Part shown: positions 1-64,000 of the stretch, one piece after another
How the letters are laid out: each line of letters begins with the position of its first letter
Position numbering within the stretch: the stretch's first letter is position 1
Assembly: GCF_000504205.1 (NCBI RefSeq)
Contig: NZ_AZAJ01000001.1
Location: 2,950,879-3,014,878 of the forward strand
From: Methanolobus tindarius DSM 2278
GTDB taxonomy: Archaea > Halobacteriota > Methanosarcinia > Methanosarcinales > Methanosarcinaceae
Direction of reading: 5' to 3'
Length of the DNA: 64,000 bases
The notes under the pieces: model-generated
Seen by the model: only the letters and a program-made list of their open reading frames with translations
Told to the model about the DNA's origin: nothing
Databases searched by the model: none
Position numbers and translations under genes: made by a program

Positions 1-411
1 AAATGAATTCCTGAGCTGTTCGGCAAGTTCAGCAAGGTTGTCAGTGGATGGATGTAATTCCACGATTGTGTGCATATTACCTTCCCCGTCACCTGCACGT
101 CTGGGGATTATGTGAACGTGCACATGCGGTACGGTTTGTCCGGCAATCTCTCCGTTGTTGATGCCAATATTCATGCCTTCAAGTCCAAGTGTCTCTGAAA
201 CAGTTTTTGCTATCCTGTTCACAGAAGCAAACAATGTAGCAGCATCTTCCTCACTCATGTCAGTGAATTTCCCAAAATGCTTTTTCGGAAGCACAATAGT
301 GTGTCCCTCTGCACAGGGATAGATATCCAGAAACGCATAAACATTCTCGTCTTCATAGACCTTATGTGAAGGAATAGCACCGGCAACAATCTTACAGAAT
401 AGACAATCCAT
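1..411 (-). CDS. HIT family nucleotide hydrolase (partial, 3' end outside window)
   Basis: Reading leftward from an ATG at 411 the frame stays open to base 1, giving 137 residues without a stop, so the C-terminus lies outside the window. The protein starts MDCLFCKIVAG, the usual N-terminus of HINT/FHIT-type proteins whose two cysteines can bind zinc, and contains the histidine triad HVHVHIIPR near residue 98-106. Family members hydrolyse adenosine phosphoramidates or dinucleoside polyphosphates in the cytoplasm. The substrate here cannot be told from sequence. The gene is not part of an obvious operon in the window. Confidence 0.9.
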   Translation of the reverse strand, partial: MDCLFCKIVAGAIPSHKVYEDENVYAFLDIYPCAEGHTIVLPKKHFGKFTDMSEEDAATLFASVNRIAKTVSETLGLEGMNIGINNGEIAGQTVPHVHVHIIPRRAGDGEGNMHTIVELHPSTDNLAELAEQLRNSF

Positions 412-513
412 ATGTATCACCCTCTTTCTTTGAGGGTTTGGGTATTTAATTATTGTTGTTGGGAAGTATTACTTTAAGGAAAGTCAATCCATTTTAATTA
501 ATAATATTAGGTT

Positions 514-1971
514 CTAGATTAAATCGCAATTAGCTTTGTAATTTACAATTCTTGCGGTAAAACCGGATGTAGGAAGTGACATTGACTTTGCAGAATTTAT
601 GTTATATTCACATTTATCGCTCAGCTCATGATATGGGATAAAGTTAACAACAATTTTGTCAATAAATGATGAATCTGAAACATTAATTTCTTTTGAATTA
701 CTTCCAACTATACCACAAACCCATCCTCCATATTCTTTATGTGGATTATCAATAATGAATGCCTCACAATTAACCTTAGAATTGATTATTTTAGTTTTAA
801 GTAATGGCTTGAAAGGTTCATAAAACAAGTGTGTTTTCTGGAAATATTCAAAGAAATCAGTATACTTTTTCGTATCAAAAGGCATTTTTTTGAAAATGAA
901 GCCAATATTAACCCTACCAACAATGACAGAATCTTCTTTTTTTGTTACTTTGCTTGGTTGACATCCTATGAAAAAAATACCATCTTTCCATTCATCAATA
1001 AAATAGGCAATTTCATGATGAGGGATTTTCTCACCACGAAGCTTCAAATCTTTATACCTATGATATTGGTCTTTGATTGCAGTAATAAAATTTAAAGGTC
1101 CATAACCAAACCAACTACAAGTTTCCTGATTAATACTAAAAGCGGACACACGATGATGATTTGCAAAAAATGTAGAATAATATCTTTTAATAACAGACTC
1201 GAGATTATCAATGTGTAAAGAGTCTTCATAATGTTGCAGATAAACTGTATTTTCATATTCTTCATGAATTATATTTGCATAGATTATACATTCTGAATTA
1301 ATGGATTTTGAACTTAAATAAGGAATCTTCTGACCACTTTCAATCAATATGTATTTGTTATTTTCTTCATTGAGAATCTCATTTGTATTTATAAATTCAT
1401 TTTCAATAATATCATTACTACTTTCCAGATTTATATGATGATTACTTGTTTCTTTTTTCGAAAAAGGATTTGGACCTAGAGGTGGTATGTCATTTATCTT
1501 TTTTTGATATAGTGCATGTACTAATGCTTTTAAATTATCTTCAAACTTTCTTTCTTCCAAAAAAGAGATATATTTTTTTCCTGCCAGATACTCAGGAATA
1601 GAATTATCTATATTTCCAGATTTTATTATTGGTATGTATTTAACTTTACGTAAATGCTTATGAATGTTCCCTGTTATGATGGAGTTTTCGTAGCCAACTC
1701 CTCCTTCCCTGTTGTTAGCTTTTTTTGTATAATTTGGTGTAAGAACGATGACCACATAATCGCAATTTCTAATGGATTCTTCCATAAAAAGATGCAAATC
1801 TTCTCCAGCTTGCAAATGCCATTCATCTAGCGTTACTTTGATACCATTAGATTGAAGTTTAGAAGCTAGATACATGACCCATTTTTTGTGTTCTTCATTG
1901 TCCCATGAATAACTAATAAAGCATGTAGGATTGTTTTCCTCATTAGTATCGCTTTTTAGGTTAACCATCAT
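514..1971 (-). CDS. TIR/SEFIR-domain protein, possible immune-type effector
   Basis: 485 residues. Residues about 16-150 form a TIR_2/SEFIR-like domain: CFISYSWD at the first strand, LDEWHLQAGEDL, the segment VVIVLTPNYTKKAN and then GGVGYE, and the strand IPII. In bacteria and archaea such domains often act as NADases or signalling enzymes in defence or stress responses. The remaining ~300 residues (about 190-485) match nothing I recognise and could be a sensor domain. The gene is clearly more AT-rich than its neighbours and stands alone, without STAND, SIR2 or other recognisable defence partners, which suggests lateral gain. Catalytic activity is not proven by the sequence: a candidate glutamate is in GGVGYE. 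Confidence 0.75.
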   Translation of the reverse strand: MMVNLKSDTNEENNPTCFISYSWDNEEHKKWVMYLASKLQSNGIKVTLDEWHLQAGEDLHLFMEESIRNCDYVVIVLTPNYTKKANNREGGVGYENSIITGNIHKHLRKVKYIPIIKSGNIDNSIPEYLAGKKYISFLEERKFEDNLKALVHALYQKKINDIPPLGPNPFSKKETSNHHINLESSNDIIENEFINTNEILNEENNKYILIESGQKIPYLSSKSINSECIIYANIIHEEYENTVYLQHYEDSLHIDNLESVIKRYYSTFFANHHRVSAFSINQETCSWFGYGPLNFITAIKDQYHRYKDLKLRGEKIPHHEIAYFIDEWKDGIFFIGCQPSKVTKKEDSVIVGRVNIGFIFKKMPFDTKKYTDFFEYFQKTHLFYEPFKPLLKTKIINSKVNCEAFIIDNPHKEYGGWVCGIVGSNSKEINVSDSSFIDKIVVNFIPYHELSDKCEYNINSAKSMSLPTSGFTARIVNYKANCDLI

Positions 1972-2070
1972 TAAGTAATGTATTACATTTTTTGATATTA
2001 GTTTTTCTAATATGTTATTTCTATTTTTAAAAAATATTACTTTTTTTAAGGTAGAAATAAAGTTTCAATT

Positions 2071-3774
2071 TTAAGAAGTAACCGGCAAAGTCACAGTAAA
2101 TGTGCTTCCGTTGCCTACCTCGCTTTCAACTCTGATTTTTCCGCCGTGCATTTCCACAAACTGCTTGACAATTGCAAGTCCAAGGCCGGTTCCCTTGTAA
2201 TAATCTCTGGTACCGGCTTGTTTGAAAGGCTCAAAAATATTACGTTGCTGGTTTGCAGGGATGCCGATTCCTGTATCTGTAACAGATATCAGTACCTCAC
2301 CATCATTCATCCTGGAATTGATGAATATCTTTCCGTTTACAGGTGTGAACTTGATAGCATTGCTTATCAGGTTATACATAATCTGTTTCATCTTAATTTT
2401 ATCAGCATAAACTTCAAAGTGGTCAAACTCAACAGTTGATACAAGGTCTATAGGCTTTGCTTTAGCCATAGGCTCAACAAGCATGGAAATCTCATCTATA
2501 AGATCTCTAAGGTCAAAACTGATGGGCTCAAAAGGCATCTGGCCAGATTCTATCTTTGCATTGTCAAGTATATTATTGATAAGTTCAAGAAGATGGTTGC
2601 CGCTATTGCGGATATTCATAACGAACTTGTGCTGTTCATCATTCAGTTCACCATAGTTTTTCTCTTCAAGAACTTCAGAAAAACCAATAATAGAACTAAG
2701 AGGTGTGCGGAGTTCATGACTCATGTTTGCAAGGAACTTACCCTTAACCTCACTCAGTTCCTCGGCAAGCAGCTTATCCTTAAAAAGGCTCATTTCAATT
2801 TCCTTTCGCCTGGTAACATCTCTTCCGACAAACAACAAACCCATAAGGGAGCCGTCAGGATTGTAAATCGGTCCACGGATAATATCAACTATTTCGCTGT
2901 GTCCGTCTACAAAGAAAAGCTCCTTTTCTTCCAGGGTAAGCTCACCGGATTCGATAATCTCCTGCTCATGTCTTCTGAAATCATCCGCCAGTTCCTTACT
3001 AAGAAATATATAGTCGTTCTTCCCGATAATGTCCTTTTTGTCAGCCCCGATAAAAGCCTCATACTTCATGTTGCATTTTATGTAAGTCCCGTCAGGATTT
3101 TTCAGGGCCACCAGATCAGGAATACTGTTTACAAGAGTACGCAGTTTAATCTCACTCTCCAGTATTTTTTCTTCCTTTTTCTTCAGGACAATAAACTGTG
3201 TGATATCCCTGACAATACCTTCTATAAGATCATATTCCTCTTTCACGAATGGATCATTTCCATCCATTTCTCTGTTCTCCAGATAGAATACTTCTACAGA
3301 ACCGACTATTTCTCCATCGATTGTAATATCATGACTCAGTTTAATATCGCTGTGGACAAAGTTAGAAGATCGTATTTCCAGATCTGCAAAAACAATTCTT
3401 GAACTAGTTATTTCCGGATACTGCCATGAAGTCGGAATAATCTCCACTATTTTTTCAAATGCATCTTTAAGTGATGAACTATCCCTTATAATGCATGATA
3501 TCTCATAGAGGCAATCAAGTTCCTTGACTCTTTCTTTCAGTTCATGGTTTGCTGTATTAATCTTTGATACGGAGTCAGCAAGGACTATCCCAAAGATAAG
3601 GAATAAAAGGAAAACAGTGGATCTAATGTATATTTCATGTCCCGGGACTTTGTTGATAAGCAAGTTCTCAAATGTTCCATTATAATAAAATAAATAGTCT
3701 ACTGAGCTATCAAAGAGCCAGAAAAATAGTCCGAATACTAAGGAAGCAAGAATTATTTTGCGGGACGTGTTCAT
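2071..3774 (-). CDS. Membrane-bound PAS sensor histidine kinase
   Basis: 567 residues. Two hydrophobic segments (about 8-23 and 50-67) anchor the N-terminus. A GAF-like region (about 80-200) is followed by a PAS domain (about 205-330, with LVNSIPDLVALKNPDG) and a HisKA domain with the phospho-acceptor histidine in ANMSHELRTPL (about residue 353). The ATPase domain has NLISNAIKF, DTGIGIP and GTGLGLA. It should autophosphorylate in response to an unknown signal sensed in the cytoplasm or membrane. No response regulator lies next to it, as is common for methanogen kinases. It is transcribed alone. Confidence 0.9.
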   Translation of the reverse strand: MNTSRKIILASLVFGLFFWLFDSSVDYLFYYNGTFENLLINKVPGHEIYIRSTVFLLFLIFGIVLADSVSKINTANHELKERVKELDCLYEISCIIRDSSSLKDAFEKIVEIIPTSWQYPEITSSRIVFADLEIRSSNFVHSDIKLSHDITIDGEIVGSVEVFYLENREMDGNDPFVKEEYDLIEGIVRDITQFIVLKKKEEKILESEIKLRTLVNSIPDLVALKNPDGTYIKCNMKYEAFIGADKKDIIGKNDYIFLSKELADDFRRHEQEIIESGELTLEEKELFFVDGHSEIVDIIRGPIYNPDGSLMGLLFVGRDVTRRKEIEMSLFKDKLLAEELSEVKGKFLANMSHELRTPLSSIIGFSEVLEEKNYGELNDEQHKFVMNIRNSGNHLLELINNILDNAKIESGQMPFEPISFDLRDLIDEISMLVEPMAKAKPIDLVSTVEFDHFEVYADKIKMKQIMYNLISNAIKFTPVNGKIFINSRMNDGEVLISVTDTGIGIPANQQRNIFEPFKQAGTRDYYKGTGLGLAIVKQFVEMHGGKIRVESEVGNGSTFTVTLPVTS

Positions 3775-3966
3775 TTTTGTTCCTCATATTTTTTGGACAA
3801 TTTATTATTTTATTACTCAATTTATATTTATCAAATTCAGCTTTATCCTATATAAAATATAAGGTATTTATAAATGTATTATTGTGTAACAGGTCTAACA
3901 CACAACGTTTACATTATATATGTGTGCATGAATATTAATATAGACCGGAAGTTCTGTACTCCTGTT

Positions 3967-5976
3967 TCACTTCTTGGAAAAACCTGGGCACTTACAATAT
4001 GTAGCTGCAAAAACTCCAATAATGGCATACACGATTTCAAATCCCGGTGTCTCTTCTTTGTCAGTATTTTCTTCAACATCATCTGATTCTGCCATTACAG
4101 TTTCATCTTCCACAAGCGGTATTTCTTCAACCATAGTTTCCTGTACAGCTTCTTCTTCTTCTTCTTCTACTTCCTCAGCAACAGCCTCATACTCTGCAGG
4201 TGGTGCAGCAGGTTCAGGTTCTTCCTCTTCCGGCATCTCAACATAAAGCGAAGTGTAAGGGGTTGCAAAACCAAATTCCATCGACAGGTCGGTGACCTCT
4301 TCAACCATCTCTGCCTTTTCACCTTCAACATCAATACGGTCCAGCAGGTTCATTATTTTCTCGTACGCCCAGAGTCTTGGAATAAAAGAATTGGATGAAC
4401 TTGATCTGACGACAAAATTGTTGCTGAACTCCTGAGTTCCTGAACGTGTGCTTCCTGTTATCGTGGAACTTATGCTTCCGGTTCCTGATGCATATTTTCC
4501 AAGTACAATTGCATCAGAACCTGCAAAAAGACTGCTCTCTCCGGTGTTTACAATGCCTGTTACCTCTCCGTCATAATCGTACTCAATATCAGTCATCAGG
4601 GGCGTAGAAATAGTATCATAGAAATTGCTTATATCATCCATGGAATCATCAGAAATTGAAAAACTATCTGCTTTTCCATAGTTCTCAAGACTCAGGACTT
4701 TAAGGAAATCATAGTAACCTTCATCTTTATCGATACCAAAAGCAACGGTAAATATTGCTGCCTGCGCATCGTTTTCATTGCTTATATCATTGCGTATGTT
4801 ATCTGTGTTCTTAACTCCGGATGTGGGTATGCCATCAGTCAGGAAAACAACAATAGGGACACTATCGCTGTTCTCATCAAACATTTCAAGAGCTTTTACA
4901 AGGGCACCATCAATATCCGTTCTGCCACTGGCATCAAGGCTGTTTACAAAATCCATGGCATCTTTCTTGTTGTCACTACTTGCCATCATAAGTTCATCTG
5001 AAAACTCCATAATGCGGTTATCAAAAAAGATAATACTGAACCTGTCTTCTTCCGGCAGGTCGGATATTATCTCAGAGAATACACTCTTAACCTGTTCTAT
5101 TTTCTTCCCTTCCATTGACCGGGATTTGTCGATCACAAAAATGATATCCTTATTCATTGCCGGGGTCCCAAGTTGATCCACTGTAGGTGAGAACACATGC
5201 ATCATGTAACCCTGTCCACCAGTTTCATAAAAGAGCATGTCTCCTGTAAGTTCAGGACTTTCGGTGCTGAAAACTATTTTCATGTCACGGTTTGGAATTG
5301 AATCAGAACGATAATAGATTCTCTTTTCAGTGTTAGAAACAGAACTTATCTTTGTATTATTGAATCCCGGTGTTTCCAGGGTTATTATCTTATTTTCTGA
5401 TACAATGTTCACATTAACGCTGAGGTCATCAAGGTCATGCTGAACGTAAAGCGGCTGCACATATTCATATTCTCCAAGCGTCTTTTTCAATGCCTGCTCG
5501 TATGTCAGTCTCACAATGATACTCTGCCCCGCCTGAATGTTTACCGCATATTCAAATCTGCCACCCTTTTCATCCGTCAGAAGTCCGGCAGACTTACCCT
5601 GGGAAACCGCTTCCATCATACTCTTTTCAGCTTTTCCTTTTGGCAACACTTCCGAGCTGTATTCTTTATCATTTATCAACAAAGTGAAATCAGAAATGAA
5701 CGCCTCTTCAGGTTTATATATGCTGAAATCATCGTAATCTGCCTCATCTTCATTATTGGTCAGTTTTTGCTCAACAGTTGTTATTACGTACCCATTGTTG
5801 ATGTTGATGTCAACTTTCATATAATCAAGGTCTGCTGTTGCAGCAGCCGTAGACACCGTCGCAGCTAAGAATAACAGCAAGATTACTGATATTTTTGATA
5901 ATGATAACAAATGTGCAGATAACGAAAAATTACCACAACTCAGAATACCATTTTTTCCACAGATTCCCGATTTCAA
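3967..5976 (-). CDS. VIT/von Willebrand A surface protein with PGF-type C-terminal sorting signal
   Basis: 669 residues from a TTG at 5976 placed after an AGGGGTT ribosome binding site (5982-5988); a longer GTG reading at 6006 has no such site. A hydrophobic export segment (LLLFLAATVSTAAATA) is followed by a VIT domain and a vWA domain whose MIDAS motif is DKSRS in FVIDKSRSMEGKK. A Glu/Pro-rich stretch near the C-terminus (4080-4240) precedes ETPGFEIVYAIIGVFA and a short basic tail, resembling the PGF-CTERM signal processed by archaeosortase. The final residues (TYCKCPGFSKK) are unusual in having cysteines and a second PGF. Inferred role: a cell-surface adhesion or complex-forming protein. 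VIT-vWA proteins in animals are inter-alpha-trypsin inhibitor heavy chains. Confidence 0.85.
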   Translation of the reverse strand: MKSGICGKNGILSCGNFSLSAHLLSLSKISVILLLFLAATVSTAAATADLDYMKVDININNGYVITTVEQKLTNNEDEADYDDFSIYKPEEAFISDFTLLINDKEYSSEVLPKGKAEKSMMEAVSQGKSAGLLTDEKGGRFEYAVNIQAGQSIIVRLTYEQALKKTLGEYEYVQPLYVQHDLDDLSVNVNIVSENKIITLETPGFNNTKISSVSNTEKRIYYRSDSIPNRDMKIVFSTESPELTGDMLFYETGGQGYMMHVFSPTVDQLGTPAMNKDIIFVIDKSRSMEGKKIEQVKSVFSEIISDLPEEDRFSIIFFDNRIMEFSDELMMASSDNKKDAMDFVNSLDASGRTDIDGALVKALEMFDENSDSVPIVVFLTDGIPTSGVKNTDNIRNDISNENDAQAAIFTVAFGIDKDEGYYDFLKVLSLENYGKADSFSISDDSMDDISNFYDTISTPLMTDIEYDYDGEVTGIVNTGESSLFAGSDAIVLGKYASGTGSISSTITGSTRSGTQEFSNNFVVRSSSSNSFIPRLWAYEKIMNLLDRIDVEGEKAEMVEEVTDLSMEFGFATPYTSLYVEMPEEEEPEPAAPPAEYEAVAEEVEEEEEEAVQETMVEEIPLVEDETVMAESDDVEENTDKEETPGFEIVYAIIGVFAATYCKCPGFSKK

Positions 5977-6090
5977 CTTTATAACCCCTGAAACAGTTTT
6001 GAACACAATAAAATGGAATTTCCATTTTTTGTAGTTCTGTATTACTTCAAAACAATATGTATTTTTTAATACTTATACTTAGTCAATTTG

Positions 6091-6112
6091 ATATGTGCGC
6101 AAATGCACATAT
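6091..6112. promoter_or_regulatory. Perfect inverted repeat in a divergent promoter region
   Basis: Arms ATATGTGC and GCACATAT separated by GCAAAT lie between the leftward vWA gene and the rightward sfsA gene. The symmetry and position suggest an operator or a hairpin. No binding protein can be named. Confidence 0.4.
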
Positions 6113-6236
6113 TTGATAAAATAAGTACATCAGGGCATAGTTACTAAATATCTTTCCTGTAATAATCTTATAAACATATTAAATCCGGATTAATTTCAGT
6201 TTAATTCTTTCAATAAATCATTACCAAAAGATTATC

Positions 6237-6998
6237 ATGTCACAGAAAACCAGCTCTACAACAAATGCTTTCCAGAAAGTTCTCAGTATTCAAACCGATG
6301 TCCAGGGAATACTTATTGAAAGACCAAATCGTTTCCTGGCCATTGTTGAGATCGATGTGAACGGAAGAAAAAGTCAGGAAAAAGTTCACGTCCATGACCC
6401 GGGCAGGCTTATTGATATCCTGTACCCCGGAAACCGTGTACTGCTTCGAAAAGCCAGCAACCCGAAAAGAAAAACAGGCTGGGACATGATAGCCGGAAGG
6501 TCCGGAGACAACTGGATTTTAATTAACTCAGCATTTCACAGGCAAATATCCGAATGGGTAATTGAGAATAATATTGTTGACCTTTTCAGTAATACTGATA
6601 AAGTTCTTCCTGAACAGAAGTTCGGAGAGAGCAGACTTGATTATCTCCTGTTAAAAGGAGATACTGATATCTGGATTGAAGTAAAAGGCTGTACATTGGC
6701 AGAAAAGACAACCGCATCTTTTCCTGATGCACCAACAACCCGTGGAAAACGCCACCTGGATGAACTTATCAAAGCCAGATTAGAAGGTCATGAAGCCGCA
6801 ATTCTTATTCTCATATTCAGACCTGAAGCAGAATGTTTCACAGCAAATGGTATAATTGACCCGGATTTTGCCCATACTTTTGAAAAGGCACTTGAAGCAG
6901 GTGTAAATGTATTTCCACTTCTCTTTTCATTCGAAGGAAATACGGTTATGTATCATTCACAGCTCCCGCTCTGTAGGAATATTCTTTATGAAAAATAA
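6237..6998 (+). CDS. sfsA: SfsA family DNA/RNA-binding protein
   Basis: 253 residues, typical for the family. Hallmarks are ERPNRFLAIVEID near the start, HVHDPGRL, a nuclease-like core with LDYLLLKGDTDIWIEVKGCTL and the signature FPDAPTTRGKRHLDEL. The fold is an OB-like N-domain with a PD-(D/E)xK-type C-domain. Its cellular role is unsettled: the name comes from sugar fermentation stimulation in E. coli, and a DNA or RNA nuclease activity has been proposed. No ribosome binding site is seen before the ATG. It is monocistronic, divergent from the vWA gene and convergent with the radical SAM gene. Confidence 0.93.
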   Translation: MSQKTSSTTNAFQKVLSIQTDVQGILIERPNRFLAIVEIDVNGRKSQEKVHVHDPGRLIDILYPGNRVLLRKASNPKRKTGWDMIAGRSGDNWILINSAFHRQISEWVIENNIVDLFSNTDKVLPEQKFGESRLDYLLLKGDTDIWIEVKGCTLAEKTTASFPDAPTTRGKRHLDELIKARLEGHEAAILILIFRPEAECFTANGIIDPDFAHTFEKALEAGVNVFPLLFSFEGNTVMYHSQLPLCRNILYEK

Positions 6999-7022
6999 CT
7001 TGTTAATTTGTAATGTTTTCAT

Positions 7023-8402
7023 TCATTTTTCATTTACCAGCCAGCAGTGACAGTTTGCCTGGAAAAGATCTCTCCTTGTGAAATTTGCCGCAATACAGCT
7101 CCCCCTGCAAACAGAAAGCCACTGACACCTGCTGCATTCACCTTTCATGTCCGAGGCTTTCAGGCTCCTGAAATAGTTTAAGAATCGTGAATTATCCCAT
7201 ATCCACCTGAAAGACCTGTCTTTCACATTCTCAACATCTGCTCCCTCAAAATAGTTGCAGGGAAGCACATCTCCTTTTGAAGTGACAGTGCAGTATCCGA
7301 TGGCACCATCACATCCGATTCGTGCATCTGAATCAGTCTTAAATCCCTGTTCCGGAATTGGCTGGAAAGTACACTCAAATTCCATAGGTGCAATTTCAGG
7401 GCCATCAGCTTCCCTTTTGCCAAGCAGGAATTCTGTCAGCTCCTGCATCCTTTCCGGTTTTACTTCCAGATCAAGAGCTTCCATTCCACGTCCTGAAGGA
7501 ACAAAGGGCAGGATTCTGAATGTATGCACTCCCAGTTCTTTTCCCAGTTCATAAAGTTCAGGGATATTATCAATATTCATTGTGGTTACTGCGGCTGCCA
7601 GTGTAACAGGAACGCCAGCTTTTACCAGCAATTTAATTCCATCAACTGTCTTTTGCCATGAACCCAGAGACTGGCGAAAAGTATCATGTATGGCCGGTAT
7701 GCTTGAATCAAGACTAACCTGTGCTCTTGCTCCTATATTTGCCAGCTTCTCAGCAGCATCTTCATCTATCAGTGTTCCGTTGGTGGCTACCTGTATCAGT
7801 ATATTCCTAGAGGCAGCATATTCTGCTATGCCAAAAAAGTCTTTTCTAATCATAGGTTCACCGCCGCTGAGTATAAGCTGAGCTACTCCAAAATCAGCAA
7901 ACTCATCGACAAGCCTGCAGCAATCTTCAAACCCCAGCTCATCGTTGCATTCCTCTCCGGCACTCACAACGCAATGTCTGCATCTGAGATTGCATTTTGA
8001 TGTAAGGTCCCAGAGCACACCGGCAGGAGCAGGCACTTTCCAGTAGTTCATCCTTTCACTACGCCACCACAAAAGTCCCCTGTTTGTAAGTTCATCAAGT
8101 ACCGATCTGCTTTTTCTCATCACAGTATCCTGTTCAGAATGAAAAGAAGTACTCAATTGTGTGATTATCTCATCGAGTGTCCGGTACCCGTCACACATTT
8201 TGAGTAACCAGTATGCAGCTTCATTCAGTTCCTGAATTTCAGAACTGAGTGGGTCTTTTGTAATCCATATATCATTGTCCTTACTTATCCTGAAAGGAAA
8301 ATAAGGGACAGCAGATTTATCCGGAAGAACACTCCCACAGGTCATTCCGGTTTCTACGTTATAATTATCTGCTGTCAATATGCCATAGTGATTTTCTATC
8401 AC
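7023..8402 (-). CDS. PqqD-radical SAM-SPASM peptide maturase
   Basis: 459 residues from a GTG that overlaps the protease stop codon (GTGA). Residues about 34-115 look like a PqqD/RRE domain (peptide recognition). The radical SAM domain has the 4Fe-4S motif C137-x3-C141-x2-C144 in KCNLRCRHC and GGEP at 180-183. A SPASM region supplies C364, C371, C382, C423, C426, C432, C436, C451 and C453, enough for two auxiliary clusters. Enzymes of this architecture install thioether, C-C or other crosslinks in ribosomal peptides. Translational coupling to the M4 protease with the CPPxP array, and a nearby small WC peptide, point to one of these as substrate; that is inference. Confidence 0.9.
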   Translation of the reverse strand: MIENHYGILTADNYNVETGMTCGSVLPDKSAVPYFPFRISKDNDIWITKDPLSSEIQELNEAAYWLLKMCDGYRTLDEIITQLSTSFHSEQDTVMRKSRSVLDELTNRGLLWWRSERMNYWKVPAPAGVLWDLTSKCNLRCRHCVVSAGEECNDELGFEDCCRLVDEFADFGVAQLILSGGEPMIRKDFFGIAEYAASRNILIQVATNGTLIDEDAAEKLANIGARAQVSLDSSIPAIHDTFRQSLGSWQKTVDGIKLLVKAGVPVTLAAAVTTMNIDNIPELYELGKELGVHTFRILPFVPSGRGMEALDLEVKPERMQELTEFLLGKREADGPEIAPMEFECTFQPIPEQGFKTDSDARIGCDGAIGYCTVTSKGDVLPCNYFEGADVENVKDRSFRWIWDNSRFLNYFRSLKASDMKGECSRCQWLSVCRGSCIAANFTRRDLFQANCHCWLVNEK

Positions 8403-10510
8403 TTGATTTCCCCAAGCATCACAAGTGTCTTCTTTCTCCAGTCATGTATCCTGGTTTCTGAAATACCCAGTGTCTCTGAGAGTTCTGCAATCTTCTTTGA
8501 GTTCTCTGTTGCTTTCAGGAAGTCTCCCAGTGTTGAAATCGAACTTCCCTTAAACAGGGTTGCAGTTTCACGTCCGATACCTACAATCTCAATAATGTCA
8601 GTTTTCAATGTAATTACTGGATTCTTGACACGGATGTATGGATCATATGGTAATGGGTCCGGTCCTGGCAGACATGAAAGGCCTGGAGATGGCGGACAGG
8701 CTATGTATGGCGACGGTGGACAAACTATCATTGGAGATGGCGGGCATACAAAGTCCGGTGCTGGTGGGCAGATGTAAGGTGCCGGTGGGCATACAAATCC
8801 TGGTGCAGGCGGACATAGTACGTGCGGAGATGGTGGACAGATCATCGGTGCTATCCAGCATGTGAACGGGCATGTTACGGCTGTACCTATTCCCACAGCA
8901 GCAAAAGCATTGATTATGCTTGCTCTCCAGCGTGAATAATGTGGATTGCTTGAATAGAGATCATCAAGTGAATCCAGTACTGCATCTCTCATGTCGCTGA
9001 AATCCGAACTTGATACAAGATGTGTTGTGAGGGCCTGATAATAAATAAGTCCAAGTACATCACGACCAAGTCCCTCGCAGATCCTTATTCCCCTGTGTGT
9101 CCCTCCGGTGGCTATCAGGTAAGCAGCTTTGTTCATGATTCCACTGTTGATGTGGACTCCACCGTTATCTGAGTATCCTGTGTATTGGTCCCCTGTGTGA
9201 TCTGGCTGGTGGCCTGCTCTGGAACTATCGATTGGGTTTGCAGGGTCATATTGTCCACCATTGGTCGGATCTTCCATATTACGCAGGGCTGGTGCCGTTG
9301 TCGGCAGCCAGGGCTCTTCGCCTATGAGCCAGTTTCCGGATATCAGTGCACCGAAAACATCTGACATGGATTCGTTAAGTGCACCTGATTCGTTGCTGTA
9401 GACCAGTCCGGCTGTATGTTCTGTGACTGCATGTGTCCACTCGTGGGCTATAATATCCAGTGCGCAAAGTGAGTTATATCTTGAACCGTCACCGTTTCCT
9501 ATTTTGACATAACTGCCATTCCATGTAGCATTGTTCCAGCCGCTTCCGCAGTTTGCATAAATATGCATGTCAGCTCCTGCATCATCATAGCTGTCACGTC
9601 CATGTACGGTAAAGTAGTAGTCGTAAACCATTCTGGTATAAAGGTGGCAATCAACGTCAGGCCCCTGTCCGGAAGCAGACCAATTATTATTATTGTCTTC
9701 CGAAACAGGAGCAGGAGGATAGCCGCCATTGGCATCATGGGTAATAACTCTTGCAGAACTTGGTACCCATTGATCCTCAAGCAGGTATTTGGCTGTGCCG
9801 TGATCGTGTAGTGTGTTGATGGTGACAGAACCGGCATAGGTTCCGATTCCTGAACCTGTGGTTCTTGTGTGTCCCTGTTCGTTGTTGTATTTCCAGACCA
9901 CTTTTCCGTTAAGTGCATCAACAAAATATTCCCATTTAGCAGGTGTTTCATCCCCGCCAAGATCCTTGTCAATTCCGTCAACTGTAACATGCCATACCAG
10001 ATGTGGTTCTTTCACAAATTGTGACAGAACCATCAGTGTAGGTTCAGCATGCAGTTTTCCTCTGGAATTATTTTTGTCATCTTCAAGAACAGTCTTCAGT
10101 GCTTCTTCTCCTGTGACCTTTGCTTTGTCCGGCAGGTCAATTTCAGGAGTTAGCTTTCCGGTTGTTCCTTTTATATTATCGTCAGCATCAATATGTACAA
10201 TAATTTCACTGCCAAAAACAGGCAGTTCCTTGTATACCTGTTGCATGCGCACATGTCTGGCACCGATACGGTCGGTGTCAATCCTTTTCACAAGCATTTC
10301 CTTGTTAACAGAATTTAGCAGATAAAGGTCTTTATTAACTTCCATAAATTCTATGGCAGCCATTCCGGGATCCTTTTTTTCTGCTTTTGCAAGCAAGCCT
10401 TTAACCCTTAATGGGATACCCGTATGTTCATCCCATTTGATATCTACGTTTACATCGACATTTTTCAACTTGTCGAGTATATCCTTTTGTTTCCTGACAG
10501 GTTCGTACAT
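8399..10510 (-). CDS. M4 (thermolysin-like) metalloprotease with Cys-Pro repeat and helix-hairpin-helix tail, no signal peptide
   Basis: 703 residues from an ATG preceded by GGGGGAATAGGTA. An FTP/PepSY-type propeptide fills about 1-200. The catalytic domain has HEWTH (zinc ligands and general base) with the third ligand in NESMSD and GGVHINSGIMNKAA further on. Residues 547-617 hold ten cysteines, most in CPPxP units eight residues apart. The last ~75 residues (IVGIGRETATLFKG onwards) resemble a DUF4332-like helix-hairpin-helix domain. Unlike normal M4 enzymes it starts MYEPVRKQKDILDK with no export signal, so it may act in the cytoplasm or leave by another route. It could process the neighbouring small peptide or itself be modified by the radical SAM enzyme; both are inference. 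Confidence 0.92.
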   Translation of the reverse strand: MYEPVRKQKDILDKLKNVDVNVDIKWDEHTGIPLRVKGLLAKAEKKDPGMAAIEFMEVNKDLYLLNSVNKEMLVKRIDTDRIGARHVRMQQVYKELPVFGSEIIVHIDADDNIKGTTGKLTPEIDLPDKAKVTGEEALKTVLEDDKNNSRGKLHAEPTLMVLSQFVKEPHLVWHVTVDGIDKDLGGDETPAKWEYFVDALNGKVVWKYNNEQGHTRTTGSGIGTYAGSVTINTLHDHGTAKYLLEDQWVPSSARVITHDANGGYPPAPVSEDNNNNWSASGQGPDVDCHLYTRMVYDYYFTVHGRDSYDDAGADMHIYANCGSGWNNATWNGSYVKIGNGDGSRYNSLCALDIIAHEWTHAVTEHTAGLVYSNESGALNESMSDVFGALISGNWLIGEEPWLPTTAPALRNMEDPTNGGQYDPANPIDSSRAGHQPDHTGDQYTGYSDNGGVHINSGIMNKAAYLIATGGTHRGIRICEGLGRDVLGLIYYQALTTHLVSSSDFSDMRDAVLDSLDDLYSSNPHYSRWRASIINAFAAVGIGTAVTCPFTCWIAPMICPPSPHVLCPPAPGFVCPPAPYICPPAPDFVCPPSPMIVCPPSPYIACPPSPGLSCLPGPDPLPYDPYIRVKNPVITLKTDIIEIVGIGRETATLFKGSSISTLGDFLKATENSKKIAELSETLGISETRIHDWRKKTLVMLGEIK
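8660..8872 (-). repeat. ~24-bp tandem repeat encoding CPP(S/A)P units
   Basis: Inside the M4 protease gene seven CPP(S/A)P units plus a CLPGP variant follow each other with an eight-residue period (one unit is seven). Units differ in the three residues after CPPxP (HVL, GFV, YI, DFV, MIV, YIA, GLS). Ten cysteines fall at residues 547, 551, 558, 566, 574, 581, 589, 597, 605 and 613. The array links the protease domain to the C-terminal helix-hairpin-helix domain. Confidence 0.9.
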
Positions 10511-10524
10511 TACCTATTCCCCCT

Positions 10525-10605
10525 GGATAGCTCACACTATCCTGATTGTACGTTATTCAGGGCAATTGAAAAAGATTGTAGTTCCTCCCTTGGGCACCCC
10601 TGCCC
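10525..10605 (-). promoter_or_regulatory. Two hairpins in the leader between the WC peptide and the M4 protease
   Basis: On the minus strand a 5-bp GC-rich hairpin (GGGCA-GGGG-TGCCC, 10592-10605) comes first, then a 6-bp hairpin (GGATAG-TGTGAG-CTATCC, 10525-10542) ends just before the GGGGG ribosome binding site of the protease. They could attenuate or tune translation of the protease relative to the small peptide if both are co-transcribed. Confidence 0.4.
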
Positions 10606-10741
10606 GGCCAGATTTAAACCTTCCACTATTACTTAATACCCTACTTATAAATCCTCACTAATAATTTATAAAGTTTCCTCTGAAAATTCAATGTAATATA
10701 TTAAAATAAGTAAAGATAAACACTTAAAATAAGTAAAAAAA

Positions 10742-10939
10742 TTAATCGCTTTTCTCTGGTTTTTTCTTCTTTTCTTCTTCCACGGTTGTGTTATCACACC
10801 ATGCATCAACTTCAAAATCCGCTGCACTTTTGTTCTCGTCATTAGAGTCCGGTACTGTACACCATGTGTCAATCTGCTCATCAAGAGTTGGTATCTCTAT
10901 GTCTTCAATTTCTTCTTTTTTAGCATTTTTTTTGTCCAT
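10742..10939 (-). CDS. Small acidic peptide with two W-C motifs, candidate modified-peptide precursor
   Basis: 65 residues. I choose the ATG at 10939 because GGAG lies nine bases before it; an ATG at 10954 would add MEFCK without a clear site. The peptide has a charged N-terminal half (leader-like), then IDTWC (C27) and VDAWC (C48), the same five-residue motif 21 residues apart, each followed by a short polar stretch, and a Lys/Glu tail. These are the only cysteines. It lies upstream of, and in the same direction as, the M4 protease and the radical SAM maturase, 231 bp from the former. A precursor role is inference. It matches no family I recognise. Confidence 0.65.
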   Translation of the reverse strand: MDKKNAKKEEIEDIEIPTLDEQIDTWCTVPDSNDENKSAADFEVDAWCDNTTVEEEKKKKPEKSD

Positions 10940-11206
10940 TTTACAAAACTCCATTTTGATTTTATCATGCTCTCAATTTAGTAGAGCATATACTCCACTT
11001 TCCTGAAATTCTATCAGTTCTGAAGCTTAAAAAATGTTTTTACCGTAGAAGGAGCAGTGCCAAATTATATTAAGTTAAAAAAATAAACATTTCTGCAGGA
11101 AAATTATCATTTCCGGGAAAAAATGGGGTAGTTATATCTATGGGAATAGAGTCTGGCTGCTAAAGTTGAATATCAGGTTGGTATAAATCATTTAATGGAG
11201 ATTGTT

Positions 11207-12445
11207 ATGAAGCGGATTGTTTTAGGATTCCAGCACGTGCTGGCTATGTTTGGTGCTACAGTGACAGTCCCTCTGGTTGTTGGTTCTGCCATTGGGCTTT
11301 CACTTTCGGAAATTGCAGTGATGATGCAGGCTGTTCTTTTTGCAATGGGAATTGCAACCCTGCTGCAGACTTTTATAGGTTCTAAATTCCCAATTGTCCA
11401 GGGTTCAAGTTTTGCTTTTATTCCGGGTCTTATTGCCATTGGTTCCGGCATTGGCCTGGCGGCTGCAGAAGGCGCTCTTATTGTTGGCGGTATCATTGAA
11501 GGACTAACCGGTGCCTTAGGTCTTATCGGTAAACTGAAAAAACTGTTCTCCCCACTGGTTACGGGAATCACTATTATGCTTGTGGGTTTCTCACTTGCCA
11601 ATGTGGCTGTTATGTACACATTCAACTATTATGCTGATGCAGCAGGCACAAGTATCCTGCCCTCTTCTATAATTGCTATAGTGACATTCATTACAACTAT
11701 TCTTGTTGCTCTCAAGGCAAAAGGGACCTACAAGACAATGCCGGTCATTGCAGGTGTAGTTGTAGGATACATTCTGAGTATGGCATTTGGTCTTGTTGAT
11801 TTCAGTCTTGTGAAGAGCATGCCTATTGTAAGTCTTCCAAAACTGCTTCCATGGGGAACTCCTGTTTTTGATGTCAGTGCTATCATAATCCTGCTCTTTG
11901 CTTTCATGGTAAGCATTATCGAGAGTGTGGGTGACTATCATGCAATCTCAACAATTGCTGATCTGCCTATTGACAATAAGAAAATAAACAATGGTATAGC
12001 TTCAGAAGGTCTGTCCTGTTCCATTGCAGGTGTTTTCGGTGCATGCGGTACAACCAGTTATTCCGAAAACATTGGTCTGGTTGCCCTGACAAGGGTTTCA
12101 AGTGTTCAGGTCGTTCAGATTGGTGCCGGAATTCTCATCCTGTTTTCACTGATTCCTAAATTCTCCGGTCTGCTGGCATCAATTCCTGCACCGGTTCTCG
12201 GAGGACTTACAACAGCATTGTATGGAATGATCGGTGTTACAGGCCTGAAACTTATCAAGGACAGGGTAGAGCTTAATGACAGGAACACGCTTATTCTTGC
12301 CAGTTCTCTGGTTCTGGGACTTGGAGCTCCTCAGCTTCCTGCAGAATTCCTTGCGAATTTCCCACAGATTATTGCAAGCATACTAGAATCCGGAATGGCA
12401 GTAGGTGCTATTTCAGCAATAATAATGGATCAGTTGCTCAAATAG
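11207..12445 (+). CDS. uraA: Uracil/xanthine permease (NCS2 family)
   Basis: About 412 residues from the ATG at 11207, which has GGAG six bases upstream; an ATG at 11195 overlaps that site. The protein is strongly hydrophobic with about 12-14 membrane segments. It has the NCS2 features VQGSSFAFIPG, the conserved acidic segment SIIESVGDYHAIS and the C-terminal LIKDRVELNDRN. It imports uracil or a related nucleobase by proton symport. The next gene, upp, converts uracil to UMP, so the two form a uracil salvage unit, 83 bp apart. Confidence 0.92.
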   Translation: MKRIVLGFQHVLAMFGATVTVPLVVGSAIGLSLSEIAVMMQAVLFAMGIATLLQTFIGSKFPIVQGSSFAFIPGLIAIGSGIGLAAAEGALIVGGIIEGLTGALGLIGKLKKLFSPLVTGITIMLVGFSLANVAVMYTFNYYADAAGTSILPSSIIAIVTFITTILVALKAKGTYKTMPVIAGVVVGYILSMAFGLVDFSLVKSMPIVSLPKLLPWGTPVFDVSAIIILLFAFMVSIIESVGDYHAISTIADLPIDNKKINNGIASEGLSCSIAGVFGACGTTSYSENIGLVALTRVSSVQVVQIGAGILILFSLIPKFSGLLASIPAPVLGGLTTALYGMIGVTGLKLIKDRVELNDRNTLILASSLVLGLGAPQLPAEFLANFPQIIASILESGMAVGAISAIIMDQLLK

Positions 12446-12528
12446 GAGCATACTAAATTGATGGATACTACTAATACTACGATAATGAAAATAAATTGAT
12501 ACTAATCGATACTAATCAGGGTGTTAAC

Positions 12529-13227
12529 ATGATAGAAGACAAAAGATGGGAAGGTGTGTATTCCTTTGAAGATTCTCCTTATCTAATGGAAATACTAACA
12601 GAGCTTCGTTCTAAAGAAACAGAAAATGTCCGATTCAGAAAAGATCTTGTGAAACTTGGCAGATACATGGGTTATGAGTTCACAAAGACAATGGATTTTA
12701 AAAAAGTGAAAATAGAGACTCCCCTTGAGAGTACAGAAGGTATCGCTTCCGGTGACAGGGATCATGTGTATATTATCACTGTGCTCAGGGTGGCTATTCC
12801 ACTCATGGAAGGTCTCATCAAGACACTGGAACATTCAAGGGTAGGCATTGTTTCCGCTTCAAGGGGCAAGGCCCCGGATTTTGACATTGAGATGAGCTAT
12901 ATCAAAGTCCCTCATATGAGGGAAGAAGATACTGTGATTGTCTGCGACCCGATGATAGCCACAGGTTCCACTCTTCTGAAAACGGTTTCAGAGATTAAGA
13001 AATGCGGAAACCCAAAAAGAGTTGTAATCATAGGCATTCTTGCAGCTCCGGAAGGTATAAGTGCTCTTAAAGAGGCTCTTCCGGATGTTGAAATCTACGT
13101 TACAAAAATCGACAGGGAGCTTAATGACAAAGGTTACATCCTTCCGGGCCTTGGAGATGCGGGCGACAGAGCCTTCGGAGAGCCGCTTAATATCTCAATG
13201 CTTCCTCTGATGCACAATCTGGAATAA
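12529..13227 (+). CDS. upp: Uracil phosphoribosyltransferase
   Basis: 232 residues from the ATG at 12529 (MIEDKRWEG), which follows AGGGTG at the right distance; an upstream in-frame start at 12496 lacks a site. The PRPP-binding loop is [14 protein letters not shown], and the uracil-binding C-terminal region ends with [18 protein letters not shown]. It makes UMP from uracil and PRPP in the cytoplasm. It follows the uracil permease in the same direction, consistent with a salvage operon. Confidence 0.95.
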
Positions 13228-13279
13228 ACTGAAATATTAATACTTAAAAAAGTGAAAAAGGAAAAAAAGTCAGGCAGGT

Positions 13280-13295
13280 CTGTTAAATATAACAG
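13280..13295. terminator. Hairpin between convergent genes
   Basis: CTGTTA-AATA-TAACAG lies between the convergent upp and inhibitor genes. It may help termination on either strand. There is no long T-run directly after it. Confidence 0.35.
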
Positions 13296-13324
13296 TTCCT
13301 CCCTTTCTTTAGTTAAGTTCAGGT

Positions 13325-14074
13325 TTAGAGAATAGGACTTATGGTCCGTAGTTCTATTATCTGTCCCCACATGTGGAAGCTCATCATATCGTCACGTTGA
13401 TAGGCGGTGAATCTGATTTCTGTTCCATCAGTTTTGAAGTCATCTGGCAGGTTAATCGGGTCATAATTTGTATCGTCAGCGCCTATGATTCCATAAAATC
13501 CGCCTTCAAGATTATTGTATGTCACAATTCCTGTGTCAGTTATGAGTTCACTTTCCGGAATGACATCGATGGTCAATTCATAACTGTCTTCGGTTCCTGT
13601 AGGTTCTTCCCATGGCCGTATGTAAATTGCGGATATGTTCTGCTCATCCATGTCGGTTACTTCAAAAATCCATGTGTGGTAACCTGGTGCACCTACCATT
13701 TCTGCTCTAATACTTGCTTCAGCGTATACATCCTCTTTAAGTTTAAGTCCTTCACTGTATGTCATATTCCATGAATATCCGGTTGTTGGATTTTCTTGGA
13801 GAGTAACGATTATTGTATCGCCAATAATAGCATAGGCTGTGCTTTGGCTCTCATTCTCTGAAAAGTGTTGAGTAACATTTGACATTGTACCTATGGAAAC
13901 ACCAGAATTGTCTGTGATTCCCGGTTGTTCTTCTACGTCTGGTGTTGTAGTGTTGATGTCATCAATACTTGCGTTGGATTCGTACTCACCTGTATCGTCG
14001 CTTTCTGATACACAGCCGCAAGTCATGCATACAAGCAAAACAACTGCTGCAACCGTAAATAATCTGATATTCAT
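13325..14074 (-). CDS. Chagasin-like (I42) protease inhibitor lipoprotein with second inhibitor-like domain
   Basis: 249 residues. The N-terminus is a lipoprotein signal (VVLLVCMTCGC), then a low-complexity acidic linker. Residues about 75-175 have the three I42 loop signatures: NPTTGYSW, a Gly-containing loop before YHTWIF, and RPWE. Chagasins block papain-type cysteine proteases by inserting these loops in the active-site cleft. The C-terminal ~60 residues (DPINLPDDFKTDGTEIRFTA) resemble a small domain often found in lipoproteins beside or fused to such inhibitors. It should sit outside the membrane. A purine-rich GGGAGATGA precedes the ATG. Confidence 0.85.
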   Translation of the reverse strand: MNIRLFTVAAVVLLVCMTCGCVSESDDTGEYESNASIDDINTTTPDVEEQPGITDNSGVSIGTMSNVTQHFSENESQSTAYAIIGDTIIVTLQENPTTGYSWNMTYSEGLKLKEDVYAEASIRAEMVGAPGYHTWIFEVTDMDEQNISAIYIRPWEEPTGTEDSYELTIDVIPESELITDTGIVTYNNLEGGFYGIIGADDTNYDPINLPDDFKTDGTEIRFTAYQRDDMMSFHMWGQIIELRTISPIL

Positions 14075-14358
14075 TTTAAATTTTCATCTCCCTTTGTTAT
14101 TATTTACAGGATTGATTTCCAGATATATACAGCTTTATTTAACTGCGGATCTGCTTGTAGTTATGAGTTAGAACAGGACTTTTAGTTTTAATAACCGTAT
14201 GTGTTCAATGATTATAGTTTTTAATACTTATATTTAAATAATATAAGTTGAAAAACCGATATTATTAAATAATAAGCTTAAAATACTATATAAAGGGGAT
14301 ATAACTTTTGAAACTTGACATCTTTATTGTACTGGATTCCAAAAGGAAGTGATATACG

Positions 14359-15051
14359 TTGCAAGATAATAGAGAACTATATGCGGTAATTACAGGTGAT
14401 CTTATAAGTTCGTCTGATATGAATTACAGTGACAGAGAGGTACTTCTCTCTATAATGCATGATACATTCTCTTTTATAAATAACCAATTCCATCCTGCCG
14501 GGGAACTCTCATTCCCTTTTGAAATATCCCGGGGTGACAGTTTCCAGACATTATTAAGGACTCCTGAAGATGCTCTGCTGGCATCTGTGCTTCTTTTTCT
14601 GAAATTAGGGTTTTTCAGCAAAATAAATCAAAAAATTGCATCCAGAATATCAATCGGCATTGGAAGTGTGGAATACATTCCGGAATCCGGCAGTGTAGGT
14701 GAGGCTGACGGACAGGCGTTTAGACTTTCAGGCAAGACTTTGGATAGTATGAAAGAGCAGGAAAAACATCTTCTTATAAGCACGGCCAGTCCTGCATTGA
14801 ACCTGATGCTGGAATCTCAATGTGCTTTTTTTGATAATATGGCTGCCAGATGGACAGATATTCAGAAGGAGATACTTTTTGAGAAACTCGGCGGCCTGAC
14901 GCAGGATGAGATTGCATCAAAACTTGGAAAATCCCAGTCAACTGTTTCCCAGAGCCTGAAAGCCGCAGGTTTTGATGCCCTGAAGAAGTTCCTGGATAAC
15001 TATGCAAGCTTATTTGAATATCCGGATATATTCTCTATGGGGAATAAATGA
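14359..15051 (+). CDS. SatD family protein with C-terminal helix-turn-helix
   Basis: 230 residues from a TTG start after GGAAGTGAT. The N-terminal ~150 residues match SatD (VITGDLISSSD, then FEISRGDSFQ and RISIGIGSVEY), a fold related to nucleotide cyclase-like domains. The C-terminus is a sigma-70-region-4-like HTH (GGLTQDEIASKLGKSQSTVS). SatD was first noted in a Streptococcus locus; its activity is not established. Its stop overlaps the start of the DUF3307 gene by four bases, and this pair is a recurring one in bacteria and some archaea, so a joint function is likely. Confidence 0.85.
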   Translation: MQDNRELYAVITGDLISSSDMNYSDREVLLSIMHDTFSFINNQFHPAGELSFPFEISRGDSFQTLLRTPEDALLASVLLFLKLGFFSKINQKIASRISIGIGSVEYIPESGSVGEADGQAFRLSGKTLDSMKEQEKHLLISTASPALNLMLESQCAFFDNMAARWTDIQKEILFEKLGGLTQDEIASKLGKSQSTVSQSLKAAGFDALKKFLDNYASLFEYPDIFSMGNK

Positions 15052-15779
15052 TGGATGTTGCTGTATTAAATTTATCACTGCTTGCAAGACTTCTTCTATC
15101 GCATGTGCTTGCAGATTTTGTGTTCCAGAACCGGACAATGGTAAATGATCGTTTTGAGAATAAATGGCGTTCAAAATGGCTTTACATACACGGCTTCCTC
15201 GCAGGCCTGCTTGCATACCTTATTTCAGGAGCATATGGTTTTCTCTGGTTGTTTTTGTTTTATACGATTTCCCATCTTTTGATAGATGGTTTCAAATCCA
15301 CACGCAAGGACAATCTGAAATGGTTTATTATTGATCAGTTAGCTCATCTGATAACAATAATAGTCGTTTGGTCAGTGATAACCGGATTAGAAAACATAGT
15401 TACAGGTATTTCGTTCATTCAATTGAATAATACAAGAGCCTGGATTATGATACTTGCTTATATTGTTGTAATCTGGCCGAGTGGCATACTGATTGGTAAA
15501 TTTACAGAACCATGGCATCATGATAAGGACGGTGAAGAAGGCGAAGGCCTTTTTAATGCAGGTCTGTGGATAGGACGGCTTGAGAGATTCCTGCTCCTGA
15601 CATTCGTGCTGCTGGAACAATATCAGGCAATAGGTTTACTTGTAACTGCGAAATCCATTTTCAGATACACAAGTGATCGTAAGGTAAGTGAGTATATTCT
15701 CATAGGTACTCTATTGAGCTTTACCATAGCTGTTTTTGTGGGAATTATTGCAAAATGGATGCTTGATATAGGGGTTTAG
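15048..15779 (+). CDS. DUF3307 membrane protein
   Basis: 243 residues with about six to seven membrane helices. The DUF3307 signature is in LLLSHVLADFVFQNRTMV and the histidine-containing segment SHLLIDGFKS. The ATG overlaps the satD stop codon (ATGATG), so translation is coupled. The histidine and aspartate pairs in membrane segments suggest ligand or metal binding, but function is unknown. Confidence 0.85.
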   Translation: MMDVAVLNLSLLARLLLSHVLADFVFQNRTMVNDRFENKWRSKWLYIHGFLAGLLAYLISGAYGFLWLFLFYTISHLLIDGFKSTRKDNLKWFIIDQLAHLITIIVVWSVITGLENIVTGISFIQLNNTRAWIMILAYIVVIWPSGILIGKFTEPWHHDKDGEEGEGLFNAGLWIGRLERFLLLTFVLLEQYQAIGLLVTAKSIFRYTSDRKVSEYILIGTLLSFTIAVFVGIIAKWMLDIGV

Positions 15780-15887
15780 TTATTCCGTATATTCTGATTT
15801 TAGTTATTTCAGCCAAAATAGAAGATAGTTTTATATAATATAAAGTCAGATATGGACTGCCGACAAAGGCAACGAAAAGGTGAAAAC

Positions 15888-16052
15888 ATGGATATAGCAA
15901 CAACACTGAGGTACAGGCTAATTAACCTGAACCATTTCAGAAGATGTATGGTGAGCAGGATGACCTACCAGCTTTCATCATATGGGAAAAAAGGCGCCGA
16001 TATCCCTGCTTTCGATATGAAACCGGTGAGTTTATCGCCTTACACAGTATAA
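15888..16052 (+). CDS. Small basic protein, uncharacterised
   Basis: 54 residues from the ATG at 15888, with GGTG five bases upstream. The sequence (MDIATTLRYRLINLNHF...) is basic and has one cysteine, with no domain I recognise. The promoter, ribosome binding site and downstream hairpin favour a real transcript; whether it is translated is uncertain, because its 3' end overlaps a base-paired region. Confidence 0.4.
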   Translation: MDIATTLRYRLINLNHFRRCMVSRMTYQLSSYGKKGADIPAFDMKPVSLSPYTV

Positions 16053-16125
16053 GTTCAATCATCGCGAAAAACGACTTGCCATCTCTCCAATAGGACTGCC
16101 GGTTTCATAAGAATATGAAGTCTAC

Positions 16126-16146
16126 TTGGGTGCACAAAGCACCCAA
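16126..16146 (+). terminator. Perfect 8-bp hairpin
   Basis: TTGGGTGC-ACAAA-GCACCCAA. It ends the candidate transcript that starts near 15860. No strict T-run follows, but T-rich sequence begins within 20 bases. Confidence 0.45.
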
Positions 16147-16203
16147 CTCCTCCATATTTCCAATCATTATTTTTATTATCAATAACGATAACAAAAAATC
16201 CAT

Positions 16204-16524
16204 CTATTCCTCATCAAATTCTATACTGACTCTCTCTGATTGTTTTGCCAGAGTTTTTGAAAGCATACCCAGTTCCATTTTGCAAACATGCAGGACTCCT
16301 GCCGGAACTATGCAGGTTGTACAGCATACATTTTGTGCCTGGTCCATGACATAATTCTCTTTAATGTTTAGGGTCTGCTTTTTTGGAATTTCCATATGCG
16401 CTATCTTGGCAACCTTGGAACAATCAGTTTCAATATCTGTTATTACAGTTTTCCCTTCAAGCGCTCCATTGATCTTGTGTTTGAAACCACATATTGCGGA
16501 ATTGACAGTTACTTGTGATGGCAT
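16204..16524 (-). CDS. Small cysteine-containing protein of a methanogen family (possibly DUF6951)
   Basis: 106 residues from the ATG at 16524, which follows GAGAGTGATAAGA; a GTG nine bases upstream is an alternative. Notable are AICGFKHKINGALEGKTVITDIETDCSK in the first half (shown here only as family context by AICGFKHKI and ETDCSKV) and the cluster NVCCTTCIVPAG near residue 70, suggesting metal or cofactor binding. I recall similar short proteins in methanogens but no function. It is transcribed alone. Confidence 0.7.
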   Translation of the reverse strand: MPSQVTVNSAICGFKHKINGALEGKTVITDIETDCSKVAKIAHMEIPKKQTLNIKENYVMDQAQNVCCTTCIVPAGVLHVCKMELGMLSKTLAKQSERVSIEFDEE

Positions 16525-16694
16525 TCTTATCACTCTCTCGTAAAATCAATATAATAATAAAACCAAGGTGTTTTTAAAAGTTTGTGTCTAAATGAAAAAA
16601 TTGCACTTTTTCAGCAGTTCTGTTTTGTATTATCCAAAAAGTAGCAAAAAGAAAAACAGATAAAAAAGAAATAGGAAAAAGTATCATTAAAAAT

Positions 16695-17060
16695 CTATTT
16701 CTCTTCATCACCTGAACAACTGCAACATATATTGCCTTTCATTATTTCCTTCCAGTCGCCAATTACATCATGGGTCCAGCAGTCATCTGCACCTGCAGCT
16801 TCTCTCATGGTGAGTGCAAGTATATATGAAAGCTCCTTTACAGTTGCTCCGGCATCCAGAGCACCCTTGAAATGTTTGAGTACACAGGGTTTTGACCTGG
16901 CTTTAATGGAAAGTGCAAAGCAGAGGAACTGATATGTTTTCTCATCCACTGGTCTGTTTTCAGCGTAAAGTTTGTCAATCTCATCAAGTTTTTCAGTAAA
17001 TTCCGGGAAGAACTCTTCTAGCATCCTCATGGTATGGTCTCCGTATTTCAAAGTTAACAC
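16695..17060 (-). CDS. AhpD/carboxymuconolactone decarboxylase-like protein
   Basis: 121 residues. The AhpD-like core includes ALSIKARSKPCVLKHFKGALDAGAT, given here in parts: KARSKPCVLKH and GALDAGATVKEL. The usual CxxC is reduced to a single cysteine with a histidine four residues later. Family members are alpha-helical oligomers with peroxidase, decarboxylase or disulfide chemistry. The C-terminus carries a CCSC cluster (NICCSCSGDEEK). The substrate is unknown; a role in oxidative or thiol stress is plausible. Confidence 0.8.
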   Translation of the reverse strand: MLTLKYGDHTMRMLEEFFPEFTEKLDEIDKLYAENRPVDEKTYQFLCFALSIKARSKPCVLKHFKGALDAGATVKELSYILALTMREAAGADDCWTHDVIGDWKEIMKGNICCSCSGDEEK

Positions 17061-17183
17061 TGTTAATCCATCACTAATAATCTCATTTCAACGATGGGTA
17101 CTTCAAAATATGTTGAAATAGCTATATAAGTTTAATTATCGATATTTTTTCCGGATGCACAAAAAAGAATAAAAAAGACTCAG

Positions 17184-18107
17184 TTAGATCTGAATCGTAA
17201 AGTACTTCCCAAATACTTTCGGGCTTTTTTCCATCACTGCAACATAAGCCCCAATCAGGATGAAAACGCATCCGATAACCGTGTCGACAATTAATGGTGT
17301 ATGAACGATTGTAATATCAAAAAATATACCACTCACAGGTTCGAGCAGGGCAAGTATGCTTCCTTTCTGTGCTTCTATCTGGGAAATGCCGCTGACATAA
17401 AGAACCGCCGCCAGGGCGGTGTTAATAACACCAAAGAAAATCAGCATTGGCATATTGTCTATGATTACGCTTTCCGGGAAACCGCCTGATAAAGGTATCA
17501 ACAAAATAACTCCAATAAAAGTATACCAGAAAAGCAGGGCAACACTGGAGTAGTCGTCCTTGATTTACCTTATAGTTACTATCTCACTGCCAAACGAAAA
17601 ACCGGAAAGAATACCTGCGGCAATTCCTATAAGGTATCCGCTACCCCCGTAGAGACCCAGATTCAATCCTGCTATAACATTTTCCATGTCAACAATAAAG
17701 AGAAGACCGGTCAGGGAGAGTACTAATGCAACAACACCTTTTCTTGTTATTTTTTCTTTCAATACAATTGGTGAAAGCAGGGTAACATACATAGGTGCTG
17801 TATATAACATCAGAATAGCAACTGAAAAGTTGGTATATTTGATGCAGGTGAAGTACGAAAATATCGTGCATGTATTGATAAATCCGAGAAGTAGAATGCA
17901 TTTTTTCTTCCGGCGCGGTATTATCTGGGATAACTTTCCTGTTAGCATAATGAAGACAAACAGCGAAATTAAACCAAAAAACTGCTTGTAGAATATCATG
18001 GGTCCTGTGGGGACAGCTCTAAGGTAATCCACAAAAACTCCCATAAGTCCGAAAAGAACAGAACCTGTTATAAGTTCAAAATATGCTTTTTCAGAACCCG
18101 GACTCAT
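17184..18107 (-). pseudogene. EamA/DMT family transporter interrupted by an in-frame TAA
   Basis: Two hydrophobic reading frames share the same frame and are separated only by a TAA at 17565-17567, after ...GSEIVTIR; the codons beyond it continue IKDDYSSVALLFWYTF and on through five more membrane segments. Together they give about 307 codons, the normal size of a ten-helix EamA permease (drug/metabolite transporter). The start is likely the ATG at 18107 (MSPGSEKAYF). The cause is a single nonsense change or a sequencing error, not a frameshift. TAA is not the pyrrolysine codon, so readthrough of that kind is excluded. Confidence 0.8.
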
Positions 18108-18200
18108 AGACTGGAAATAGCCATATAGGCTATAAAGCATTTGGTATGGATATACAAACTTATATGTATTTAAACATACAATTGTTAACGGGGTTAACAT

Positions 18201-18569
18201 ATGGCAACATTCGTCCACATAGACATACCAACAGACAATCTTGAAAGATCAAAGAAATTCTATTCTGAGCTTTTTGGATGGACATTTGAAAAACCATTTC
18301 CTGACATGGAATACTACATATTTGCAACCAAGGATCTGGAAGGAAATGAAGGTATTGCAGGAGGCATGGGCAACAGGGAGGAGCCCGGCCAGAGCGTTAC
18401 AAATTTCATAGAAGTTCCATCATTGGATGAATACATAAAGAAAATAAAGGCAGCAGGCGGTAAAGTTTCCGAACCTATGCCTGTTCCGGGAATGGGTTAC
18501 CTTTCAATGTGCGAGGATACCGAGGGGAATGGTTTTGGAATCTGGGAAGGGAATCCTGATGCAAAGTAA
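18201..18569 (+). CDS. VOC (glyoxalase/bleomycin resistance) family protein
   Basis: 122 residues, one VOC module pair of the usual length. It starts MATFVHIDIPTDNLERSKKF with GWTFEKPF, and has EDTEGNGFGIWEG near the end, where the conserved glutamate metal ligand of the fold sits. It follows GGGGTTAACAT as a ribosome binding site. VOC proteins are metal-dependent lyases, dioxygenases or binding proteins; the substrate is unknown. It is divergent from the broken EamA gene. Confidence 0.88.
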   Translation: MATFVHIDIPTDNLERSKKFYSELFGWTFEKPFPDMEYYIFATKDLEGNEGIAGGMGNREEPGQSVTNFIEVPSLDEYIKKIKAAGGKVSEPMPVPGMGYLSMCEDTEGNGFGIWEGNPDAK

Positions 18570-19035
18570 TTAAGAACCGACATCTATAATTTTTTAATTT
18601 ACTAAGCCATTCTTTGTTGCACTTTATTTTTTGTAGCTTTAAGTCCGCAGATTAGAATTCCTAAATTTTCATTTTTATTTTCATTATGCTGCCAGAATGC
18701 TACTGATTCTTTTTATTTTTATTAATCTTGCACACTTGCAATAAAGGTCTGTTTTTTAAATTTTTATATAATATACACAATCAAAACTTGCTAATTTCAG
18801 AAAACCAGACTAAATAAAACCTGTTTGTGATTGGTTCTTTAGTTAATCATAGCTGACGATGCGTTAGAAAATAAGTTATATTGTATTTTGAACGTTAGCT
18901 TTACATAGCAGATTTTACAATCTTAGTAGCCAGCAACAATTTGTATATACAATCTTTATAAATCACAATTAATTCTTTAATGTGGTTTGCACACTTGCAC
19001 TTTATGAGTAAAAAGTTTTAAAAAATGGAGGTTCA
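18570..19035 (+). promoter_or_regulatory. AT-rich intergenic region with promoter of the orphan mtaC-like gene
   Basis: No credible gene. TATA-like boxes occur at about 18763-18772 and at 18956-18964 (TTTATAAAT); the latter predicts a start near 18986 for the corrinoid protein gene. The 13-mer TTGCACACTTGCA occurs at 18728-18740 and again at 18987-18999, close to that predicted start, so it may be a regulator site. GGAGGT at 19027-19032 is the ribosome binding site. Confidence 0.5.
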
Positions 19036-19800
19036 ATGCTAGATATAGACCCTACGGGTATCCTTGTCAGGTATAATGTTAAGTTAGAATCAGAGTTAAC
19101 TCCTGATGAGATAGCAAGAGAACTATTCCCTAGAGATATTCTATTAAGAAATATAGTTGAAGCGGTTTTTGAAGGTGATGAGGACGAGGTTATAGTTACT
19201 CTCAAAGATGCTGTCAAAGAAGGCAAAGATCCGATATCCCTCATCGATGATGCCCTTATGGCAGGTATGGATATAGTATCCCGGTTGTATGAGGATGGCC
19301 ACCTTTTCCTTCCGGATGTTATGATCGCATCCCATGCAATGACCGATGGTATTGAATACTGCAAGCAAATATCCGGTAAAACTCATGAATGGAAGGGAAC
19401 TGTTGTTTCCTATGTTGTGGAAGGCGATATTCATGATATCGGCAAGAAGATTCTGACAGTGCTTTTGAAGTCAAATGGTTATGAAGTAATTGATCTTGGA
19501 AGTGATGTGCCTACTGATGAAGTAATCAGTGCCGTATTGAAATACAATCCTATAATGATAACCGGCACTTCCCTGATGACAACAACCATGTATTCTTTCA
19601 TGGAGGTTAATAACCGTCTCCTTGAAAATGATATCAGAATCCCTCTTGTATGTGGAGGGGGCGCTGTAACCCAGGACTTTGTTATGAATTATGAACTCGG
19701 CATATACTGTGAAGATGCCGCATTGGTGCCTAAAATTGCAGATTCTATTCTCATGAACAAAAGTATAGATGAGCTAAGGGAACAGTTTCATGTACATTGA
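19036..19800 (+). CDS. Orphan MtaC-like corrinoid protein
   Basis: 254 residues, the same length as the mtaC product at 23859 and alignable end to end without evident gaps. The N-terminal helical cap domain is followed by the B12 Rossmann domain with the cobalt-ligating histidine in EGDIHDIGK (H133), MITGTSLMTTTM and a CGGGAV loop. No mtaB lies beside it. Its codon choice is ordinary, without the strong bias of mtaCB, so expression is likely much lower. It may serve as an alternative methyl carrier for a distant MtaB, or in sensing; the next gene is a multi-PAS sensor. Mechanistically it can bind a corrinoid; its role is inference. Confidence 0.92.
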   Translation: MLDIDPTGILVRYNVKLESELTPDEIARELFPRDILLRNIVEAVFEGDEDEVIVTLKDAVKEGKDPISLIDDALMAGMDIVSRLYEDGHLFLPDVMIASHAMTDGIEYCKQISGKTHEWKGTVVSYVVEGDIHDIGKKILTVLLKSNGYEVIDLGSDVPTDEVISAVLKYNPIMITGTSLMTTTMYSFMEVNNRLLENDIRIPLVCGGGAVTQDFVMNYELGIYCEDAALVPKIADSILMNKSIDELREQFHVH

Positions 19801-19834
19801 AACTATTAATGCGTGCTTGTGCAATGAAAAGAGG

Positions 19835-19907
19835 TGGCTCACATCCAAAGATAAATCCCTCTTGTGTAGATTGGATTGAAGGAAGCATAGCATTCAGATG
19901 AGAGCCA
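19835..19907 (+). promoter_or_regulatory. Structured leader element carrying an 18-nt box shared with mtaCB
   Basis: An outer stem pairs 19835-19845 with 19897-19907 (six pairs, an A-A mismatch, four pairs). The loop holds TTGTGTAGATTGGATTGA (19862-19879), found again at 23790-23807. An alternative pairing links ATCCAA (19843-19848) with TTGGAT (19871-19876) and competes with the outer stem. It lies between the orphan mtaC and the sensor, so it could act on either transcript. Confidence 0.5.
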
Positions 19908-20066
19908 ATTATTAATCTGCATCTTCCATGTATTTAATATCTCCTTTTTTCCGATCTTTAAATGGAATATATGAAAGGAGCCTTTGCATATGAATATAAC
20001 AAACGTTTCTGCTAACTTTATATCTGTAAATCAAATACAAACACACATAATGGCGTAAGAGAATTA

Positions 20067-23000
20067 TTGGCAAGGCGCGGGGGTCATATCATCAGCTCTG
20101 AAAAAATACAGGAAAAGAAGTATTCTTTACTGAATGGGAATACCAACTGCCGGATGTCTGACGCAGTTATCTCTTTTCTCTGGAAAGGTGATGATAAAAA
20201 GCATGTTATTTCAGTTTCTGAAAACATCTCCCTTTTAGGATATCATCCCGATGAATTCATTTCTGGAAAAATCATTTTTGAGGATATTGTTTATCCTTCA
20301 GATATTGAAGCTATAAGGCAAAGCTATTCTCAGTATATTAAAGATGAGAATAATCCATTTTTCATTGCAGATTATAGATTGAGATCAATTGATGGTAAAA
20401 TCTGTGAAGTTAGCGAAAGAACCGTTAAGATTTCCAGGGACGATCTTAGTCTTTATCATGGCATAATATCGGTGAAAAGAAGTTTTGAGTTTGATACTGA
20501 CAAAGAGAAGAGCTATTGCAAAAGTATAGTTGATGGTATACAGAGCCCGCTTTTAATTCTTGATAATACGTTTCATGTTTTTTCCGCTAATAGGTATTTT
20601 TATGAACTTTTTAAGTTAAAACCTGAAAACACTGAAGGAAAACATTTTTTAAATTTACATAATGCTAACAAGGAAGAGCTGGGTTCATTTTTTGATCGGG
20701 TTTTGCAGGATGAGTATTTCTTCGATTCTGTTGAAGTAGGATGCACCATAGATGGTCTTGGGGAAAGGACAATGAGGCTTTCTGCCCGTCCACTTGATAC
20801 CGGTATGGACAGAAAGAAGTTGATTCTGGTTTCAATAGAAGATATAACTTCCCAGAAAATAGCTGAAGCAAAACTCAGGGCATCGGAAGAAAAGTATTCT
20901 AATCTTGTAGAAAAGGGAAATGATGGTATCCTTATAGTAGACAGGAAAGGGACACTTAGTTTTGCAAACTCCAAATTCTCCCAGATGATAGAAATCAAAG
21001 AACAAGAACTTTCAGATAGGAACCTTCTGGATTTTGTTCCTTTTGATTATCATCGTATGATAGGTATTCGCCTCAAGAAAGTCCTCAAGGACATGCGTAG
21101 TATAAGACGCAATGATGAGGTTGAGTTTATCAAAGCTGAAGGTGGAACTTTTTCCGCTGAAATAAGTCTGTCCTATATATTACATGAACACAAGCCTTCT
21201 GTGATGGTGACTGTCAGGGATATCTCTGAAAGAAAACGTGCAGAAGCTGAGCTTAAGGCATCTGAAGAAAAATATTCTACTCTTGTTGAGAAAGGAAATG
21301 ACGGAATATTAATTCTCCATGATCTGTCTTTCAAGTTTGCAAATTCCAAGTTTTCCGAACTTACAGGTTATTCACGGGAAGAGTTATTTGATAGGAGTTT
21401 CACAGATCTTGTTCCGGTAGAATACAGGCGCATGATAGGAAAGCGCATTAAAAAAGTAATGAAGGATAAACATAGCATTCGCAGAAATGACGAACTTGAA
21501 TTCCTGACAAAGAACCATGATCTTTTCCCGGCAGAAATAAGTCTGGCTTATATTTTACATGAGGAGAAGCCCTCTGTAATGATGACTGTCAGGGATATAT
21601 CTGAAAGAAAACAGGCTGAGTTTGAACTCAAAGCTTCGGAAAAGAAATATTCCTCTCTTGTAGAAGAAGGTAATGACGGTATCATTATTGTCCAGAATGG
21701 TATACTTATTTTTGCCAACATAAAGTTCTGTGAAATAACTGGTTTTTCCAGAACTGAAATACTTCGCAGGCCGTTTGAAGATTTTCTGTCTATAGAATAT
21801 AAGCGGCTTGTTATGAACAAATTCAGGAAAAGTCTTGAGAAAAAGAAGTCCTCACTGAAATATGAGATTGAGCTGGTATCAAAAGAAGGAGGCAACACTC
21901 CTGCTGAAATCAACTCTTCAATTATTGATCACGAAGGTGCACCAGCTATAATGGCAATTATCAGGGACATAACCGATCAGAAAGAAAAAGAAAGAGAACT
22001 CCTTGAACTCATAGAGGTGCAGAAAGTTCTTGAAACCGTAATTAAGAGCAGTCCTGCGGTTGTCTTTTTCTGGAAACCTGATGAGGACTGGAAAGTTGAA
22101 TTCGTTTCTGAGAACATATCCCAATTTGGATATCAGGCAGACGACCTGATGTCAGGCAAGATCCTTTATGGCGATATCATCCATCCATCTGATGTGGAAA
22201 GACTCACCATGGAATATGATATCTTTTCCGGTGAGGAGAACCTTTCATTTGAGTATCGCATACTTACAAAAGCAGGTGAGGTACGCTGGGTTGATGAGAG
22301 ATCTGTTCTTAAACGTGATGCTGAAGGTAAGCTCCAGTACATTCAGGGTATTATTGTAGATATTACCGAGCGGAAGAATGTGAAGAACTTTATGCAGATA
22401 GGCAATGACGTAGGTATGCTTTTCAGTCCGCTTGGTGATGTAGGGGATATGTTTTCCCAGCTTGTGGAATTCACCACCCAGATGGATAATCTGGACTGTG
22501 GTGCTCTCTATCTTGTAGATGGGCAGACAGGTGATATGAATATTGTTGCCCACTCAGGTCTTTCATCTGATTTTGTTAAAAGTGCAAGACATTATGGCGG
22601 CAAATCTATCCATGCACGTCTTTTGAAGACAGAATATCCGCTTTACACCCGGTATTATGAGCTGACATCCATGATCCCCGGTGAGAAACTGAGTTATGAG
22701 GGACTTGAAGCAACTGCTTTGATACCTATAAGATATGGGATGGAGCTTGTGGCAATATTAATGTTGTCATCACATAGCGTTTATTCTGTTCCTTTTGAAG
22801 TAAGGGATTCTCTTGAGACGGTGGCATCCCAGATAGGTCCTGTAATTGGGCGCATGCGTGAACAGGCAGATGTCCAGAAAAATATCAGGAATCTTCAGGT
22901 TATTTTTGATGCCATGGAGGACATGGTTTTCATGCTTGATGCTGATGGTTGTCTCCTCTATGCAAATCCACATACTTTCAATAGGCTTGGTTACTCTGAA

Positions 23001-23219
23001 CATGATCTTATAGGAATGAGTCTTATTAATCTCTATCCTCAGAATGAGCTTATTGAAGCTGCAACAGAAATAAAATCTATATTGGAAGGCAGGGCAAAGA
23101 TCTGCACGATTCCTTTTGAGTCTGTTTTCGGAGAACTTGTATCAGTTGAGATGCATTGTTCAATGGGGCAACTGGATGATAATCCAATAACGATATGCGT
23201 CTCCCGCGAAAGGGTATAA
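20067..23219 (+). CDS. Multi-PAS/GAF sensor protein without a kinase domain
   Basis: About 1050 residues from a TTG at 20067; no good ribosome binding site is seen, and the first ATG (20154) would remove 29 residues. Seven PAS domains are visible in order, with a GAF domain between the sixth and seventh. Domains three to five are a near-tandem set, each starting EKYS-LVEKGNDGI or similar. The GAF domain starts near MQIGNDVGMLF. The protein ends after the last PAS domain, with no HisKA, ATPase, receiver or HTH. No transmembrane segment is present. It could sense redox state or a ligand (haem-binding PAS/GAF sensors are known in Methanosarcina methyl-sulfide regulation) and signal by protein contact. 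It sits between two MtaC genes. Confidence 0.85.
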   Translation: MARRGGHIISSEKIQEKKYSLLNGNTNCRMSDAVISFLWKGDDKKHVISVSENISLLGYHPDEFISGKIIFEDIVYPSDIEAIRQSYSQYIKDENNPFFIADYRLRSIDGKICEVSERTVKISRDDLSLYHGIISVKRSFEFDTDKEKSYCKSIVDGIQSPLLILDNTFHVFSANRYFYELFKLKPENTEGKHFLNLHNANKEELGSFFDRVLQDEYFFDSVEVGCTIDGLGERTMRLSARPLDTGMDRKKLILVSIEDITSQKIAEAKLRASEEKYSNLVEKGNDGILIVDRKGTLSFANSKFSQMIEIKEQELSDRNLLDFVPFDYHRMIGIRLKKVLKDMRSIRRNDEVEFIKAEGGTFSAEISLSYILHEHKPSVMVTVRDISERKRAEAELKASEEKYSTLVEKGNDGILILHDLSFKFANSKFSELTGYSREELFDRSFTDLVPVEYRRMIGKRIKKVMKDKHSIRRNDELEFLTKNHDLFPAEISLAYILHEEKPSVMMTVRDISERKQAEFELKASEKKYSSLVEEGNDGIIIVQNGILIFANIKFCEITGFSRTEILRRPFEDFLSIEYKRLVMNKFRKSLEKKKSSLKYEIELVSKEGGNTPAEINSSIIDHEGAPAIMAIIRDITDQKEKERELLELIEVQKVLETVIKSSPAVVFFWKPDEDWKVEFVSENISQFGYQADDLMSGKILYGDIIHPSDVERLTMEYDIFSGEENLSFEYRILTKAGEVRWVDERSVLKRDAEGKLQYIQGIIVDITERKNVKNFMQIGNDVGMLFSPLGDVGDMFSQLVEFTTQMDNLDCGALYLVDGQTGDMNIVAHSGLSSDFVKSARHYGGKSIHARLLKTEYPLYTRYYELTSMIPGEKLSYEGLEATALIPIRYGMELVAILMLSSHSVYSVPFEVRDSLETVASQIGPVIGRMREQADVQKNIRNLQVIFDAMEDMVFMLDADGCLLYANPHTFNRLGYSEHDLIGMSLINLYPQNELIEAATEIKSILEGRAKICTIPFESVFGELVSVEMHCSMGQLDDNPITICVSRERV

Positions 23220-23740
23220 TATAATCCTTTTGGTTGATTTTTCTTTTTTTTCCGGATCTAGCATTTAATATCAACGATACTATATAATTTGATGATTATA
23301 TAACTCGCAAAATTCATTTTCATTCATATTCTTTTCTAAAACCCGAATTTTTCATGTTACTTTGGTAAATTCATTGTTTTCAGCTATAAATATGGCATAT
23401 TGCTTCTATATAAACGCATTGGTTATTCTGGAGTTATTAAAACAAATAAAATTGTCTGCAAATATAAATCAATAGCATTAGGGTTTGTTAATTATGTGTT
23501 TTCTTTGTGTTTGCCTAAAGCATATTATTTAGTATACATTCCTTTTTATATGTGTTTCCTCTGTTTAGTTTTAAGCTCATCATACTTAAACATTAACCTA
23601 TAATTTGTAGCTGAAGATGTACAAAAAAACAGTTTTAGCTAGTAAACAGCATCAATAGGTCATATATGTTTTATATATTAAATTAGGATTATGAATCCTG
23701 AATAGTTATCTTTTTATAATGGTATCTTCTCGAAGGAACC
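23220..23740 (+). promoter_or_regulatory. Long AT-rich upstream region of mtaCB
   Basis: No supported gene; a 67-codon frame at 23400-23603 lacks a ribosome binding site and looks like chance. A second TATA-like box TTTTATATAT lies near 23669-23678, and a 6-bp inverted repeat AGGATT-ATG-AATCCT occupies 23685-23699, about 50 bp before the main TATA box. This palindrome is a candidate regulator site. Methanosarcina mtaCB operons are known for long leaders and dedicated regulators. Confidence 0.45.
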
Positions 23741-23858
23741 TTTATATAACATAAAAAAAGTGCATGATTTGAGGTTCGGAAGAACCTTTTTGTGTAGATT
23801 GGATTGAGCTTGACCCAAGCTCAATAAACTAGACTATCCAAATTGAAGGAGGTATAGA
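23741..23858 (+). promoter_or_regulatory. mtaCB promoter and structured leader
   Basis: TTTATATAA at 23741-23749 predicts a start near 23770. The leader then opens with hairpin AGGTTC-GGAA-GAACCT (23772-23787) followed by five T, a terminator-like or 5'-protective element. Next is the shared box TTGTGTAGATTGGATTGA (23790-23807), then a 10-bp hairpin with loop ACC (23803-23825) and CCAA (23838-23841) able to close an outer stem with TTGG (23799-23802). GGAGGT precedes the mtaC ATG by five bases. Confidence 0.65.
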
Positions 23859-24623
23859 ATGTTAATAGTAGACAAAGAAGGTATCCTTATCAGATACAAC
23901 GTTAAAATGGAAAAATCAATGACCCCTGAAGAGGCGGCAGCAGAACTCTATCCAAAAGAGGAGTTATACAAGCCAATTGCAGAAGCAATCTTTGAGGGTG
24001 AAGAAGATGATGTTATCGAAGGTCTCGAGGCAGCTATCGCAGCAGGCAAGGACCCAATCGCACTCATCGACGATGCACTTATGGTAGGTATGAAGGTAGT
24101 AACAGACCTTTACGACCAGGGTGTAATCTTCCTTCCAAACGTAATGATGTCCGCAGATGCAATGCTCGAAGGTATCGAGTTCTGTAAGGGCCAGTCCAAC
24201 GAAGCACCTGTCCAGAAGGGCAAGGTTGTCTGTATGGTCGCAGAAGGTGACGTACACGACATCGGAAAGTCAATCGTAGCAGCACTCCTCAGAGCAAACG
24301 GCTATGAAGTTATCGACCTCGGAAGAGATGTACCATCCGCAGAAGCACTTGCAGCTGTAAAGGAACACGAGCCAATCATGATGACCGGAACTGCACTCAT
24401 GACAACAACCATGTACGCATTCAAGGAAGTCAACGACCTTCTCGTCGAGAGCGGAATCACAATGCCATTCGCATGTGGTGGCGGAGCAGTAAACCAGGAC
24501 TTCGTATCCACCTACTCACTCGGTGTATACGGTGAAGAAGCAGCAGATGCACCAAAGATGGCAGACGCTATCCTTGCAGGCGCAGACATTGCAGCACTCA
24601 GAGAGAAATTCCACAACCACTAA
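23859..24623 (+). CDS. mtaC: Methanol-specific corrinoid protein
   Basis: 254 residues. The helical cap domain (about 1-120) and the B12-binding domain carry the lower axial ligand histidine in EGDVHDIGKS (H133), GRDVPSAEAL, MMTGTALMTTTMYAF and CGGGAVNQDF. MtaC holds the corrinoid that MtaB methylates with methanol and from which MtaA takes the methyl group. Codons are heavily biased to C-ending and preferred forms (GAC, AAC, AAG, CTC), as expected for one of the most abundant proteins in a methanol-grown cell. The mtaB gene follows after 11 bp, so the two are co-transcribed. Confidence 0.97.
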   Translation: MLIVDKEGILIRYNVKMEKSMTPEEAAAELYPKEELYKPIAEAIFEGEEDDVIEGLEAAIAAGKDPIALIDDALMVGMKVVTDLYDQGVIFLPNVMMSADAMLEGIEFCKGQSNEAPVQKGKVVCMVAEGDVHDIGKSIVAALLRANGYEVIDLGRDVPSAEALAAVKEHEPIMMTGTALMTTTMYAFKEVNDLLVESGITMPFACGGGAVNQDFVSTYSLGVYGEEAADAPKMADAILAGADIAALREKFHNH

Positions 24624-24634
24624 GGTGATTAAAA

Positions 24635-26014
24635 ATGGCAATTAACAGATTCACATCAATGGCATACTCCGAAGCTGACGAAATGGTCTTCGGAAACGCA
24701 AAGAAACCTGTGAAAGCAGGTCTTGACCTCGAGATCGGAGCAGGATACACAACCGCAGAAGTAAACTACGCACCAAGGCCAGAAGCTGGTGAGTCCATGG
24801 AGAAACTCGTAAACGAGTACCAGAGGATCACAAAAGATATCATGGCTAGAATGGTTCAGGTAGGTTTCCCATCCGTAGTACTTGAGACAGAGCACGTACA
24901 GCAGATGACCAACAACCCATCATGGGGAGCAGCTGTAGCACACGCACAGAAGACCATCATGGAAGAGTACCATGAAGAATATGGAATCAAATGTGCACTG
25001 AGACACACCCCTGGTGACATCAGAGAGCACAAAGAGTTCATGGAGCTCAGAGGCGACAAGATGTCAGTTGTCATGGAGTCATTCGAACAGATCGCAGAAA
25101 GCGGCGCAGACCTTCTCTCCATCGAATCAATGGGTGGAAAGGAAATCTTCGACTACGCAGTACTCAGGAACGACGTTCCAGGTATGCTCTACGCAATCGG
25201 CTGTCTTGGTACCATGGACATGGACTACCTCTGGCAGGAAATCTCAAGCGTAGCACAGAAGAAGGGCGTTGTCTCCGCTGGTGACACAGACTGTGCACAG
25301 GCAAACACTGCAATGTTTATTGCAGGTGGACTTCTTGACAAGAACCTTGCACACACCCTTGCAATCCTCGCAAGAGCAATCTCCGCTCCAAGATCACTCG
25401 CAGCATACGAAGCTGGCGCAGTAGGTCCAGGAAAGGACTGTGGATACGAGAACATCATCGTAAAGGCAATTTCCGGTATGCCAATGTCCTTTGAAGGTAA
25501 GACATCAACCTGTGCACACTCAGATGTAATGGGTAACCTTATCATGCAGTGCTGTGACCTCTGGTCAAACGAGTCCGTTGAATACCACGGTGAATTCGGT
25601 GGTACAACAGTACAGTGCTGGTCCGAGTCCCTTAACTACGACTGTGCTCTTATGAACACAGCTCTTAAGTCAGGAAACGAGAAGATCCTCAGAGACCTCC
25701 TCATGGCTTCTGACAGATTCAGAGACCCACAGTCCTACGTCCTTGCATACGACAACGCATACGCTGTCGGTGAAGCAATCGTAAAGGACGGAGACGACAT
25801 CTTCCTCCGTGCAAAGAACGCTGCAGTAGCATGCTGTGACACACTCAACAACGCAGAGGGTCTTGAGATGACAAAGTTCGAGCTCGGTGCACTCGAGAAG
25901 GCAACCGCAGAACTCAACGCAATCACCTCAGAATCCGAAACATTCCTCAGCGAGTGCATGGACAGATTCAAGAAGGAAGTTCCAGTATTCAAGCCAGAGA
26001 ACTACGCTCTCTAA
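24635..26014 (+). CDS. mtaB: Methanol:corrinoid methyltransferase
   Basis: 459 residues, the usual length. The three zinc ligands known from the M. barkeri enzyme are at the same numbers: E164 (LLSIES), C220 (SAGDTDC) and C269 (GPGKDCG). MtaB is a TIM-barrel enzyme that activates methanol on zinc and transfers its methyl group to Co(I) in MtaC. It shares the extreme codon bias of mtaC and ends just before a strong hairpin. The GGTGAT ribosome binding site lies within the 11-bp spacer. The enzyme starts methylotrophic methanogenesis in the cytoplasm. Confidence 0.98.
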   Translation: MAINRFTSMAYSEADEMVFGNAKKPVKAGLDLEIGAGYTTAEVNYAPRPEAGESMEKLVNEYQRITKDIMARMVQVGFPSVVLETEHVQQMTNNPSWGAAVAHAQKTIMEEYHEEYGIKCALRHTPGDIREHKEFMELRGDKMSVVMESFEQIAESGADLLSIESMGGKEIFDYAVLRNDVPGMLYAIGCLGTMDMDYLWQEISSVAQKKGVVSAGDTDCAQANTAMFIAGGLLDKNLAHTLAILARAISAPRSLAAYEAGAVGPGKDCGYENIIVKAISGMPMSFEGKTSTCAHSDVMGNLIMQCCDLWSNESVEYHGEFGGTTVQCWSESLNYDCALMNTALKSGNEKILRDLLMASDRFRDPQSYVLAYDNAYAVGEAIVKDGDDIFLRAKNAAVACCDTLNNAEGLEMTKFELGALEKATAELNAITSESETFLSECMDRFKKEVPVFKPENYAL

Positions 26015-26024
26015 ACGTAGTGTT

Positions 26025-26049
26025 AGAAGTTTTCTTTACGAAAACTTCT
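26025..26049 (+). terminator. mtaCB terminator hairpin
   Basis: AGAAGTTTTC-TTTAC-GAAAACTTCT, a perfect 10-bp stem, begins 11 bases after the mtaB stop and is followed by TTCTTTC. It would end or stabilise the mtaCB transcript. Confidence 0.7.
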
Positions 26050-26141
26050 TTCTTTCATATTTCAAAAACGAATACATTCACACTCATCATTTCAATTAAT
26101 AATTCGCAATTATCAATTCAAACTTAACTCCACAATTAAAA

Positions 26142-26250
26142 ATCATAGGCTTTACAGAAAAAGGGTCACTAAGCCATCAATTCTACCTCCAACTCCACAA
26201 CCTTCAATTTATGGCATGTACCTAACACTTCCCTCTGTAAAGCCTTTGAT
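26142..26250 (+). ncRNA. Candidate small RNA: long-range stem with pyrimidine-rich loop
   Basis: ATCATAGGCTTTACAGA (26142-26158) pairs with 26234-26250 over 17 positions with one mismatch. Inside, GCCAT (26173-26177) can pair with ATGGC (26211-26215). The loop contains ACCTCC and AACTCC, complementary to GGAGGT-type ribosome binding sites such as that of mtaC. No reading frame fits. It lies between mtaB and the next gene and could be a 3'-UTR-derived or independent RNA. No TATA box close upstream is convincing. Confidence 0.4.
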
Positions 26251-26388
26251 ATCTTCTTAATTCTGTTTTATTATCCTGATATCCTTCTTCTTAACTTACC
26301 GTATGAATATTTTTGTGTGCATAAATTGCGATTTTATGTACATCATACTAATAAGCACAAACAAAGGTTCCTTCATATAGGTGCCTTT

Positions 26389-27453
26389 ATGAATTCTTCA
26401 AAACGATTTCATTTACTTACGATATTTACCTTAATGGTTGTGCTTATTTTACCTGTGATGACAGAAGAGGGAAGTTCAGCCGATCTTGTTATCAGTGAAA
26501 TAAGCGTTAACCCTTCCAGTTACCAGGTGGAACCGGGGAACACATTTTCGATAGATATAGATATTAACCCGGTAACTCCAGTATCTGGCGTACAGTTTGA
26601 TCTGTCACTTCCATCTTCGGGTTTTTCATTACTTGATGTTAATGAAGGGGATTTATTTTCCAAATCCGGAGCAACTGTGGCATTTGAATTAAAAAACACT
26701 CCTTCATCAACAGGTTCAGGAACAGTATATTCAGCAGTTCTTGGAAACCTGTCAGCAAACGAAGCTGGCACAGTTGCGGAAATGACTGTTGTCGCAGGGG
26801 AAGAGACTGGTTACTTTGATTTTGGTCTTAGCAATGTAATAATGAGTGATACTTCTTCAAATCCTATTGGATTCATTTCTAATCCTGCAACTGTTCTGGT
26901 TGATTCAAAACCTGTATTAACAAATCCCGGACTGGTACAGGTTACTGAGAATAATCTGCTTGATCTGAAATTACAGGCAGCAGATGCAGATAATGACATA
27001 TTGACATTTTCAGCAAGTTCAGTTCCTGATGGAGCATCTTTTGACAACATTACAGGCAACATACTGTGGACACCTGATCCAGGTCAGGTAGGTGAACATT
27101 CTGTAGAAGTAACGGCAAGTGATGGTTATCTGGAAGATACAATTATTTTGATAATTGAAGTTCTTCCTTCTGACTTAGCACCTGTTGCAGATGCAAGTGG
27201 TCCATATACTACAAGAGTCGGTAAAAAGATAAAATTAGCAGGTACAAATTCCTATGATCCGGATGGAACTATAATGTCATACACCTGGGATTTAGGGGAT
27301 GGCAGCACAGCAGTTGGTGAAACAGTCTTCCACACATATTCAAGGACGGGAGTATACACATTAACATTAACAGTAATGGATAATGCAGGAAATACAGATA
27401 CAGCCGTTACAACAGTAACTGTTGAGAGTTTCTTCAAGTTCTATTTTAAATGA
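26389..27453 (+). CDS. Secreted cohesin-like and PKD domain surface protein
   Basis: 354 residues from the ATG at 26389, with AGGTG upstream; a GTG at 26317 is less likely. An export signal (FTLMVVLILPVMTEEGSSA) is followed by a cohesin-like domain (about 35-180, ISVNPSSYQVEPGNTFSIDI in family terms), a cadherin/He_PIG-type Ig domain (about 185-275, ending GQVGEHSVEVTASDG) and a PKD domain (about 280-350, with SYDPDGTIMSYTWDLGDGS). It ends shortly after PKD without a clear anchor, so it may be secreted or held by partners. Cohesins bind dockerins; no dockerin is seen here. Confidence 0.85.
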   Translation: MNSSKRFHLLTIFTLMVVLILPVMTEEGSSADLVISEISVNPSSYQVEPGNTFSIDIDINPVTPVSGVQFDLSLPSSGFSLLDVNEGDLFSKSGATVAFELKNTPSSTGSGTVYSAVLGNLSANEAGTVAEMTVVAGEETGYFDFGLSNVIMSDTSSNPIGFISNPATVLVDSKPVLTNPGLVQVTENNLLDLKLQAADADNDILTFSASSVPDGASFDNITGNILWTPDPGQVGEHSVEVTASDGYLEDTIILIIEVLPSDLAPVADASGPYTTRVGKKIKLAGTNSYDPDGTIMSYTWDLGDGSTAVGETVFHTYSRTGVYTLTLTVMDNAGNTDTAVTTVTVESFFKFYFK

Positions 27454-27526
27454 ACCTGAAATAAAAATAGCAAAAATAAAAAATAGTTATAAACCGATAA
27501 ATTAAAAATAGGAATGTCAGGAGTTT

Positions 27527-28570
27527 TCAGTTCTCCTGCCATCCCAGTTCAGAAAGTGTTTCAACAGCGCTTTCTTTAATTTTTATTGTATACTGGCATT
27601 TTTCATTGCCTGTAATTTCGGAACTCATTTCTAAAACTTCAATATTATATTCAGTCCCAAAGTAAGCAATCATAAGTTCTTCTTCTGTTGGTTCCGTGAA
27701 GAAATTGATATTGCCTTCAGCATACCAGATCTGCCATGGTGTCTCATTACAGTTCATCTCTTCTGATGCCATAGTGACAGTTTTTTCCAGCATTTCCTGG
27801 TTAATTTCATCCCAAACACCATCAATTGTTGCTGATATCACATTCCTGTTGTAAAGCATTACCTCAATACTATGTTCTGTGATTACCTGAGTTACTATCT
27901 GTTCAGATCTGTTTCCATAGCCCCCATGAGTACTTGTGAATGTATAATTCAAAGTAGATTGAGCAGGATTTTCAGGGCTTACATTGTAATCTACAAATTC
28001 AAGATCAGAACCATCATAACTGTAAGTTGGTGCTTCCATTATCCACTCGCTGGCAATGTCTTTCAGTTCATCCTCAGTTGGTGCCAGTACGTATTGTCTC
28101 AATCTGATAAGTTCATCATTGATTTCATTCAGATTCTCCGGCATGTATTGCGATGCATAAGGATCCACCTTGACAATCTTTGTTGTATCACTCTGCATAA
28201 CCTGGATCTCAAGAACGCCTGTATCTGCAACGATGGGAACTCCATCTTCAGGTTCGTAGAGTTCGTCCAGTTCCATGAAATCATTGTTATTGAAAAGAGC
28301 AATCAAATCTTCTCTTGTCTTTTTATCTATTGATTTCACATACCTGGCTGTCAGTTCATCCTGATAATTGTAATAGCTAAAATTGATTGCTGTGGAATTT
28401 ATGACCATTTTCTGAACTGCCATTTCAGGCAATGTGAATGCACCGTATGAAAGACGCACTATCACAGAATCATCAGATACCGCATTTTTATAAGTGTCAT
28501 CCTGTGTTTCAGTACAGCCGGCACCTATAAGAAAAAGTGCTAATAATAAAATAGTTAATAGTTTCTTCAA
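27527..28570 (-). CDS. Lipoprotein of unknown function
   Basis: 347 residues from a TTG at 28570 preceded by GGGAGGGTTATT, which fits better than an upstream start that would place 28 charged residues before the signal. The signal KKLLTILLLALFLIGAGC is a classic lipobox. The mature part has no domain I recognise; it is acidic and contains aromatic repeats typical of beta-rich surface proteins. It is convergent with the PKD protein gene. Confidence 0.8.
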   Translation of the reverse strand: MKKLLTILLLALFLIGAGCTETQDDTYKNAVSDDSVIVRLSYGAFTLPEMAVQKMVINSTAINFSYYNYQDELTARYVKSIDKKTREDLIALFNNNDFMELDELYEPEDGVPIVADTGVLEIQVMQSDTTKIVKVDPYASQYMPENLNEINDELIRLRQYVLAPTEDELKDIASEWIMEAPTYSYDGSDLEFVDYNVSPENPAQSTLNYTFTSTHGGYGNRSEQIVTQVITEHSIEVMLYNRNVISATIDGVWDEINQEMLEKTVTMASEEMNCNETPWQIWYAEGNINFFTEPTEEELMIAYFGTEYNIEVLEMSSEITGNEKCQYTIKIKESAVETLSELGWQEN

Positions 28571-29013
28571 AATAACCCTCCCGTTATTATAATGGCTCTC
28601 TTTTTCTATATTATTGTTCTTGTTGTTCGAACTGATTTTGCAATTCTCTGCCAAAAAATATTAATTTAGTTTAATTTAATTTCTCTTTCAATCTTATGGA
28701 CGAATCTGTAATTTTTAAGATCCGGGATGATTATTATGTTCATCTAAAAAAGACTGGACAATATTGATCAATTTAAAGGTAATACAGCTGTAGAGATGAT
28801 AATTACTTTTCCATAAAAGAAACGGAAATATTCAGAAAGCACCCAGATGAATATTGTTATGAGTTCTTCGTTTTCCAGAATGAAAAAGAGAGCATCAAAG
28901 GGCATTTTATTCAAAAAAAGCTAACGCTCTTCAAGAATGACTTCAATTTATGTTGAAATATCCTGCAGGTTCAGCAAGTGAAATTATGGTTACTTGTTGC
29001 TTGTTACTTATGT
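28571..29013. other. Intergenic region, possibly a decayed gene
   Basis: No intact gene. A 23-codon frame from 28696 and a later frame running from about 28815 to 28955 (HPDEYCYEFFVFQNEKES in part) look protein-like but are broken by stops and a frame change. This could be the remnant of a small gene. AT content is high. Confidence 0.3.
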
Positions 29014-29337
29014 TTATACCAGGATTTCGATTATCCCATTTTCAATTTTGGTTTCATAGGTTTCAACTTTCGGGTCATCCATGTCTATATATTCTCCCGT
29101 ATCGACATTTTCCCCGGTCCTTATATCAAAACCCCAGTTATGGCATGCACACTTGAGTGTGTACTCCTCAAGGGAACCACTTTTAAGTGGGCATCCTTCA
29201 TGCGGACATTCATTGTCAATTGCAAATATTTCATTGCTCTTTTTAATAAGAGCAATTTGCCTGTTACCTGCGTTTACAACTTTTATTTTCTCTTCCTTGA
29301 GATCTTCTTCTTTAACAGCAGCTACCCATTCTGGCAT
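29014..29337 (-). CDS. Rieske-type [2Fe-2S] ferredoxin
   Basis: 107 residues. The two cluster-binding motifs are CPHEGC (C-x-H) and CACHNWGFD (C-x2-H), spaced as in stand-alone Rieske ferredoxins. No signal or membrane segment is present, so it is cytoplasmic. It likely carries electrons for an unidentified oxygenase-like or reductase partner; nothing next to it suggests one. GGGGTAAT precedes the ATG. Confidence 0.93.
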   Translation of the reverse strand: MPEWVAAVKEEDLKEEKIKVVNAGNRQIALIKKSNEIFAIDNECPHEGCPLKSGSLEEYTLKCACHNWGFDIRTGENVDTGEYIDMDDPKVETYETKIENGIIEILV

Positions 29338-29622
29338 TATATTACCCCGTTTCTGGCTTTGAATTTAACACTTATAAACTTTACAAATCGGTCTTTCAAC
29401 AACAGTTTGTCCTCTGCAGACCTGTTTACTCTCCACTAATTATCTTTGGTTTTTGTTTATAAATAAATATCTGCTATTCAAATTTACAAATAATCATGAT
29501 TTATTGTAGCAGCCAAAAATTACATAAGTCCTCAGAACAGAATAAAAATAGATACAAATTAAAATTGCAGTTCTTAGTTTAAGCTTTGATATTTAACATA
29601 AATACTGGCTACTGCAAAAGGA

Positions 29623-30909
29623 ATGAATATCATCAACATAATCAAGTCATTTAAATTATCAATAAACGAAAAGATTTCTACATATGTTCTGCATTTGTGG
29701 TTACAGCGCATATTATTCTATATTCTTCTGTTTCTATTCAGCTCGGGAATTTCTCATTATCTTATCAATGAATTTGGAACTTCAGATTACAATATGGCAA
29801 GTGCACGATATATGATTAGTGCCCTGATTCAGAGTGAAGCGGCCATAATGGCAATAATTGTGACTTTAAGTCTTGTTGCTGTGGAACTGGCTTCAGGCTC
29901 TTATTCCGTGAGAATGATAGACCTTCTAAAGTCATATAATCCTGATTTCTGGATATTGATGATAACATACATTGCATCAATGAGCTACGGCCTTTTCATT
30001 TTAAAAACAATTCCGGATGAAAGTAATGCAGCGATAAATATGCACATTTCATTTGTATATTACACAGGCATCTTTTCATTTGCAATATTATTCCCGTATC
30101 TTTTCAGGACTCTAAATACACTCAAACCTTCAACTTTGTTGAATATGCAGGCAACAAAACTGACTGCAATCAACATTACATCTGCTATTAGCTCAGATGC
30201 TGCGGATCCTCTGGAAAAGGACCCGATACAGCCCATAATTGATATTGTAAGCAGTTCAATGTTAAACCATGATTTTGAGACAACAAGAAATGGGCTGAAT
30301 ATTATTGGACTAAGGTCTAAAGATATTTTCTCCAATAGTGATCTTGACCATACCGAGCGCAAAATAATTGCAAATTATATTTTTTCCAGGCTTGCAAGAT
30401 TTGGAAAATTTACATTGAATCATTATGATGAAGATGCTGCTTTTATAGTCATCATGAATCTTGAGTCCCTGTGGAATGAGCTTGAAAAAAGTGACAGCAT
30501 GGAAGCAATATTGCAGGCGTCATCTTCACTGGAGCAGATAGGTATCGTTGCTGCAGAAGTTAATCAGAAGGACGTCCTTTCAACCGTAACTAACCATCTT
30601 TATAATATTGGCCAAAAAGGACTTGATGGAAATAGTGATGGTGAATTAGCAAAAATAATTGATTCAATTGGTTCAGTTGGAGTTGCATGCGCCGGAAATA
30701 GAATTGAACCGCGGATGATTGAAGATATAATTCTTAGTATCAGTAAACTTGAAAGAAAAGCAGCTGAAAAGGATTACGATTCTTCAGTAGAAACAGCACT
30801 TGATGAGCTGGGATCTATTAAAACAGCCATGGAATTTGAAAATAATCCTGCATATCATCAATTGTGTCTGAAAGTTGACAATATTCTTATGTCAATCACA
30901 CAGGAATAA
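29623..30909 (+). CDS. DUF2254-like membrane protein
   Basis: 428 residues. Four membrane segments lie in the first ~165 residues: about 28-46, 68-92 (SEAAIMAIIVTLSLVAVEL), 109-128 and 145-162. The rest is soluble and mostly helical. The arrangement and the segment VELASGSYSVRMID resemble DUF2254 proteins, whose function is unknown. The ribosome binding site is poor. It is monocistronic. Confidence 0.65.
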   Translation: MNIINIIKSFKLSINEKISTYVLHLWLQRILFYILLFLFSSGISHYLINEFGTSDYNMASARYMISALIQSEAAIMAIIVTLSLVAVELASGSYSVRMIDLLKSYNPDFWILMITYIASMSYGLFILKTIPDESNAAINMHISFVYYTGIFSFAILFPYLFRTLNTLKPSTLLNMQATKLTAINITSAISSDAADPLEKDPIQPIIDIVSSSMLNHDFETTRNGLNIIGLRSKDIFSNSDLDHTERKIIANYIFSRLARFGKFTLNHYDEDAAFIVIMNLESLWNELEKSDSMEAILQASSSLEQIGIVAAEVNQKDVLSTVTNHLYNIGQKGLDGNSDGELAKIIDSIGSVGVACAGNRIEPRMIEDIILSISKLERKAAEKDYDSSVETALDELGSIKTAMEFENNPAYHQLCLKVDNILMSITQE

Positions 30910-31092
30910 TCCTGCATTTAAATACTACATTTTCTTTATCTGTCCTTTTGTCCTTCAAGATTGGCATTTTTACCGACAGGCTTAATTCCATTGTTGCACT
31001 TTAAGGGTGCACTGATCTTTTTTGTTTTGCATTACCAAAACAATTTGGAACGTTTATAGACTCGATTTTAAATCTGGCCAAATTGGAAACCG

Positions 31093-31145
31093 CTGTGATG
31101 AATTAACTCATCCTTTGTTTTGCATAAGGCCGTATCATCACAGGA
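31093..31145 (+). promoter_or_regulatory. Switch-like leader of the DEAD-box helicase gene
   Basis: CTGTGATG (31093-31100) is complementary to CATCACAG (31136-31143), which overlaps the AGGA ribosome binding site (31142-31145). A competing local hairpin GATGA-ATTAAC-TCATC uses 31097-31112. A TATA-like TTTATAG sits near 31054-31060, so the leader is about 70-75 nt. The two exclusive folds could hide or free the ribosome binding site, for example with temperature. Confidence 0.5.
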
Positions 31146-31154
31146 ATTATTAAT

Positions 31155-32447
31155 ATGGAATCATCAACTTTCAAAGACCTTCACTTATCAAGAAATCTTG
31201 AAAAAGCAATTGAAGAACTGGGTTTTGAGGAACCAACTCCTATTCAGACCCAGGCAATACCTTTTATTATGGAAGGCAGGGATGTTATAGGACAGGCCCA
31301 GACAGGTACAGGAAAAACAGCAGCATTTGGAATTCCTGCTCTTGAAATGGTAAACCCTAACAGCAAGAAGACACAGGCACTTGTCCTCTGTCCAACAAGA
31401 GAACTTGCAAACCAGGTTGCAGAAGAGCTGGGTAAACTTGCCAAGTATCTTAATGTGAAGATACTTCCGGTTTACGGCGGACAAAATATTGACAGACAGA
31501 TAAAGGCTCTCAGAAGAGGCGTTCATATCGTTATTGGAACTCCTGGAAGAGTAATGGATCATATTGAGAGAAAGACTCTGAAGCTTAACGGCGTGGATAT
31601 GATAGTGCTCGACGAAGCAGATGAAATGCTGGATATGGGTTTCAGGGAAGATATTGAAACAATTCTCAGCAGTGTTCCTGATACAAGGCAGACTATATTT
31701 TTCTCTGCGACAATGCCAAAGCCAATAATGAGGCTGACAAAACAGTATCAACAGAACCCTACTCATGTAAAGACAATACACAAAGTAGTTACTGCGCCAA
31801 ACATGGAACAGTCCTATTTTGAGGTCAAGCATCACATGAAACCTGATGTTCTTTGCAGAATGATAGACATTTATGATGTAAAGTCATCTCTTGTGTTCTG
31901 TAATACTAAAAGGATGGTAGATGACCTTGTTACCACCCTGAAAGCCAGAGGTTATCTCGCAGATGGTTTGCATGGTGATATGAAGCAGAACCAGAGAGAG
32001 AAAGTAATGGCAAGCTTCAGGAATGGTGAAATTGAAACACTTGTTGCTACTGATGTGGCTGCACGTGGTATTGATGTGGAGAATATTGAGGTTGTATTCA
32101 ATTTTGATATGCCACAGGATGAAGAATCATATGTTCACAGGATTGGTAGAACCGGCCGTGCAGGAAGGCAGGGAATTGCACTTACTTTTGTAACTGCAAG
32201 GGAGATCTACAAAATCAAGAGCATCCAGAAGTATACTAAGACCAAGATAAAGTGCAAGAAGGTTCCGACAAGAAGCGATGCCGAGGAAATCAAGGCAGGT
32301 ATGCTTGCAAACAGAGTAAAGGAAACCATAGATGAAGGACATCTTGGCAAATATGTCCACTGGGTGGAAAAAATGCTTGATGAGGATTGCACTACCATGG
32401 ATATAGCAGCTGGCCTTGTTAAGATCATGCTGGCTGAAAACAGGTAA
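31155..32447 (+). CDS. DEAD-box RNA helicase
   Basis: 430 residues with the complete motif set: PTPIQTQAIP (Q), AQTGTGKT (I), PTRELANQ (Ia), TPGR (Ib), DEAD (II), SAT (III), LVFCNTKR (IV), ATDVAARGID (V) and HRIGRTGR (VI). It unwinds RNA with ATP in the cytoplasm, probably for ribosome assembly or cold adaptation. The C-terminal extension is short (~70 residues), without an RGG tail. It precedes the aIF1A gene and a TRAM protein gene, which fits an RNA-structure or cold-response neighbourhood. Confidence 0.95.
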   Translation: MESSTFKDLHLSRNLEKAIEELGFEEPTPIQTQAIPFIMEGRDVIGQAQTGTGKTAAFGIPALEMVNPNSKKTQALVLCPTRELANQVAEELGKLAKYLNVKILPVYGGQNIDRQIKALRRGVHIVIGTPGRVMDHIERKTLKLNGVDMIVLDEADEMLDMGFREDIETILSSVPDTRQTIFFSATMPKPIMRLTKQYQQNPTHVKTIHKVVTAPNMEQSYFEVKHHMKPDVLCRMIDIYDVKSSLVFCNTKRMVDDLVTTLKARGYLADGLHGDMKQNQREKVMASFRNGEIETLVATDVAARGIDVENIEVVFNFDMPQDEESYVHRIGRTGRAGRQGIALTFVTAREIYKIKSIQKYTKTKIKCKKVPTRSDAEEIKAGMLANRVKETIDEGHLGKYVHWVEKMLDEDCTTMDIAAGLVKIMLAENR

Positions 32448-32500
32448 TTATTCCGAAATGCGGTTTATTGTATAATATGGGCGAAGTATGCTGATTAAAT

Positions 32501-32519
32501 AATTGGGATTTTCCCAATT
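32501..32519 (+). terminator. Terminator of the DEAD-box helicase gene
   Basis: AATTGGGA-TTT-TCCCAATT, a perfect 8-bp stem 54 bases after the stop codon, followed by T-rich sequence. Confidence 0.55.
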
Positions 32520-32583
32520 TCATTTATATCCTACGGTTCATATTATATACTATGACCCTGTTTATTGACTACTGATAATCAAG

Positions 32584-32630
32584 TACCTGTTAAAAACTGT
32601 TAATATCCTATTATTTTTCAGTAACAGGTA
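32584..32630 (+). promoter_or_regulatory. Hairpin in the aIF1A upstream region
   Basis: TACCTGTTA (32584-32592) pairs perfectly with TAACAGGTA (32622-32630). TATA-like sequences at about 32523 and 32543 lie upstream, so the hairpin probably belongs to the aIF1A leader. Further downstream AGACAT and ATGTCT can form another stem before the start. Confidence 0.4.
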
Positions 32631-32752
32631 ATGCATGTTTGTTTTATTTGACTGGGATATTCTTGATGTTGTGTTATCCAGACATCATTTGTCATTAATG
32701 TCTTGTATTTGAATAAAGCAGGAACAAAAACAGTTCACAATGAGGTATTAAT

Positions 32753-33088
32753 CTGGCTAATTATAGAAGTAAAAAGAGGAAAAGTAACGCAAGTGGAGGA
32801 AACACTGACGGTGAAGTTGTCAGAGTAAGAACACCACGTAAAGACAATGGTGAGGTTCTTGCAACTGTTTCAAGTTTACTCGGAGCTAACAGGGTAAGGT
32901 TGCAGTGTATGGACGGTGTTGTCCGTATGGGCAGGATACCTGGCTCAAAGAAGAAGAGAATGTGGGTTCGTGAAGGCGATATTGTTATTGCTACTCCATG
33001 GGAAATCCAGGACGAGAAAGCCGATGTTATCTGGAAATACACCAGACCACAGGTTAACTGGCTGGAGAAAAAAGGATTCCTTAAATAG
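32753..33088 (+). CDS. eif1A: Translation initiation factor aIF1A with CTG start
   Basis: 111 residues: ANYRSKKRK after the start, then [42 protein letters not shown] and [11 protein letters not shown], the OB-fold protein that binds the 30S A site and promotes mRNA scanning or binding and initiator tRNA placement. An in-frame TGA at 32741-32743 bounds the frame, and no ATG, GTG or TTG occurs until 32900, which lies inside the OB fold. GAGGT at 32742-32746 is six bases before CTG at 32753, and CTG-GCT matches the usual Met-Ala beginning. ATT at 32747 is the only other candidate. A rare start in an initiation factor suggests autoregulation, as with AUU in bacterial infC. Confidence 0.93.
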
Positions 33089-33106
33089 ATGAATTTTTAT
33101 TCATCT
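33087..33106 (+). terminator. aIF1A terminator hairpin
   Basis: AGATGAA-TTTTTA-TTCATCT overlaps the stop codon and is followed by TTT. Confidence 0.55.
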
Positions 33107-33386
33107 TTTAATTGATTTTAATCTTTAAGTCATGAGATTTTTGCTTTCCTATTTTAGTGATTATTGTCTTCACTATTATCTTCCATTCTTTTTCTGATAA
33201 GTACGAAGCTTATTTATGATTTTTCAAATAGTTGATATAGGTAGTTGTTTTAGGTATTTGAAAAATAATTTCATAATTCAGATGTTTGCAACTCTGTGAT
33301 ACAAGAGTACAAGCAGATTAAAGAAATTAGTAAAAACAGTAGAGAAAACTTAAGTGTTGAATACTTCACTAAAAAAGTTAAGTTGC

Positions 33387-33596
33387 TTATTCAGCAACTT
33401 CTCCGAAAGCGAACTTTCTGAGTACTTTTGTGATCTTGATGCTTACTTCATCGCCTACGGATGTGCCTGGTACGAAGATTACAAAACCGCTTACTCTTGC
33501 AATTCCGTCACCCTCTCTTGCGATATCTTCAATTGTTACGTCGTATGTCTCTCCGGCATCTACTGGAGCAGTTGATTCTTCTCTGTTATTGAACAT
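33387..33596 (-). CDS. TRAM domain RNA-binding protein
   Basis: 69 residues from the ATG at 33596 (MFNNREEST). The TRAM beta-barrel is clear: YDVTIEDIAREGDGIARVSG, then FVIFVPGTSVGDEVSIKI. Small TRAM proteins of methanogens act as RNA chaperones, reported to help at low temperature, similar to bacterial cold-shock proteins. Close neighbours are a DEAD-box helicase and aIF1A. It is convergent with aIF1A. Confidence 0.93.
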   Translation of the reverse strand: MFNNREESTAPVDAGETYDVTIEDIAREGDGIARVSGFVIFVPGTSVGDEVSIKITKVLRKFAFGEVAE

Positions 33597-33823
33597 TTTA
33601 AATTCACGTCCTTTTTTATAAAGCCTAAAATACCTGAAGTAGCTGAAAACATAATGCAAAATAGAAATCTACAGTAAAAGTAAATGCCATTTAATGTCAA
33701 TACGTTTAGCGAATAACAGTCTTATTTTAAAGCACTTTATCATGGGTTTATTTGTATAAAAGGGTTGTGCATGGCGGTGTTTTTACTTTTATTTAGATTC
33801 TCTTTATGGCAAACTTCATTGTC

Positions 33824-34120
33824 TCACTGACAGCATCCATCCTCTCCACAGCAGCATGCTTCGCTGTCCATATCCTTTCCCTTAAGGGCTGCACTTATCA
33901 TTGCCCATGCACAGCCAACACCACTCTGCACTTCGATTGCTTCAACCGGACAATTACCGGCACATGCTCCACATTCCATACATAATTCCGGTTTTGTAAG
34001 CATTACTTGTTTTTCTCCATCAGTGAAAACTCCATGAGGGCAGACATTTGTACACATAAGACAGTTGATGCATTTTTCAGGATAGTACTTAAGTGTGTTT
34101 TCTTTGTAAGAATTGAACAT
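33824..34120 (-). CDS. hgcB: HgcB, ferredoxin of mercury methylation
   Basis: 98 residues from an ATG overlapping the hgcA stop (TGATG), with GGAGATGAT upstream. Two 4Fe-4S motifs are C17/C20/C23/C27 and C47/C50/C53/C57, followed by the diagnostic extra cysteine C70 in GVGCAWAM. The C-terminus ends in vicinal cysteines (C89-C91 and C96-C97), as in known HgcB proteins. HgcB re-reduces the HgcA corrinoid and may bind Hg(II) through its cysteine pair. The gene order hgcA-hgcB matches proven methylators. Confidence 0.96.
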   Translation of the reverse strand: MFNSYKENTLKYYPEKCINCLMCTNVCPHGVFTDGEKQVMLTKPELCMECGACAGNCPVEAIEVQSGVGCAWAMISAALKGKDMDSEACCCGEDGCCQ

Positions 34121-35199
34121 CAGATCATCTCCTTCAGGTTTGCAATTGCAAGAATAAGCAGGCAAAGCAATCCAGTTCCTGATTTAAGTGCCATGTAAGG
34201 TACATACTTGAATATCTCTTTCTTAACACCGGTTCTTGATGTGTAAGTTGTACAGCCTGTAAAGTTGAGAGCAAGATAGCTTGTGATTGCCGGTACTATC
34301 AGGAAAATGGCTAGCAACGATAGTATTTCTTTCCAGAGGATCATATTGGTGTTTGCTGCAAGGAAAATTCCAAATGGCAAGGCTACAATCCATCCAAAGA
34401 GAATTCCCTTGATGCTGAGGTCATGTGTCGGCAGGTAAGGCAGCAGAACAGGGAACAATACTGTTCCTGCAAATGCTGTTACAATTGCCAGAAGTGCTGC
34501 AAAGGGACCGGACAGCAGGTAGAGGATTATTGCAGCAATTAATGTTGGTTTTATGACATGGATGAATTCTATCGGTGTCAACACCAGCCTGTCTTTAAAG
34601 GTGAACCTGACCTTTCTCATTTCAGGTGTTGCAATATGGTTATTGAGATATTCCGGCAGATCTTTTGCACGTACAGGTCCGTATTCGACTTTGAACCCAG
34701 ACCTACGTTTGACTTCATGTGCAGAGACACCGGGTGCTCCTAGCTGTGGTAATATCAGGTTTCGATGGTTGACCAATTTTGCAAGTCCTGTCAACCTGAT
34801 GCGATATACTATCTCATCGGTGCCAAATGTTCCTTTTCCGGCAGCACACCAGACGTTAATTCCTTTTGTGTCAATGACAAGTATGTAGCAATCGATGCCT
34901 GTAAGTGAACTGCGAAGTGCATCAAAACTGAGTGTGTAATTTGCAGAAACAAATACCGGCGAATCTGCATCAGGATTGCCAAGTTTGTAGATGCCGGGGT
35001 CTATTCTGTGTTTCATTCTGTTCACTCCCCAGTGAGCAAGAAAGTGGTCAAGCCTGTCGTTAAAGGTAATTAAGCTTGTTGTTTCACGGATTTCTGGTGC
35101 GGGGCTGCTTTTCTCCAGACTTATCGTCTGGATGAACTGGCCAGCATCATCTTTGCTTTCAGGAGAGTAGCGTGAATCTGTATCTCTGGTTTTGTCCAT
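34120..35199 (-). CDS. hgcA: HgcA, corrinoid mercury methyltransferase
   Basis: 359 residues from the ATG at 35199 (MDKTRDTDSR), which follows AAGGTC; a TTG at 35229 is an alternative. The cap-helix signature NVWCAAGKGTFGT is exact, with C118 as the unusual cysteine ligand to cobalt. The N-terminal ~210 residues form the corrinoid domain and the C-terminus has five membrane helices (from about 215 on). HgcA transfers a methyl group, probably as carbanion, to Hg(II) at the membrane. With hgcB it makes the host a predicted methylmercury producer. The natural role of the pair is unknown. Confidence 0.97.
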   Translation of the reverse strand: MDKTRDTDSRYSPESKDDAGQFIQTISLEKSSPAPEIRETTSLITFNDRLDHFLAHWGVNRMKHRIDPGIYKLGNPDADSPVFVSANYTLSFDALRSSLTGIDCYILVIDTKGINVWCAAGKGTFGTDEIVYRIRLTGLAKLVNHRNLILPQLGAPGVSAHEVKRRSGFKVEYGPVRAKDLPEYLNNHIATPEMRKVRFTFKDRLVLTPIEFIHVIKPTLIAAIILYLLSGPFAALLAIVTAFAGTVLFPVLLPYLPTHDLSIKGILFGWIVALPFGIFLAANTNMILWKEILSLLAIFLIVPAITSYLALNFTGCTTYTSRTGVKKEIFKYVPYMALKSGTGLLCLLILAIANLKEMI

Positions 35200-35378
35200 T
35201 TTTTTGACCTTGAAATGTGAGTGTTTCAAAAATATTTGAACAATTTATTATATGGCGAGAGGCTGCACTTATATTTATCTGATAGATTGAGACAAAGGCT
35301 TTTAATTAATTTTGATGCAGTAGATTCACAATTCTAAACATAAAAACTACTTTCACCAAGATGGCTAAATAAATATAC

Positions 35379-35582
35379 ATGGTCAGTGCAATCATACATA
35401 CAGGGATTGATATAGTGTTGTTAGAAACATTGGTATTAATAGCATTAATTGGTGTTTTTATCCTAGCATTAGGAATATACTTTAAACAAAAAATAATAGG
35501 AGCCATAGGAGTAATCATTACTTTTGGATCAATAACTCTGGGTGTTATTATCTATGTATTGCCATATCTGGCAGTTTCCTAA
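35379..35582 (+). CDS. Small two-helix membrane protein
   Basis: Up to 67 residues with two hydrophobic helices (LLETLVLIALIGVFILALGI and IIGAIGVIITFGSITLGVII). The start is uncertain: ATG at 35379 lacks a site, while a GTG near 35415 follows GGGATTGAT. No family is recognised. It sits in an AT-rich stretch with the nuclease gene. Confidence 0.5.
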   Translation: MVSAIIHTGIDIVLLETLVLIALIGVFILALGIYFKQKIIGAIGVIITFGSITLGVIIYVLPYLAVS

Positions 35583-35695
35583 TGTTCTCTTGATATCATA
35601 TTCCTGTCTTATGATGTTTGGTAAGAACTCAAATAGAAAATAATAAAAATGAGAAAGGTTCACCATATTCATGTATTTTTTGAAGGTGGGATTCA

Positions 35696-36124
35696 ATGCT
35701 ACAAGTCATGATCATAGTTAATGCTATCCACAATTGGAAGCCTGCAAAGCAGTACAGTAAGGAGACAGAATATAGGGATGATTTAGCAGAGTATCTTAGA
35801 GATACACTAAATTATGGGGATGCTTTGTTTGGAAGTCGTGCGACCGTATCAAAAGAGAAGGGTAAAGGGCTTTGTGATATTGCAATAAATGGAAATGAAT
35901 ATGGTATTGAATTAAAAAGAAATTTTAAATCAAACTCTGAAGTAACAAGAGTCATGGGGCAGATTCTTCAATATCAAAAAGAATACGATCATATAATTAT
36001 CGTATTATGCGGAGTAACGAATCTGGATAAACTAGATGACCTTAAAACTCGTATATCCGGCTTGCAAAGACCGTTAATTGGGCCTATGCAGCTTATTAAG
36101 GTCATTGATAAGGGGACAAGATAA
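35696..36124 (+). CDS. PD-(D/E)xK-like nuclease family protein
   Basis: 142 residues; GGTGGG lies five bases before the ATG. The core GLCDIAINGNEYGIELKRN contains the D...E-x-K pattern of the PD-(D/E)xK nuclease fold, followed by a helix with a glutamine (MGQILQYQKEYDH), as in restriction-like endonucleases of the VRR-NUC or Mrr type. No methyltransferase or other restriction partner is nearby. It is AT-rich and probably acquired. Target and activity are unknown. Confidence 0.65.
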   Translation: MLQVMIIVNAIHNWKPAKQYSKETEYRDDLAEYLRDTLNYGDALFGSRATVSKEKGKGLCDIAINGNEYGIELKRNFKSNSEVTRVMGQILQYQKEYDHIIIVLCGVTNLDKLDDLKTRISGLQRPLIGPMQLIKVIDKGTR

Positions 36125-36189
36125 GAACTATAAAAATAGCTTCAATAAATCTTTCTTAATTTGGCGATAATAAAAATCACCAATTAATC

Positions 36190-37203
36190 CTAAACCAACA
36201 GATCACTCAAGTCAATCTCTTCCCCGGTCCTCAACTGCTCTCTCATAAGTGTGATCTTCATATCGATCTTCTCAAGGCTTTTCAGATGCTTTTTCTCATC
36301 ATCTGTGGTCTTCAGGAGTTTAGAGATGCCCCCGTTCTTAATAACAATACGCTGGTCTGCCGACAGGGCCAGAAGTGGGTCGTGAGTGCTGATAAGGACT
36401 ATTTTGTTATTGCTTACCAGAAGTTCAAGGGATTTTACCTTATCAACTCCGGCATTTTCTATTTCGTCTATCAGGACAACTGATGCAGGACTCAGAAGTG
36501 CCGTGTCTGCTATCATTAATGCTCTGGATTGTCCTCCTGATAGTTGTGTAACCGGCGTTTCACGGCTGAAACTCTCACCTGCAAGGACGTTTGCAGTATC
36601 GTATATCTTCCGGACAATGTGGTGAATCTCATCAACCATACGGCTTTCAGCGTGTAGTGTAAGGAAATCCTCAACACTTAGATCCATAACAAAGTTCATG
36701 TTCTGGGAGAGTTGAGCTATAAAGCGGCCTTCAGTTGAGAAACGTTCTTCATCTGTTGGAGAGCGTCCGTCCACCAGTATGCTTCGTCCAGTGGGTGTGT
36801 CTTTCTGTGCAAGGGATTCAATATCAGCAAGCAAACGGGATTTGCCTGAACCCGTAGGGCCGACAATCGCTGTCACTTTTCCTTTTTTCAACTCAACTGA
36901 AAAAGCCTCATTTTCACCATTTTTATTTCTTCCCGGTAGTACAGTCAGTGAATTGATGGAAAATCCGCTATCTTGCTGGAGAGCTTTGACCTGCTCGATA
37001 AACATGAAGAAACCGTCAACAAAATCATGATAGCTTGTTCCCTTTTCTGTAAAATAATCCTCGCCAGGTGTTAAACCCAACTCTTCCAGTTTAAGGTTTC
37101 CAATCTCAGCAGGGTTGATTTCATATGAAGAGAAATAATCCTCTATCCAGGGCATCATTTCCATGATCTCATCTATTGTCATGTTAAGAAGAGTAGTCCG
37201 CAT
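36190..37203 (-). CDS. ABC-type ATPase with DUF1858-like N-terminus
   Basis: 337 residues from the ATG at 37203, with GGAG nine bases upstream and one base after the GTPase stop. Residues 1-50 resemble DUF1858 (MTIDEIMEMMPWIEDYF). The ABC domain has Walker A GPTGSGKS, signature TQLSGGQSRAL, Walker B VVLIDEIENAG and the switch STHD. There are no membrane helices and no permease gene is near. As last gene of a three-gene operon it probably powers insertion or transfer of a cofactor or metal with the two upstream products, rather than transport. This is inference. Confidence 0.85.
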   Translation of the reverse strand: MRTTLLNMTIDEIMEMMPWIEDYFSSYEINPAEIGNLKLEELGLTPGEDYFTEKGTSYHDFVDGFFMFIEQVKALQQDSGFSINSLTVLPGRNKNGENEAFSVELKKGKVTAIVGPTGSGKSRLLADIESLAQKDTPTGRSILVDGRSPTDEERFSTEGRFIAQLSQNMNFVMDLSVEDFLTLHAESRMVDEIHHIVRKIYDTANVLAGESFSRETPVTQLSGGQSRALMIADTALLSPASVVLIDEIENAGVDKVKSLELLVSNNKIVLISTHDPLLALSADQRIVIKNGGISKLLKTTDDEKKHLKSLEKIDMKITLMREQLRTGEEIDLSDLLV

Positions 37204-37204
37204 T

Positions 37205-37900
37205 TTAGTCATCTCCTCTGAAATTGACCAGTTTTGAAACACCTATCTGCCTGTCATCACCTATTTTTCTCTCACCAAGACAATATGAACACAAGGCACC
37301 AGGCATGGTAAACCTGAGCGTTGCTCCCTGTAGTGTATCAACTGAACTGGTTTTTTCAACCTGCTTTGCAAGGTAGAAACTACCCTGTCCCGTGACACCA
37401 TTGATGTGGATAATCATTGCCCCTGGATTTACCTGTCTAACTCTATAGGCAAAGACCTCACGCTCTGCCTGTGATACAATATCACCTTTGGTGATGACAA
37501 CTATGTCTGCAAGTTTTAGCATTGGTCCAATCTTTTTAGGTGTATTGACACCGCTGAGATTGTCAATTACACAGATTGCCATGACATCTTTGATATGTGG
37601 TGAACACCGGTTGCAAAGACCTGCACTTTCTGTAATCAGGAAGTCAAACTTCCTGTCTTCAGCCCATTTCAGAGCTTCTTCAATATTACTCACAAAAAAG
37701 TGATCAGGACATAGCCCTCCAGAAAGACCGGTTCTGACAGGGATGCTGTAAGACGAATAGAGCTCTTCGTCCTGTGAAGACAGGCAATCGAATTTTACAA
37801 CGCCAACTGTGAAACTTTTATTCCTGAGATCTTCAATTGTCCTGACAATTATGCTGGTTTTTCCTGAAGATGGAGGACCTGCTACAGTAACAAGTCTCAA
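37205..37900 (-). CDS. P-loop GTPase of the HypB/CobW/ureG type
   Basis: 231 residues from a TTG with GGAGGTG four bases upstream, overlapping the stop of the preceding gene. Walker A is AGPPSSGKTS, and TKGD stands in for NKxD. Metal-binding-like cysteines appear in GLCNRCSPH and at the end in CSYCLGE. Relatives deliver nickel or cobalt to metalloenzymes (HypB, UreG, CobW). In this operon with a binding protein and an ABC ATPase it may guide a metal or corrinoid to a target. The specific cargo is unknown. Confidence 0.85.
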   Translation of the reverse strand: MRLVTVAGPPSSGKTSIIVRTIEDLRNKSFTVGVVKFDCLSSQDEELYSSYSIPVRTGLSGGLCPDHFFVSNIEEALKWAEDRKFDFLITESAGLCNRCSPHIKDVMAICVIDNLSGVNTPKKIGPMLKLADIVVITKGDIVSQAEREVFAYRVRQVNPGAMIIHINGVTGQGSFYLAKQVEKTSSVDTLQGATLRFTMPGALCSYCLGERKIGDDRQIGVSKLVNFRGDD

Positions 37901-39132
37901 ACCACACCTCCGGTTGTCATGAACTGTTTGTTGAATACCTCAGCAATCTCTTTTTTGAGTGCACCGATATCATTGTTCAGCAGAAAATCCCATCCAAGCC
38001 AGTAGAGTGAACCTACATCGTCCATTTTATTTTTGACTTCCGGGTTTGTAGTCGGGAAGAAAGCCCTGGCAGAAATCTCACCGAATTTCTTTCCACACAG
38101 GAAATCAGTAATTTCCTTTACCCTTTCAGTTGCTTCCTTTTTGACCAGCATCTGCACCGGACTTACTATCGCACCTTCCTTTGGTACGGTGATTGAGACC
38201 CTGGACTTGTCCTTTATTTTCATGGCAAAGAAATGAGGCATGATATACATTGGAGGAACATCATTCTTCTTGCTGTCTACCATCTTCACCATCTGGGATG
38301 GGTGCAGTCCCAGATAAATTGATGATGCCAGTTTTTTAATTCCTTCTGTACCATACATCTGGTAGAACGGAAGCAATACACCGTTACAGAAGAATCCATT
38401 CTGGCCACGCATGGCAACCTTGTTCCTGAATTCCTCTTTCAAGATATCTTCCCATGATTCTGGTTTTGGGTTATCTCCCATGAGTTCATCTATTGTAACA
38501 AGAACAAGCAGATTTCCCGAAACCATGGTAAATTGTCCTCGTGGGTCAGCAAAATCAATTGCTTCAAAATCAAGGTTCATTGGAGATGGACCAAGGTCTG
38601 TAAAACATTCATGACTCAGGAAGTTTTCCTGGAATGGTTTATGGTAGAAACTGTTAATGTCAGAACTGATGATTATGTCCGGTAATTCTTCAACCGAGGT
38701 GACCGAGTCCATATACGCATAATAGGAAAGTTCATGATTAACATTTCCTTCTACTAGTGAATGGAGTACATTGCCTGTTTGTTTGCTGTACTCGGCTGAG
38801 AATTCATTAAGAGCACGGTTAAAGGGCATTTTCATGCCACATGGCAAAAGTGCAAGCATTGTGAGCTCTTTCTGTCTCTGCGGAGCATCTGCAAGAGTAA
38901 AATCCCCTTTTGCTTCATTGTCTGCCACAGCCTGATTAAGTAATTCAATAAATGAATCCTTGTTTACTGATACCATTGAAAGAGCAGTTTTTAGTTTCAG
39001 TAATGGTCCGAGTTGCTCGAGAACATTCTTTGTCTCGAATTTTCCCAGACCATGCTGCTTGAATATTTTCAGTAAAAAGGGATATTCGCTTAATATCTGG
39101 TATACGCTCATTGTTTCATTAATTTTTTCCAT
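37897..39132 (-). CDS. Cytoplasmic substrate-binding-protein-like protein with DUF1858 N-terminus
   Basis: 411 residues; GGGG precedes the ATG. Residues 1-65 resemble DUF1858 (MSVYQILSEYPFLLKIFKQH), the rest a type II periplasmic binding protein such as those for iron or molybdate (ELPDIIISSDINSF, then VSGNLLVLVTIDELMGDNPKPESWEDILK). It has no signal peptide or lipobox, so it must work inside the cell. Translation is coupled to the GTPase gene by a TTGA overlap. A binding protein, a GTPase and an ABC ATPase without any membrane subunit form an unusual soluble module. Confidence 0.8.
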   Translation of the reverse strand: MEKINETMSVYQILSEYPFLLKIFKQHGLGKFETKNVLEQLGPLLKLKTALSMVSVNKDSFIELLNQAVADNEAKGDFTLADAPQRQKELTMLALLPCGMKMPFNRALNEFSAEYSKQTGNVLHSLVEGNVNHELSYYAYMDSVTSVEELPDIIISSDINSFYHKPFQENFLSHECFTDLGPSPMNLDFEAIDFADPRGQFTMVSGNLLVLVTIDELMGDNPKPESWEDILKEEFRNKVAMRGQNGFFCNGVLLPFYQMYGTEGIKKLASSIYLGLHPSQMVKMVDSKKNDVPPMYIMPHFFAMKIKDKSRVSITVPKEGAIVSPVQMLVKKEATERVKEITDFLCGKKFGEISARAFFPTTNPEVKNKMDDVGSLYWLGWDFLLNNDIGALKKEIAEVFNKQFMTTGGVV

Positions 39133-39731
39133 ATTATTTCCCCTTGATACTATTTCGTGTTTTGTAGTTCTTAATTCTTACAGCCTGAGTTTGTGGTCTG
39201 TTTTGATTATCAGGTACTCTAATAGTTATACAAACATATAAGTATTATCATATAAGAAACACATTTCCGGTTAAACGATCACTTTTTGATAGTTAGTCGC
39301 TATTCTGTGATTATCAGATAAAATATCTCAAAGATTACTGCTCTACATCATCATTATGATATATCAATTTATGGATATATTTATTAAGTATTAAAATGTA
39401 CCAGAATTAGTCAACAAACACATAAAAACGGAAAAACGATGATAGTGAAAGATAAAGTTATCCCGGTTTCTTAAATCTCCCCTCAGACCATGTCCATAAT
39501 CGGACGCTATAAACTTGTATCTTTCATTTGACAGCAGAAGTGGAGTATGAGCGGATGGGGCTGTGTTTGTTGATGGGGTTATTGTCTCACAGCTTTTTTG
39601 GTTATTTTCAATTTTTCAGGTATCGGATATGATATCAACTACATATACAGCATTTATATTCCATAAACTATCCTCAAAGTGTGTGTACACCACAAAAATA
39701 ATATCTTATTAAGTATCATTATTTCAGAATG
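39133..39731. other. Intergenic region without recognisable gene
   Basis: About 600 bp, AT-rich in the first part. The right part holds the promoter of the three-gene operon (leftward) and G-rich sequence around 39540-39590. No reading frame with a ribosome binding site or strong RNA fold was found. Confidence 0.4.
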
Positions 39732-39740
39732 TTTATATAG
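39732..39740 (+). promoter_or_regulatory. TATA box of a small membrane peptide gene
   Basis: TTTATATAG lies about 40 bases before the ATG at 39774, predicting a start near 39760 and a short leader that contains GGTGAG. Confidence 0.5.
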
Positions 39741-39773
39741 TACGGAAACTAATATTAAAATGGTGAGTGCTTT

Positions 39774-39884
39774 ATGAAAACCAGTACATATGTCGAAATT
39801 AAGAAAGGTTTTTTGATATTTATGGTATATGTTTTTCTAATGGTATCACTGGGAATTATGTCACAGGTTACTGGATTTATTTAA
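39774..39884 (+). CDS. 36-residue single-helix membrane peptide
   Basis: The frame MKTSTYVEIKKGF followed by a hydrophobic helix (LIFMVYVFLMVSLGIM) and SQVTGFI ends in TAA. GGTGAG is six bases upstream and a TATA box fits. The positive N-terminus suggests an N-in single-pass peptide. It may stabilise a membrane complex or be a toxin-like peptide. It ends 30 bp before the end of the convergent pncB. Confidence 0.55.
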   Translation: MKTSTYVEIKKGFLIFMVYVFLMVSLGIMSQVTGFI

Positions 39885-39914
39885 CCCTGGCATATTTTAT
39901 TAATCGGTCTTTTT

Positions 39915-41123
39915 CTAGTCATCAAGTCCTTTGCGGCCAAATATGTAATTAGCAACGCGCAGTGCGTCTTTATCTCCTGTCTCTTTGCCTTCATCATCGC
40001 TCAGTTTTACAACCGGTATATCATTGATACTGTGTAATTTGATGACCATATTCAGAGGAGGACTTGAACGGAAAAAATCATAGTTGTTTGTAAGACTTGT
40101 ACCTATTCCGAAACTGCAGTTTATGCGTCCCTCGCATTTCTTCTTAATCTCAATGGCAACTGAAGCCGAAAGTGAATCACTGAAGACCACAATTTTTGTC
40201 AGAGGATCAATTCCCATTTTTCTGTAGTGTTCAATCACCCTGTCTGCAAAGACAAGCGGGTCACCACTATCATGTCTTACACCATCGTAAAGTTTGGACA
40301 ATTTCAGGTTGAAATTCCTGAAAAAAGGTTCCGAACCAAAAGTGTCCGAAAGAGCAATACCAAGATTTCCCTTGTAAACATTTACCCAGTTCTCCAGTGC
40401 AAAAAGATTGGCATTTCGCATTCCCATAAGGGCTGAAGTACCCATTATCCATTCATGGCCTATTGTACCGATAGGTCTGACACCATATTTCTTCGCAAGA
40501 AAAACGTTACTTGTTCCTGAGAATGCCCTGCATTGATGCAATACCCCAACAGCTATATCATGTATTTTGAAGCTGCGTCTCCTGCGTGTTCCAAACTCTG
40601 AAAAACTACATTTGTTCTCCTCAAGCTCCCTGCCGATATTCTCCATGAGTTTGGCGTAATCCTGTAATTGTTCGTCATAAGTCCTGCCTGTATCAGGATC
40701 TGTGTTTTTCCATTCGCTTTCAACCATATCAAAGTAAAGTTCGGAAATTGTTGACATAAGAACAATTTCCCAGAGAATGCTGCTGTGCCAGGGCCCTTTT
40801 ACCACAAGGTCAAGATTATTGTCTTCAGTCAGGGACACAGAAACTTCAGAAGGATCAAAACGGTAGTTTCTGAGATATTCAACATAACTGGGTTTAAAGA
40901 AAGGACATTCTGCTTTCAGCCAAGTATATTCATTATCTGTCAGGCGGAATAAAGGAATCTCTTCCTTGATAAGTCTTTTAAGCTCTTCCACAAATTCCGG
41001 TGTGAAGCGTTGTCCTCCCCGGTTGGTGAATCTGTATTCTGCGGTTGCCTGCGGGAACAGCTCAAGGACTGCCATCTGCATGGTCAATTTGTATAGGTCA
41101 TTATCCAGTACTGAGCAAATCAA
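39915..41123 (-). CDS. pncB: Nicotinate phosphoribosyltransferase
   Basis: 402 residues from a TTG with GGGGATGA upstream. Signatures are [11 protein letters not shown] at the start, [18 protein letters not shown], the segment [11 protein letters not shown] and FGIGTSLTN, with the late [10 protein letters not shown]. It makes nicotinate mononucleotide from nicotinate and PRPP for NAD salvage. Its length and motifs match bacterial PncB of class I, so the archaeal gene may have a bacterial origin. It is divergent from the winged-helix gene. Confidence 0.95.
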
Positions 41124-41294
41124 GTTGATTCATCCCCATAAGTCAGTAATAAATACTTGCTGTAAAGCTTCTTACATGCCTACACTCTTCATCTATATAT
41201 CATGTTTGATTGCGTTCACTATTTTTTCTGCGAATCCAATCATCCTGAATCTTTCTGGAAATCAGGTTAGTATAGATTAATATAGTTTAATAAC

Positions 41295-42128
41295 ATGTTT
41301 ATGTACCAGGCTGAAAACGGAAGGATATTTTTGAGTAGTAATGCAAGCAGTGATGATAAAGCCGCGGCTAATATTGCGGAAAACGTCTATCTGGAAGAGT
41401 TCAGAAGTCTTAGATCAGAGATAAAATCCCTGAAAAAAGATGTCAACAGGGCACTTGAAATATCAGGTCACAGATATTCGGATGCTCTTTTCATGGAAAT
41501 GAAAGGCGGACTTTCCAGGCCGGTCATCCAGTACATGATGGCTGATGCGAACGAAAATCTTTCAATCGGACTTGATTCCAGCTGTAAGAATGGGGAATCA
41601 TGTAAATCTGCTTTTTCAGGTCTTCTTCAGGAAATGGCCTTGCTTTTGCTTGAGGATAGGGTAAATGAGGTCTCTCTGGCAGAGTTCAGAGAAAGATTTG
41701 AAAACCTTAAAGAAATGGCAGTTTTTGAGAACTGTGACAACTGTCTGGAAATTACAACACGGATATTTGAAAAACAGGTGGACCTCATAAGATCCTTTAG
41801 CATATCTCCGGTTGAGGAACAATCTTCTGTGGTTTCCATGGACATTGAAAATATCTCTGATGAGATAGTAAGCCAGATCTGTGAACCGCTTGCCAACAGG
41901 CAAAGACTCTGCATTCTTCGACTGCTGAACTCATCTGCCCGGAGCTTTTCCGATATATCAAAATCCACAGGCCTCAGAGGCGGAAACCTCCTGTTCCACA
42001 TACAGAAACTTCTTGATACTGGGATGATAGTCCAGCGAAGTGAACGCGGAGATTATATGATCACAAGAAAAGGTCATATGACCTTAAAAGGAATGGCTGA
42101 GCTTTTTGAGAAGCTCAGCAAAATATGA
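41295..42128 (+). CDS. ArsR-like winged-helix regulator with unknown N-terminal domain
   Basis: 277 residues. The C-terminal winged helix-turn-helix covers about 190-275: EPLANRQRLCILRLLNSS, then FSDISKSTGLRGGNLLFH and a wing with RSERGDYMITRKG. The N-terminal 180 residues are helical with several cysteines (SCKNGESCKS, ENCDNCLE), which might bind a metal or sense redox. No ligand is evident. It resembles methanogen regulators in build but is not clearly one of the methanol-specific Msr proteins, whose typical N-domain it lacks. Confidence 0.75.
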   Translation: MFMYQAENGRIFLSSNASSDDKAAANIAENVYLEEFRSLRSEIKSLKKDVNRALEISGHRYSDALFMEMKGGLSRPVIQYMMADANENLSIGLDSSCKNGESCKSAFSGLLQEMALLLLEDRVNEVSLAEFRERFENLKEMAVFENCDNCLEITTRIFEKQVDLIRSFSISPVEEQSSVVSMDIENISDEIVSQICEPLANRQRLCILRLLNSSARSFSDISKSTGLRGGNLLFHIQKLLDTGMIVQRSERGDYMITRKGHMTLKGMAELFEKLSKI

Positions 42129-42150
42129 CACCTGATTTTCTGACTTGAAA

Positions 42151-45100
42151 TCAAACAAGCATGGTATTAACACTGTCATTGCCTTCTGCCTGTTTTTCCC
42201 TGGAAGATTTTTTAGTGGTTTTGCTGACCTTGAATTTGGAAACCAGAACCTGCATATCAGCAGAAATACTTGATAATACCTGTGCGGAAGCAGAAAGCTC
42301 CTGCATTGATGCTGTCTGTTGCTGTATGGCTGCAGCTGTCTGCTGAGTTCCAGCTGCCGATTCTTCAGAGATTGTAGCAACCTCTTCAATTGATGTTACA
42401 ACCTGGTCAATAGATGAAGCCTGCTGCTCTGCCAGTGCTGCCATCATCTGGACCATGGTCATAATTTCTTCTCCGGAACTGACAACCTTGCCTATTGACT
42501 CGACTGCTTCCTCAAGAGATTCATATCCTACAGCAACTTCAGTGTTCACCTGTTCCATTGAGGTTACTGCACCATTGGTTCCATCCTGCATCTCATGAAT
42601 AAGGGTTGCAATTTGTTTTGCAGCGTTACCGGAATCTTCTGCAAGTTTCCTTACTTCATCTGCAACAACAGCAAATCCACGTCCGTGCTCTCCAGCCCTT
42701 GCAGCTTCAATGGCAGCATTAAGTGCCAGCAGGTTTGTCTGGTCTGCAATATTGGTAATGAGATTAACAATCTCATCTATACGACTTGATTTTTCAGCCA
42801 GGGCATTTATCTGGTTTGCAGAATCACCAGAGGCATCTCTTATGCTATTCATTTTGAGTTTAAGGTTATTGGCAATATTTCCAAGATTCTGTATAAGCTG
42901 GTTTGAGGTAACAGACGTTTTTGCAGTTTTATTAGAATTCTCGGCAACTTCCTGAACTGCATTTGTCATTTCATCCATGGATTTTGTAACCTGTTCAGTC
43001 TTCATGGATTGTACCTGTGCACCCCTTGCCATTCCTTCTACAGTTGATGATATTTCTGTAGCTGCAGAAGTAAGTTCTCCTGATGATGCTGATATCTGCT
43101 CTGCTGTAGCAGCAACATTTTGTGCTGACTTCAGCATGTTACCCACGATATCATTCAGAGCCAGTCTACAGTTCTCAACTCCTTCTGAGAGTTTCCTGAA
43201 TTCTCCGACAGCTTCCACTTCCACTTCTCTTGTAAGGTCATTGGATGCAATAGCCTCCAGAACTTCATTTGAATCTTCTATAATAGCCTGCAATTGGTCG
43301 CCGAACATATTCAGTGTATCGGAAAGTTTCTTAAAGTCACCACGGGCTTCTATGGCAGTTCTGCTGTCAAGTTTACCATCGGCGTAATCATGGATTATTC
43401 TGGAAGTTTCTTCAATCGGAGTCACAATTGCGTCCAGGCAATTATTTACACCCTCAACAATCTTCCTGAAATCTCCTCCATGTTTTGACGCGTCAGCTCT
43501 TGTTTCAAGTCTGCCTTCAACACCTGCATCCGCAAGCATAATTGCATCTTCAACGAGCATGTTCACAGCATCGATACAGAGATTGATGTTATTCTTAATC
43601 TCGTTGAAATCTCCCTGATACTCATCTGTTATCTTATCAGGAATGTTACCTTTTGAAATTCTGTCAATGTATTCTGCTGCAACATTGAGTGGTCCGATAA
43701 CTGCATCCAGTGTTGAATTCACACCTTCAATTATAGTCCTGTAATTTCCTTCAAACATTGTCGGGTCTGCACGCTCATCCAGTCTTCCTCCGATGGCTGC
43801 ATTAACAAGATCTTCAACTCCTTTTGTTATTTCCATTTCTTTACTGATGTCAAGAACATATTCCAGGGCTCCTACCACTTCACCATCTTCATTGCGTAAT
43901 GCAGTACCGGTATACCTGATTGGAATTGTGCCAGCCGGAAGATTTGCTTTCGTATCTCCTGTACATATCTCACCGGTTTTCATGGCACGGTTAACTCTAC
44001 ATTCTTCCGTGTTACAATGTGGAGTGTTAAAAAGATCAAAACATTTCTGGCCACGACATTCCCCGGTTGTGCATCCAACAGCAGCAGCAGCAGTATTATT
44101 CATGAACTGTACATTGAAATCATTGTCAACTATCATAACAGGTGTTGGTATTTTTTCGAGGTAATCAATCTTAACTTTAGCATCTTCAATAGCATTTCTG
44201 ACTTCAGTTTTGTCAACTACAATTTCAAGTGCACCAACAACTTCCCCTCTCTGATTTCTTATTGGAACGCCGTTATACTCAATGCATAACTCCTGTTCCC
44301 CGGGATGTGCAAATGTCTCGCTGCTTTCACTCTGATTGGATTCCATAGCTCTGGCACAGGCACATTTTTCAGTCAGACAATCTCCTGTCTTGAAGTGGTC
44401 ATAGCACTTTTCACCAACCAGCTCCTTTTTAGAAATTCCAAGTACTTCAGCTCCTGCATTATTTATGTAAGAAATATTGAAGTCCCTGTCAATCAGCATT
44501 ACCGGAGCTGGTATCTGGTTTATGTGACCAACTAATGTGTCAATAACCCGGTTGATGTTATCAACCAGTTCAGCATATTTCCCATCAAAAGCCTCAGCAT
44601 TACCTCTTGTGTCTATCTTTCCTATAATAGCAGCGTTTATAAGGGAACCTGTTTCTTCAAGAAGCATACTAAGGGAAGCAATACACAGGTTCAGGTTGTT
44701 TTTTATTTCGTTGAAATCACCTTTGTAATCATCGGTAATGATTTCAGGTATATCTCCTTTTGCTATTCTGTCAACATATTCAGCAGTAACATTCAGTGGT
44801 CCAATAACAGCATCCAGGCAGTTGTTTACACCCTCGACTACTCTTCTGAAGTCTCCTGCATGCCTACCTGCATCTGCTCTTGTATCCAGTTGTCCTTCAA
44901 TTCCTGCATTTGCCAGTATCATTGCATCTTCAACAAGTAAATTGACAGCATCGATACACTGGTTCAGGTTATTCTTTATTTCGTTGAAGTCACCCTTGTA
45001 CTCATCTGTGATTTTATCAGGAATATCTCCTTTTGCTATTCTGTCCACATATTCAGCAGTAACATTTAATGGTCCTATTACAGCGTCCAGACAATTATTT

Positions 45101-46005
45101 ACACCTTCAACAACTCTTCTGAAGTCTCCTGCATGCCTGTCTGCATCTGCTCTTGTATCCAGTTGTCCTTCAACGCCTGCATTTGCCAGCATCATTGCAT
45201 CATCCACAAGTAAATTTACTGCATCGATACACTGGTTCAGGTTGTTCTTTATTTCGTTAAAGTCACCTTTGTACTCATCTGTGATTTTGTCAGGAATATC
45301 TCCTTTTGCTATTCTGTCCACATATTCCGCTGTAACATTCAGTGGTCCTATCACAGCGTCCAGACAGTTGTTTACACCTTCAACAACTCTCCTGAAATCT
45401 CCCGAATGCCGGCTTGCGTCAGCCCTTGTGTCAAGCTGACCTGCTATTCCTGCATTAGCCAGTATAAGGGAGTCTTCAACAAGGAAATTCACGGAATCTA
45501 TACACTTGTTGATGTTGTTTTTTATCTCGTTAAAATCTCCCCGGTATTCATCAGTAATTTTATCAGGAATATCTCCTTTTGAAATGCGGTCAATATATTC
45601 TGCTGAAACATTAAGCGGACCTATCACAGCATCAAGGAGCTCGTTAACACTGCCAAGTATTTCTTTTGAAGAACCTTCAAAATCATCAGTTCTTCCCCTT
45701 GCATCAAGCTTTCCGTCAACAGCGTTTTCCACCAGACTGGAAATCTCATCCAGAAGAGCAGAACTATCACAGATTCTTGCGGCTTCTTCGAGTTCTTCAA
45801 CTTTTGTGTTAATGTCTGAAAAACTATCAAGTAAAAGATTTATATGTTCAGCAGCGTCCTGGTTTTCAGAACGTGACTGTGTTTGTATTCTGGCATTTAA
45901 ATTGCCGTTCATGAATTGAACAAGAACTTCTGTTATTTCGGATTGAAATCCTGTATCTTTTTTAAACATCCCTATCCTTTCCTCAACTGTTAAATTGTTA
46001 CCCAT
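42151..46005 (-). CDS. Soluble methyl-accepting chemotaxis protein with HAMP-like repeats and two PAS domains
   Basis: About 1284 residues from ATG 46005 (46023 is an alternative start). There are no membrane helices. Five HAMP-like units with DAVIGPLNV and [11 protein letters not shown] begin near residues 130, 218, 307, 396 and 773, spaced about 89 residues in the first four. Two PAS domains (near 498 and 621) each carry several cysteines ([20 protein letters not shown]), suggesting redox or metal sensing. The signalling domain near 1078 has [20 protein letters not shown]. It should signal to CheA from the cytoplasm. No che gene is in the window. Confidence 0.92.
44738..45640 (-). repeat. 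Tandem ~267-bp coding repeats (HAMP-like units)
   Basis: Four consecutive units are highly similar at DNA level, for example the stretches near 44740, 45005 and 45275. They encode the poly-HAMP array of the soluble chemoreceptor and arose by internal duplication. A fifth unit is separated at about 43600-43710. Confidence 0.85.
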
Positions 46006-46239
46006 GAAAATATCCATATACATCTAGCTGGTAGATATTTATAGAATTTTTATATAATTAAGATTTAAAATTGTACTACGCCTTATATATATTTATTTAT
46101 TCATTGTACTTTATTTATTCATATTGTTGATTTTGTGCACAAAAGTGTATAAAATGAATAACAAATAAGAAAAACTGCATACAATTAAAATGAAGAATAG
46201 ATGGGATAGTAAAAAGAAAAGTAATTATGCTGAGTTTAA

Positions 46240-46581
46240 TCAGCACTCGTTCCACATTGCATAAACAGACATAACTTCCTGAGCTCTTTCTTGTCCCAGC
46301 TTTTCAGTTATCATCTCGATAAATATTGTCATATAATGAGGTTGTACGCATCCAAGACTCTCTTCTCCTGTTTTTATTAGTGAGAGGAGGTACTCAAGAT
46401 CATCTTTGTTCAGGGCTGATATCCTATTCCTGAAATCCTCTTCATTTTTTGCATAATGGTTTGAAAGAGGGGGTAGTATTGATTTATAGGGTGCTTTTGA
46501 GCCTGCACATTCAAGCCCTTCGCACTCAGGAGCTACTTTCTTCAATACTGCTATATCTCTGGGGGAAAGTTCTCTTGCCAT
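46240..46581 (-). CDS. Small conserved protein of unknown function
   Basis: 113 residues. It has LSPRDIAVLKKVAPECEGLE at the start and further cysteines in SLGCVQPHY and the C-terminal WNEC. The mostly helical sequence with four cysteines could bind a cofactor or metal. I recognise no family with known role. The chemoreceptor gene lies downstream in the same direction, 217 bp away. Confidence 0.65.
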   Translation of the reverse strand: MARELSPRDIAVLKKVAPECEGLECAGSKAPYKSILPPLSNHYAKNEEDFRNRISALNKDDLEYLLSLIKTGEESLGCVQPHYMTIFIEMITEKLGQERAQEVMSVYAMWNEC

Positions 46582-46693
46582 GGTAATTACCTGTCGTTTT
46601 TAATCAGTACTGTTTGTACTTTTAAGATAGAACCTGTATTATAAGTTACATGAACTATATTGCACTCATGGTTTTTATGTTAAACTATGTCTT

Positions 46694-49159
46694 TTAAAGA
46701 ACACCTTTGAAATAATGACCTTCATCATATTCTTCTTCTCTTGTGTTTTTCAGTTTGATAGGCTTCCCATCAAGTGCTTTCCTGAAATTGCGTGTTATGT
46801 CCTTGACGTCATCCCTGTCATAAAGTGAGAGGTCAAGCCTTAAAACATCAGCTCCTGTGCCTGATAGTTCCTCTAGTTTATCCAGCATATTCAGGACAGT
46901 GGAATTATAGATAAGTGTACGTTCATTCTTTCTCATGACAGGGAATGAACCCTTGGTGTTGTCTATCAACAATACCTCAGTATCCTCATTAATTGTTCCA
47001 TCCTGAATAAGAGGTTTAAGCAAGTCGTTTTTTGTAACTAGTAAAAGTTCACGTCCGTAAGCCAGAACTTCTACCTGAACATCTGGATTTGTATTCCTGC
47101 AAACTGCTTTAGTTTCTTCAAGATTAAGCTCGGTTGAAAGCGTAACACGATAAGCTCCTGAACTTCCAAATGCATTGGCTGTCCAGGCATTAAATGGATT
47201 AAACTCTTTTTGTGCTGCAAATCCTGCACCAAGTTCTTTTGCAAGCTGTACTGCTCCATAATTGGAACACGCAAGTTTAAATCCGGCATCAATAACCTGC
47301 TGCATGAGTTTTTTGAGTTCCGGCATGTCCTCTTCAAATGAAATGGCAGGTGTTACCAGAACAAGTTCAATGTCCTTTTCTTTCAGTCCCGTTGTCCTGA
47401 GGATATTCTCCTCGTTCATCATTTCGCTGAAAAGGGAAATAGGGGCATATATGATGTCTGTTCCTGACTTTGATGCAACTATTACAGAGTCAATATCTGA
47501 AACCTCAACACCCAGGAGTGCTTGAGTCTTCTTTTTACCTTTCTTCTTCCTGTCAAATCCTGTGGAAACGTCAGGACAAGGACGATTGCGTCCCTGCATA
47601 TCAAAACGTGACTCAAACAGTTTATCTACTGCGTCTCTTCTTGTTCCGGAAAGTGCTCCAAGAGGAATGAATATGTTTTCATCTATATCCAGAATTATAT
47701 CTTCTGCATGGAAAGTGGTATCACCCAGCTTTCCAAGTGCAGTTATTATCTGTTCCCTGCTTGTGGGAGCTTTTTTAGCTTCCTCTACAACATAATCCCC
47801 GATAGCTTCAGTTTCAAGACTTTGGCTTTTGACTTTGATCTTCAGTTTCTCCCCTTTACGTGCATGAATAGTTATTGTCAGGGGTGTTGTCATAAGCTCC
47901 ATATCCTGGAGCCTTTCAAGCATCTGCGGATCCATGGAAACATACACTTCATCTGATTTCCTGACAGACTTACTCGTCCTGGGACTTATCAGCAGGGTTG
48001 CAGTTTCTCCTTTATGTGCAATATCAACCGGTTTATCATCAACTAAAATTCCATCAATACGGCATCCTATTATCCTTATTTTAGTGTTGATGCTGATACC
48101 ATCATTGACCTTGATATCCTGTTCAGGTACAAGTGTCAGTCTTCCCTCTTCTTCGGATTTGACAATGTTTGCAACTTTTCCAAGATAGGCACCGTAGTTT
48201 GCACTATATTTGCGCTGGGTTACATCTTCCTCACCAAGCACAAATCCCCTTGTAAAACCCCGGTAGAATAACTTTGCAAGTTCGGTTTCCATTTCCTCAA
48301 GTTCTTCGTCTGTGAAGTTCTCTCCGGTTTTGCAAACCTTCTCTGCAACAGCCTTATAGGTTCCTGCGCTGGCAGTCACGTATTCCGGTTTTTTCATCCT
48401 GCCTTCGATTTTAAGACTTTTAACACCAGTCTTTATTATATCTGCAAGACCCGGAAATGTACAGAGCTCGGCACAGCTTATTGGATAATTACCTACAATA
48501 TTGCTGTCAATTAGCTTTCCATCAGCAGACATCCTGAATTGCCGTCTGCATGGCTGGAAACATGCTCCGCGATTTGCACTCCTGTCAGTGATTGCAGTGC
48601 TGAACAGACATCTTCCTGAAAATGAATAACAAAGAGCACCGTGGACAAAAAGTTCAATTTCAATATTTGTTCTGTCAATTATGCTTTTGACCTGCCCGGT
48701 TGTCAGTTCCCTTGAAAGGATAACTCGTGAGGCTCCTGCATTGCCAATAAAATCAACACCCTGTGGATTGTGAATTGTCATCTGGGTGCTTGCATGCAAT
48801 GGCAGGTCGGGGAAATGTTCCTTCAGCAGGAAAAAAAGACCAAGATCCTCTAAAATTATGGCATCAATCTTGTAAGAATATGCCTTATGCACAACATTGA
48901 TAGCTTCCTGCATCTCATGTTGTTTAAGCGGGATATTAAGGGCCAGGAAAACTTTTACTCCATAGGAATGTGCAAGTTCGATATTCTCTCTGAGTTCCTC
49001 TATTTTGAAGTTCTTTGCACCCTGGCGTGCATTGAATTCTCCCACTCCAAGATAAACGGCATCTGCTCCTCCTTTGATAGCAGCTCTTAAAGCTTCAGGG
49101 TCACCGGCTGGTGCCAGTACCTCAGGAGGCGTGCAGACTGAAATGTTATTAGTATGCAT
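46694..49159 (-). CDS. U32 family protein with DUF3656 (RlhA-like)
   Basis: 821 residues. The N-terminal TIM-barrel starts EVLAPAGDPEALRAAIKGGA and has the U32 signature in ELFVHGALCYSFSGRCLFS, with GACFQPCRR and ISCAELC completing a four-cysteine set for an Fe-S cluster. A DUF3656-type middle region and a repeated partial barrel follow. The bacterial relative RlhA (YdcP) hydroxylates C2501 of 23S rRNA with prephenate-derived oxygen chemistry, so rRNA modification rather than proteolysis is likely. It follows the Rsm22-like gene after five bases, so the two form an operon. Confidence 0.88.
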   Translation of the reverse strand: MHTNNISVCTPPEVLAPAGDPEALRAAIKGGADAVYLGVGEFNARQGAKNFKIEELRENIELAHSYGVKVFLALNIPLKQHEMQEAINVVHKAYSYKIDAIILEDLGLFFLLKEHFPDLPLHASTQMTIHNPQGVDFIGNAGASRVILSRELTTGQVKSIIDRTNIEIELFVHGALCYSFSGRCLFSTAITDRSANRGACFQPCRRQFRMSADGKLIDSNIVGNYPISCAELCTFPGLADIIKTGVKSLKIEGRMKKPEYVTASAGTYKAVAEKVCKTGENFTDEELEEMETELAKLFYRGFTRGFVLGEEDVTQRKYSANYGAYLGKVANIVKSEEEGRLTLVPEQDIKVNDGISINTKIRIIGCRIDGILVDDKPVDIAHKGETATLLISPRTSKSVRKSDEVYVSMDPQMLERLQDMELMTTPLTITIHARKGEKLKIKVKSQSLETEAIGDYVVEEAKKAPTSREQIITALGKLGDTTFHAEDIILDIDENIFIPLGALSGTRRDAVDKLFESRFDMQGRNRPCPDVSTGFDRKKKGKKKTQALLGVEVSDIDSVIVASKSGTDIIYAPISLFSEMMNEENILRTTGLKEKDIELVLVTPAISFEEDMPELKKLMQQVIDAGFKLACSNYGAVQLAKELGAGFAAQKEFNPFNAWTANAFGSSGAYRVTLSTELNLEETKAVCRNTNPDVQVEVLAYGRELLLVTKNDLLKPLIQDGTINEDTEVLLIDNTKGSFPVMRKNERTLIYNSTVLNMLDKLEELSGTGADVLRLDLSLYDRDDVKDITRNFRKALDGKPIKLKNTREEEYDEGHYFKGVL

Positions 49160-49164
49160 GCAAA

Positions 49165-50694
49165 TCAGTCAGATAAGTTGTAATCTTCAGTTTCGTTCTC
49201 ATCAACATATTGTGATTCTATAGTAGTACCTTTTCCTACAAGCAGGTTATATGAATCATTTGCTTCATTGTATTTGACAAGCACATTGAATATTTTCACA
49301 ATACTGCCATATGGTACTTTTGTGAGAATGTCGTTATCTTCAGAAAGGTTATGGGACGGAATAACAGCATAGACAGCTTTTTTCGAACTGCCATCACACA
49401 CACGGAAAAGTTTGTATTTTTCATCCCCAAGGTCTGCTGACATTACAGAACAAACCACATTGATACGTTTTTTGCTGTGTTTTTCAATTTGTGACAGGCG
49501 GGCAAACTTTGATTTTGAAGATAAATTAATGAAGTGTTTTGCAAGTTTGTCCTTTCTGAGTATTGCATAGGAATATTTGATGTCAGTATTGATGTAGCGG
49601 TAAGGTTCATCACACTGAGCCAGCTTTTCCATAAGTCTTGTGGGTTTAATATCCTTTTTCTGCTCAAAACTCCAGCAATTTTCAAGAGTGCATTCTCCTG
49701 ACCATAAAAATGTGCAGGGGCTGTATATCCTGACACCTATTTTCTTCAGCATAATAGTAAGCCTGCGAAGTTCGGTTGAATTTGTTTTGTCCGCAGGTTC
49801 AATGATTATGATATTGCCATCCTGTGAAAGTTTTTCAGCCATGCTCTTAACAAGACCTGCTTTCTCATCCAGGCTTAAATCTTTCATTTCATTAAGAACA
49901 TTGGAAAATACAATAAGGTCAACATTGTCCAGAAGTTTTTCGACATCAAGTTTTGATACATCTGTCCTGATGGGCTCTTTTACCGTGACATTTGATTTAA
50001 CGGCTGCATATTGTGGCACCAGGAAATTATAAGCTTCTATATTCTCATCGAATAGTTCAACAGAGTGGATCTCAGCTTTGTGGTCATCCAGACGGTTGTA
50101 CATATCGATAAGTGCTAAAGGAATTGTGCCTGGCCCGCTTCCAACGTCAATTATCTTCATACGGGTCTTTAAGAGTCCGTCCTTTGCCATTTCATATAGC
50201 AGGTACTGGAATTGTGTGAAATAAACCGGAAACTGGTATGCCAGATAGCCAAGTACACTGTAGCCTTTTTCATAGCTTATATTCCTGGAACTGCTTTCGT
50301 TCCAGTAGCTGGCTTTCTGCATGCGTATAGCTTTTCTTATTTTCTCCATTGTCTGTATATCGTCCCAGTTCTTGCCAGTCTTCTTCTCTATATACTGTTC
50401 GATAAGACGCTCAAGTTTTCGGGAAACTGCAGCAGATTTAAAGAACTGCTCGTTCTTTTTAATTTCATCCTCACTAAGTATCATCTGCTTAACGGGAGAT
50501 GCGCGTACAATACGAAAATCATCATCTTCAGGAATGATATCAACACCCAGATCGAAAAGAACCGGTATAAGTGTCTGGTGTATTTGCTTAAGAGAAGCCT
50601 CTTCTTTCAGATAATCCCTTAATTCGGATAGCATGAATTCCTGTTTCATACGTGAAACATATTTAAATGTGGATAAAATCTCCCTGTCTGACAT
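49165..50694 (-). CDS. Rsm22-like SAM-dependent methyltransferase
   Basis: About 509 residues from the ATG at 50694 (MSDREILS); an upstream start would add a repeat-encoded Ser-Pro-Phe stretch. The SAM motif is IIDVGSGPGTIPLALID, followed by VFSNVLNEMKD. The cysteine set in SPCTFLWSGECTLENC fits the metal or Fe-S site of Rsm22. Rsm22-type proteins act in small ribosomal subunit maturation in mitochondria and occur in bacteria and archaea. A C-terminal OB-like region is possible. It is co-directional and coupled with the U32 gene, so both likely act on rRNA. Confidence 0.85.
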   Translation of the reverse strand: MSDREILSTFKYVSRMKQEFMLSELRDYLKEEASLKQIHQTLIPVLFDLGVDIIPEDDDFRIVRASPVKQMILSEDEIKKNEQFFKSAAVSRKLERLIEQYIEKKTGKNWDDIQTMEKIRKAIRMQKASYWNESSSRNISYEKGYSVLGYLAYQFPVYFTQFQYLLYEMAKDGLLKTRMKIIDVGSGPGTIPLALIDMYNRLDDHKAEIHSVELFDENIEAYNFLVPQYAAVKSNVTVKEPIRTDVSKLDVEKLLDNVDLIVFSNVLNEMKDLSLDEKAGLVKSMAEKLSQDGNIIIIEPADKTNSTELRRLTIMLKKIGVRIYSPCTFLWSGECTLENCWSFEQKKDIKPTRLMEKLAQCDEPYRYINTDIKYSYAILRKDKLAKHFINLSSKSKFARLSQIEKHSKKRINVVCSVMSADLGDEKYKLFRVCDGSSKKAVYAVIPSHNLSEDNDILTKVPYGSIVKIFNVLVKYNEANDSYNLLVGKGTTIESQYVDENETEDYNLSD

Positions 50695-50728
50695 TATGGA
50701 ATCATAGCCAGTTACCCATGATAAATAT

Positions 50729-50770
50729 GGTGATGGAAAAGGTGATGGAAAAGGTGATGGAAAAGGTGAC
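50729..50770. repeat. 12-bp tandem repeat, 3.5 copies
   Basis: GGTGATGGAAAA is repeated at 50729, 50741 and 50753, with a partial copy at 50765. It lies just upstream of the chosen Rsm22-like start. On the plus strand every copy holds GGTGATG, which is like a ribosome binding site next to an ATG. Confidence 0.8.
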
Positions 50771-51007
50771 AAAAATGACTGATGCAAAACCAAGCTGAAA
50801 TTATGAATTTGAATATATGTTAGCTTGCATGCTATTATCCATTAGGCTTCACCGTGATCTTTATATATGATATAGTTGTAGTCAGATTTAGTTGTCTTAA
50901 AACAAGTAAATTGGATATAATCCAAATATCATGGCAACAGATGTCAATTAAATGCACAACAATTTCCTTTGGACGAGGGATTAAATCATTTAAAAAGGAC
51001 TGTTTAT

Positions 51008-51325
51008 ATGGAATCAGAAAAACCATTGTTCCAGAAAATATTGCAAAAAGCACGGGAATCCATTCTTAATTTCGACACCATTGAAGCCGAATCAGCTGTG
51101 AGGGAAGCTGTTGATGCCGGCATGGATCCTGTTGATCTTATAGAACTTGGATTTATTGAGGGAATGAAAGAAATTGGAGATCAATATGAGAAGGGAGATG
51201 TTCCTCTTTTACATATATTCGCTGCCTCCAGAATTATGGAAAAAGGTGTTTCTCTTCTCAAATGCTGTGCAAATGAGAACAAACTCGAACTAAAAATGTT
51301 CGGAAGCATTGCCATGAATACATAA
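51008..51325 (+). CDS. Stand-alone corrinoid-protein cap domain
   Basis: 105 residues from the ATG at 51008 (MESEKPLFQ). The sequence AVDAGMDPVDLIELGFIEGM and IGDQYEKGDVPLLHIF matches the N-terminal helical cap (B12-binding_2) of MtaC/MtbC/MttC proteins. The frame ends in TAA before the Rossmann domain with DxHxxG, and no such sequence follows. It therefore cannot hold a corrinoid by itself. A good TATA box (TTTATATATG near 50861) is upstream. It may be a regulator or a degraded corrinoid gene that still has its promoter. Confidence 0.8.
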   Translation: MESEKPLFQKILQKARESILNFDTIEAESAVREAVDAGMDPVDLIELGFIEGMKEIGDQYEKGDVPLLHIFAASRIMEKGVSLLKCCANENKLELKMFGSIAMNT

Positions 51326-51400
51326 GGCAGAATCCGATCCTGCCTTATGTTCCTTTTTTGAATGTAACATTTATTACTGATAAGTTTCCATCTTTTTATT

Positions 51401-51802
51401 ATGGGAAGTTCTTCCATAGATGAAAACGTCCTGATGCGACAATCAGATATACTGATAGCAGATGGAAATTATGAGGATGCCATATCCTGCCTGGATGTCA
51501 TTCTTGAAGAAAAACCGGATGATGAAGAAGCCCTTTCCATGAAAGGACTGGCTTTATGCCTGAAGGGTGAAACTAACAGGGGAATTGATATTCTGGAAGA
51601 AGCTCTTTCAATAGATCCGTTTTCAAAAAAAGTCCTTATTATTTTTGCAGATGCATGTCTTCATTCATCAATGCTGGAAAAGTCTCTGGAGATCTTAGAT
51701 AGGGCCATAAGCTATTATCCGGATGATGACGGTTTCATTATGCTTAAAGCCACAATACTGGGTGCTTTGAAAAAAAATCAAATAAATTCATATTTTAACT
51801 GA
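51401..51802 (+). CDS. TPR repeat protein
   Basis: 133 residues with three tetratricopeptide repeats (ILIADGNYEDAISCLDVILE, ALCLKGETNRGIDILEEAL, and SMLEKSLEILDRAISYYPDD). There is no signal peptide. It probably mediates protein contacts. It is 75 bp after the cap-domain gene and may be co-transcribed with it. Confidence 0.85.
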   Translation: MGSSSIDENVLMRQSDILIADGNYEDAISCLDVILEEKPDDEEALSMKGLALCLKGETNRGIDILEEALSIDPFSKKVLIIFADACLHSSMLEKSLEILDRAISYYPDDDGFIMLKATILGALKKNQINSYFN

Positions 51803-51849
51803 AACCGGAAATCAGTAGTTATATATGTAAACACTTTCTATTTATTTAC

Positions 51850-52944
51850 ATGAGCTGGTATGTAGTAGATGTAATTGACAGGGCCGTGGAAAGGACGAGA
51901 AGTTTCCTTTTTGAGCCTTTCGACATTACAAAATGGTTAAAGCTTGCAATAATAGTTTTCTTTATTGGAGGCTCCGGAGGGTTTAATGGAGGGGGAAACG
52001 GTGGTTCATATGACACATCCGCAGGTGAACCTGATGTCTCCTGGATTCCCGACAGTCTGACTGATTTTTTAAGTAACTTATCCCATCACATTTCATCATT
52101 TTCTGACACGACAATGCTGATGACACTTGTTCTGATTTTGCTGCTGATTTTCTTAATAGCAATTATCCTTGGATATATAGGCAGCACAATGGAATTCGTG
52201 CTGGTGGAATCTCTTGTAAGCAATGAAGTCAGGATACGTGAATATTTCAAAAAATTTATGGGTAAAGGACTTTCACTTTATGTCCTGCGTCTGGTAATTG
52301 TGTTTGCGGTTATTTTAATGATAGTCATTGTTACTGCACCTTTCATATTCCTTATAGCAGAAGGCGATTCAGGTGCATCCGGTGCATTGGGAATAATAGG
52401 CTTTATCTTTGCGATTATTGCTGCAGTTATTTTATTCATTATTGTTTTAGGAATAATTGGTTCGTTCATAAATATGGCAATCCCGGTTTCCATGTATCAG
52501 GATTCAGGTCTGCTTTCTGCAATTGGAAGAGTATTCAGCCAATTCAAAGCAGACTGGAAGCAAATGGTCATTTATTGGATAGGACGCGGCATTTTAGGTT
52601 TTGCCGTTGCCATTATGGCAGGAATCATTGGTCTGATAATACTCGTAATTCTAGTGTTGCTATTAGGAGCAATAGATCTGGCATTGTACTATATTCTCAA
52701 TATGGTATTATCCGGTACTGTATTGTGGTCACTGTTAATAGCGGTTGTAATCGTGGAGCTATTACTTTTGAGTTTCACATCAGCTATAATCAGGATGCCA
52801 TTTGCTGTATTCATGAAATATCACATGTTAAGTTTCCTGGAATTATGGTATCAACTTAAAATGCCAATCTTTGACGAACTCCACAGTACTTCAGGCAACG
52901 GCCCAGATCAGTGGATTGAAGAAGCTGAGATTATTGATGAATAA
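51850..52944 (+). CDS. Polytopic membrane protein (DUF7544-like)
   Basis: 364 residues with about six membrane helices. It starts MSWYVVDVIDRAVERTRSFL, has a glycine-rich loop (FNGGGNGGSYD) and long Ile/Leu/Val helices. I recall this N-terminus in haloarchaeal and methanogen membrane proteins called DUF7544; no function is known. A TATA box (TTATATATG, about 51818) lies so close to the ATG that the mRNA may be leaderless. Confidence 0.75.
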   Translation: MSWYVVDVIDRAVERTRSFLFEPFDITKWLKLAIIVFFIGGSGGFNGGGNGGSYDTSAGEPDVSWIPDSLTDFLSNLSHHISSFSDTTMLMTLVLILLLIFLIAIILGYIGSTMEFVLVESLVSNEVRIREYFKKFMGKGLSLYVLRLVIVFAVILMIVIVTAPFIFLIAEGDSGASGALGIIGFIFAIIAAVILFIIVLGIIGSFINMAIPVSMYQDSGLLSAIGRVFSQFKADWKQMVIYWIGRGILGFAVAIMAGIIGLIILVILVLLLGAIDLALYYILNMVLSGTVLWSLLIAVVIVELLLLSFTSAIIRMPFAVFMKYHMLSFLELWYQLKMPIFDELHSTSGNGPDQWIEEAEIIDE

Positions 52945-52949
52945 GTTTT

Positions 52950-52976
52950 GATGGTAACGTTGTTACCGTCTTTTTT
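52950..52976 (+). terminator. Hairpin plus T-run
   Basis: GATGGTAAC-GTT-GTTACCGTC (one wobble pair) followed by six T, directly after the membrane protein gene. Confidence 0.75.
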
Positions 52977-53054
52977 CCACTTTTATATTTTTACCTTTTC
53001 TCCTATTTTCTTTTTACCGGATAACTGATATTATGTGCCAGCCTTCATGTTATC

Positions 53055-53666
53055 ATGAAAAAAGTGATACTTGCTTCAGCGTCCCCAAGAAGAAGTGAAC
53101 TGCTTTCCACTCTTATTGGTCCGAATTTTGAAATTATAGTTAGTTCCTATGACGAGAAAGAAGTTGAAGATCTGGCTCCTGCTGAACTGGTAATGCATCA
53201 CTCAAGGGAAAAAGCAATCGATGTTGCAGGAAAACTGAATGAAGGTATCATTATTTCTGCCGACACTGTTGTTGTATATGATGGAACTATTCTGGGCAAA
53301 CCAGATAACACAGACGATGCCAGAAGAATGCTTAAGGCATTAAGTGGCCAACAGATACAGGTAATTTCCGGAATCACTGTGATGGATATTGCCAGTGGTT
53401 CAGCAGTTACAGAACATGAGAGTACGGATATATGGATGCGCCAGATTTCGGATTCTTTAATAAGCAAATACATCAGTACCGGGGAAACCGAAGGAAAGGC
53501 AGGTGCCTTTGCCATTCAGGGAAAAGGCGCAATACTTGTTCAAAGAATTGAAGGCGATTTTTTCAATGTAGTCGGACTTCCGCTTTACAGGTTATCCAAG
53601 ATGCTTGATAAATTTGGAATCAATGTTCTGGATTACTCTTTTGGAAACGGAAACAGAACAAAATAG
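53055..53666 (+). CDS. maf: Maf family nucleotide pyrophosphatase
   Basis: 203 residues. ASASPRRSEL at the start, SADTVVVYDG, the loop AGAFAIQGKGA and GDFFNVVGLPL are the family hallmarks. Maf enzymes hydrolyse dTTP/UTP or modified nucleotides and so keep them out of nucleic acids. The sequence around IQGKGA suggests the YhdE-type subgroup (dTTP/UTP), with moderate certainty. Monocistronic, after a strong terminator. Confidence 0.93.
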   Translation: MKKVILASASPRRSELLSTLIGPNFEIIVSSYDEKEVEDLAPAELVMHHSREKAIDVAGKLNEGIIISADTVVVYDGTILGKPDNTDDARRMLKALSGQQIQVISGITVMDIASGSAVTEHESTDIWMRQISDSLISKYISTGETEGKAGAFAIQGKGAILVQRIEGDFFNVVGLPLYRLSKMLDKFGINVLDYSFGNGNRTK

Positions 53667-53726
53667 CAGAATAGTGCAAGTTATTGAATTATCAAATAAA
53701 AAAGAAAAGAAAGCCGATCTCCTGGA

Positions 53727-54677
53727 TCAGCAGTCTTTTTTCCAGCGTCTCAGAATTCCCATTGCGCAAAGCACTGCGACAATAAACATTGGTGTTTCAA
53801 ATCCGGGACTTTCAGCTTCATCTTCTGTAGCTGTTTCTTCCACTGCCTCTTCTTCTGGCATTTCTTCGATAGGTGAAGATGATGCTACAAGAGTGTATGT
53901 CGTGGGTGTTTCGAGTTTAAGGTCATGCAGTTTTATTGATGAAGTGGTTGCTGCACTGGAGGTAACTTCACCGTCCACAATAACATCCACATCGAAGCTG
54001 TAAGATTCATCTGCAGGAACTGTCATTCTTACAGTGGCTCTTGTCCTCTGGTTATTTTCAAGATTGGAGGCAATTGCACTGCCTGAATATCTTGTGTAAT
54101 CATCAACAATTGCTGTGACAACCACAGTTATCTTATTCGCCTCATCTCCCTGATTGTAAAGGCCGGGGGATGCTTCAAATATAATATCTTCACCATAGTT
54201 AGTTGCCTGAATAGTTTCGATCATAAGGTCAGTAAGTATTACATTTGGAACTTCGTCACTTACGTCACTAACCAGGCGGACATAGGTTGAAGAATCATCC
54301 ACAAGGCTGCCATCCTCGAAAAGCTCAATAACAACAAGTTGCTCTCCACTTTTTGGAACATTTAAGGAAACTGTCTTGTATGACTGCTCCTGTGCCTTCA
54401 GATAGCCAACACTTTCCTCATGTTCTGCAGTAATAAGATTTGTCGAAGGGTCCTTTGATTTCACTTTAAGGCTAAGTGAACCAGTGTCAGTTGTTAATGG
54501 GTTCTGTATGTAAGCTGTAACTTTAAGTTCGAACTCTTCGTCAGCCGGTGTCGACATTACATCCACATTGGTGATTACCGGATGTGGTGTTTCTTCGATC
54601 ATGTTTTGGTTAATGCACCCGCTGGAGACGCAAAAAGCAAAAATGAAAAAGAAAAGCAGAAGGTTCATAACTTTCAT
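53727..54677 (-). CDS. Surface lipoprotein with PGF-CTERM signal
   Basis: 316 residues. The N-terminus has a lipobox (FAFCVSSGC) and the C-terminus ESPGFETPMFIVAVLCAMG plus RRWKKDC, a PGF-CTERM anchor. Two CARDB-like Ig modules lie between, including GSLSLKVKSKDPS and a second with FDVDVIVDGEV. Both ends might be lipid-linked, which is unusual. It follows the next lipoprotein gene after eight bases in one operon, and both bear similar adhesin-like domains. Confidence 0.85.
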   Translation of the reverse strand: MKVMNLLLFFFIFAFCVSSGCINQNMIEETPHPVITNVDVMSTPADEEFELKVTAYIQNPLTTDTGSLSLKVKSKDPSTNLITAEHEESVGYLKAQEQSYKTVSLNVPKSGEQLVVIELFEDGSLVDDSSTYVRLVSDVSDEVPNVILTDLMIETIQATNYGEDIIFEASPGLYNQGDEANKITVVVTAIVDDYTRYSGSAIASNLENNQRTRATVRMTVPADESYSFDVDVIVDGEVTSSAATTSSIKLHDLKLETPTTYTLVASSSPIEEMPEEEAVEETATEDEAESPGFETPMFIVAVLCAMGILRRWKKDC

Positions 54678-54685
54678 GTTATCGC

Positions 54686-55495
54686 CTACAGCTTGACTGT
54701 CAGTATAAGTGTCTGCTCATCTACAACATTATCGCCGTACATAAGTTTGACATAGACATCTGTTTCTCCGTTTGGAGCATCATCCTTTACAGGTATCTGA
54801 ATACCCTTGGTGTATGATGTTCCGCTTCTGGCCATTGCTTCGTTAATTTCCATTGAAGTATCGTTAGCAATGAGTTCGTTGTCCACGTCAAATTCAACTG
54901 TCAGAAGACCCACTGGTATTGTACTCTGTCCATGGTTCTTTACAGAGAATGATATGGTTGCATTTGTTCCTTTCTTAAGTTCCCATGTTTCGGATGATGC
55001 TGTACGCAGTGAACTCATGTTCTCAACAAATCCAAGGAACTGGAGTTGTACATCAGGTGTTATTATTACATCAACTGGTACTGACTTTGTCTTTGTAATC
55101 TGCTTACCTTCCTCATCCATTCCGGAAAGGTAACTGACTGTCACGGCAGAGTCATTAACATCTGTGTTAAATGCAGGTGCCGTTATTTTCGCATTCAGGA
55201 CTGATGACTGAGCAGTAGTTTCTTTACCTGCTATGTTCAGTGATCCTGTTCCTGTAACTGTGAATGGTATGAAACCTGAAACAGTTACTGATTCAATTGC
55301 CTGTGTATCATTGTTCGTTACTGTAAGCGTTATGTCCTGTTCCTGGAATTCTTTAATAACTACAGGGTTGGTGCTGACAAATACATTGTCAGGACTGACT
55401 GGGTCAGCTGACTGCACCGTGTCTGTACATCCGGAAACCAGCACCATTGCCAGTATGGACATTGCTATAATTATCTTTCGGACTAGTTCTGTCAT
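54686..55495 (-). CDS. Surface lipoprotein with Ig-like domains
   Basis: 269 residues. The signal IIIAMSILAMVLVSGC is a lipobox. The mature part holds two beta-sandwich modules: ITLTVTNNDTQAIESVTV and later ATISFSVKNHGQSTIPVG, typical of CARDB/COG1361-like proteins. It has no C-terminal anchor. GAGGTAG precedes the ATG. It is the first gene of the two-gene operon with the PGF-CTERM lipoprotein; together they may build a surface structure. Confidence 0.85.
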   Translation of the reverse strand: MTELVRKIIIAMSILAMVLVSGCTDTVQSADPVSPDNVFVSTNPVVIKEFQEQDITLTVTNNDTQAIESVTVSGFIPFTVTGTGSLNIAGKETTAQSSVLNAKITAPAFNTDVNDSAVTVSYLSGMDEEGKQITKTKSVPVDVIITPDVQLQFLGFVENMSSLRTASSETWELKKGTNATISFSVKNHGQSTIPVGLLTVEFDVDNELIANDTSMEINEAMARSGTSYTKGIQIPVKDDAPNGETDVYVKLMYGDNVVDEQTLILTVKL

Positions 55496-55682
55496 ATATA
55501 ACTACCTCACTTTTGAAAGTACTCAAAAGTTTAAATATTCTTTGTTATTTTTTTCTAATGATATAATAATTTTAAATTAAAAATAAATTGATTTAAGGGT
55601 AATTAATCCAAAATGTACACCGGAATTGCTTTCTATGCATTGGTTCTTATAGATATAATTAAACAATATTCTGAGGTCTGAC

Positions 55683-56714
55683 ATGTCTGGTTTAACTGCA
55701 AAAGAAAGGTTTATCCGTTCCCTTGAAGGAAAAGAGGTGGATAAAGTTCCTGTCTGTTCAGTCACACAAACAGGAGTTGTAGAGCTTATGGAGATTACAG
55801 GTTCAAAGTGGCCGCAGGCCCACTATGATCCTGAAATGATGGCAACACTTGCAATAGCAGGTAATACAATTGCCGGACTTGAGGCTGTAAGATTTCCTTT
55901 TTGCAATACGGTGATCCCTGAAACCCTGGGCTGTATTTTTAATGAAGGGTCTATAGATACGCAACCTTACCAGCTGGATTTCCCATGCAAAACAAAAGAA
56001 GATGCAGCAAACTTCTCAATTCCTGCTGACCTGGCTAAAAGCAGAAGAATTGAAATAATGCTGAAGACTGCAGAGATAATCAAAGACAGGATTTCAGATG
56101 ATATTCCTCTTGTAGCAGGAATGATAGGACCAGCTTCTATTGCTTTTTATCTTTCAGGTGCAAAGAATTACCTTCACTGGTGTATTACTGATCCGGAACT
56201 TTTGAAACGGCTCATGAAGCTTGGGACAGAGATCTGCATTGAATATTCCAATTTACTCTTTGAAAGAGGTGTGGATGCAGTAGTAATCATAGATTCTGAA
56301 GCCGGACCAGATCTATTGCCACCACCTCTGTTTACTGAACTTGTTCTTCCAGAGTACCATTTACTAACATCTGAAATGAAAGGTCACAAAATTTTGCATA
56401 TCTGCGGTGATGCCACAGATATTCTGGATCCAATGGCTAATTCAGGATTTGAAGGTTTGAGTATTGAGGAAAGGACTGATCTTTCCTATGCAAAGAGCAT
56501 TGTTGGAGACAGGGCCTGTTTAATAGGTAATCTGTCACCTGCTGCTACCCTTTTATCAAAATCAACAGACCAGATAAAAAAGGAAGCAAAACAATGCATT
56601 GAGGACGGAGCAGGAATACTTGCACCTGGTTGTGGTATAGCTCCACGGACACCGGTTGAAAATATTAAGGCTTTTGTGGCTTCCAGGGACGAATATTACA
56701 AAGAACAAGGTTGA
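55683..56714 (+). CDS. mtaA: Methylcobamide:coenzyme M methyltransferase
   Basis: 343 residues, a TIM-barrel of the MtaA/UroD family. Zinc ligands are H239 and C241 in ILHICGDATD and C317 in LAPGCGIA, matching the known H-x-C...C pattern. The enzyme moves the methyl group from methyl-MtaC to coenzyme M, giving methyl-CoM for methanogenesis. MtaA and MtbA (methylamine) are close; the similarity and the mtaCB operon in the window favour mtaA, not proven. Codon bias is milder than that of mtaCB. GAGGTCTGAC precedes the ATG. Confidence 0.88.
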   Translation: MSGLTAKERFIRSLEGKEVDKVPVCSVTQTGVVELMEITGSKWPQAHYDPEMMATLAIAGNTIAGLEAVRFPFCNTVIPETLGCIFNEGSIDTQPYQLDFPCKTKEDAANFSIPADLAKSRRIEIMLKTAEIIKDRISDDIPLVAGMIGPASIAFYLSGAKNYLHWCITDPELLKRLMKLGTEICIEYSNLLFERGVDAVVIIDSEAGPDLLPPPLFTELVLPEYHLLTSEMKGHKILHICGDATDILDPMANSGFEGLSIEERTDLSYAKSIVGDRACLIGNLSPAATLLSKSTDQIKKEAKQCIEDGAGILAPGCGIAPRTPVENIKAFVASRDEYYKEQG

Positions 56715-56868
56715 AACGAAACCAGAATCCTTTAATTATATTTTTTGTTTTCTTTTTGTTTTCAATAGTCATATTCTCTTTTTGATTTTGTTCACTTCAT
56801 CTATGATTACATACAATTTTTATTTTATAATCGCATAATATGTGCAGCCTTCAAAGAGGTTTTATCGA

Positions 56869-57780
56869 TTGAAAGGATGGATACTGTACAAAACTGCTCA
56901 GAATTCCCTGAGCCCGGATGCTTATGAAATTCATCGTCTTATAGAGACAGCAGGGAAAAAAGGTATTGATATTGAGGTTGTGTCCCCGGACCTATTTGAC
57001 CTGCTGGTTACACGTGAAGACAGAAAAAGCATATTGCTTAATGGTGAAGTTGTACCATTGCCTGATTTCCTTCTACCACGTATGGGTGCAGGAACTTCTT
57101 ATTTTGGAATGGCAGTTATACGTCACCTGGAAAAACTTGGGGTATATATCGTAAACTCTGCGCAGTCAATTGATACTGTAAAGGATAAACTCTATTCACA
57201 GCAGATACTTGCAGGTCATAATATTCCTGTGCCACGTACAATGCTTGGAAAATACCCTATCGATGATACACTTGTAGAAAAATACCTGAAGTTCCCTCTT
57301 GTTGTGAAGACACTTTCCGGTTCAATGGGAAAAGGAATTTTTTTGTGTGAAAATAAATTACAGTTTAATGATCTGATGGGGCTTATACACGTGACAAGTC
57401 CTAAACTGAACATAATCCTTCAGGAATTCATCAAAAGCAGTCATGGAAAGGACCTCAGGGTCTTTGTTGTAGGCGGAAGACCGATTGCATGTATTGAAAG
57501 GAAATCAAGTGACAATAATTTCAAGGCTAATTATTCACGTGGAGGACAGGTTTCCAGATTTAGCATGACACCTGAAGTTAAATGGCTTGCAACAGAAACC
57601 GCAAGATTGTTCGGACTTGATATTGCAGGCATTGATCTTCTTTTTGATGGAAAACATTTCAGGGTCTGTGAGGCAAATTCATCCCCGGGATTTAAAGGTA
57701 TTGAAAGTTGCTGTGATATTGATATTGCTGATGAGATATACAATTTCATAAAGATACGTCTTGGTCGCTTTGAAGATTAG
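56869..57780 (+). CDS. RimK family ATP-grasp ligase (MptN/CofF-like)
   Basis: 303 residues from a TTG at 56869 that follows AGAGGT at eight bases; a GTG at 56842 lies close to the predicted transcription start. The ATP-grasp core has FPLVVKTLSGSMGKGIF, LQEFIKSSHGKDLRVF and CEANSSPGFKGIE. RimK-type enzymes add glutamate to cofactors or proteins. In methanogens the likely products are tetrahydrosarcinapterin (MptN) or gamma/alpha-glutamyl F420 (CofF). I cannot tell which from sequence alone. Confidence 0.88.
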   Translation: MKGWILYKTAQNSLSPDAYEIHRLIETAGKKGIDIEVVSPDLFDLLVTREDRKSILLNGEVVPLPDFLLPRMGAGTSYFGMAVIRHLEKLGVYIVNSAQSIDTVKDKLYSQQILAGHNIPVPRTMLGKYPIDDTLVEKYLKFPLVVKTLSGSMGKGIFLCENKLQFNDLMGLIHVTSPKLNIILQEFIKSSHGKDLRVFVVGGRPIACIERKSSDNNFKANYSRGGQVSRFSMTPEVKWLATETARLFGLDIAGIDLLFDGKHFRVCEANSSPGFKGIESCCDIDIADEIYNFIKIRLGRFED

Positions 57781-58080
57781 TGTCTTAAAGGGAAGTTAAA
57801 CATTTATACAGTATAATATTACCATATTTTTCTTTTTCAAGATGTATATCGACATTACAAGTTTCATTCTTTCTAGTAAATAAAGAACTGCTTGTTGAAA
57901 GTGGGTACTTGAAAGAAAGACGGCAGTTTTATTCCGGGTCCAATTTTACAACACTACTTTTATATAGCTAATATTTATATAATACTGTGTGCAAATGAGT
58001 AACATGTGTATTGTATTGAAGGACTTAATTAAGCAATTGCTTAGAGGAAATTAATAATAGAGTTAAAGGGATGCGATCGA
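57781..58080 (+). promoter_or_regulatory. Promoter region of the first Cache chemoreceptor
   Basis: No gene. TATA-like boxes TTTTATATAG (about 57958) and TTTATATAAT (about 57976) lead to a start near 58000 and a leader of about 80 nt. The same ATATTTATATAAT core occurs before the second chemoreceptor near 60365, so the duplication probably included the promoter. Confidence 0.5.
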
Positions 58081-60132
58081 TTGAATTTTAAAAACATTAC
58101 AATTAACAAGAAGATCATTGCTTTTGCTTTGATCCTTACTATACTGCCAATGACAGCAGTTGGAATATTTGCTTACGACCAAACAGCCAATGCTATTCGT
58201 GAACAATTGCATGAAAGACTTGATGAACAGGTATCCATGGAAGAGCAATATGTAGAAGCGATTTTTAATATTGCCCAGGAAAACCTGGTAGCAAGTGCAG
58301 GAGTTGCAGATGAGGCGTTCTATTCGACTGGTGAGCCGACACTATCAGATGGAAATATGGTTCTTGGAGAGGATTACGTTGTTAATGGAAATAATGAAAT
58401 TGTAGACCATGTCAAAGAACAAACCGGAAGTGAAGTATCCATATTTCAGGTTCAGGATGGATATGCAACGAGAATCTCAACTACAACTACTAATTCAGAT
58501 GGCAGTCGCGCACTTGGTTCAAGAATATCAGATGAAGTATATACTTCGGTTGTAACCAATGGCAAAACATACACAGGTCGTGCCAGTGTACTGGGCGAGT
58601 ATTTTTTGGCTTATTACACCCCGGTCAAAGATGCAAGTGGAAATACAATTGGTATCCTTTCAATAGGTATTCCTGAAGAGGTTTATCGTCTAAGGATAAA
58701 AGAGCAGATGTCCAGTATTGTTTTTGGTGAAACCGGATACATGTATGTAATGGATTCCAATGGTGATGTGATAATTCACCCAAGCATAGAAGGTGACAAC
58801 CTCCTTGAAAACGACTTTGCAAAAGAGATGGTTGCTAACAAGGAAGGAAGAGTCAACTATATCTGGAACGGACGTGAGAAAACAGTAAGCTATTCTTATT
58901 ATCCTGAAAAGGACTGGATAATTGCTTCAGGAACTTATATTGATGAATTTGAAGCACCTGTAAGAGCTATCAGAAATGGTCTTATTGCGGCAATCGTTGT
59001 CTTTGCACTTTTGGGTTCAGCAGCTGCACTTCTTATGGGCAGATCCATTTCAAGAGGAATTCAGAAAATTGTTACAGACTTCAAGCAGATATCAGATGAT
59101 GCGCTGGAAGGCAAAATTAACAGACGTGCAGAGCCTGATGTAGATATTGATTTCATAGCGATTCCGGCAGGTCTGAATGAAATACTCAATTCGCTTACCA
59201 ATGTTATTAATGTAGTCAGGGATAGTGCAGATAGTGTTGCTTCTACCGCAGAAGAAATGTCTGCTTCTATTGAGGAAATGACTGCTGCTTCAGCAGAAAT
59301 ATCAGATACTGTTGGTGAGATTGCAAAGGGTTCACAGGAGCAGTCCTCCAGGGCCGATGATGTGGCAAAGACCATGAATGACATGACCATCAGTGTCCAG
59401 GATATTGCTAACAGCGCACAGAATGCAGCTGAAGCAGCAAATGCTGCCAGGGACTTTATCTTCAATGTAGGCATGCAGTCCAAGGAAATGCTTACCCAGA
59501 TGGACGCTATTAAGGGTGCCACCAACACTTCATCAAGTGTAATTAAAGAACTTGAATCAAAGTCCAACCAGATTGGTGAGATTGTGGATATTATCACAAG
59601 CATTGCTGATCAGACCAACCTGCTTGCTCTTAATGCTGCTATTGAAGCTGCAAGGGCAGGAGAACACGGACGAGGATTTGCTGTTGTTGCAGATGAGGTA
59701 AGAAAGCTTGCTGAAAACTCAGGAACTGCAGCATCACAAATCGCAGAATTGCTTACTGAGATTAAAAACGGAACACATGAAGCAGTATCATCCATGGACG
59801 CAGGTTCTCAGACTGTAGAAAATGGTGTAGCTGCACTTTCAGGCACAGTTGAAGCTGTGCAGAAAATTGTCGAAGAGAGTAACAGGATAGCTGTAATGGC
59901 TGAGAATATTGCTGCTGCTGCAGAAGAACAGTCCGCTTCCATTGAGGAAGTAACTGCCACTGTTGATGAAGTTGCATCCATTTCCCAGGAAGCAGCTGCA
60001 GGTACCCAGCAGACTTCAGCAGCAATGGAACAGCAGAGTGCAACAGTACAGGAGATATCCAAGAGCTCACAGTTGCTTGCTGAGATGGCTTCTGATATGC
60101 AGGAAATTGTTGGAAAATATGTTACTGAATAA
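58081..60132 (+). CDS. Cache-HAMP methyl-accepting chemotaxis protein
   Basis: 683 residues from a TTG start. Membrane helix 1 is about 12-32, an extracellular Cache sensor fills about 35-290 ([16 protein letters not shown], and [15 protein letters not shown]), helix 2 is 300-321, then HAMP, then the signalling domain with its tip near 500-545 ([20 protein letters not shown]). It transmits ligand signals to CheA for taxis. The next gene is a close paralogue; long identical DNA stretches mark a recent tandem duplication. Confidence 0.95.
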
Positions 60133-60144
60133 TAAGACTGCATA

Positions 60145-60203
60145 CAGGTCCACATGGGCCTGAACAATACACATGAGGGTTGCACCCCTCTACTCTTTTT
60201 TTT
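60145..60203 (+). terminator. Two hairpins and T-run after the first chemoreceptor
   Basis: CAGGTCC-ACAT-GGGCCTG (60145-60162) is followed by GAGGG-TTGCAC-CCCTC (60175-60190) and eight T at 60196-60203. Confidence 0.65.
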
Positions 60204-60473
60204 CTTTTTCTCCACCAGATCTGTTTTATTACTTTAGTTTCTCAGATTTTTTGTCAGATTTAATGCATAATTACTTTTGTATATACATGAATCTCAATAG
60301 TATCTTTTCTATATCTTTGAGTATCGAGCTTAAATTTTGAAGAAGTAATTTATGAGAACCAGTATATTTATATAATTATGCAGACTATATAAGTCAGATG
60401 ATGTGCAATATATACACAATTGCATTTAAGAAATACACTTCATTACCATGAGTAAATTTACGGATGTGGTTCT
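60204..60473 (+). promoter_or_regulatory. Promoter region of the second Cache chemoreceptor
   Basis: No gene. TATTTATATAAT near 60363-60374 is a good TATA box; the leader would be about 80 nt and ends with GGTTCT before the TTG start. Confidence 0.5.
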
Positions 60474-62543
60474 TTGAATTTAACTAAATCTTTAAATCTT
60501 AAAAACGTAACAATAAGCAAGAAAATTATAATATTTGCGTTGATTCTCACAATAGTGCCGGTTACTGCGGTTGGTATATTCGCTTACGATCAGACTTCAA
60601 GTGCTATTCATGACTTATTATACGAAAGACTTGATGAACAGGTCATGATGGAAGAGCAGTACATAGATGCTGTCTTTTCAGTAGCCTTAGAAAGCCTGGT
60701 TTCAAATGCAGGCGTTGCAGAAGAAGCATTTTATTCACGTGGAAATCCATCGATATCAGATGGAAATATGGTTCTTGGCGAGGATTACGTTGTTAATGGA
60801 AATAATGAAATCGTTGACAACGTGAAAAAACAAACCGGTAGTGAAGTATCAATATTTGAGGTACAGAACGGATATGCAACCAGGATATCTACAACCACTA
60901 CAAATTCTGATGGTAGCCGGGCACTTGGTTCAAGAATATCAGATGAAGTTTATAATACTGTTGTGAATAGTGGAAAAACATACACCGGACGTGCCAATGT
61001 TCTCGGAGAGTATTTCTTGGCATATTACAAACCAATTAAGGATACAAATGGAAAGACAATAGGTGTTCTTTCAATAGGTATTCCTGAAGAGGATTATCGC
61101 CTTCAGATTAAAGAACAGATGTCTGGAATTGTAATTGGTGAAACCGGTTATATGTATGTAATCGATTCCGAAGGTAATGAGATTATTCATCCGACTATTG
61201 AGGGAGAGAGTGTTGCACAATATGACTTTATCCAGGAAATGATTGCAAACAAGGAAGGTAGAATCACTTACACCTGGGAAGGCCGTGAAAAGGTAATGAG
61301 CTATGGATATTATCCGGATAAAGACTGGATCATAGCTACAGGAACCTATGTTGACGAGTTTGAAGCTCCTGTAAGAGCTATCAGAAACGGTCTGGTTGGG
61401 GCCGTAATTGTTTTCACTATACTTGGCGCTGCAGCTGCAATACTTATCAGCAGATCTATTTCAGGTGGAATCCAGAAGATAGTAGCAGATTTCAAGCAGA
61501 TATCAGATGATGCTCTTGAAGGTAAGATTAACACAAGGGCTGAAACAGATGTAGACATTGACTTTACAGCAATTCCTTCAGGTCTTAACGAAATATTGAG
61601 TTCACTTTCGTCTGTCATTGCTGTTGTCAGCAAGAGTGCAAATGGTGTTGCTTCAACAGCTGAGGAAATGTCTGCTTCCATTGAGGAAATGACAGCGGCT
61701 TCAAGTGAGATCTCAGATACCGTTGGTGAAATTGCAAGAGGTTCCCAGGAACAGTCTTCACGGACAGAAGATATTGCAAGAACCATGAATGACATGACAA
61801 TTGGTGTTCAGGACATTGCAAACAATGCTCAGAATGCAGCAGAAGCAGCAAATTCCGCAAGGGATTTCATTGCCAATGTAGGTCAGCAGTCAAGAGACCT
61901 TCTTACCCAGATGGATGCGATACAGAACGCTACTAACAGTTCATCAAGTGTAATTAAAGAACTTGAATCAAAGTCCAACCAGATTGGAGAGATTGTTGAC
62001 ATCATTACAAATATTGCAGATCAGACTAACCTGCTTGCTCTTAATGCTGCAATTGAAGCTGCAAGGGCTGGAGAACACGGACGTGGATTTGCTGTCGTTG
62101 CAGATGAGGTAAGAAAACTTGCTGAGAATTCAGGAACAGCAGCTTCACAGATTGCAGATCTGCTTACTGAAATCAAGGACGGTACACATGAAGCAGTAGC
62201 TTCTATGGATGATGGTACCAGAACGGTTGCTGAAGGTGTGACAGCACTTACAGGTACAGTTGAAGCAGTTCAGAGAATTGTTGAGGAAAGCGACAGGATT
62301 GCCCAGATGGCAGAAAGCATTGCTGCTGCAGCACAGGAGCAGTCTGCTTCTATTGAAGAGGTTACTGCAACGGTTGATGAGGTTGCATCAATTTCCCAGG
62401 GTTCCGCTTCAGGTACTGAACAGACCTCAGCAGCAGTGGAACAGCAGAATGCCACCATGCTGGAGATTACCAGGAGTTCCCAGGAACTTGCCCAGATGGC
62501 AACTGATATGCAGGAAATTGTTTCAAAATATGTTACAGAATAA
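60474..62543 (+). CDS. Cache-HAMP methyl-accepting chemotaxis protein, tandem paralogue
   Basis: 689 residues from a TTG start, with the same architecture as its upstream neighbour: helix 1 about 18-38, Cache domain, helix 2 about 306-327, HAMP, signalling tip near 506-550. The signalling halves are almost identical at protein level, and even the Cache domains are closely alike, with differences in loops such as TPVKDASGN versus KPIKDTNGK. The two may have slightly different ligands or form mixed arrays. Confidence 0.95.
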
Positions 62544-62560
62544 GGAATTAATAGGAGTGT

Positions 62561-62588
62561 CAGGAGTGTTTTTCACTCCTGCTTTTTT
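62561..62588 (+). terminator. Strong terminator after the second chemoreceptor
   Basis: CAGGAGTG-TTTTT-CACTCCTG, a perfect 8-bp stem followed by CTTTTTT. Confidence 0.85.
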
Positions 62589-62896
62589 ATTTTCATAGTT
62601 ACTTTTCCATATTTATTGGTACTTTTTTTCTCTTCATTCTTTCACTTATTCACTTTTTTCTATTTTCTTATTTTCTTATTTCTTATTTAACAGTCTGTTG
62701 CCAATGATTTTATATTCTAGTTCCGTCTTTTCGTTACCTGTGCGTCAAATGCGTCAATTATAAGTATTTGAAATGTAAAAATATCTAATTGTCAGTATAT
62801 AAATATAGGATCATTTTGGAAGATCCTCTTGGGTCTGACATTACTAAGCCGGAAAGATGAGAATAGACATGGAGAAGTTGATAATAAAGTGATAAT
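62589..62896 (+). promoter_or_regulatory. Pyrimidine-rich intergenic region and DJ-1 promoter
   Basis: No gene. A CT/T-rich stretch (62600-62690) is followed by a direct repeat GCGTCAA at 62752 and a TATA-like TATATAAATATA near 62796. GTGAT lies three bases before the ATG at 62897. Confidence 0.4.
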
Positions 62897-63439
62897 ATGC
62901 CAGGATCAGATCTAGATAGTAAAAAAGTTTTAATGGTCGTTGCACAGGAAGGTTTCAGGGATGAGGAGTTCTTTGAGCCCAGGGAAGTTTTTGAGGATGC
63001 AGGTGTAACTATTACCATTGCAAGTAAAACCACCAATGAGGCTTCCGGTGTTCTTGGAAGGTCTGTAAAACCTGATGTTGCAATTGATAAAGTTATTATT
63101 GCAGAGTATGATGCAATTGTTATATCCGGCGGTCCGGGTTCAAGAAAGTACCTGTGGTCTGATAAGAACCTCAGGGAACTTGTCGCAGAGGCATTTGAGC
63201 AGGAAAAAGTTGTTGCCGCTATTTGTATTTCTCCTGTGGTTCTTGCAAGGGCAGGTGTCCTTGAGAGTAAGAAGGCTACTGTGTTTAAGGATCCTGAGTC
63301 TATAAAAGAGCTTGAGAAGGGTGGAGCTATCTATGAGGATGAGAGTGTGATCGTTGTGGATAATGTTGTTACCGGAAGGGATCCGGCAAGCGCTGAAGAG
63401 TTTGGCGAGGCAATTATTGAAGTTCTGGAGAACCTTTAA
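62897..63439 (+). CDS. DJ-1/PfpI family protein
   Basis: 180 residues. The family elements are VLMVVAQEGFRDEEFFEP with a catalytic-type glutamate, VISGGPGSRKYLW and the nucleophile cysteine in AAICISPVVLARAG; a canonical histidine after the Cys is replaced by Ile-Ser, as in many DJ-1 relatives. Members act as glyoxalases, deglycases (debated), chaperones or proteases. Cytoplasmic. Monocistronic. Confidence 0.9.
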   Translation: MPGSDLDSKKVLMVVAQEGFRDEEFFEPREVFEDAGVTITIASKTTNEASGVLGRSVKPDVAIDKVIIAEYDAIVISGGPGSRKYLWSDKNLRELVAEAFEQEKVVAAICISPVVLARAGVLESKKATVFKDPESIKELEKGGAIYEDESVIVVDNVVTGRDPASAEEFGEAIIEVLENL

Positions 63440-63578
63440 GAATTGAATTCATTATTGAAAAGTATGAGCCGGATTCCCGGCTTAACTTTTAAACCTGATT
63501 TATCTGTGGATCAATCCTGCTTTTGCTGTAATCCTGTTTTGTTATTATCCAGTTTTTACGATTAAATCCTGTTAAGAT

Positions 63579-64000
63579 TCAATCGTCCTGAATTTCAACT
63601 ACCATGAGGTCTTTTGCGATTATGACCTCGCCTTTGTAGTACTTTCTAATATGGTCGGTTGCTTCCCTGTAACGTCCCTGCATTTGAGGATAGAGGTGTG
63701 TGAGATAGAGTTTTTTTGCTGTTAAGGGATATTCGTCCATCATGAGTGTTAGCAAGTCAGGTGTGGTGTGGTTTGTCATGGGGAATCCCAGCGGGAAGGA
63801 GCATTCATGTATGAGTACATCTGCATCCTCTGCCAGTTCCATGACCTCCTGGCAGGGCTCGGTGTCGCCTGTGTAAACCACGGTTTTGTGGCTGCTTTCT
63901 ATGCGATAGGCAAGGGAATTGTCGGTGTGTGCGGTCTTAGCAGACCTGATATTGCAGTTACAATTGCCTTCTGTACCTTGTGGTATAAATTCCTCTTCTG
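63579..64000 (-). CDS. MBL-fold hydrolase, RNase Z-like (partial, N-terminus outside window)
   Basis: The frame is open from the stop at 63579 to the window edge, about 140 residues of the C-terminal part. It has TAHTDNSLAYRIE, VVYTGDTEPC, the metal ligand segment DVLIHECSFP and the final LYLTHLYPQ. This pattern fits metal-dependent beta-lactamase-fold hydrolases of the RNase Z/ElaC group, which process tRNA 3' ends. A different MBL function is possible because the first metal motif is outside the window. Confidence 0.85.
   Translation of the reverse strand, partial: EEEFIPQGTEGNCNCNIRSAKTAHTDNSLAYRIESSHKTVVYTGDTEPCQEVMELAEDADVLIHECSFPLGFPMTNHTTPDLLTLMMDEYPLTAKKLYLTHLYPQMQGRYREATDHIRKYYKGEVIIAKDLMVVEIQDD

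Follow-up and report, generated by a model that had tools for sequence, protein, structure and literature searches.

The PqqD-radical SAM-SPASM maturase of Methanolobus tindarius DSM 2278 is encoded directly downstream of a large protein that carries a tandem array of cysteine repeats, and this arrangement recurs in related methane-cycling archaea. The recurring unit is well supported: it consists of the maturase and a Cys-repeat array, the latter borne on interchangeable and unrelated carrier proteins. We consider it likely that the two genes form a functional module in which the downstream maturase modifies the array of its carrier. A sequence-only reading of the locus had instead proposed a three-gene peptide system in which a small peptide with repeated Trp-Cys motifs (the WC peptide) is the precursor and an M4 protease its processing enzyme.

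The cassette of Methanolobus tindarius

We analyzed a window of 64,000 nucleotides from the complete 3.15 Mb genome of M. tindarius, whose close relatives by name search are Methanolobus species. The three genes of the sequence-only reading were all confirmed as minus-strand open reading frames: the WC peptide (10742..10939; 65 aa, ATG at 10939, with an alternative upstream ATG possible at 10954), a thermolysin-type M4 protease (8399..10510; 703 aa) and the maturase (7023..8402; 459 aa, GTG start). The protease stop and the maturase start overlap in the sequence GTGA at 8399-8402, in agreement with the translational coupling claimed earlier. The other flank of the cassette is formed by an sfsA-like gene on the plus strand (6237..6998), which serves as a marker of the empty site in cassette-free genomes. 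A hydropathy scan detected no export-signal-like N-terminus on the protease, the maturase or the WC peptide; two presumed secreted proteins of the window, taken as a control, scored clearly higher. No dedicated exporter was seen adjoining the cassette.

The protease comprises an FTP propeptide (Pfam, 6.5e-13), the Peptidase_M4 and Peptidase_M4_C domains (1e-28 and 1.3e-39), the Cys array and a C-terminal domain for which helix-hairpin-helix matches are weak only. Its HEWTH and GALNES.SD motifs are intact in 14 of 14 genomes, which places it among the M4 metalloproteases; together with the hydropathy scan, this upholds its earlier description as a zinc protease without an export signal. The array spans protease residues 547-617 (8660..8872, minus strand) and reads CPFTCWIAPMI, seven CPP[SA]P.. 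units and CLPGP, so that the seven CPPxP units are flanked by CWIAP and CLPGP. We propose this stretch, with its consensus C-x-x-[G/A/S], as a tandem ring-forming region. Across the 14 Methanolobus genomes with the cassette, the cysteine, the three prolines and a Ser or Ala at position +3 are kept in 102/102 CPPxP units, while the linkers take 34 different forms and the copy number ranges from 7 to 9. The array that the sequence-only reading had pointed out is thus a real and conserved feature that matters.

The maturase has PqqD (PF05402, 2.2e-9; 37.9 bits against a cut-off of 23.4), Radical_SAM (PF04055, 1.9e-24) and SPASM (PF13186, 2.4e-8) domains, all above the curated Pfam cut-offs. With all three domains present, the enzyme belongs to the radical SAM-SPASM maturases with a RiPP recognition element (RRE), for which the PqqD-like domain (residues 51-111; 8070..8252, minus strand) is the candidate. 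The radical SAM motif C137xxxC141xxC144 is invariant. Seven SPASM cysteines (C364, GX4C382, C423-X2-C426-X5-C432-X3-C436 and C453) are likewise invariant in A1, and two auxiliary clusters are therefore expected. The earlier assignment to the peptide-modifying kind of PqqD-radical SAM-SPASM enzyme, with an RRE and two likely auxiliary Fe-S sites, is borne out by these domains and cysteines. A shallow AlphaFold2 model (mean pLDDT 62) was confident only in the radical SAM core and resolved the PqqD-like domain poorly; because of this low confidence outside the core, we did not use it for claims on the RRE or the SPASM region.

The best-scoring characterized families for the maturase are AhbD and NirJ2, at 205.9 and 205.2 bits. 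Both scores fall far under the NCBIfam cut-off of 500, and on this ground we rejected a haem-biosynthesis enzyme of the AhbD/NirJ type. The scores against mycofactocin MftC (168 bits) and PapB (78 bits, cut-off 340) are also below the curated cut-offs. A defense system was rejected too: the only PADLOC results for the maturase were weak cross-matches of the radical SAM (viperin) kind.

Array carriers across archaeal genomes

A class-wide profile search of 238 genomes returned 24 full-length maturase relatives, 23 of them with upstream sequence. An array carrier gene lies immediately upstream of the maturase in 22 of these 23 loci, and in most pairs the carrier stop and the maturase start overlap or nearly do so. 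The remaining maturase (G520) is without a recognizable array and is preceded only by a poorly assembled, Cys-containing small ORF.

Four types of carrier were found. The M4 protease is the carrier in 14 Methanolobus genomes. In two genomes of a genus that we take to be Methanosarcina, the carrier is a subtilase of family S8 (G099, E 3e-28; G084, 5e-27). The G099 array contains CLRAPQII-CLRGPIQ; that of G084 reads CPPAPKICPPGPIR, and the gene is cut in two where the contig ends within the repeat. Both the M4 and the S8 carriers have a conserved domain after the array. The third type (G274, G460 and G003) is a protein of about 320-350 aa with invariant HG and C motifs that ends in (C-R-T-G-L-P...) units, and its stop codon adjoins or overlaps the maturase start. 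The motifs recall caspase/gingipain-type peptidases and on this likeness we regard it as a putative protease; no Pfam or PDB profile matched a caspase-like fold. The fourth type, found in three genomes (G490, G498 and G485) of a presumably Methanoperedens-like family, is a rod of 1.2-1.4 kaa that combines CarboxypepD_reg domains with (C-L-A-G-K-P) or (C-P-A-G-Q-P) units; a fourth locus of this family starts at the maturase. The rod gene is flanked by Tail_P2_I on one side and by eCIS_core genes on the other, and these genomes also encode a sheath; the contractile sheath (PF04984) is present in four genomes of the family. PF04984 is absent from the M. tindarius genome and, among the 13 other Methanolobus genomes with the cassette, is present only in G046. 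Since M. tindarius has no sheath gene in its own genome, we rejected the idea that the Methanolobus cassette is injection-system cargo.

The feature common to all four carrier types is C-x-x-[GAS]. Among 12 arrays covering the four types, 102 of 114 cysteines are followed by Gly, Ala or Ser at +3, compared with a mean of 25.8 and a maximum of 41 in shuffled sequences; 12 of the 114 break the rule. A proline usually stands at +4 or +5, and positions +1 and +2 vary between carriers. The arrays show the C-x-x-[S/G] spacing of streptosactin (PMC8172795).

Such arrays are also rare. Against a background of 5364 ORFs, each at least 100 aa long, from 2.35 Mb of fetched, redundant sequence, every ORF with at least four C..[GAS].?P matches in 130 aa lay directly upstream of a maturase. 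A DNA pattern search for two CPPxP units in 393 genomes of the phylum matched 13 Methanolobus genomes and G084, all with the maturase; two further genomes had one match each, about the rate of the reversed-pattern control. Outside the class, only one of the 393 genomes (G128) came near, and it is without an array. Our host-range survey covered genomes of the class Methanosarcinia and of the phylum and, for bacteria, genome contigs, plasmids and viral contigs, where most relatives were radical SAM enzymes of mycofactocin or other type and those inspected had no array. We found no description of the array-maturase pairing among open-licence papers.

Phylogenetic analysis, which the sequence-only reading had suggested as a check, placed the maturases of the M4, S8 and eCIS-operon loci in one clade (support 100/99), separate from haem, mycofactocin and other archaeal enzymes. 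The maturases of the caspase-like group fall close by and do not form a supported single clade with the other three groups. The NirJ/AhbD-type gene that M. tindarius itself possesses lies elsewhere in the genome and outside the array clade. Pfam detected the PqqD domain in the G084 maturase as well and did not detect it in that of G274.

Probable substrate and proposed product of the maturase

Because the maturase nearly always follows an array carrier directly, it is probably the array, and not the nearby WC peptide, that is modified; that the array is the substrate of the maturase we hold to be very likely. The role of processing enzyme earlier given to the M4 protease is not supported by this distribution: maturase relatives have different proteases or a non-protease as their partner, and the constant element is the Cys array.

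In the working that we propose, the PqqD domain would bind the freshly made carrier and the radical SAM center would abstract a hydrogen from the small residue at +3 of each cysteine, as the spacing and the enzyme class suggest. The SPASM clusters would then help the cysteine sulfur to bond with this residue, so that four-residue thioether rings like those of streptosactin would follow one another along the array. The proline past the acceptor may limit each unit and hold the chain extended. By analogy, we give about even chances that the product consists of Cys-to-+3 thioether rings; the prediction that the thioether sits at C-alpha rather than at another carbon is more tentative. In this way a large protein would acquire a stiff tail with multiple rings. 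This product need not be a released peptide, as the same kind of array is present on a subtilase, on a third, putative protease and on a non-protease rod. Since one carrier is not a protease, we favor the reading that the ringed tail stays on its protein, which it may stiffen, protect or attach.

Alternatively, the array could be modified as a multicore precursor from which the carrier's own or another protease frees ringed peptides as signals or inhibitors. Both the streptosactin and the QhpD system come with proteases (PMC8172795), proteases or protease-like proteins with a substrate-like tail of their own make up three of the four carriers, and a repeat number varying from 7 to 9 is what multicore precursors display. 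However, one carrier, the CarboxypepD_reg rod, is a non-protease, the M4 and S8 carriers continue past the array into a conserved domain, and the cassette has no dedicated exporter beside it, which together make release of peptides unlikely.

We find it more improbable still that the array, as a Cys/Pro-rich tail, stays unmodified and serves in disulfides or metal binding, while the target of the maturase is another part of the carrier or a small molecule. A PqqD domain is a mark of peptide substrates, and the association with the array is constant across unrelated carriers. The closeness to the haem enzymes AhbD and NirJ2 would speak for a small-molecule substrate, but scores of about 205 bits are far from the 500-bit curated cut-offs. 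What this explanation retains in its favor is that the thioether chemistry is itself predicted from sequence.

The gene of the WC peptide is no chance reading frame: its two [IV]DxWC motifs (IDTWC and VDAWC) are invariant in the aligned set, and all 27 of the 27 Methanolobus genomes have it, as do several other genera. In a search of 112 genomes of the genus and family, protease and maturase occur in the same 14 of the 27 Methanolobus genomes, where they are always adjacent, and both are absent from the remaining 13, all of which have the WC peptide with both motifs; the same holds for several other genera without the two genes. The co-occurrence expected by the sequence-only reading therefore stands for the protease and maturase (14 of 14) and fails for the WC peptide, which is distributed independently. 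Where cassette-free genomes share this gene order, the distance from the peptide stop to sfsA is usually 32-143 bp (for example G051, G054, G049, G041 and G064), compared with 3.8-7.3 kb in cassette-bearing genomes. G052 has the cassette on contig C28 and, on contig C63, the peptide and sfsA at a distance of 32 bp. Elsewhere the WC peptide is found in other neighborhoods without the maturase, and maturase relatives in Methanosarcina and beyond have array proteins and no WC peptide alongside. Its conservation without the cassette, the empty sites and the separate contigs in G052 indicate that the WC peptide is not a dedicated precursor; it is an older neighbor, a conserved small protein flanking the system and not part of it. 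In 13 of the 14 genomes with the cassette, the peptide adjoins it in the same orientation, and the repeated motifs are accompanied by a conserved segment that could be a recognition sequence. Given the peptide's presence in cassette-free genomes and other genera, the empty and unlinked sites and the maturases with arrays alone, we nevertheless find it very improbable that the maturase acts on the Trp/Cys motifs of the peptide and that the M4 protease cleaves off its leader. The WC peptide is thereby open to study in its own right as a conserved methanogen small protein.

Comparison with known radical SAM systems

Most of what is known of radical SAM thioether chemistry concerns short peptides of bacteria. 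The evidence presented here points to tandem arrays that act as portable substrate domains on large proteins of archaea, among them proteases and a protein of an injection system, and the rule of an array ORF directly upstream of a PqqD-radical SAM-SPASM gene could reveal more such proteins. It is conceivable, if somewhat doubtful, that this reflects a general archaeal module, in which one enzyme family writes rows of thioether rings onto the CxxG/A/S tails of unrelated proteins as functional parts and not as released peptides.

The closest curated families by score, AhbD/NirJ (205 bits) and MftC (168 bits), have a similar radical SAM-SPASM core; unlike the M. tindarius maturase, AhbD/NirJ are without a PqqD domain. 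The ranthipeptide systems Freyrasin/PapB and SCIFF/CteB resemble the present one in that SPASM enzymes cross-link several cysteines at short, regular spacing, but their precursors are short and their acceptors mainly Asp or Thr. In the QhpD/QhpC system, which serves the maturation of quinohemoprotein amine dehydrogenase, QhpD is a radical SAM enzyme that acts on a whole protein, forming thioethers, and a subtilisin-like protease is encoded in its operon (PMC8172795). However, the linkages there are to Asp/Glu side chains of a small enzyme subunit, there is no tandem CxxG array, and the protease is not the substrate.

Streptosactin, an unnested sactipeptide of type II, offers a chemical parallel. 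Its SPASM enzyme GggB makes two unnested alpha-thioethers, Cys25-Ser28 and Cys31-Gly34, thus consecutive small rings from Cys to Ser or Gly at +3, and a protease belongs to the gene set (PMC8172795); in the arrays, the likeness is one of spacing and enzyme class. Sactipeptides have a short leader-bearing precursor conserved beside the maturase, whereas the constant neighbor here is the large array carrier. The substrate of GggB is a short leader-core peptide of streptococci with two rings. In the archaeal system, 4-20 units end proteins of 320-1400 aa, and the PqqD domain is fused to the enzyme.

Maturases without an array

Among maturases of the class with upstream sequence, the sole one lacking a recognised array (tandem Cys-x-x-[Gly/Ala/Ser] repeats) is that of genome G520, where a 133 aa ORF containing CVVGGP...CGTC, interrupted by ambiguous bases, lies upstream of the maturase gene (L289:6534-6932). 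This ORF could represent a variant of the system that uses a small precursor. In G128 (locus L194), outside the class, a more distantly related PqqD-radical SAM-SPASM enzyme also has no array; a 107 aa ORF lies directly upstream of it, and by eye its flanking genes encode proteases with M43-like and papain-like motifs.

Proteins encoded beside the carriers

Downstream of the Methanosarcina maturase, whose array-bearing carrier is a subtilase, we found a 108 aa ORF (L116:1852-2178 and L118:7509-7832). This ORF is perhaps a stand-alone inhibitor; by eye, it is similar to the propeptide region at the N-terminus of the subtilase encoded upstream. In the Methanolobus genome G052, whose cassette is not linked to the WC peptide gene, the gene directly upstream of the cassette on the same strand (L101:4656-6962) encodes a protein of 769 aa, part of which looks transthyretin-like by eye. 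The caspase-like carriers of G003 and G274 are also preceded by a small transthyretin-like protein.

The WC peptide and its neighbours

The unannotated WC peptide (10742-10939, minus strand; loci L039-L068), a small acidic/basic protein, is conserved across several Methanosarcinaceae genera with invariant residues W26 C27 ... K37 S38 ... W47 C48, and has no match in Pfam or NCBIfam. No neighbouring gene is constant among the loci compared. Relatives of the lipoprotein at 13325-14074 are found close to the WC peptide gene in 24 of the 35 loci compared, with the cassette present or absent. Read by eye, this lipoprotein carries a GYSW-type motif reminiscent of chagasin-family protease inhibitors.

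Follow-up and report, generated by a model that had tools for sequence, protein, structure and literature searches.

A clade of archaeal radical SAM-SPASM enzymes very probably modifies arrays of cysteine and proline residues which are carried by whole, unrelated proteins encoded next to them. In the window, i.e., the entire stretch of 64,000 nucleotides analyzed from Methanolobus tindarius DSM 2278, such an array is part of an M4 peptidase, and the radical SAM gene lies downstream of the protease gene, with an overlap of 4 nt (Table 1). That the enzyme acts on the tail is deduced from sequence and gene context, since tails of this type, found in some methane-cycling archaea on unrelated proteins that are mostly proteases, almost always adjoin one radical SAM family. 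As a whole, the data are best accounted for by a portable radical SAM substrate which whole proteins would carry as a fusion and which would be modified in the cytosol, probably by thioether crosslinking, a reading which we consider likely.

The ten-cysteine array that a preliminary description of this DNA had placed at 8660-8872 is indeed found there, residues 547-617 of the protease (CPFTCWIAPMICPPSPHVLCPPAPGFVCPPAPYICPPAPDFVCPPSPMIVCPPSPYIACPPSPGLSCLPGP) mapping exactly to these positions on the minus strand. The same description located the array inside the protease, with a cysteine every eight residues and a constant CPP(S/A)P unit, statements which hold in part. The array does belong to the same 703-aa polypeptide but lies outside the catalytic domain, as M4 and M4_C finish at residue 541 and the array starts at residue 547. 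The Cys-to-Cys spacings (4, 7, 8, 8, 7, 8, 8, 8 and 8) are mostly of eight residues but not fully regular, and CPP(S/A)P accounts for seven of the ten cysteine units, while CWIAP and CLPGP are degenerate forms (C-x-x-[A/G]-P) and the first unit is CPFT. Comparison of 14 orthologues showed that the array cysteines are identical in amino acid in 910 pairwise comparisons with a codon match of 66%, and the array prolines in 2275 pairwise comparisons with a codon match of 47%; the remaining positions, neither Cys nor Pro, are 74% identical. Since cysteine and proline residues are invariant while their codons drift, the amino acid sequence of the array is under selection and not a product of chance. 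The number of CPP units is seven in 11 of these genomes, eight in two and nine in one.

Table 1. Features of the protease and radical SAM genes in the window (all coordinates refer to the whole stretch).
Feature	Coordinates	Strand	Basis
703-aa M4 peptidase bearing a Cys-Pro array toward its C-terminus	8399..10510	-	ORF; Pfam FTP, Peptidase_M4 and Peptidase_M4_C above cut-offs
FTP propeptide motif, residues 74-119	10154..10291	-	PF07504, E 6.5e-13
M4 catalytic and helical domains, residues 218-541	8888..9859	-	PF01447, E 1e-28; PF02868, E 1.3e-39
Cys-Pro array, residues 547-617, the proposed radical SAM substrate (10 Cys; 9 C-x-x-[S/A/G]-P units)	8660..8872	-	Sequence, motif counts
Domain C-terminal to the array, residues 618-703	8402..8659	-	Sub-threshold Pfam DUF4332 / helix-hairpin-helix, E 0.007-0.008
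Proposed maturase of 459 aa, a radical SAM-SPASM enzyme that begins with an RRE (PqqD-like)	7023..8402	-	PF04055, PF05402 and PF13186 above cut-offs
RRE / PqqD-like domain of the radical SAM enzyme, residues 51-111	8070..8252	-	PF05402, E 2.2e-9
Radical SAM core, residues 133-286, C137-x3-C141-x2-C144	7545..8006	-	PF04055, E 1.9e-24; Cys invariant
SPASM domain, residues 364-427	7122..7313	-	PF13186

The carrier belongs to the M4 family, with M4 and M4_C domains, an HExxH motif and an NE ligand downstream, and its catalytic motifs (HEWTH and GALNESMSD) are intact in all 14 orthologues. The domain of about 86 residues which follows the array is conserved across the same orthologues and is a possible recognition element. 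N-terminal hydrophobicity revealed no signal-peptide-like N-terminus in the window protease, and the N-termini of the nine carriers checked contain no strongly hydrophobic, signal-like segment (best 15-residue mean <1.0), which agrees with these proteins having to be accessible to an iron-sulfur enzyme of the cytosol.

The radical SAM enzyme combines a CxxxCxxC core, an RRE and a SPASM domain with a conserved candidate substrate next to it (23 of 24 genomes, see below), which are the features of RRE-containing radical SAM-SPASM peptide maturases. The SPASM region contains seven cysteine residues (Cys364, 382, 423, 426, 432, 436 and 453), all invariant in the alignment of the radical SAM enzymes. 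PF05402 is above its cut-off also in the enzymes tested that are linked to two other carrier types described below, S8 subtilases and proteins of contractile-injection (eCIS) loci; Pfam did not detect the RRE in a caspase-linked enzyme (L213). No NCBIfam radical SAM equivalog cut-off is reached by the window enzyme (best 205.9 vs 500 bits) or by L058 (best 217.3 vs 265 bits), the equivalogs compared including AhbD, NirJ, mycofactocin, SkfB, PapB, SCIFF and GeoRSP. Among solved structures, SkfB, PqqE and CteB are the best matches of the radical SAM profile (E 5e-37 to 2e-32), and anaerobic sulfatase-maturating enzymes match as well (E 4e-23). The chains 5wgg and 5v1q, which we take to be CteB and SuiB, respectively, align to the profile over the RRE region too.

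The preliminary description had proposed that, if the array is the substrate of a radical SAM maturase, both should occur together among protease homologues, and that arrays equally common in homologues lacking a radical SAM gene would speak against it. Among the 27 genomes of the genus, protease, array and radical SAM gene stand side by side in 14 and are all missing from 13, with none containing only one of them. Across the 237 genomes of the class, two consecutive CPPxP-type units are encoded in 16 genomes (15 true arrays and one false match) and three consecutive C-x-x-G-x-P units in seven (five true and two false); the arrays of G005, G063 and G174, being irregular, escape these patterns. 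The matches discarded as arrays correspond to the opposite strand of a Gly/His-rich protein (G165), the antisense of an Arg-Asp repeat protein (G121) and another frame of an enzyme gene (G202). The 20 genomes with a true array match all possess a radical SAM enzyme of the clade, located on the same contig as the array in 19; in G046, the array matches are on contig C52, and contig C26 opens with the end of such a carrier followed by the radical SAM gene.

Conversely, the array was absent from all 16 M4 homologue loci examined that lack the radical SAM gene, a control consisting of those M4 matches outside the genus for which loci were given (L015-L030), with absence of the radical SAM gene checked within 1.5 kb. 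Two S8 homologues (G167 and G171, 40-41% identical) stop just past the catalytic domain and have neither array nor radical SAM gene, and the S8 control of 26 loci outside G160 and G174 (two close and 24 more distant) contained neither within 1.5 kb flanks. Similarly, array and radical SAM gene are absent from the five readable loci of caspase-like relatives (L320-L324); in G077 and G078, which encode relatives about 70% identical, the contigs end before the expected start of the array. Among the other radical SAM relatives from the genome scan, none of 78 loci contains an array. In a sample of 392 genomes of the phylum, six of the matches listed were examined, of which that of G017, a member of the class, has an array and the five outside the class have none; in viral contigs, one scan returned 38 loci with a best identity of 33%, none of them close. 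The anticipated co-occurrence is thus borne out, homologues of the three peptidase-type carriers without the radical SAM gene being devoid of arrays, and the proposal of a substrate fused to an enzyme gains support from the 20 array-containing genomes as well as from carriers of other types than that of the window.

A profile (A2) built from ten radical SAM enzymes of the clade and searched over the class recovered members in 24 of the 237 genomes (E ≤ 1.6e-126), the next-best match (E 1.7e-88) corresponding to shorter relatives which align without the RRE region. In 23 of the 24, the preceding gene on the same strand encodes a Cys-Pro array. In the 24th (G201), no array is encoded upstream, the neighbor there being an ORF of 109 aa that contains CVVGGP just once, and a search around G201 added none of its relatives to the known clade members. 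The carriers are M4 metallopeptidases (14 genomes), S8 subtilases (two), caspase-like proteins (three) and a protein of contractile-injection loci (four). In the phylogenetic tree, each carrier group corresponds to one branch with 100% bootstrap, all within a single radical SAM clade, so that the array persists through changes of carrier. As the 14 M4 cases stem from one event, carriers were recruited independently about four times rather than 23 times. The G253 enzyme branches near the clade and has no array; its place in the tree and that of the G201 enzyme are unsure, both having long branches.

The S8 subtilase carriers (Peptidase_S8, E 3.4e-28) occur in the Methanosarcina-like genomes G160 and G174 and end in CPPAPKICPPGPIR or CLRGPIQ repeats. 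Right after the S8-linked radical SAM gene, a protein of 105-106 aa is encoded (L061:1861-2181, plus strand; L062:5506-5823, minus strand) which shares 32% identity with the N-terminal region of the carrier and perhaps inhibits or chaperones the protease as a separate protein. The array-less S8 homologues in L365 and L366 likewise have small ORFs beside them. The caspase-like carriers (G005, G017 and G079) are 318-358 aa long with repeats such as CRTGLPDS and CAAGP; the pairs H113-G114 and S148-C149, of the His-Gly and small-Cys form that the catalytic dyad of clan CD peptidases takes, are invariant in ten homologues, and neither a Pfam match nor a credible solved relative was found. Stand-alone caspase-like proteins, conserved in two genomes, are encoded at L323:1405-2031 (plus strand) and L324:1453-2091 (minus strand), directly after genes read from their ORFs as response-regulator-like and histidine-kinase-like.

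In the Ca. Methanoperedens-type genomes G046, G048, G054 and G063, the carrier is a protein of about 1170-1395 aa with CarboxypepD_reg and Big_1 repeats (split over two contigs in G046), whose arrays consist of CLAGKPDNTIT or CPAGQPDTPC; in G054, further array units lie between the repeat domains, at positions 838-1000. No Pfam peptidase catalytic family matched this carrier. Its loci (L063, L064, L065 and L066) appear contractile-injection-like from their gene content, with eCIS_core-type proteins, an M36-like peptidase and the radical SAM gene mid-locus; an eCIS_core protein and a Tail_P2_I protein are encoded in L065, and the M36-like peptidase in L063. Eligibility of the window protease as eCIS cargo was probed through eCIS core genes: the eCIS core model PF13699, which does match a Methanoperedens neighbor protein, matched none of the 27 genomes of the window genus and likewise none of the control genomes.

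Despite this variety, a common unit can be recognized, C-x-x-[S/A/G]-(x)-P, with a small residue at +3 and a proline at +4 or +5. It fits 201 of 230 array cysteines vs 3 of 97 other cysteines, a count which omits G046 and somewhat favors the eCIS arrays, their regions being cut from a motif onward. By carrier, the fit is 130/144 for M4, 24/28 for S8, 30/37 for eCIS and 17/21 for caspase-like proteins; 29 of the 230 cysteines lack the unit motif, the eCIS arrays being the most variable. The caspase-like arrays, which contain both CRTGLP and CAAGP, tie the two variants of the unit together.

A small acidic ORF (10742-10954, minus strand), whose two D-x-W-C sites are separated by about 20 residues and which has no Pfam or NCBIfam match, was considered as a separate precursor and rejected: every one of the 27 genus genomes has it, the 13 that lack protease and radical SAM gene among them, and it is a core gene not tied to the radical SAM enzyme. 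A Chagasin-type cysteine peptidase inhibitor (PF09394) is encoded a few genes from the protease (13325-14074, minus strand), and further genomes of the genus have a similar ORF close to their protease gene. In G135, a short ORF starting MILMKFTFQLFVKIVIDSVFIRLNSY occurs twice between the protease and the W-C ORF (L069:7256-7378 and 7424-7579, minus strand) and looks like a repeated element. Upstream of the G128 protease, unlike in the other genomes looked at, a 756-aa protein is encoded (L218:4653-6923, minus strand), with no confident Pfam family and a weak match to baseplate gp53-like proteins.

Based on these data, a mechanism can be proposed. The M4 peptidase would be made in the cytosol, no signal peptide being seen, and the RRE of the radical SAM enzyme would probably dock on the carrier, perhaps on its conserved C-terminal domain or on the array flanks. 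The enzyme would then work along successive C-x-x-[S/A/G]-P units, most likely installing thioether bonds between each cysteine and a carbon of a residue from its own unit, for which the small residue at +3, judging from its conservation, would be the best candidate acceptor. The resulting rod, compact and protease-resistant, would sit on an active protease. Array and radical SAM enzyme would form a portable module, with related enzymes serving arrays that are grafted on four kinds of protein (metallopeptidase, subtilase, caspase-like protein and contractile-injection-locus protein).

Several known systems share part of these features. In borosins, the substrate is fused to the modifying methyltransferase in one polypeptide; here too, an enzyme and the candidate substrate share one chain, but that enzyme is a protease, and modification would fall to a second protein. 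Sactipeptide and ranthipeptide systems (SkfB, AlbA and CteB/SCIFF) similarly involve a gene pair, cysteine donors and an enzyme combining RRE, radical SAM and SPASM or twitch domains. However, their precursors are short leader-core peptides, whereas the present carriers are about 318-1395 aa long with complete enzyme or repeat domains, the array is C-terminal or internal, and no equivalog cut-off is met. Repeat-core systems such as TvgA and TvgB also involve one radical SAM enzyme acting on many copies of a short motif (PMC9062424), but the TvgA peptide has TVGG repeats, which contain no cysteine, undergoes C–C chemistry and is not part of an enzyme. The QHNDH system comprises the radical SAM enzyme QhpD, its substrate QhpC and the single-turnover subtilase QhpE, which act in the cytoplasm (PMC7876137). 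As proposed here, a radical SAM enzyme crosslinks cysteines within a protein subunit in the cytoplasm and a subtilase takes part in the pathway (PMC7876137), but substrate, radical SAM enzyme and protease are three proteins, and three Cys-Asp/Glu bonds are formed instead of a modified repeat array. The carrier of the window is moreover an M4 and not an S8 protease, and the S8 carrier, at 54 bits, falls short of the QhpE cut-off of 165 bits. Archaea hold many predicted radical SAM RiPP clusters, and the portions of the cited work consulted describe no Cys-Pro array system (PMC12144867). In the open literature searched, no description of such fused arrays was found, with an earlier mention possible in the 2022 radical SAM RiPP atlas or in Haft and Basu, 2011.

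The fate of the array is the first point on which another reading deserves attention. The carrier protease could be a built-in leader peptidase which cuts off the modified array, in cis or between molecules, to free a multi-ring peptide. Three of the four carriers are peptidase-like, of different catalytic classes and with intact motifs, the S8 carrier weakly matches QhpE, a subtilase by which a radical SAM-crosslinked protein is trimmed, and more weakly PatA, and QhpC, QhpD and QhpE provide a cytoplasmic precedent (PMC7876137). Such self-release appears rather unlikely, given that the eCIS-locus carrier matches no Pfam peptidase catalytic family and has array units between its repeat domains, that a conserved domain follows the M4 arrays, which therefore do not form the protein end, and that an informal look at the neighbor genes read recognized no peptide exporter. 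The array units between eCIS-carrier domains and the conserved domain after the M4 array favor retention, and we regard it as probable that the array stays on its carrier protein. A broader version, in which one archaeal radical SAM clade would make thioether-ring arrays on unrelated whole proteins as a protein-scale RiPP system, the fused protease freeing a multi-ring peptide on peptidase carriers and the array being displayed on injection-system proteins, is a little more doubtful than self-release itself; if true, it would represent a self-processing, enzyme-fused, multi-core radical SAM precursor.

The nature of the modification is the second point. SPASM enzymes also perform formylglycine formation, epimerization and C–C bond formation, and the radical SAM enzyme could act on the array by a chemistry other than thioether crosslinking, for example by oxidizing its cysteines to formylglycine, the chemistry of anaerobic sulfatase maturation, or by one of the other two. 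Anaerobic sulfatase-maturating enzymes recognize a short Cys/Pro-containing target motif which loosely resembles the array unit, and their structures match the profile, as noted above. SkfB, PqqE and CteB match better, though, many cysteines each followed by a small residue suit ring formation, and the profile scores reach the NCBIfam equivalog cut-off of none of these chemistries, which leaves these alternatives unlikely. With SkfB, PqqE and CteB as the best solved matches, thioether formation is favored, and we lean, by analogy, toward a thioether bond as the modification.

Readings in which the radical SAM enzyme plays no part in the array fare considerably less well. Anaerobic archaea often use cysteine residues for metal binding, and a Cys-rich, evenly spaced and proline-rich array could be a metal-binding or disulfide-bonded stalk next to a radical SAM enzyme acting on something else. 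This is very improbable, since a stalk would neither track one radical SAM clade over four unrelated carriers nor vanish from homologues without the radical SAM gene, and the small cysteine-containing ORF nearby, present in the whole genus with or without the radical SAM gene, is no better substrate. A plain proline-rich linker produced by repeat expansion, with functionless cysteines, would explain the variable number of units (7, 8 or 9) but can practically be dismissed, as cysteine and proline residues are 100% conserved vs 74% at the other array positions, with drifting codons.

The known substrates of radical SAM crosslinking are mainly short peptides. The array proposed as a substrate here is a repeat that, within a single enzyme clade, occurs on no fewer than four protein types unrelated to one another, of which three are peptidase-like. 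If true, this reading would provide anaerobic archaea with a portable, genetically encoded means to equip functional cytosolic enzymes with crosslinked rods; it also predicts substrates for a set of unassigned archaeal radical SAM genes and offers a minimal two-gene system.
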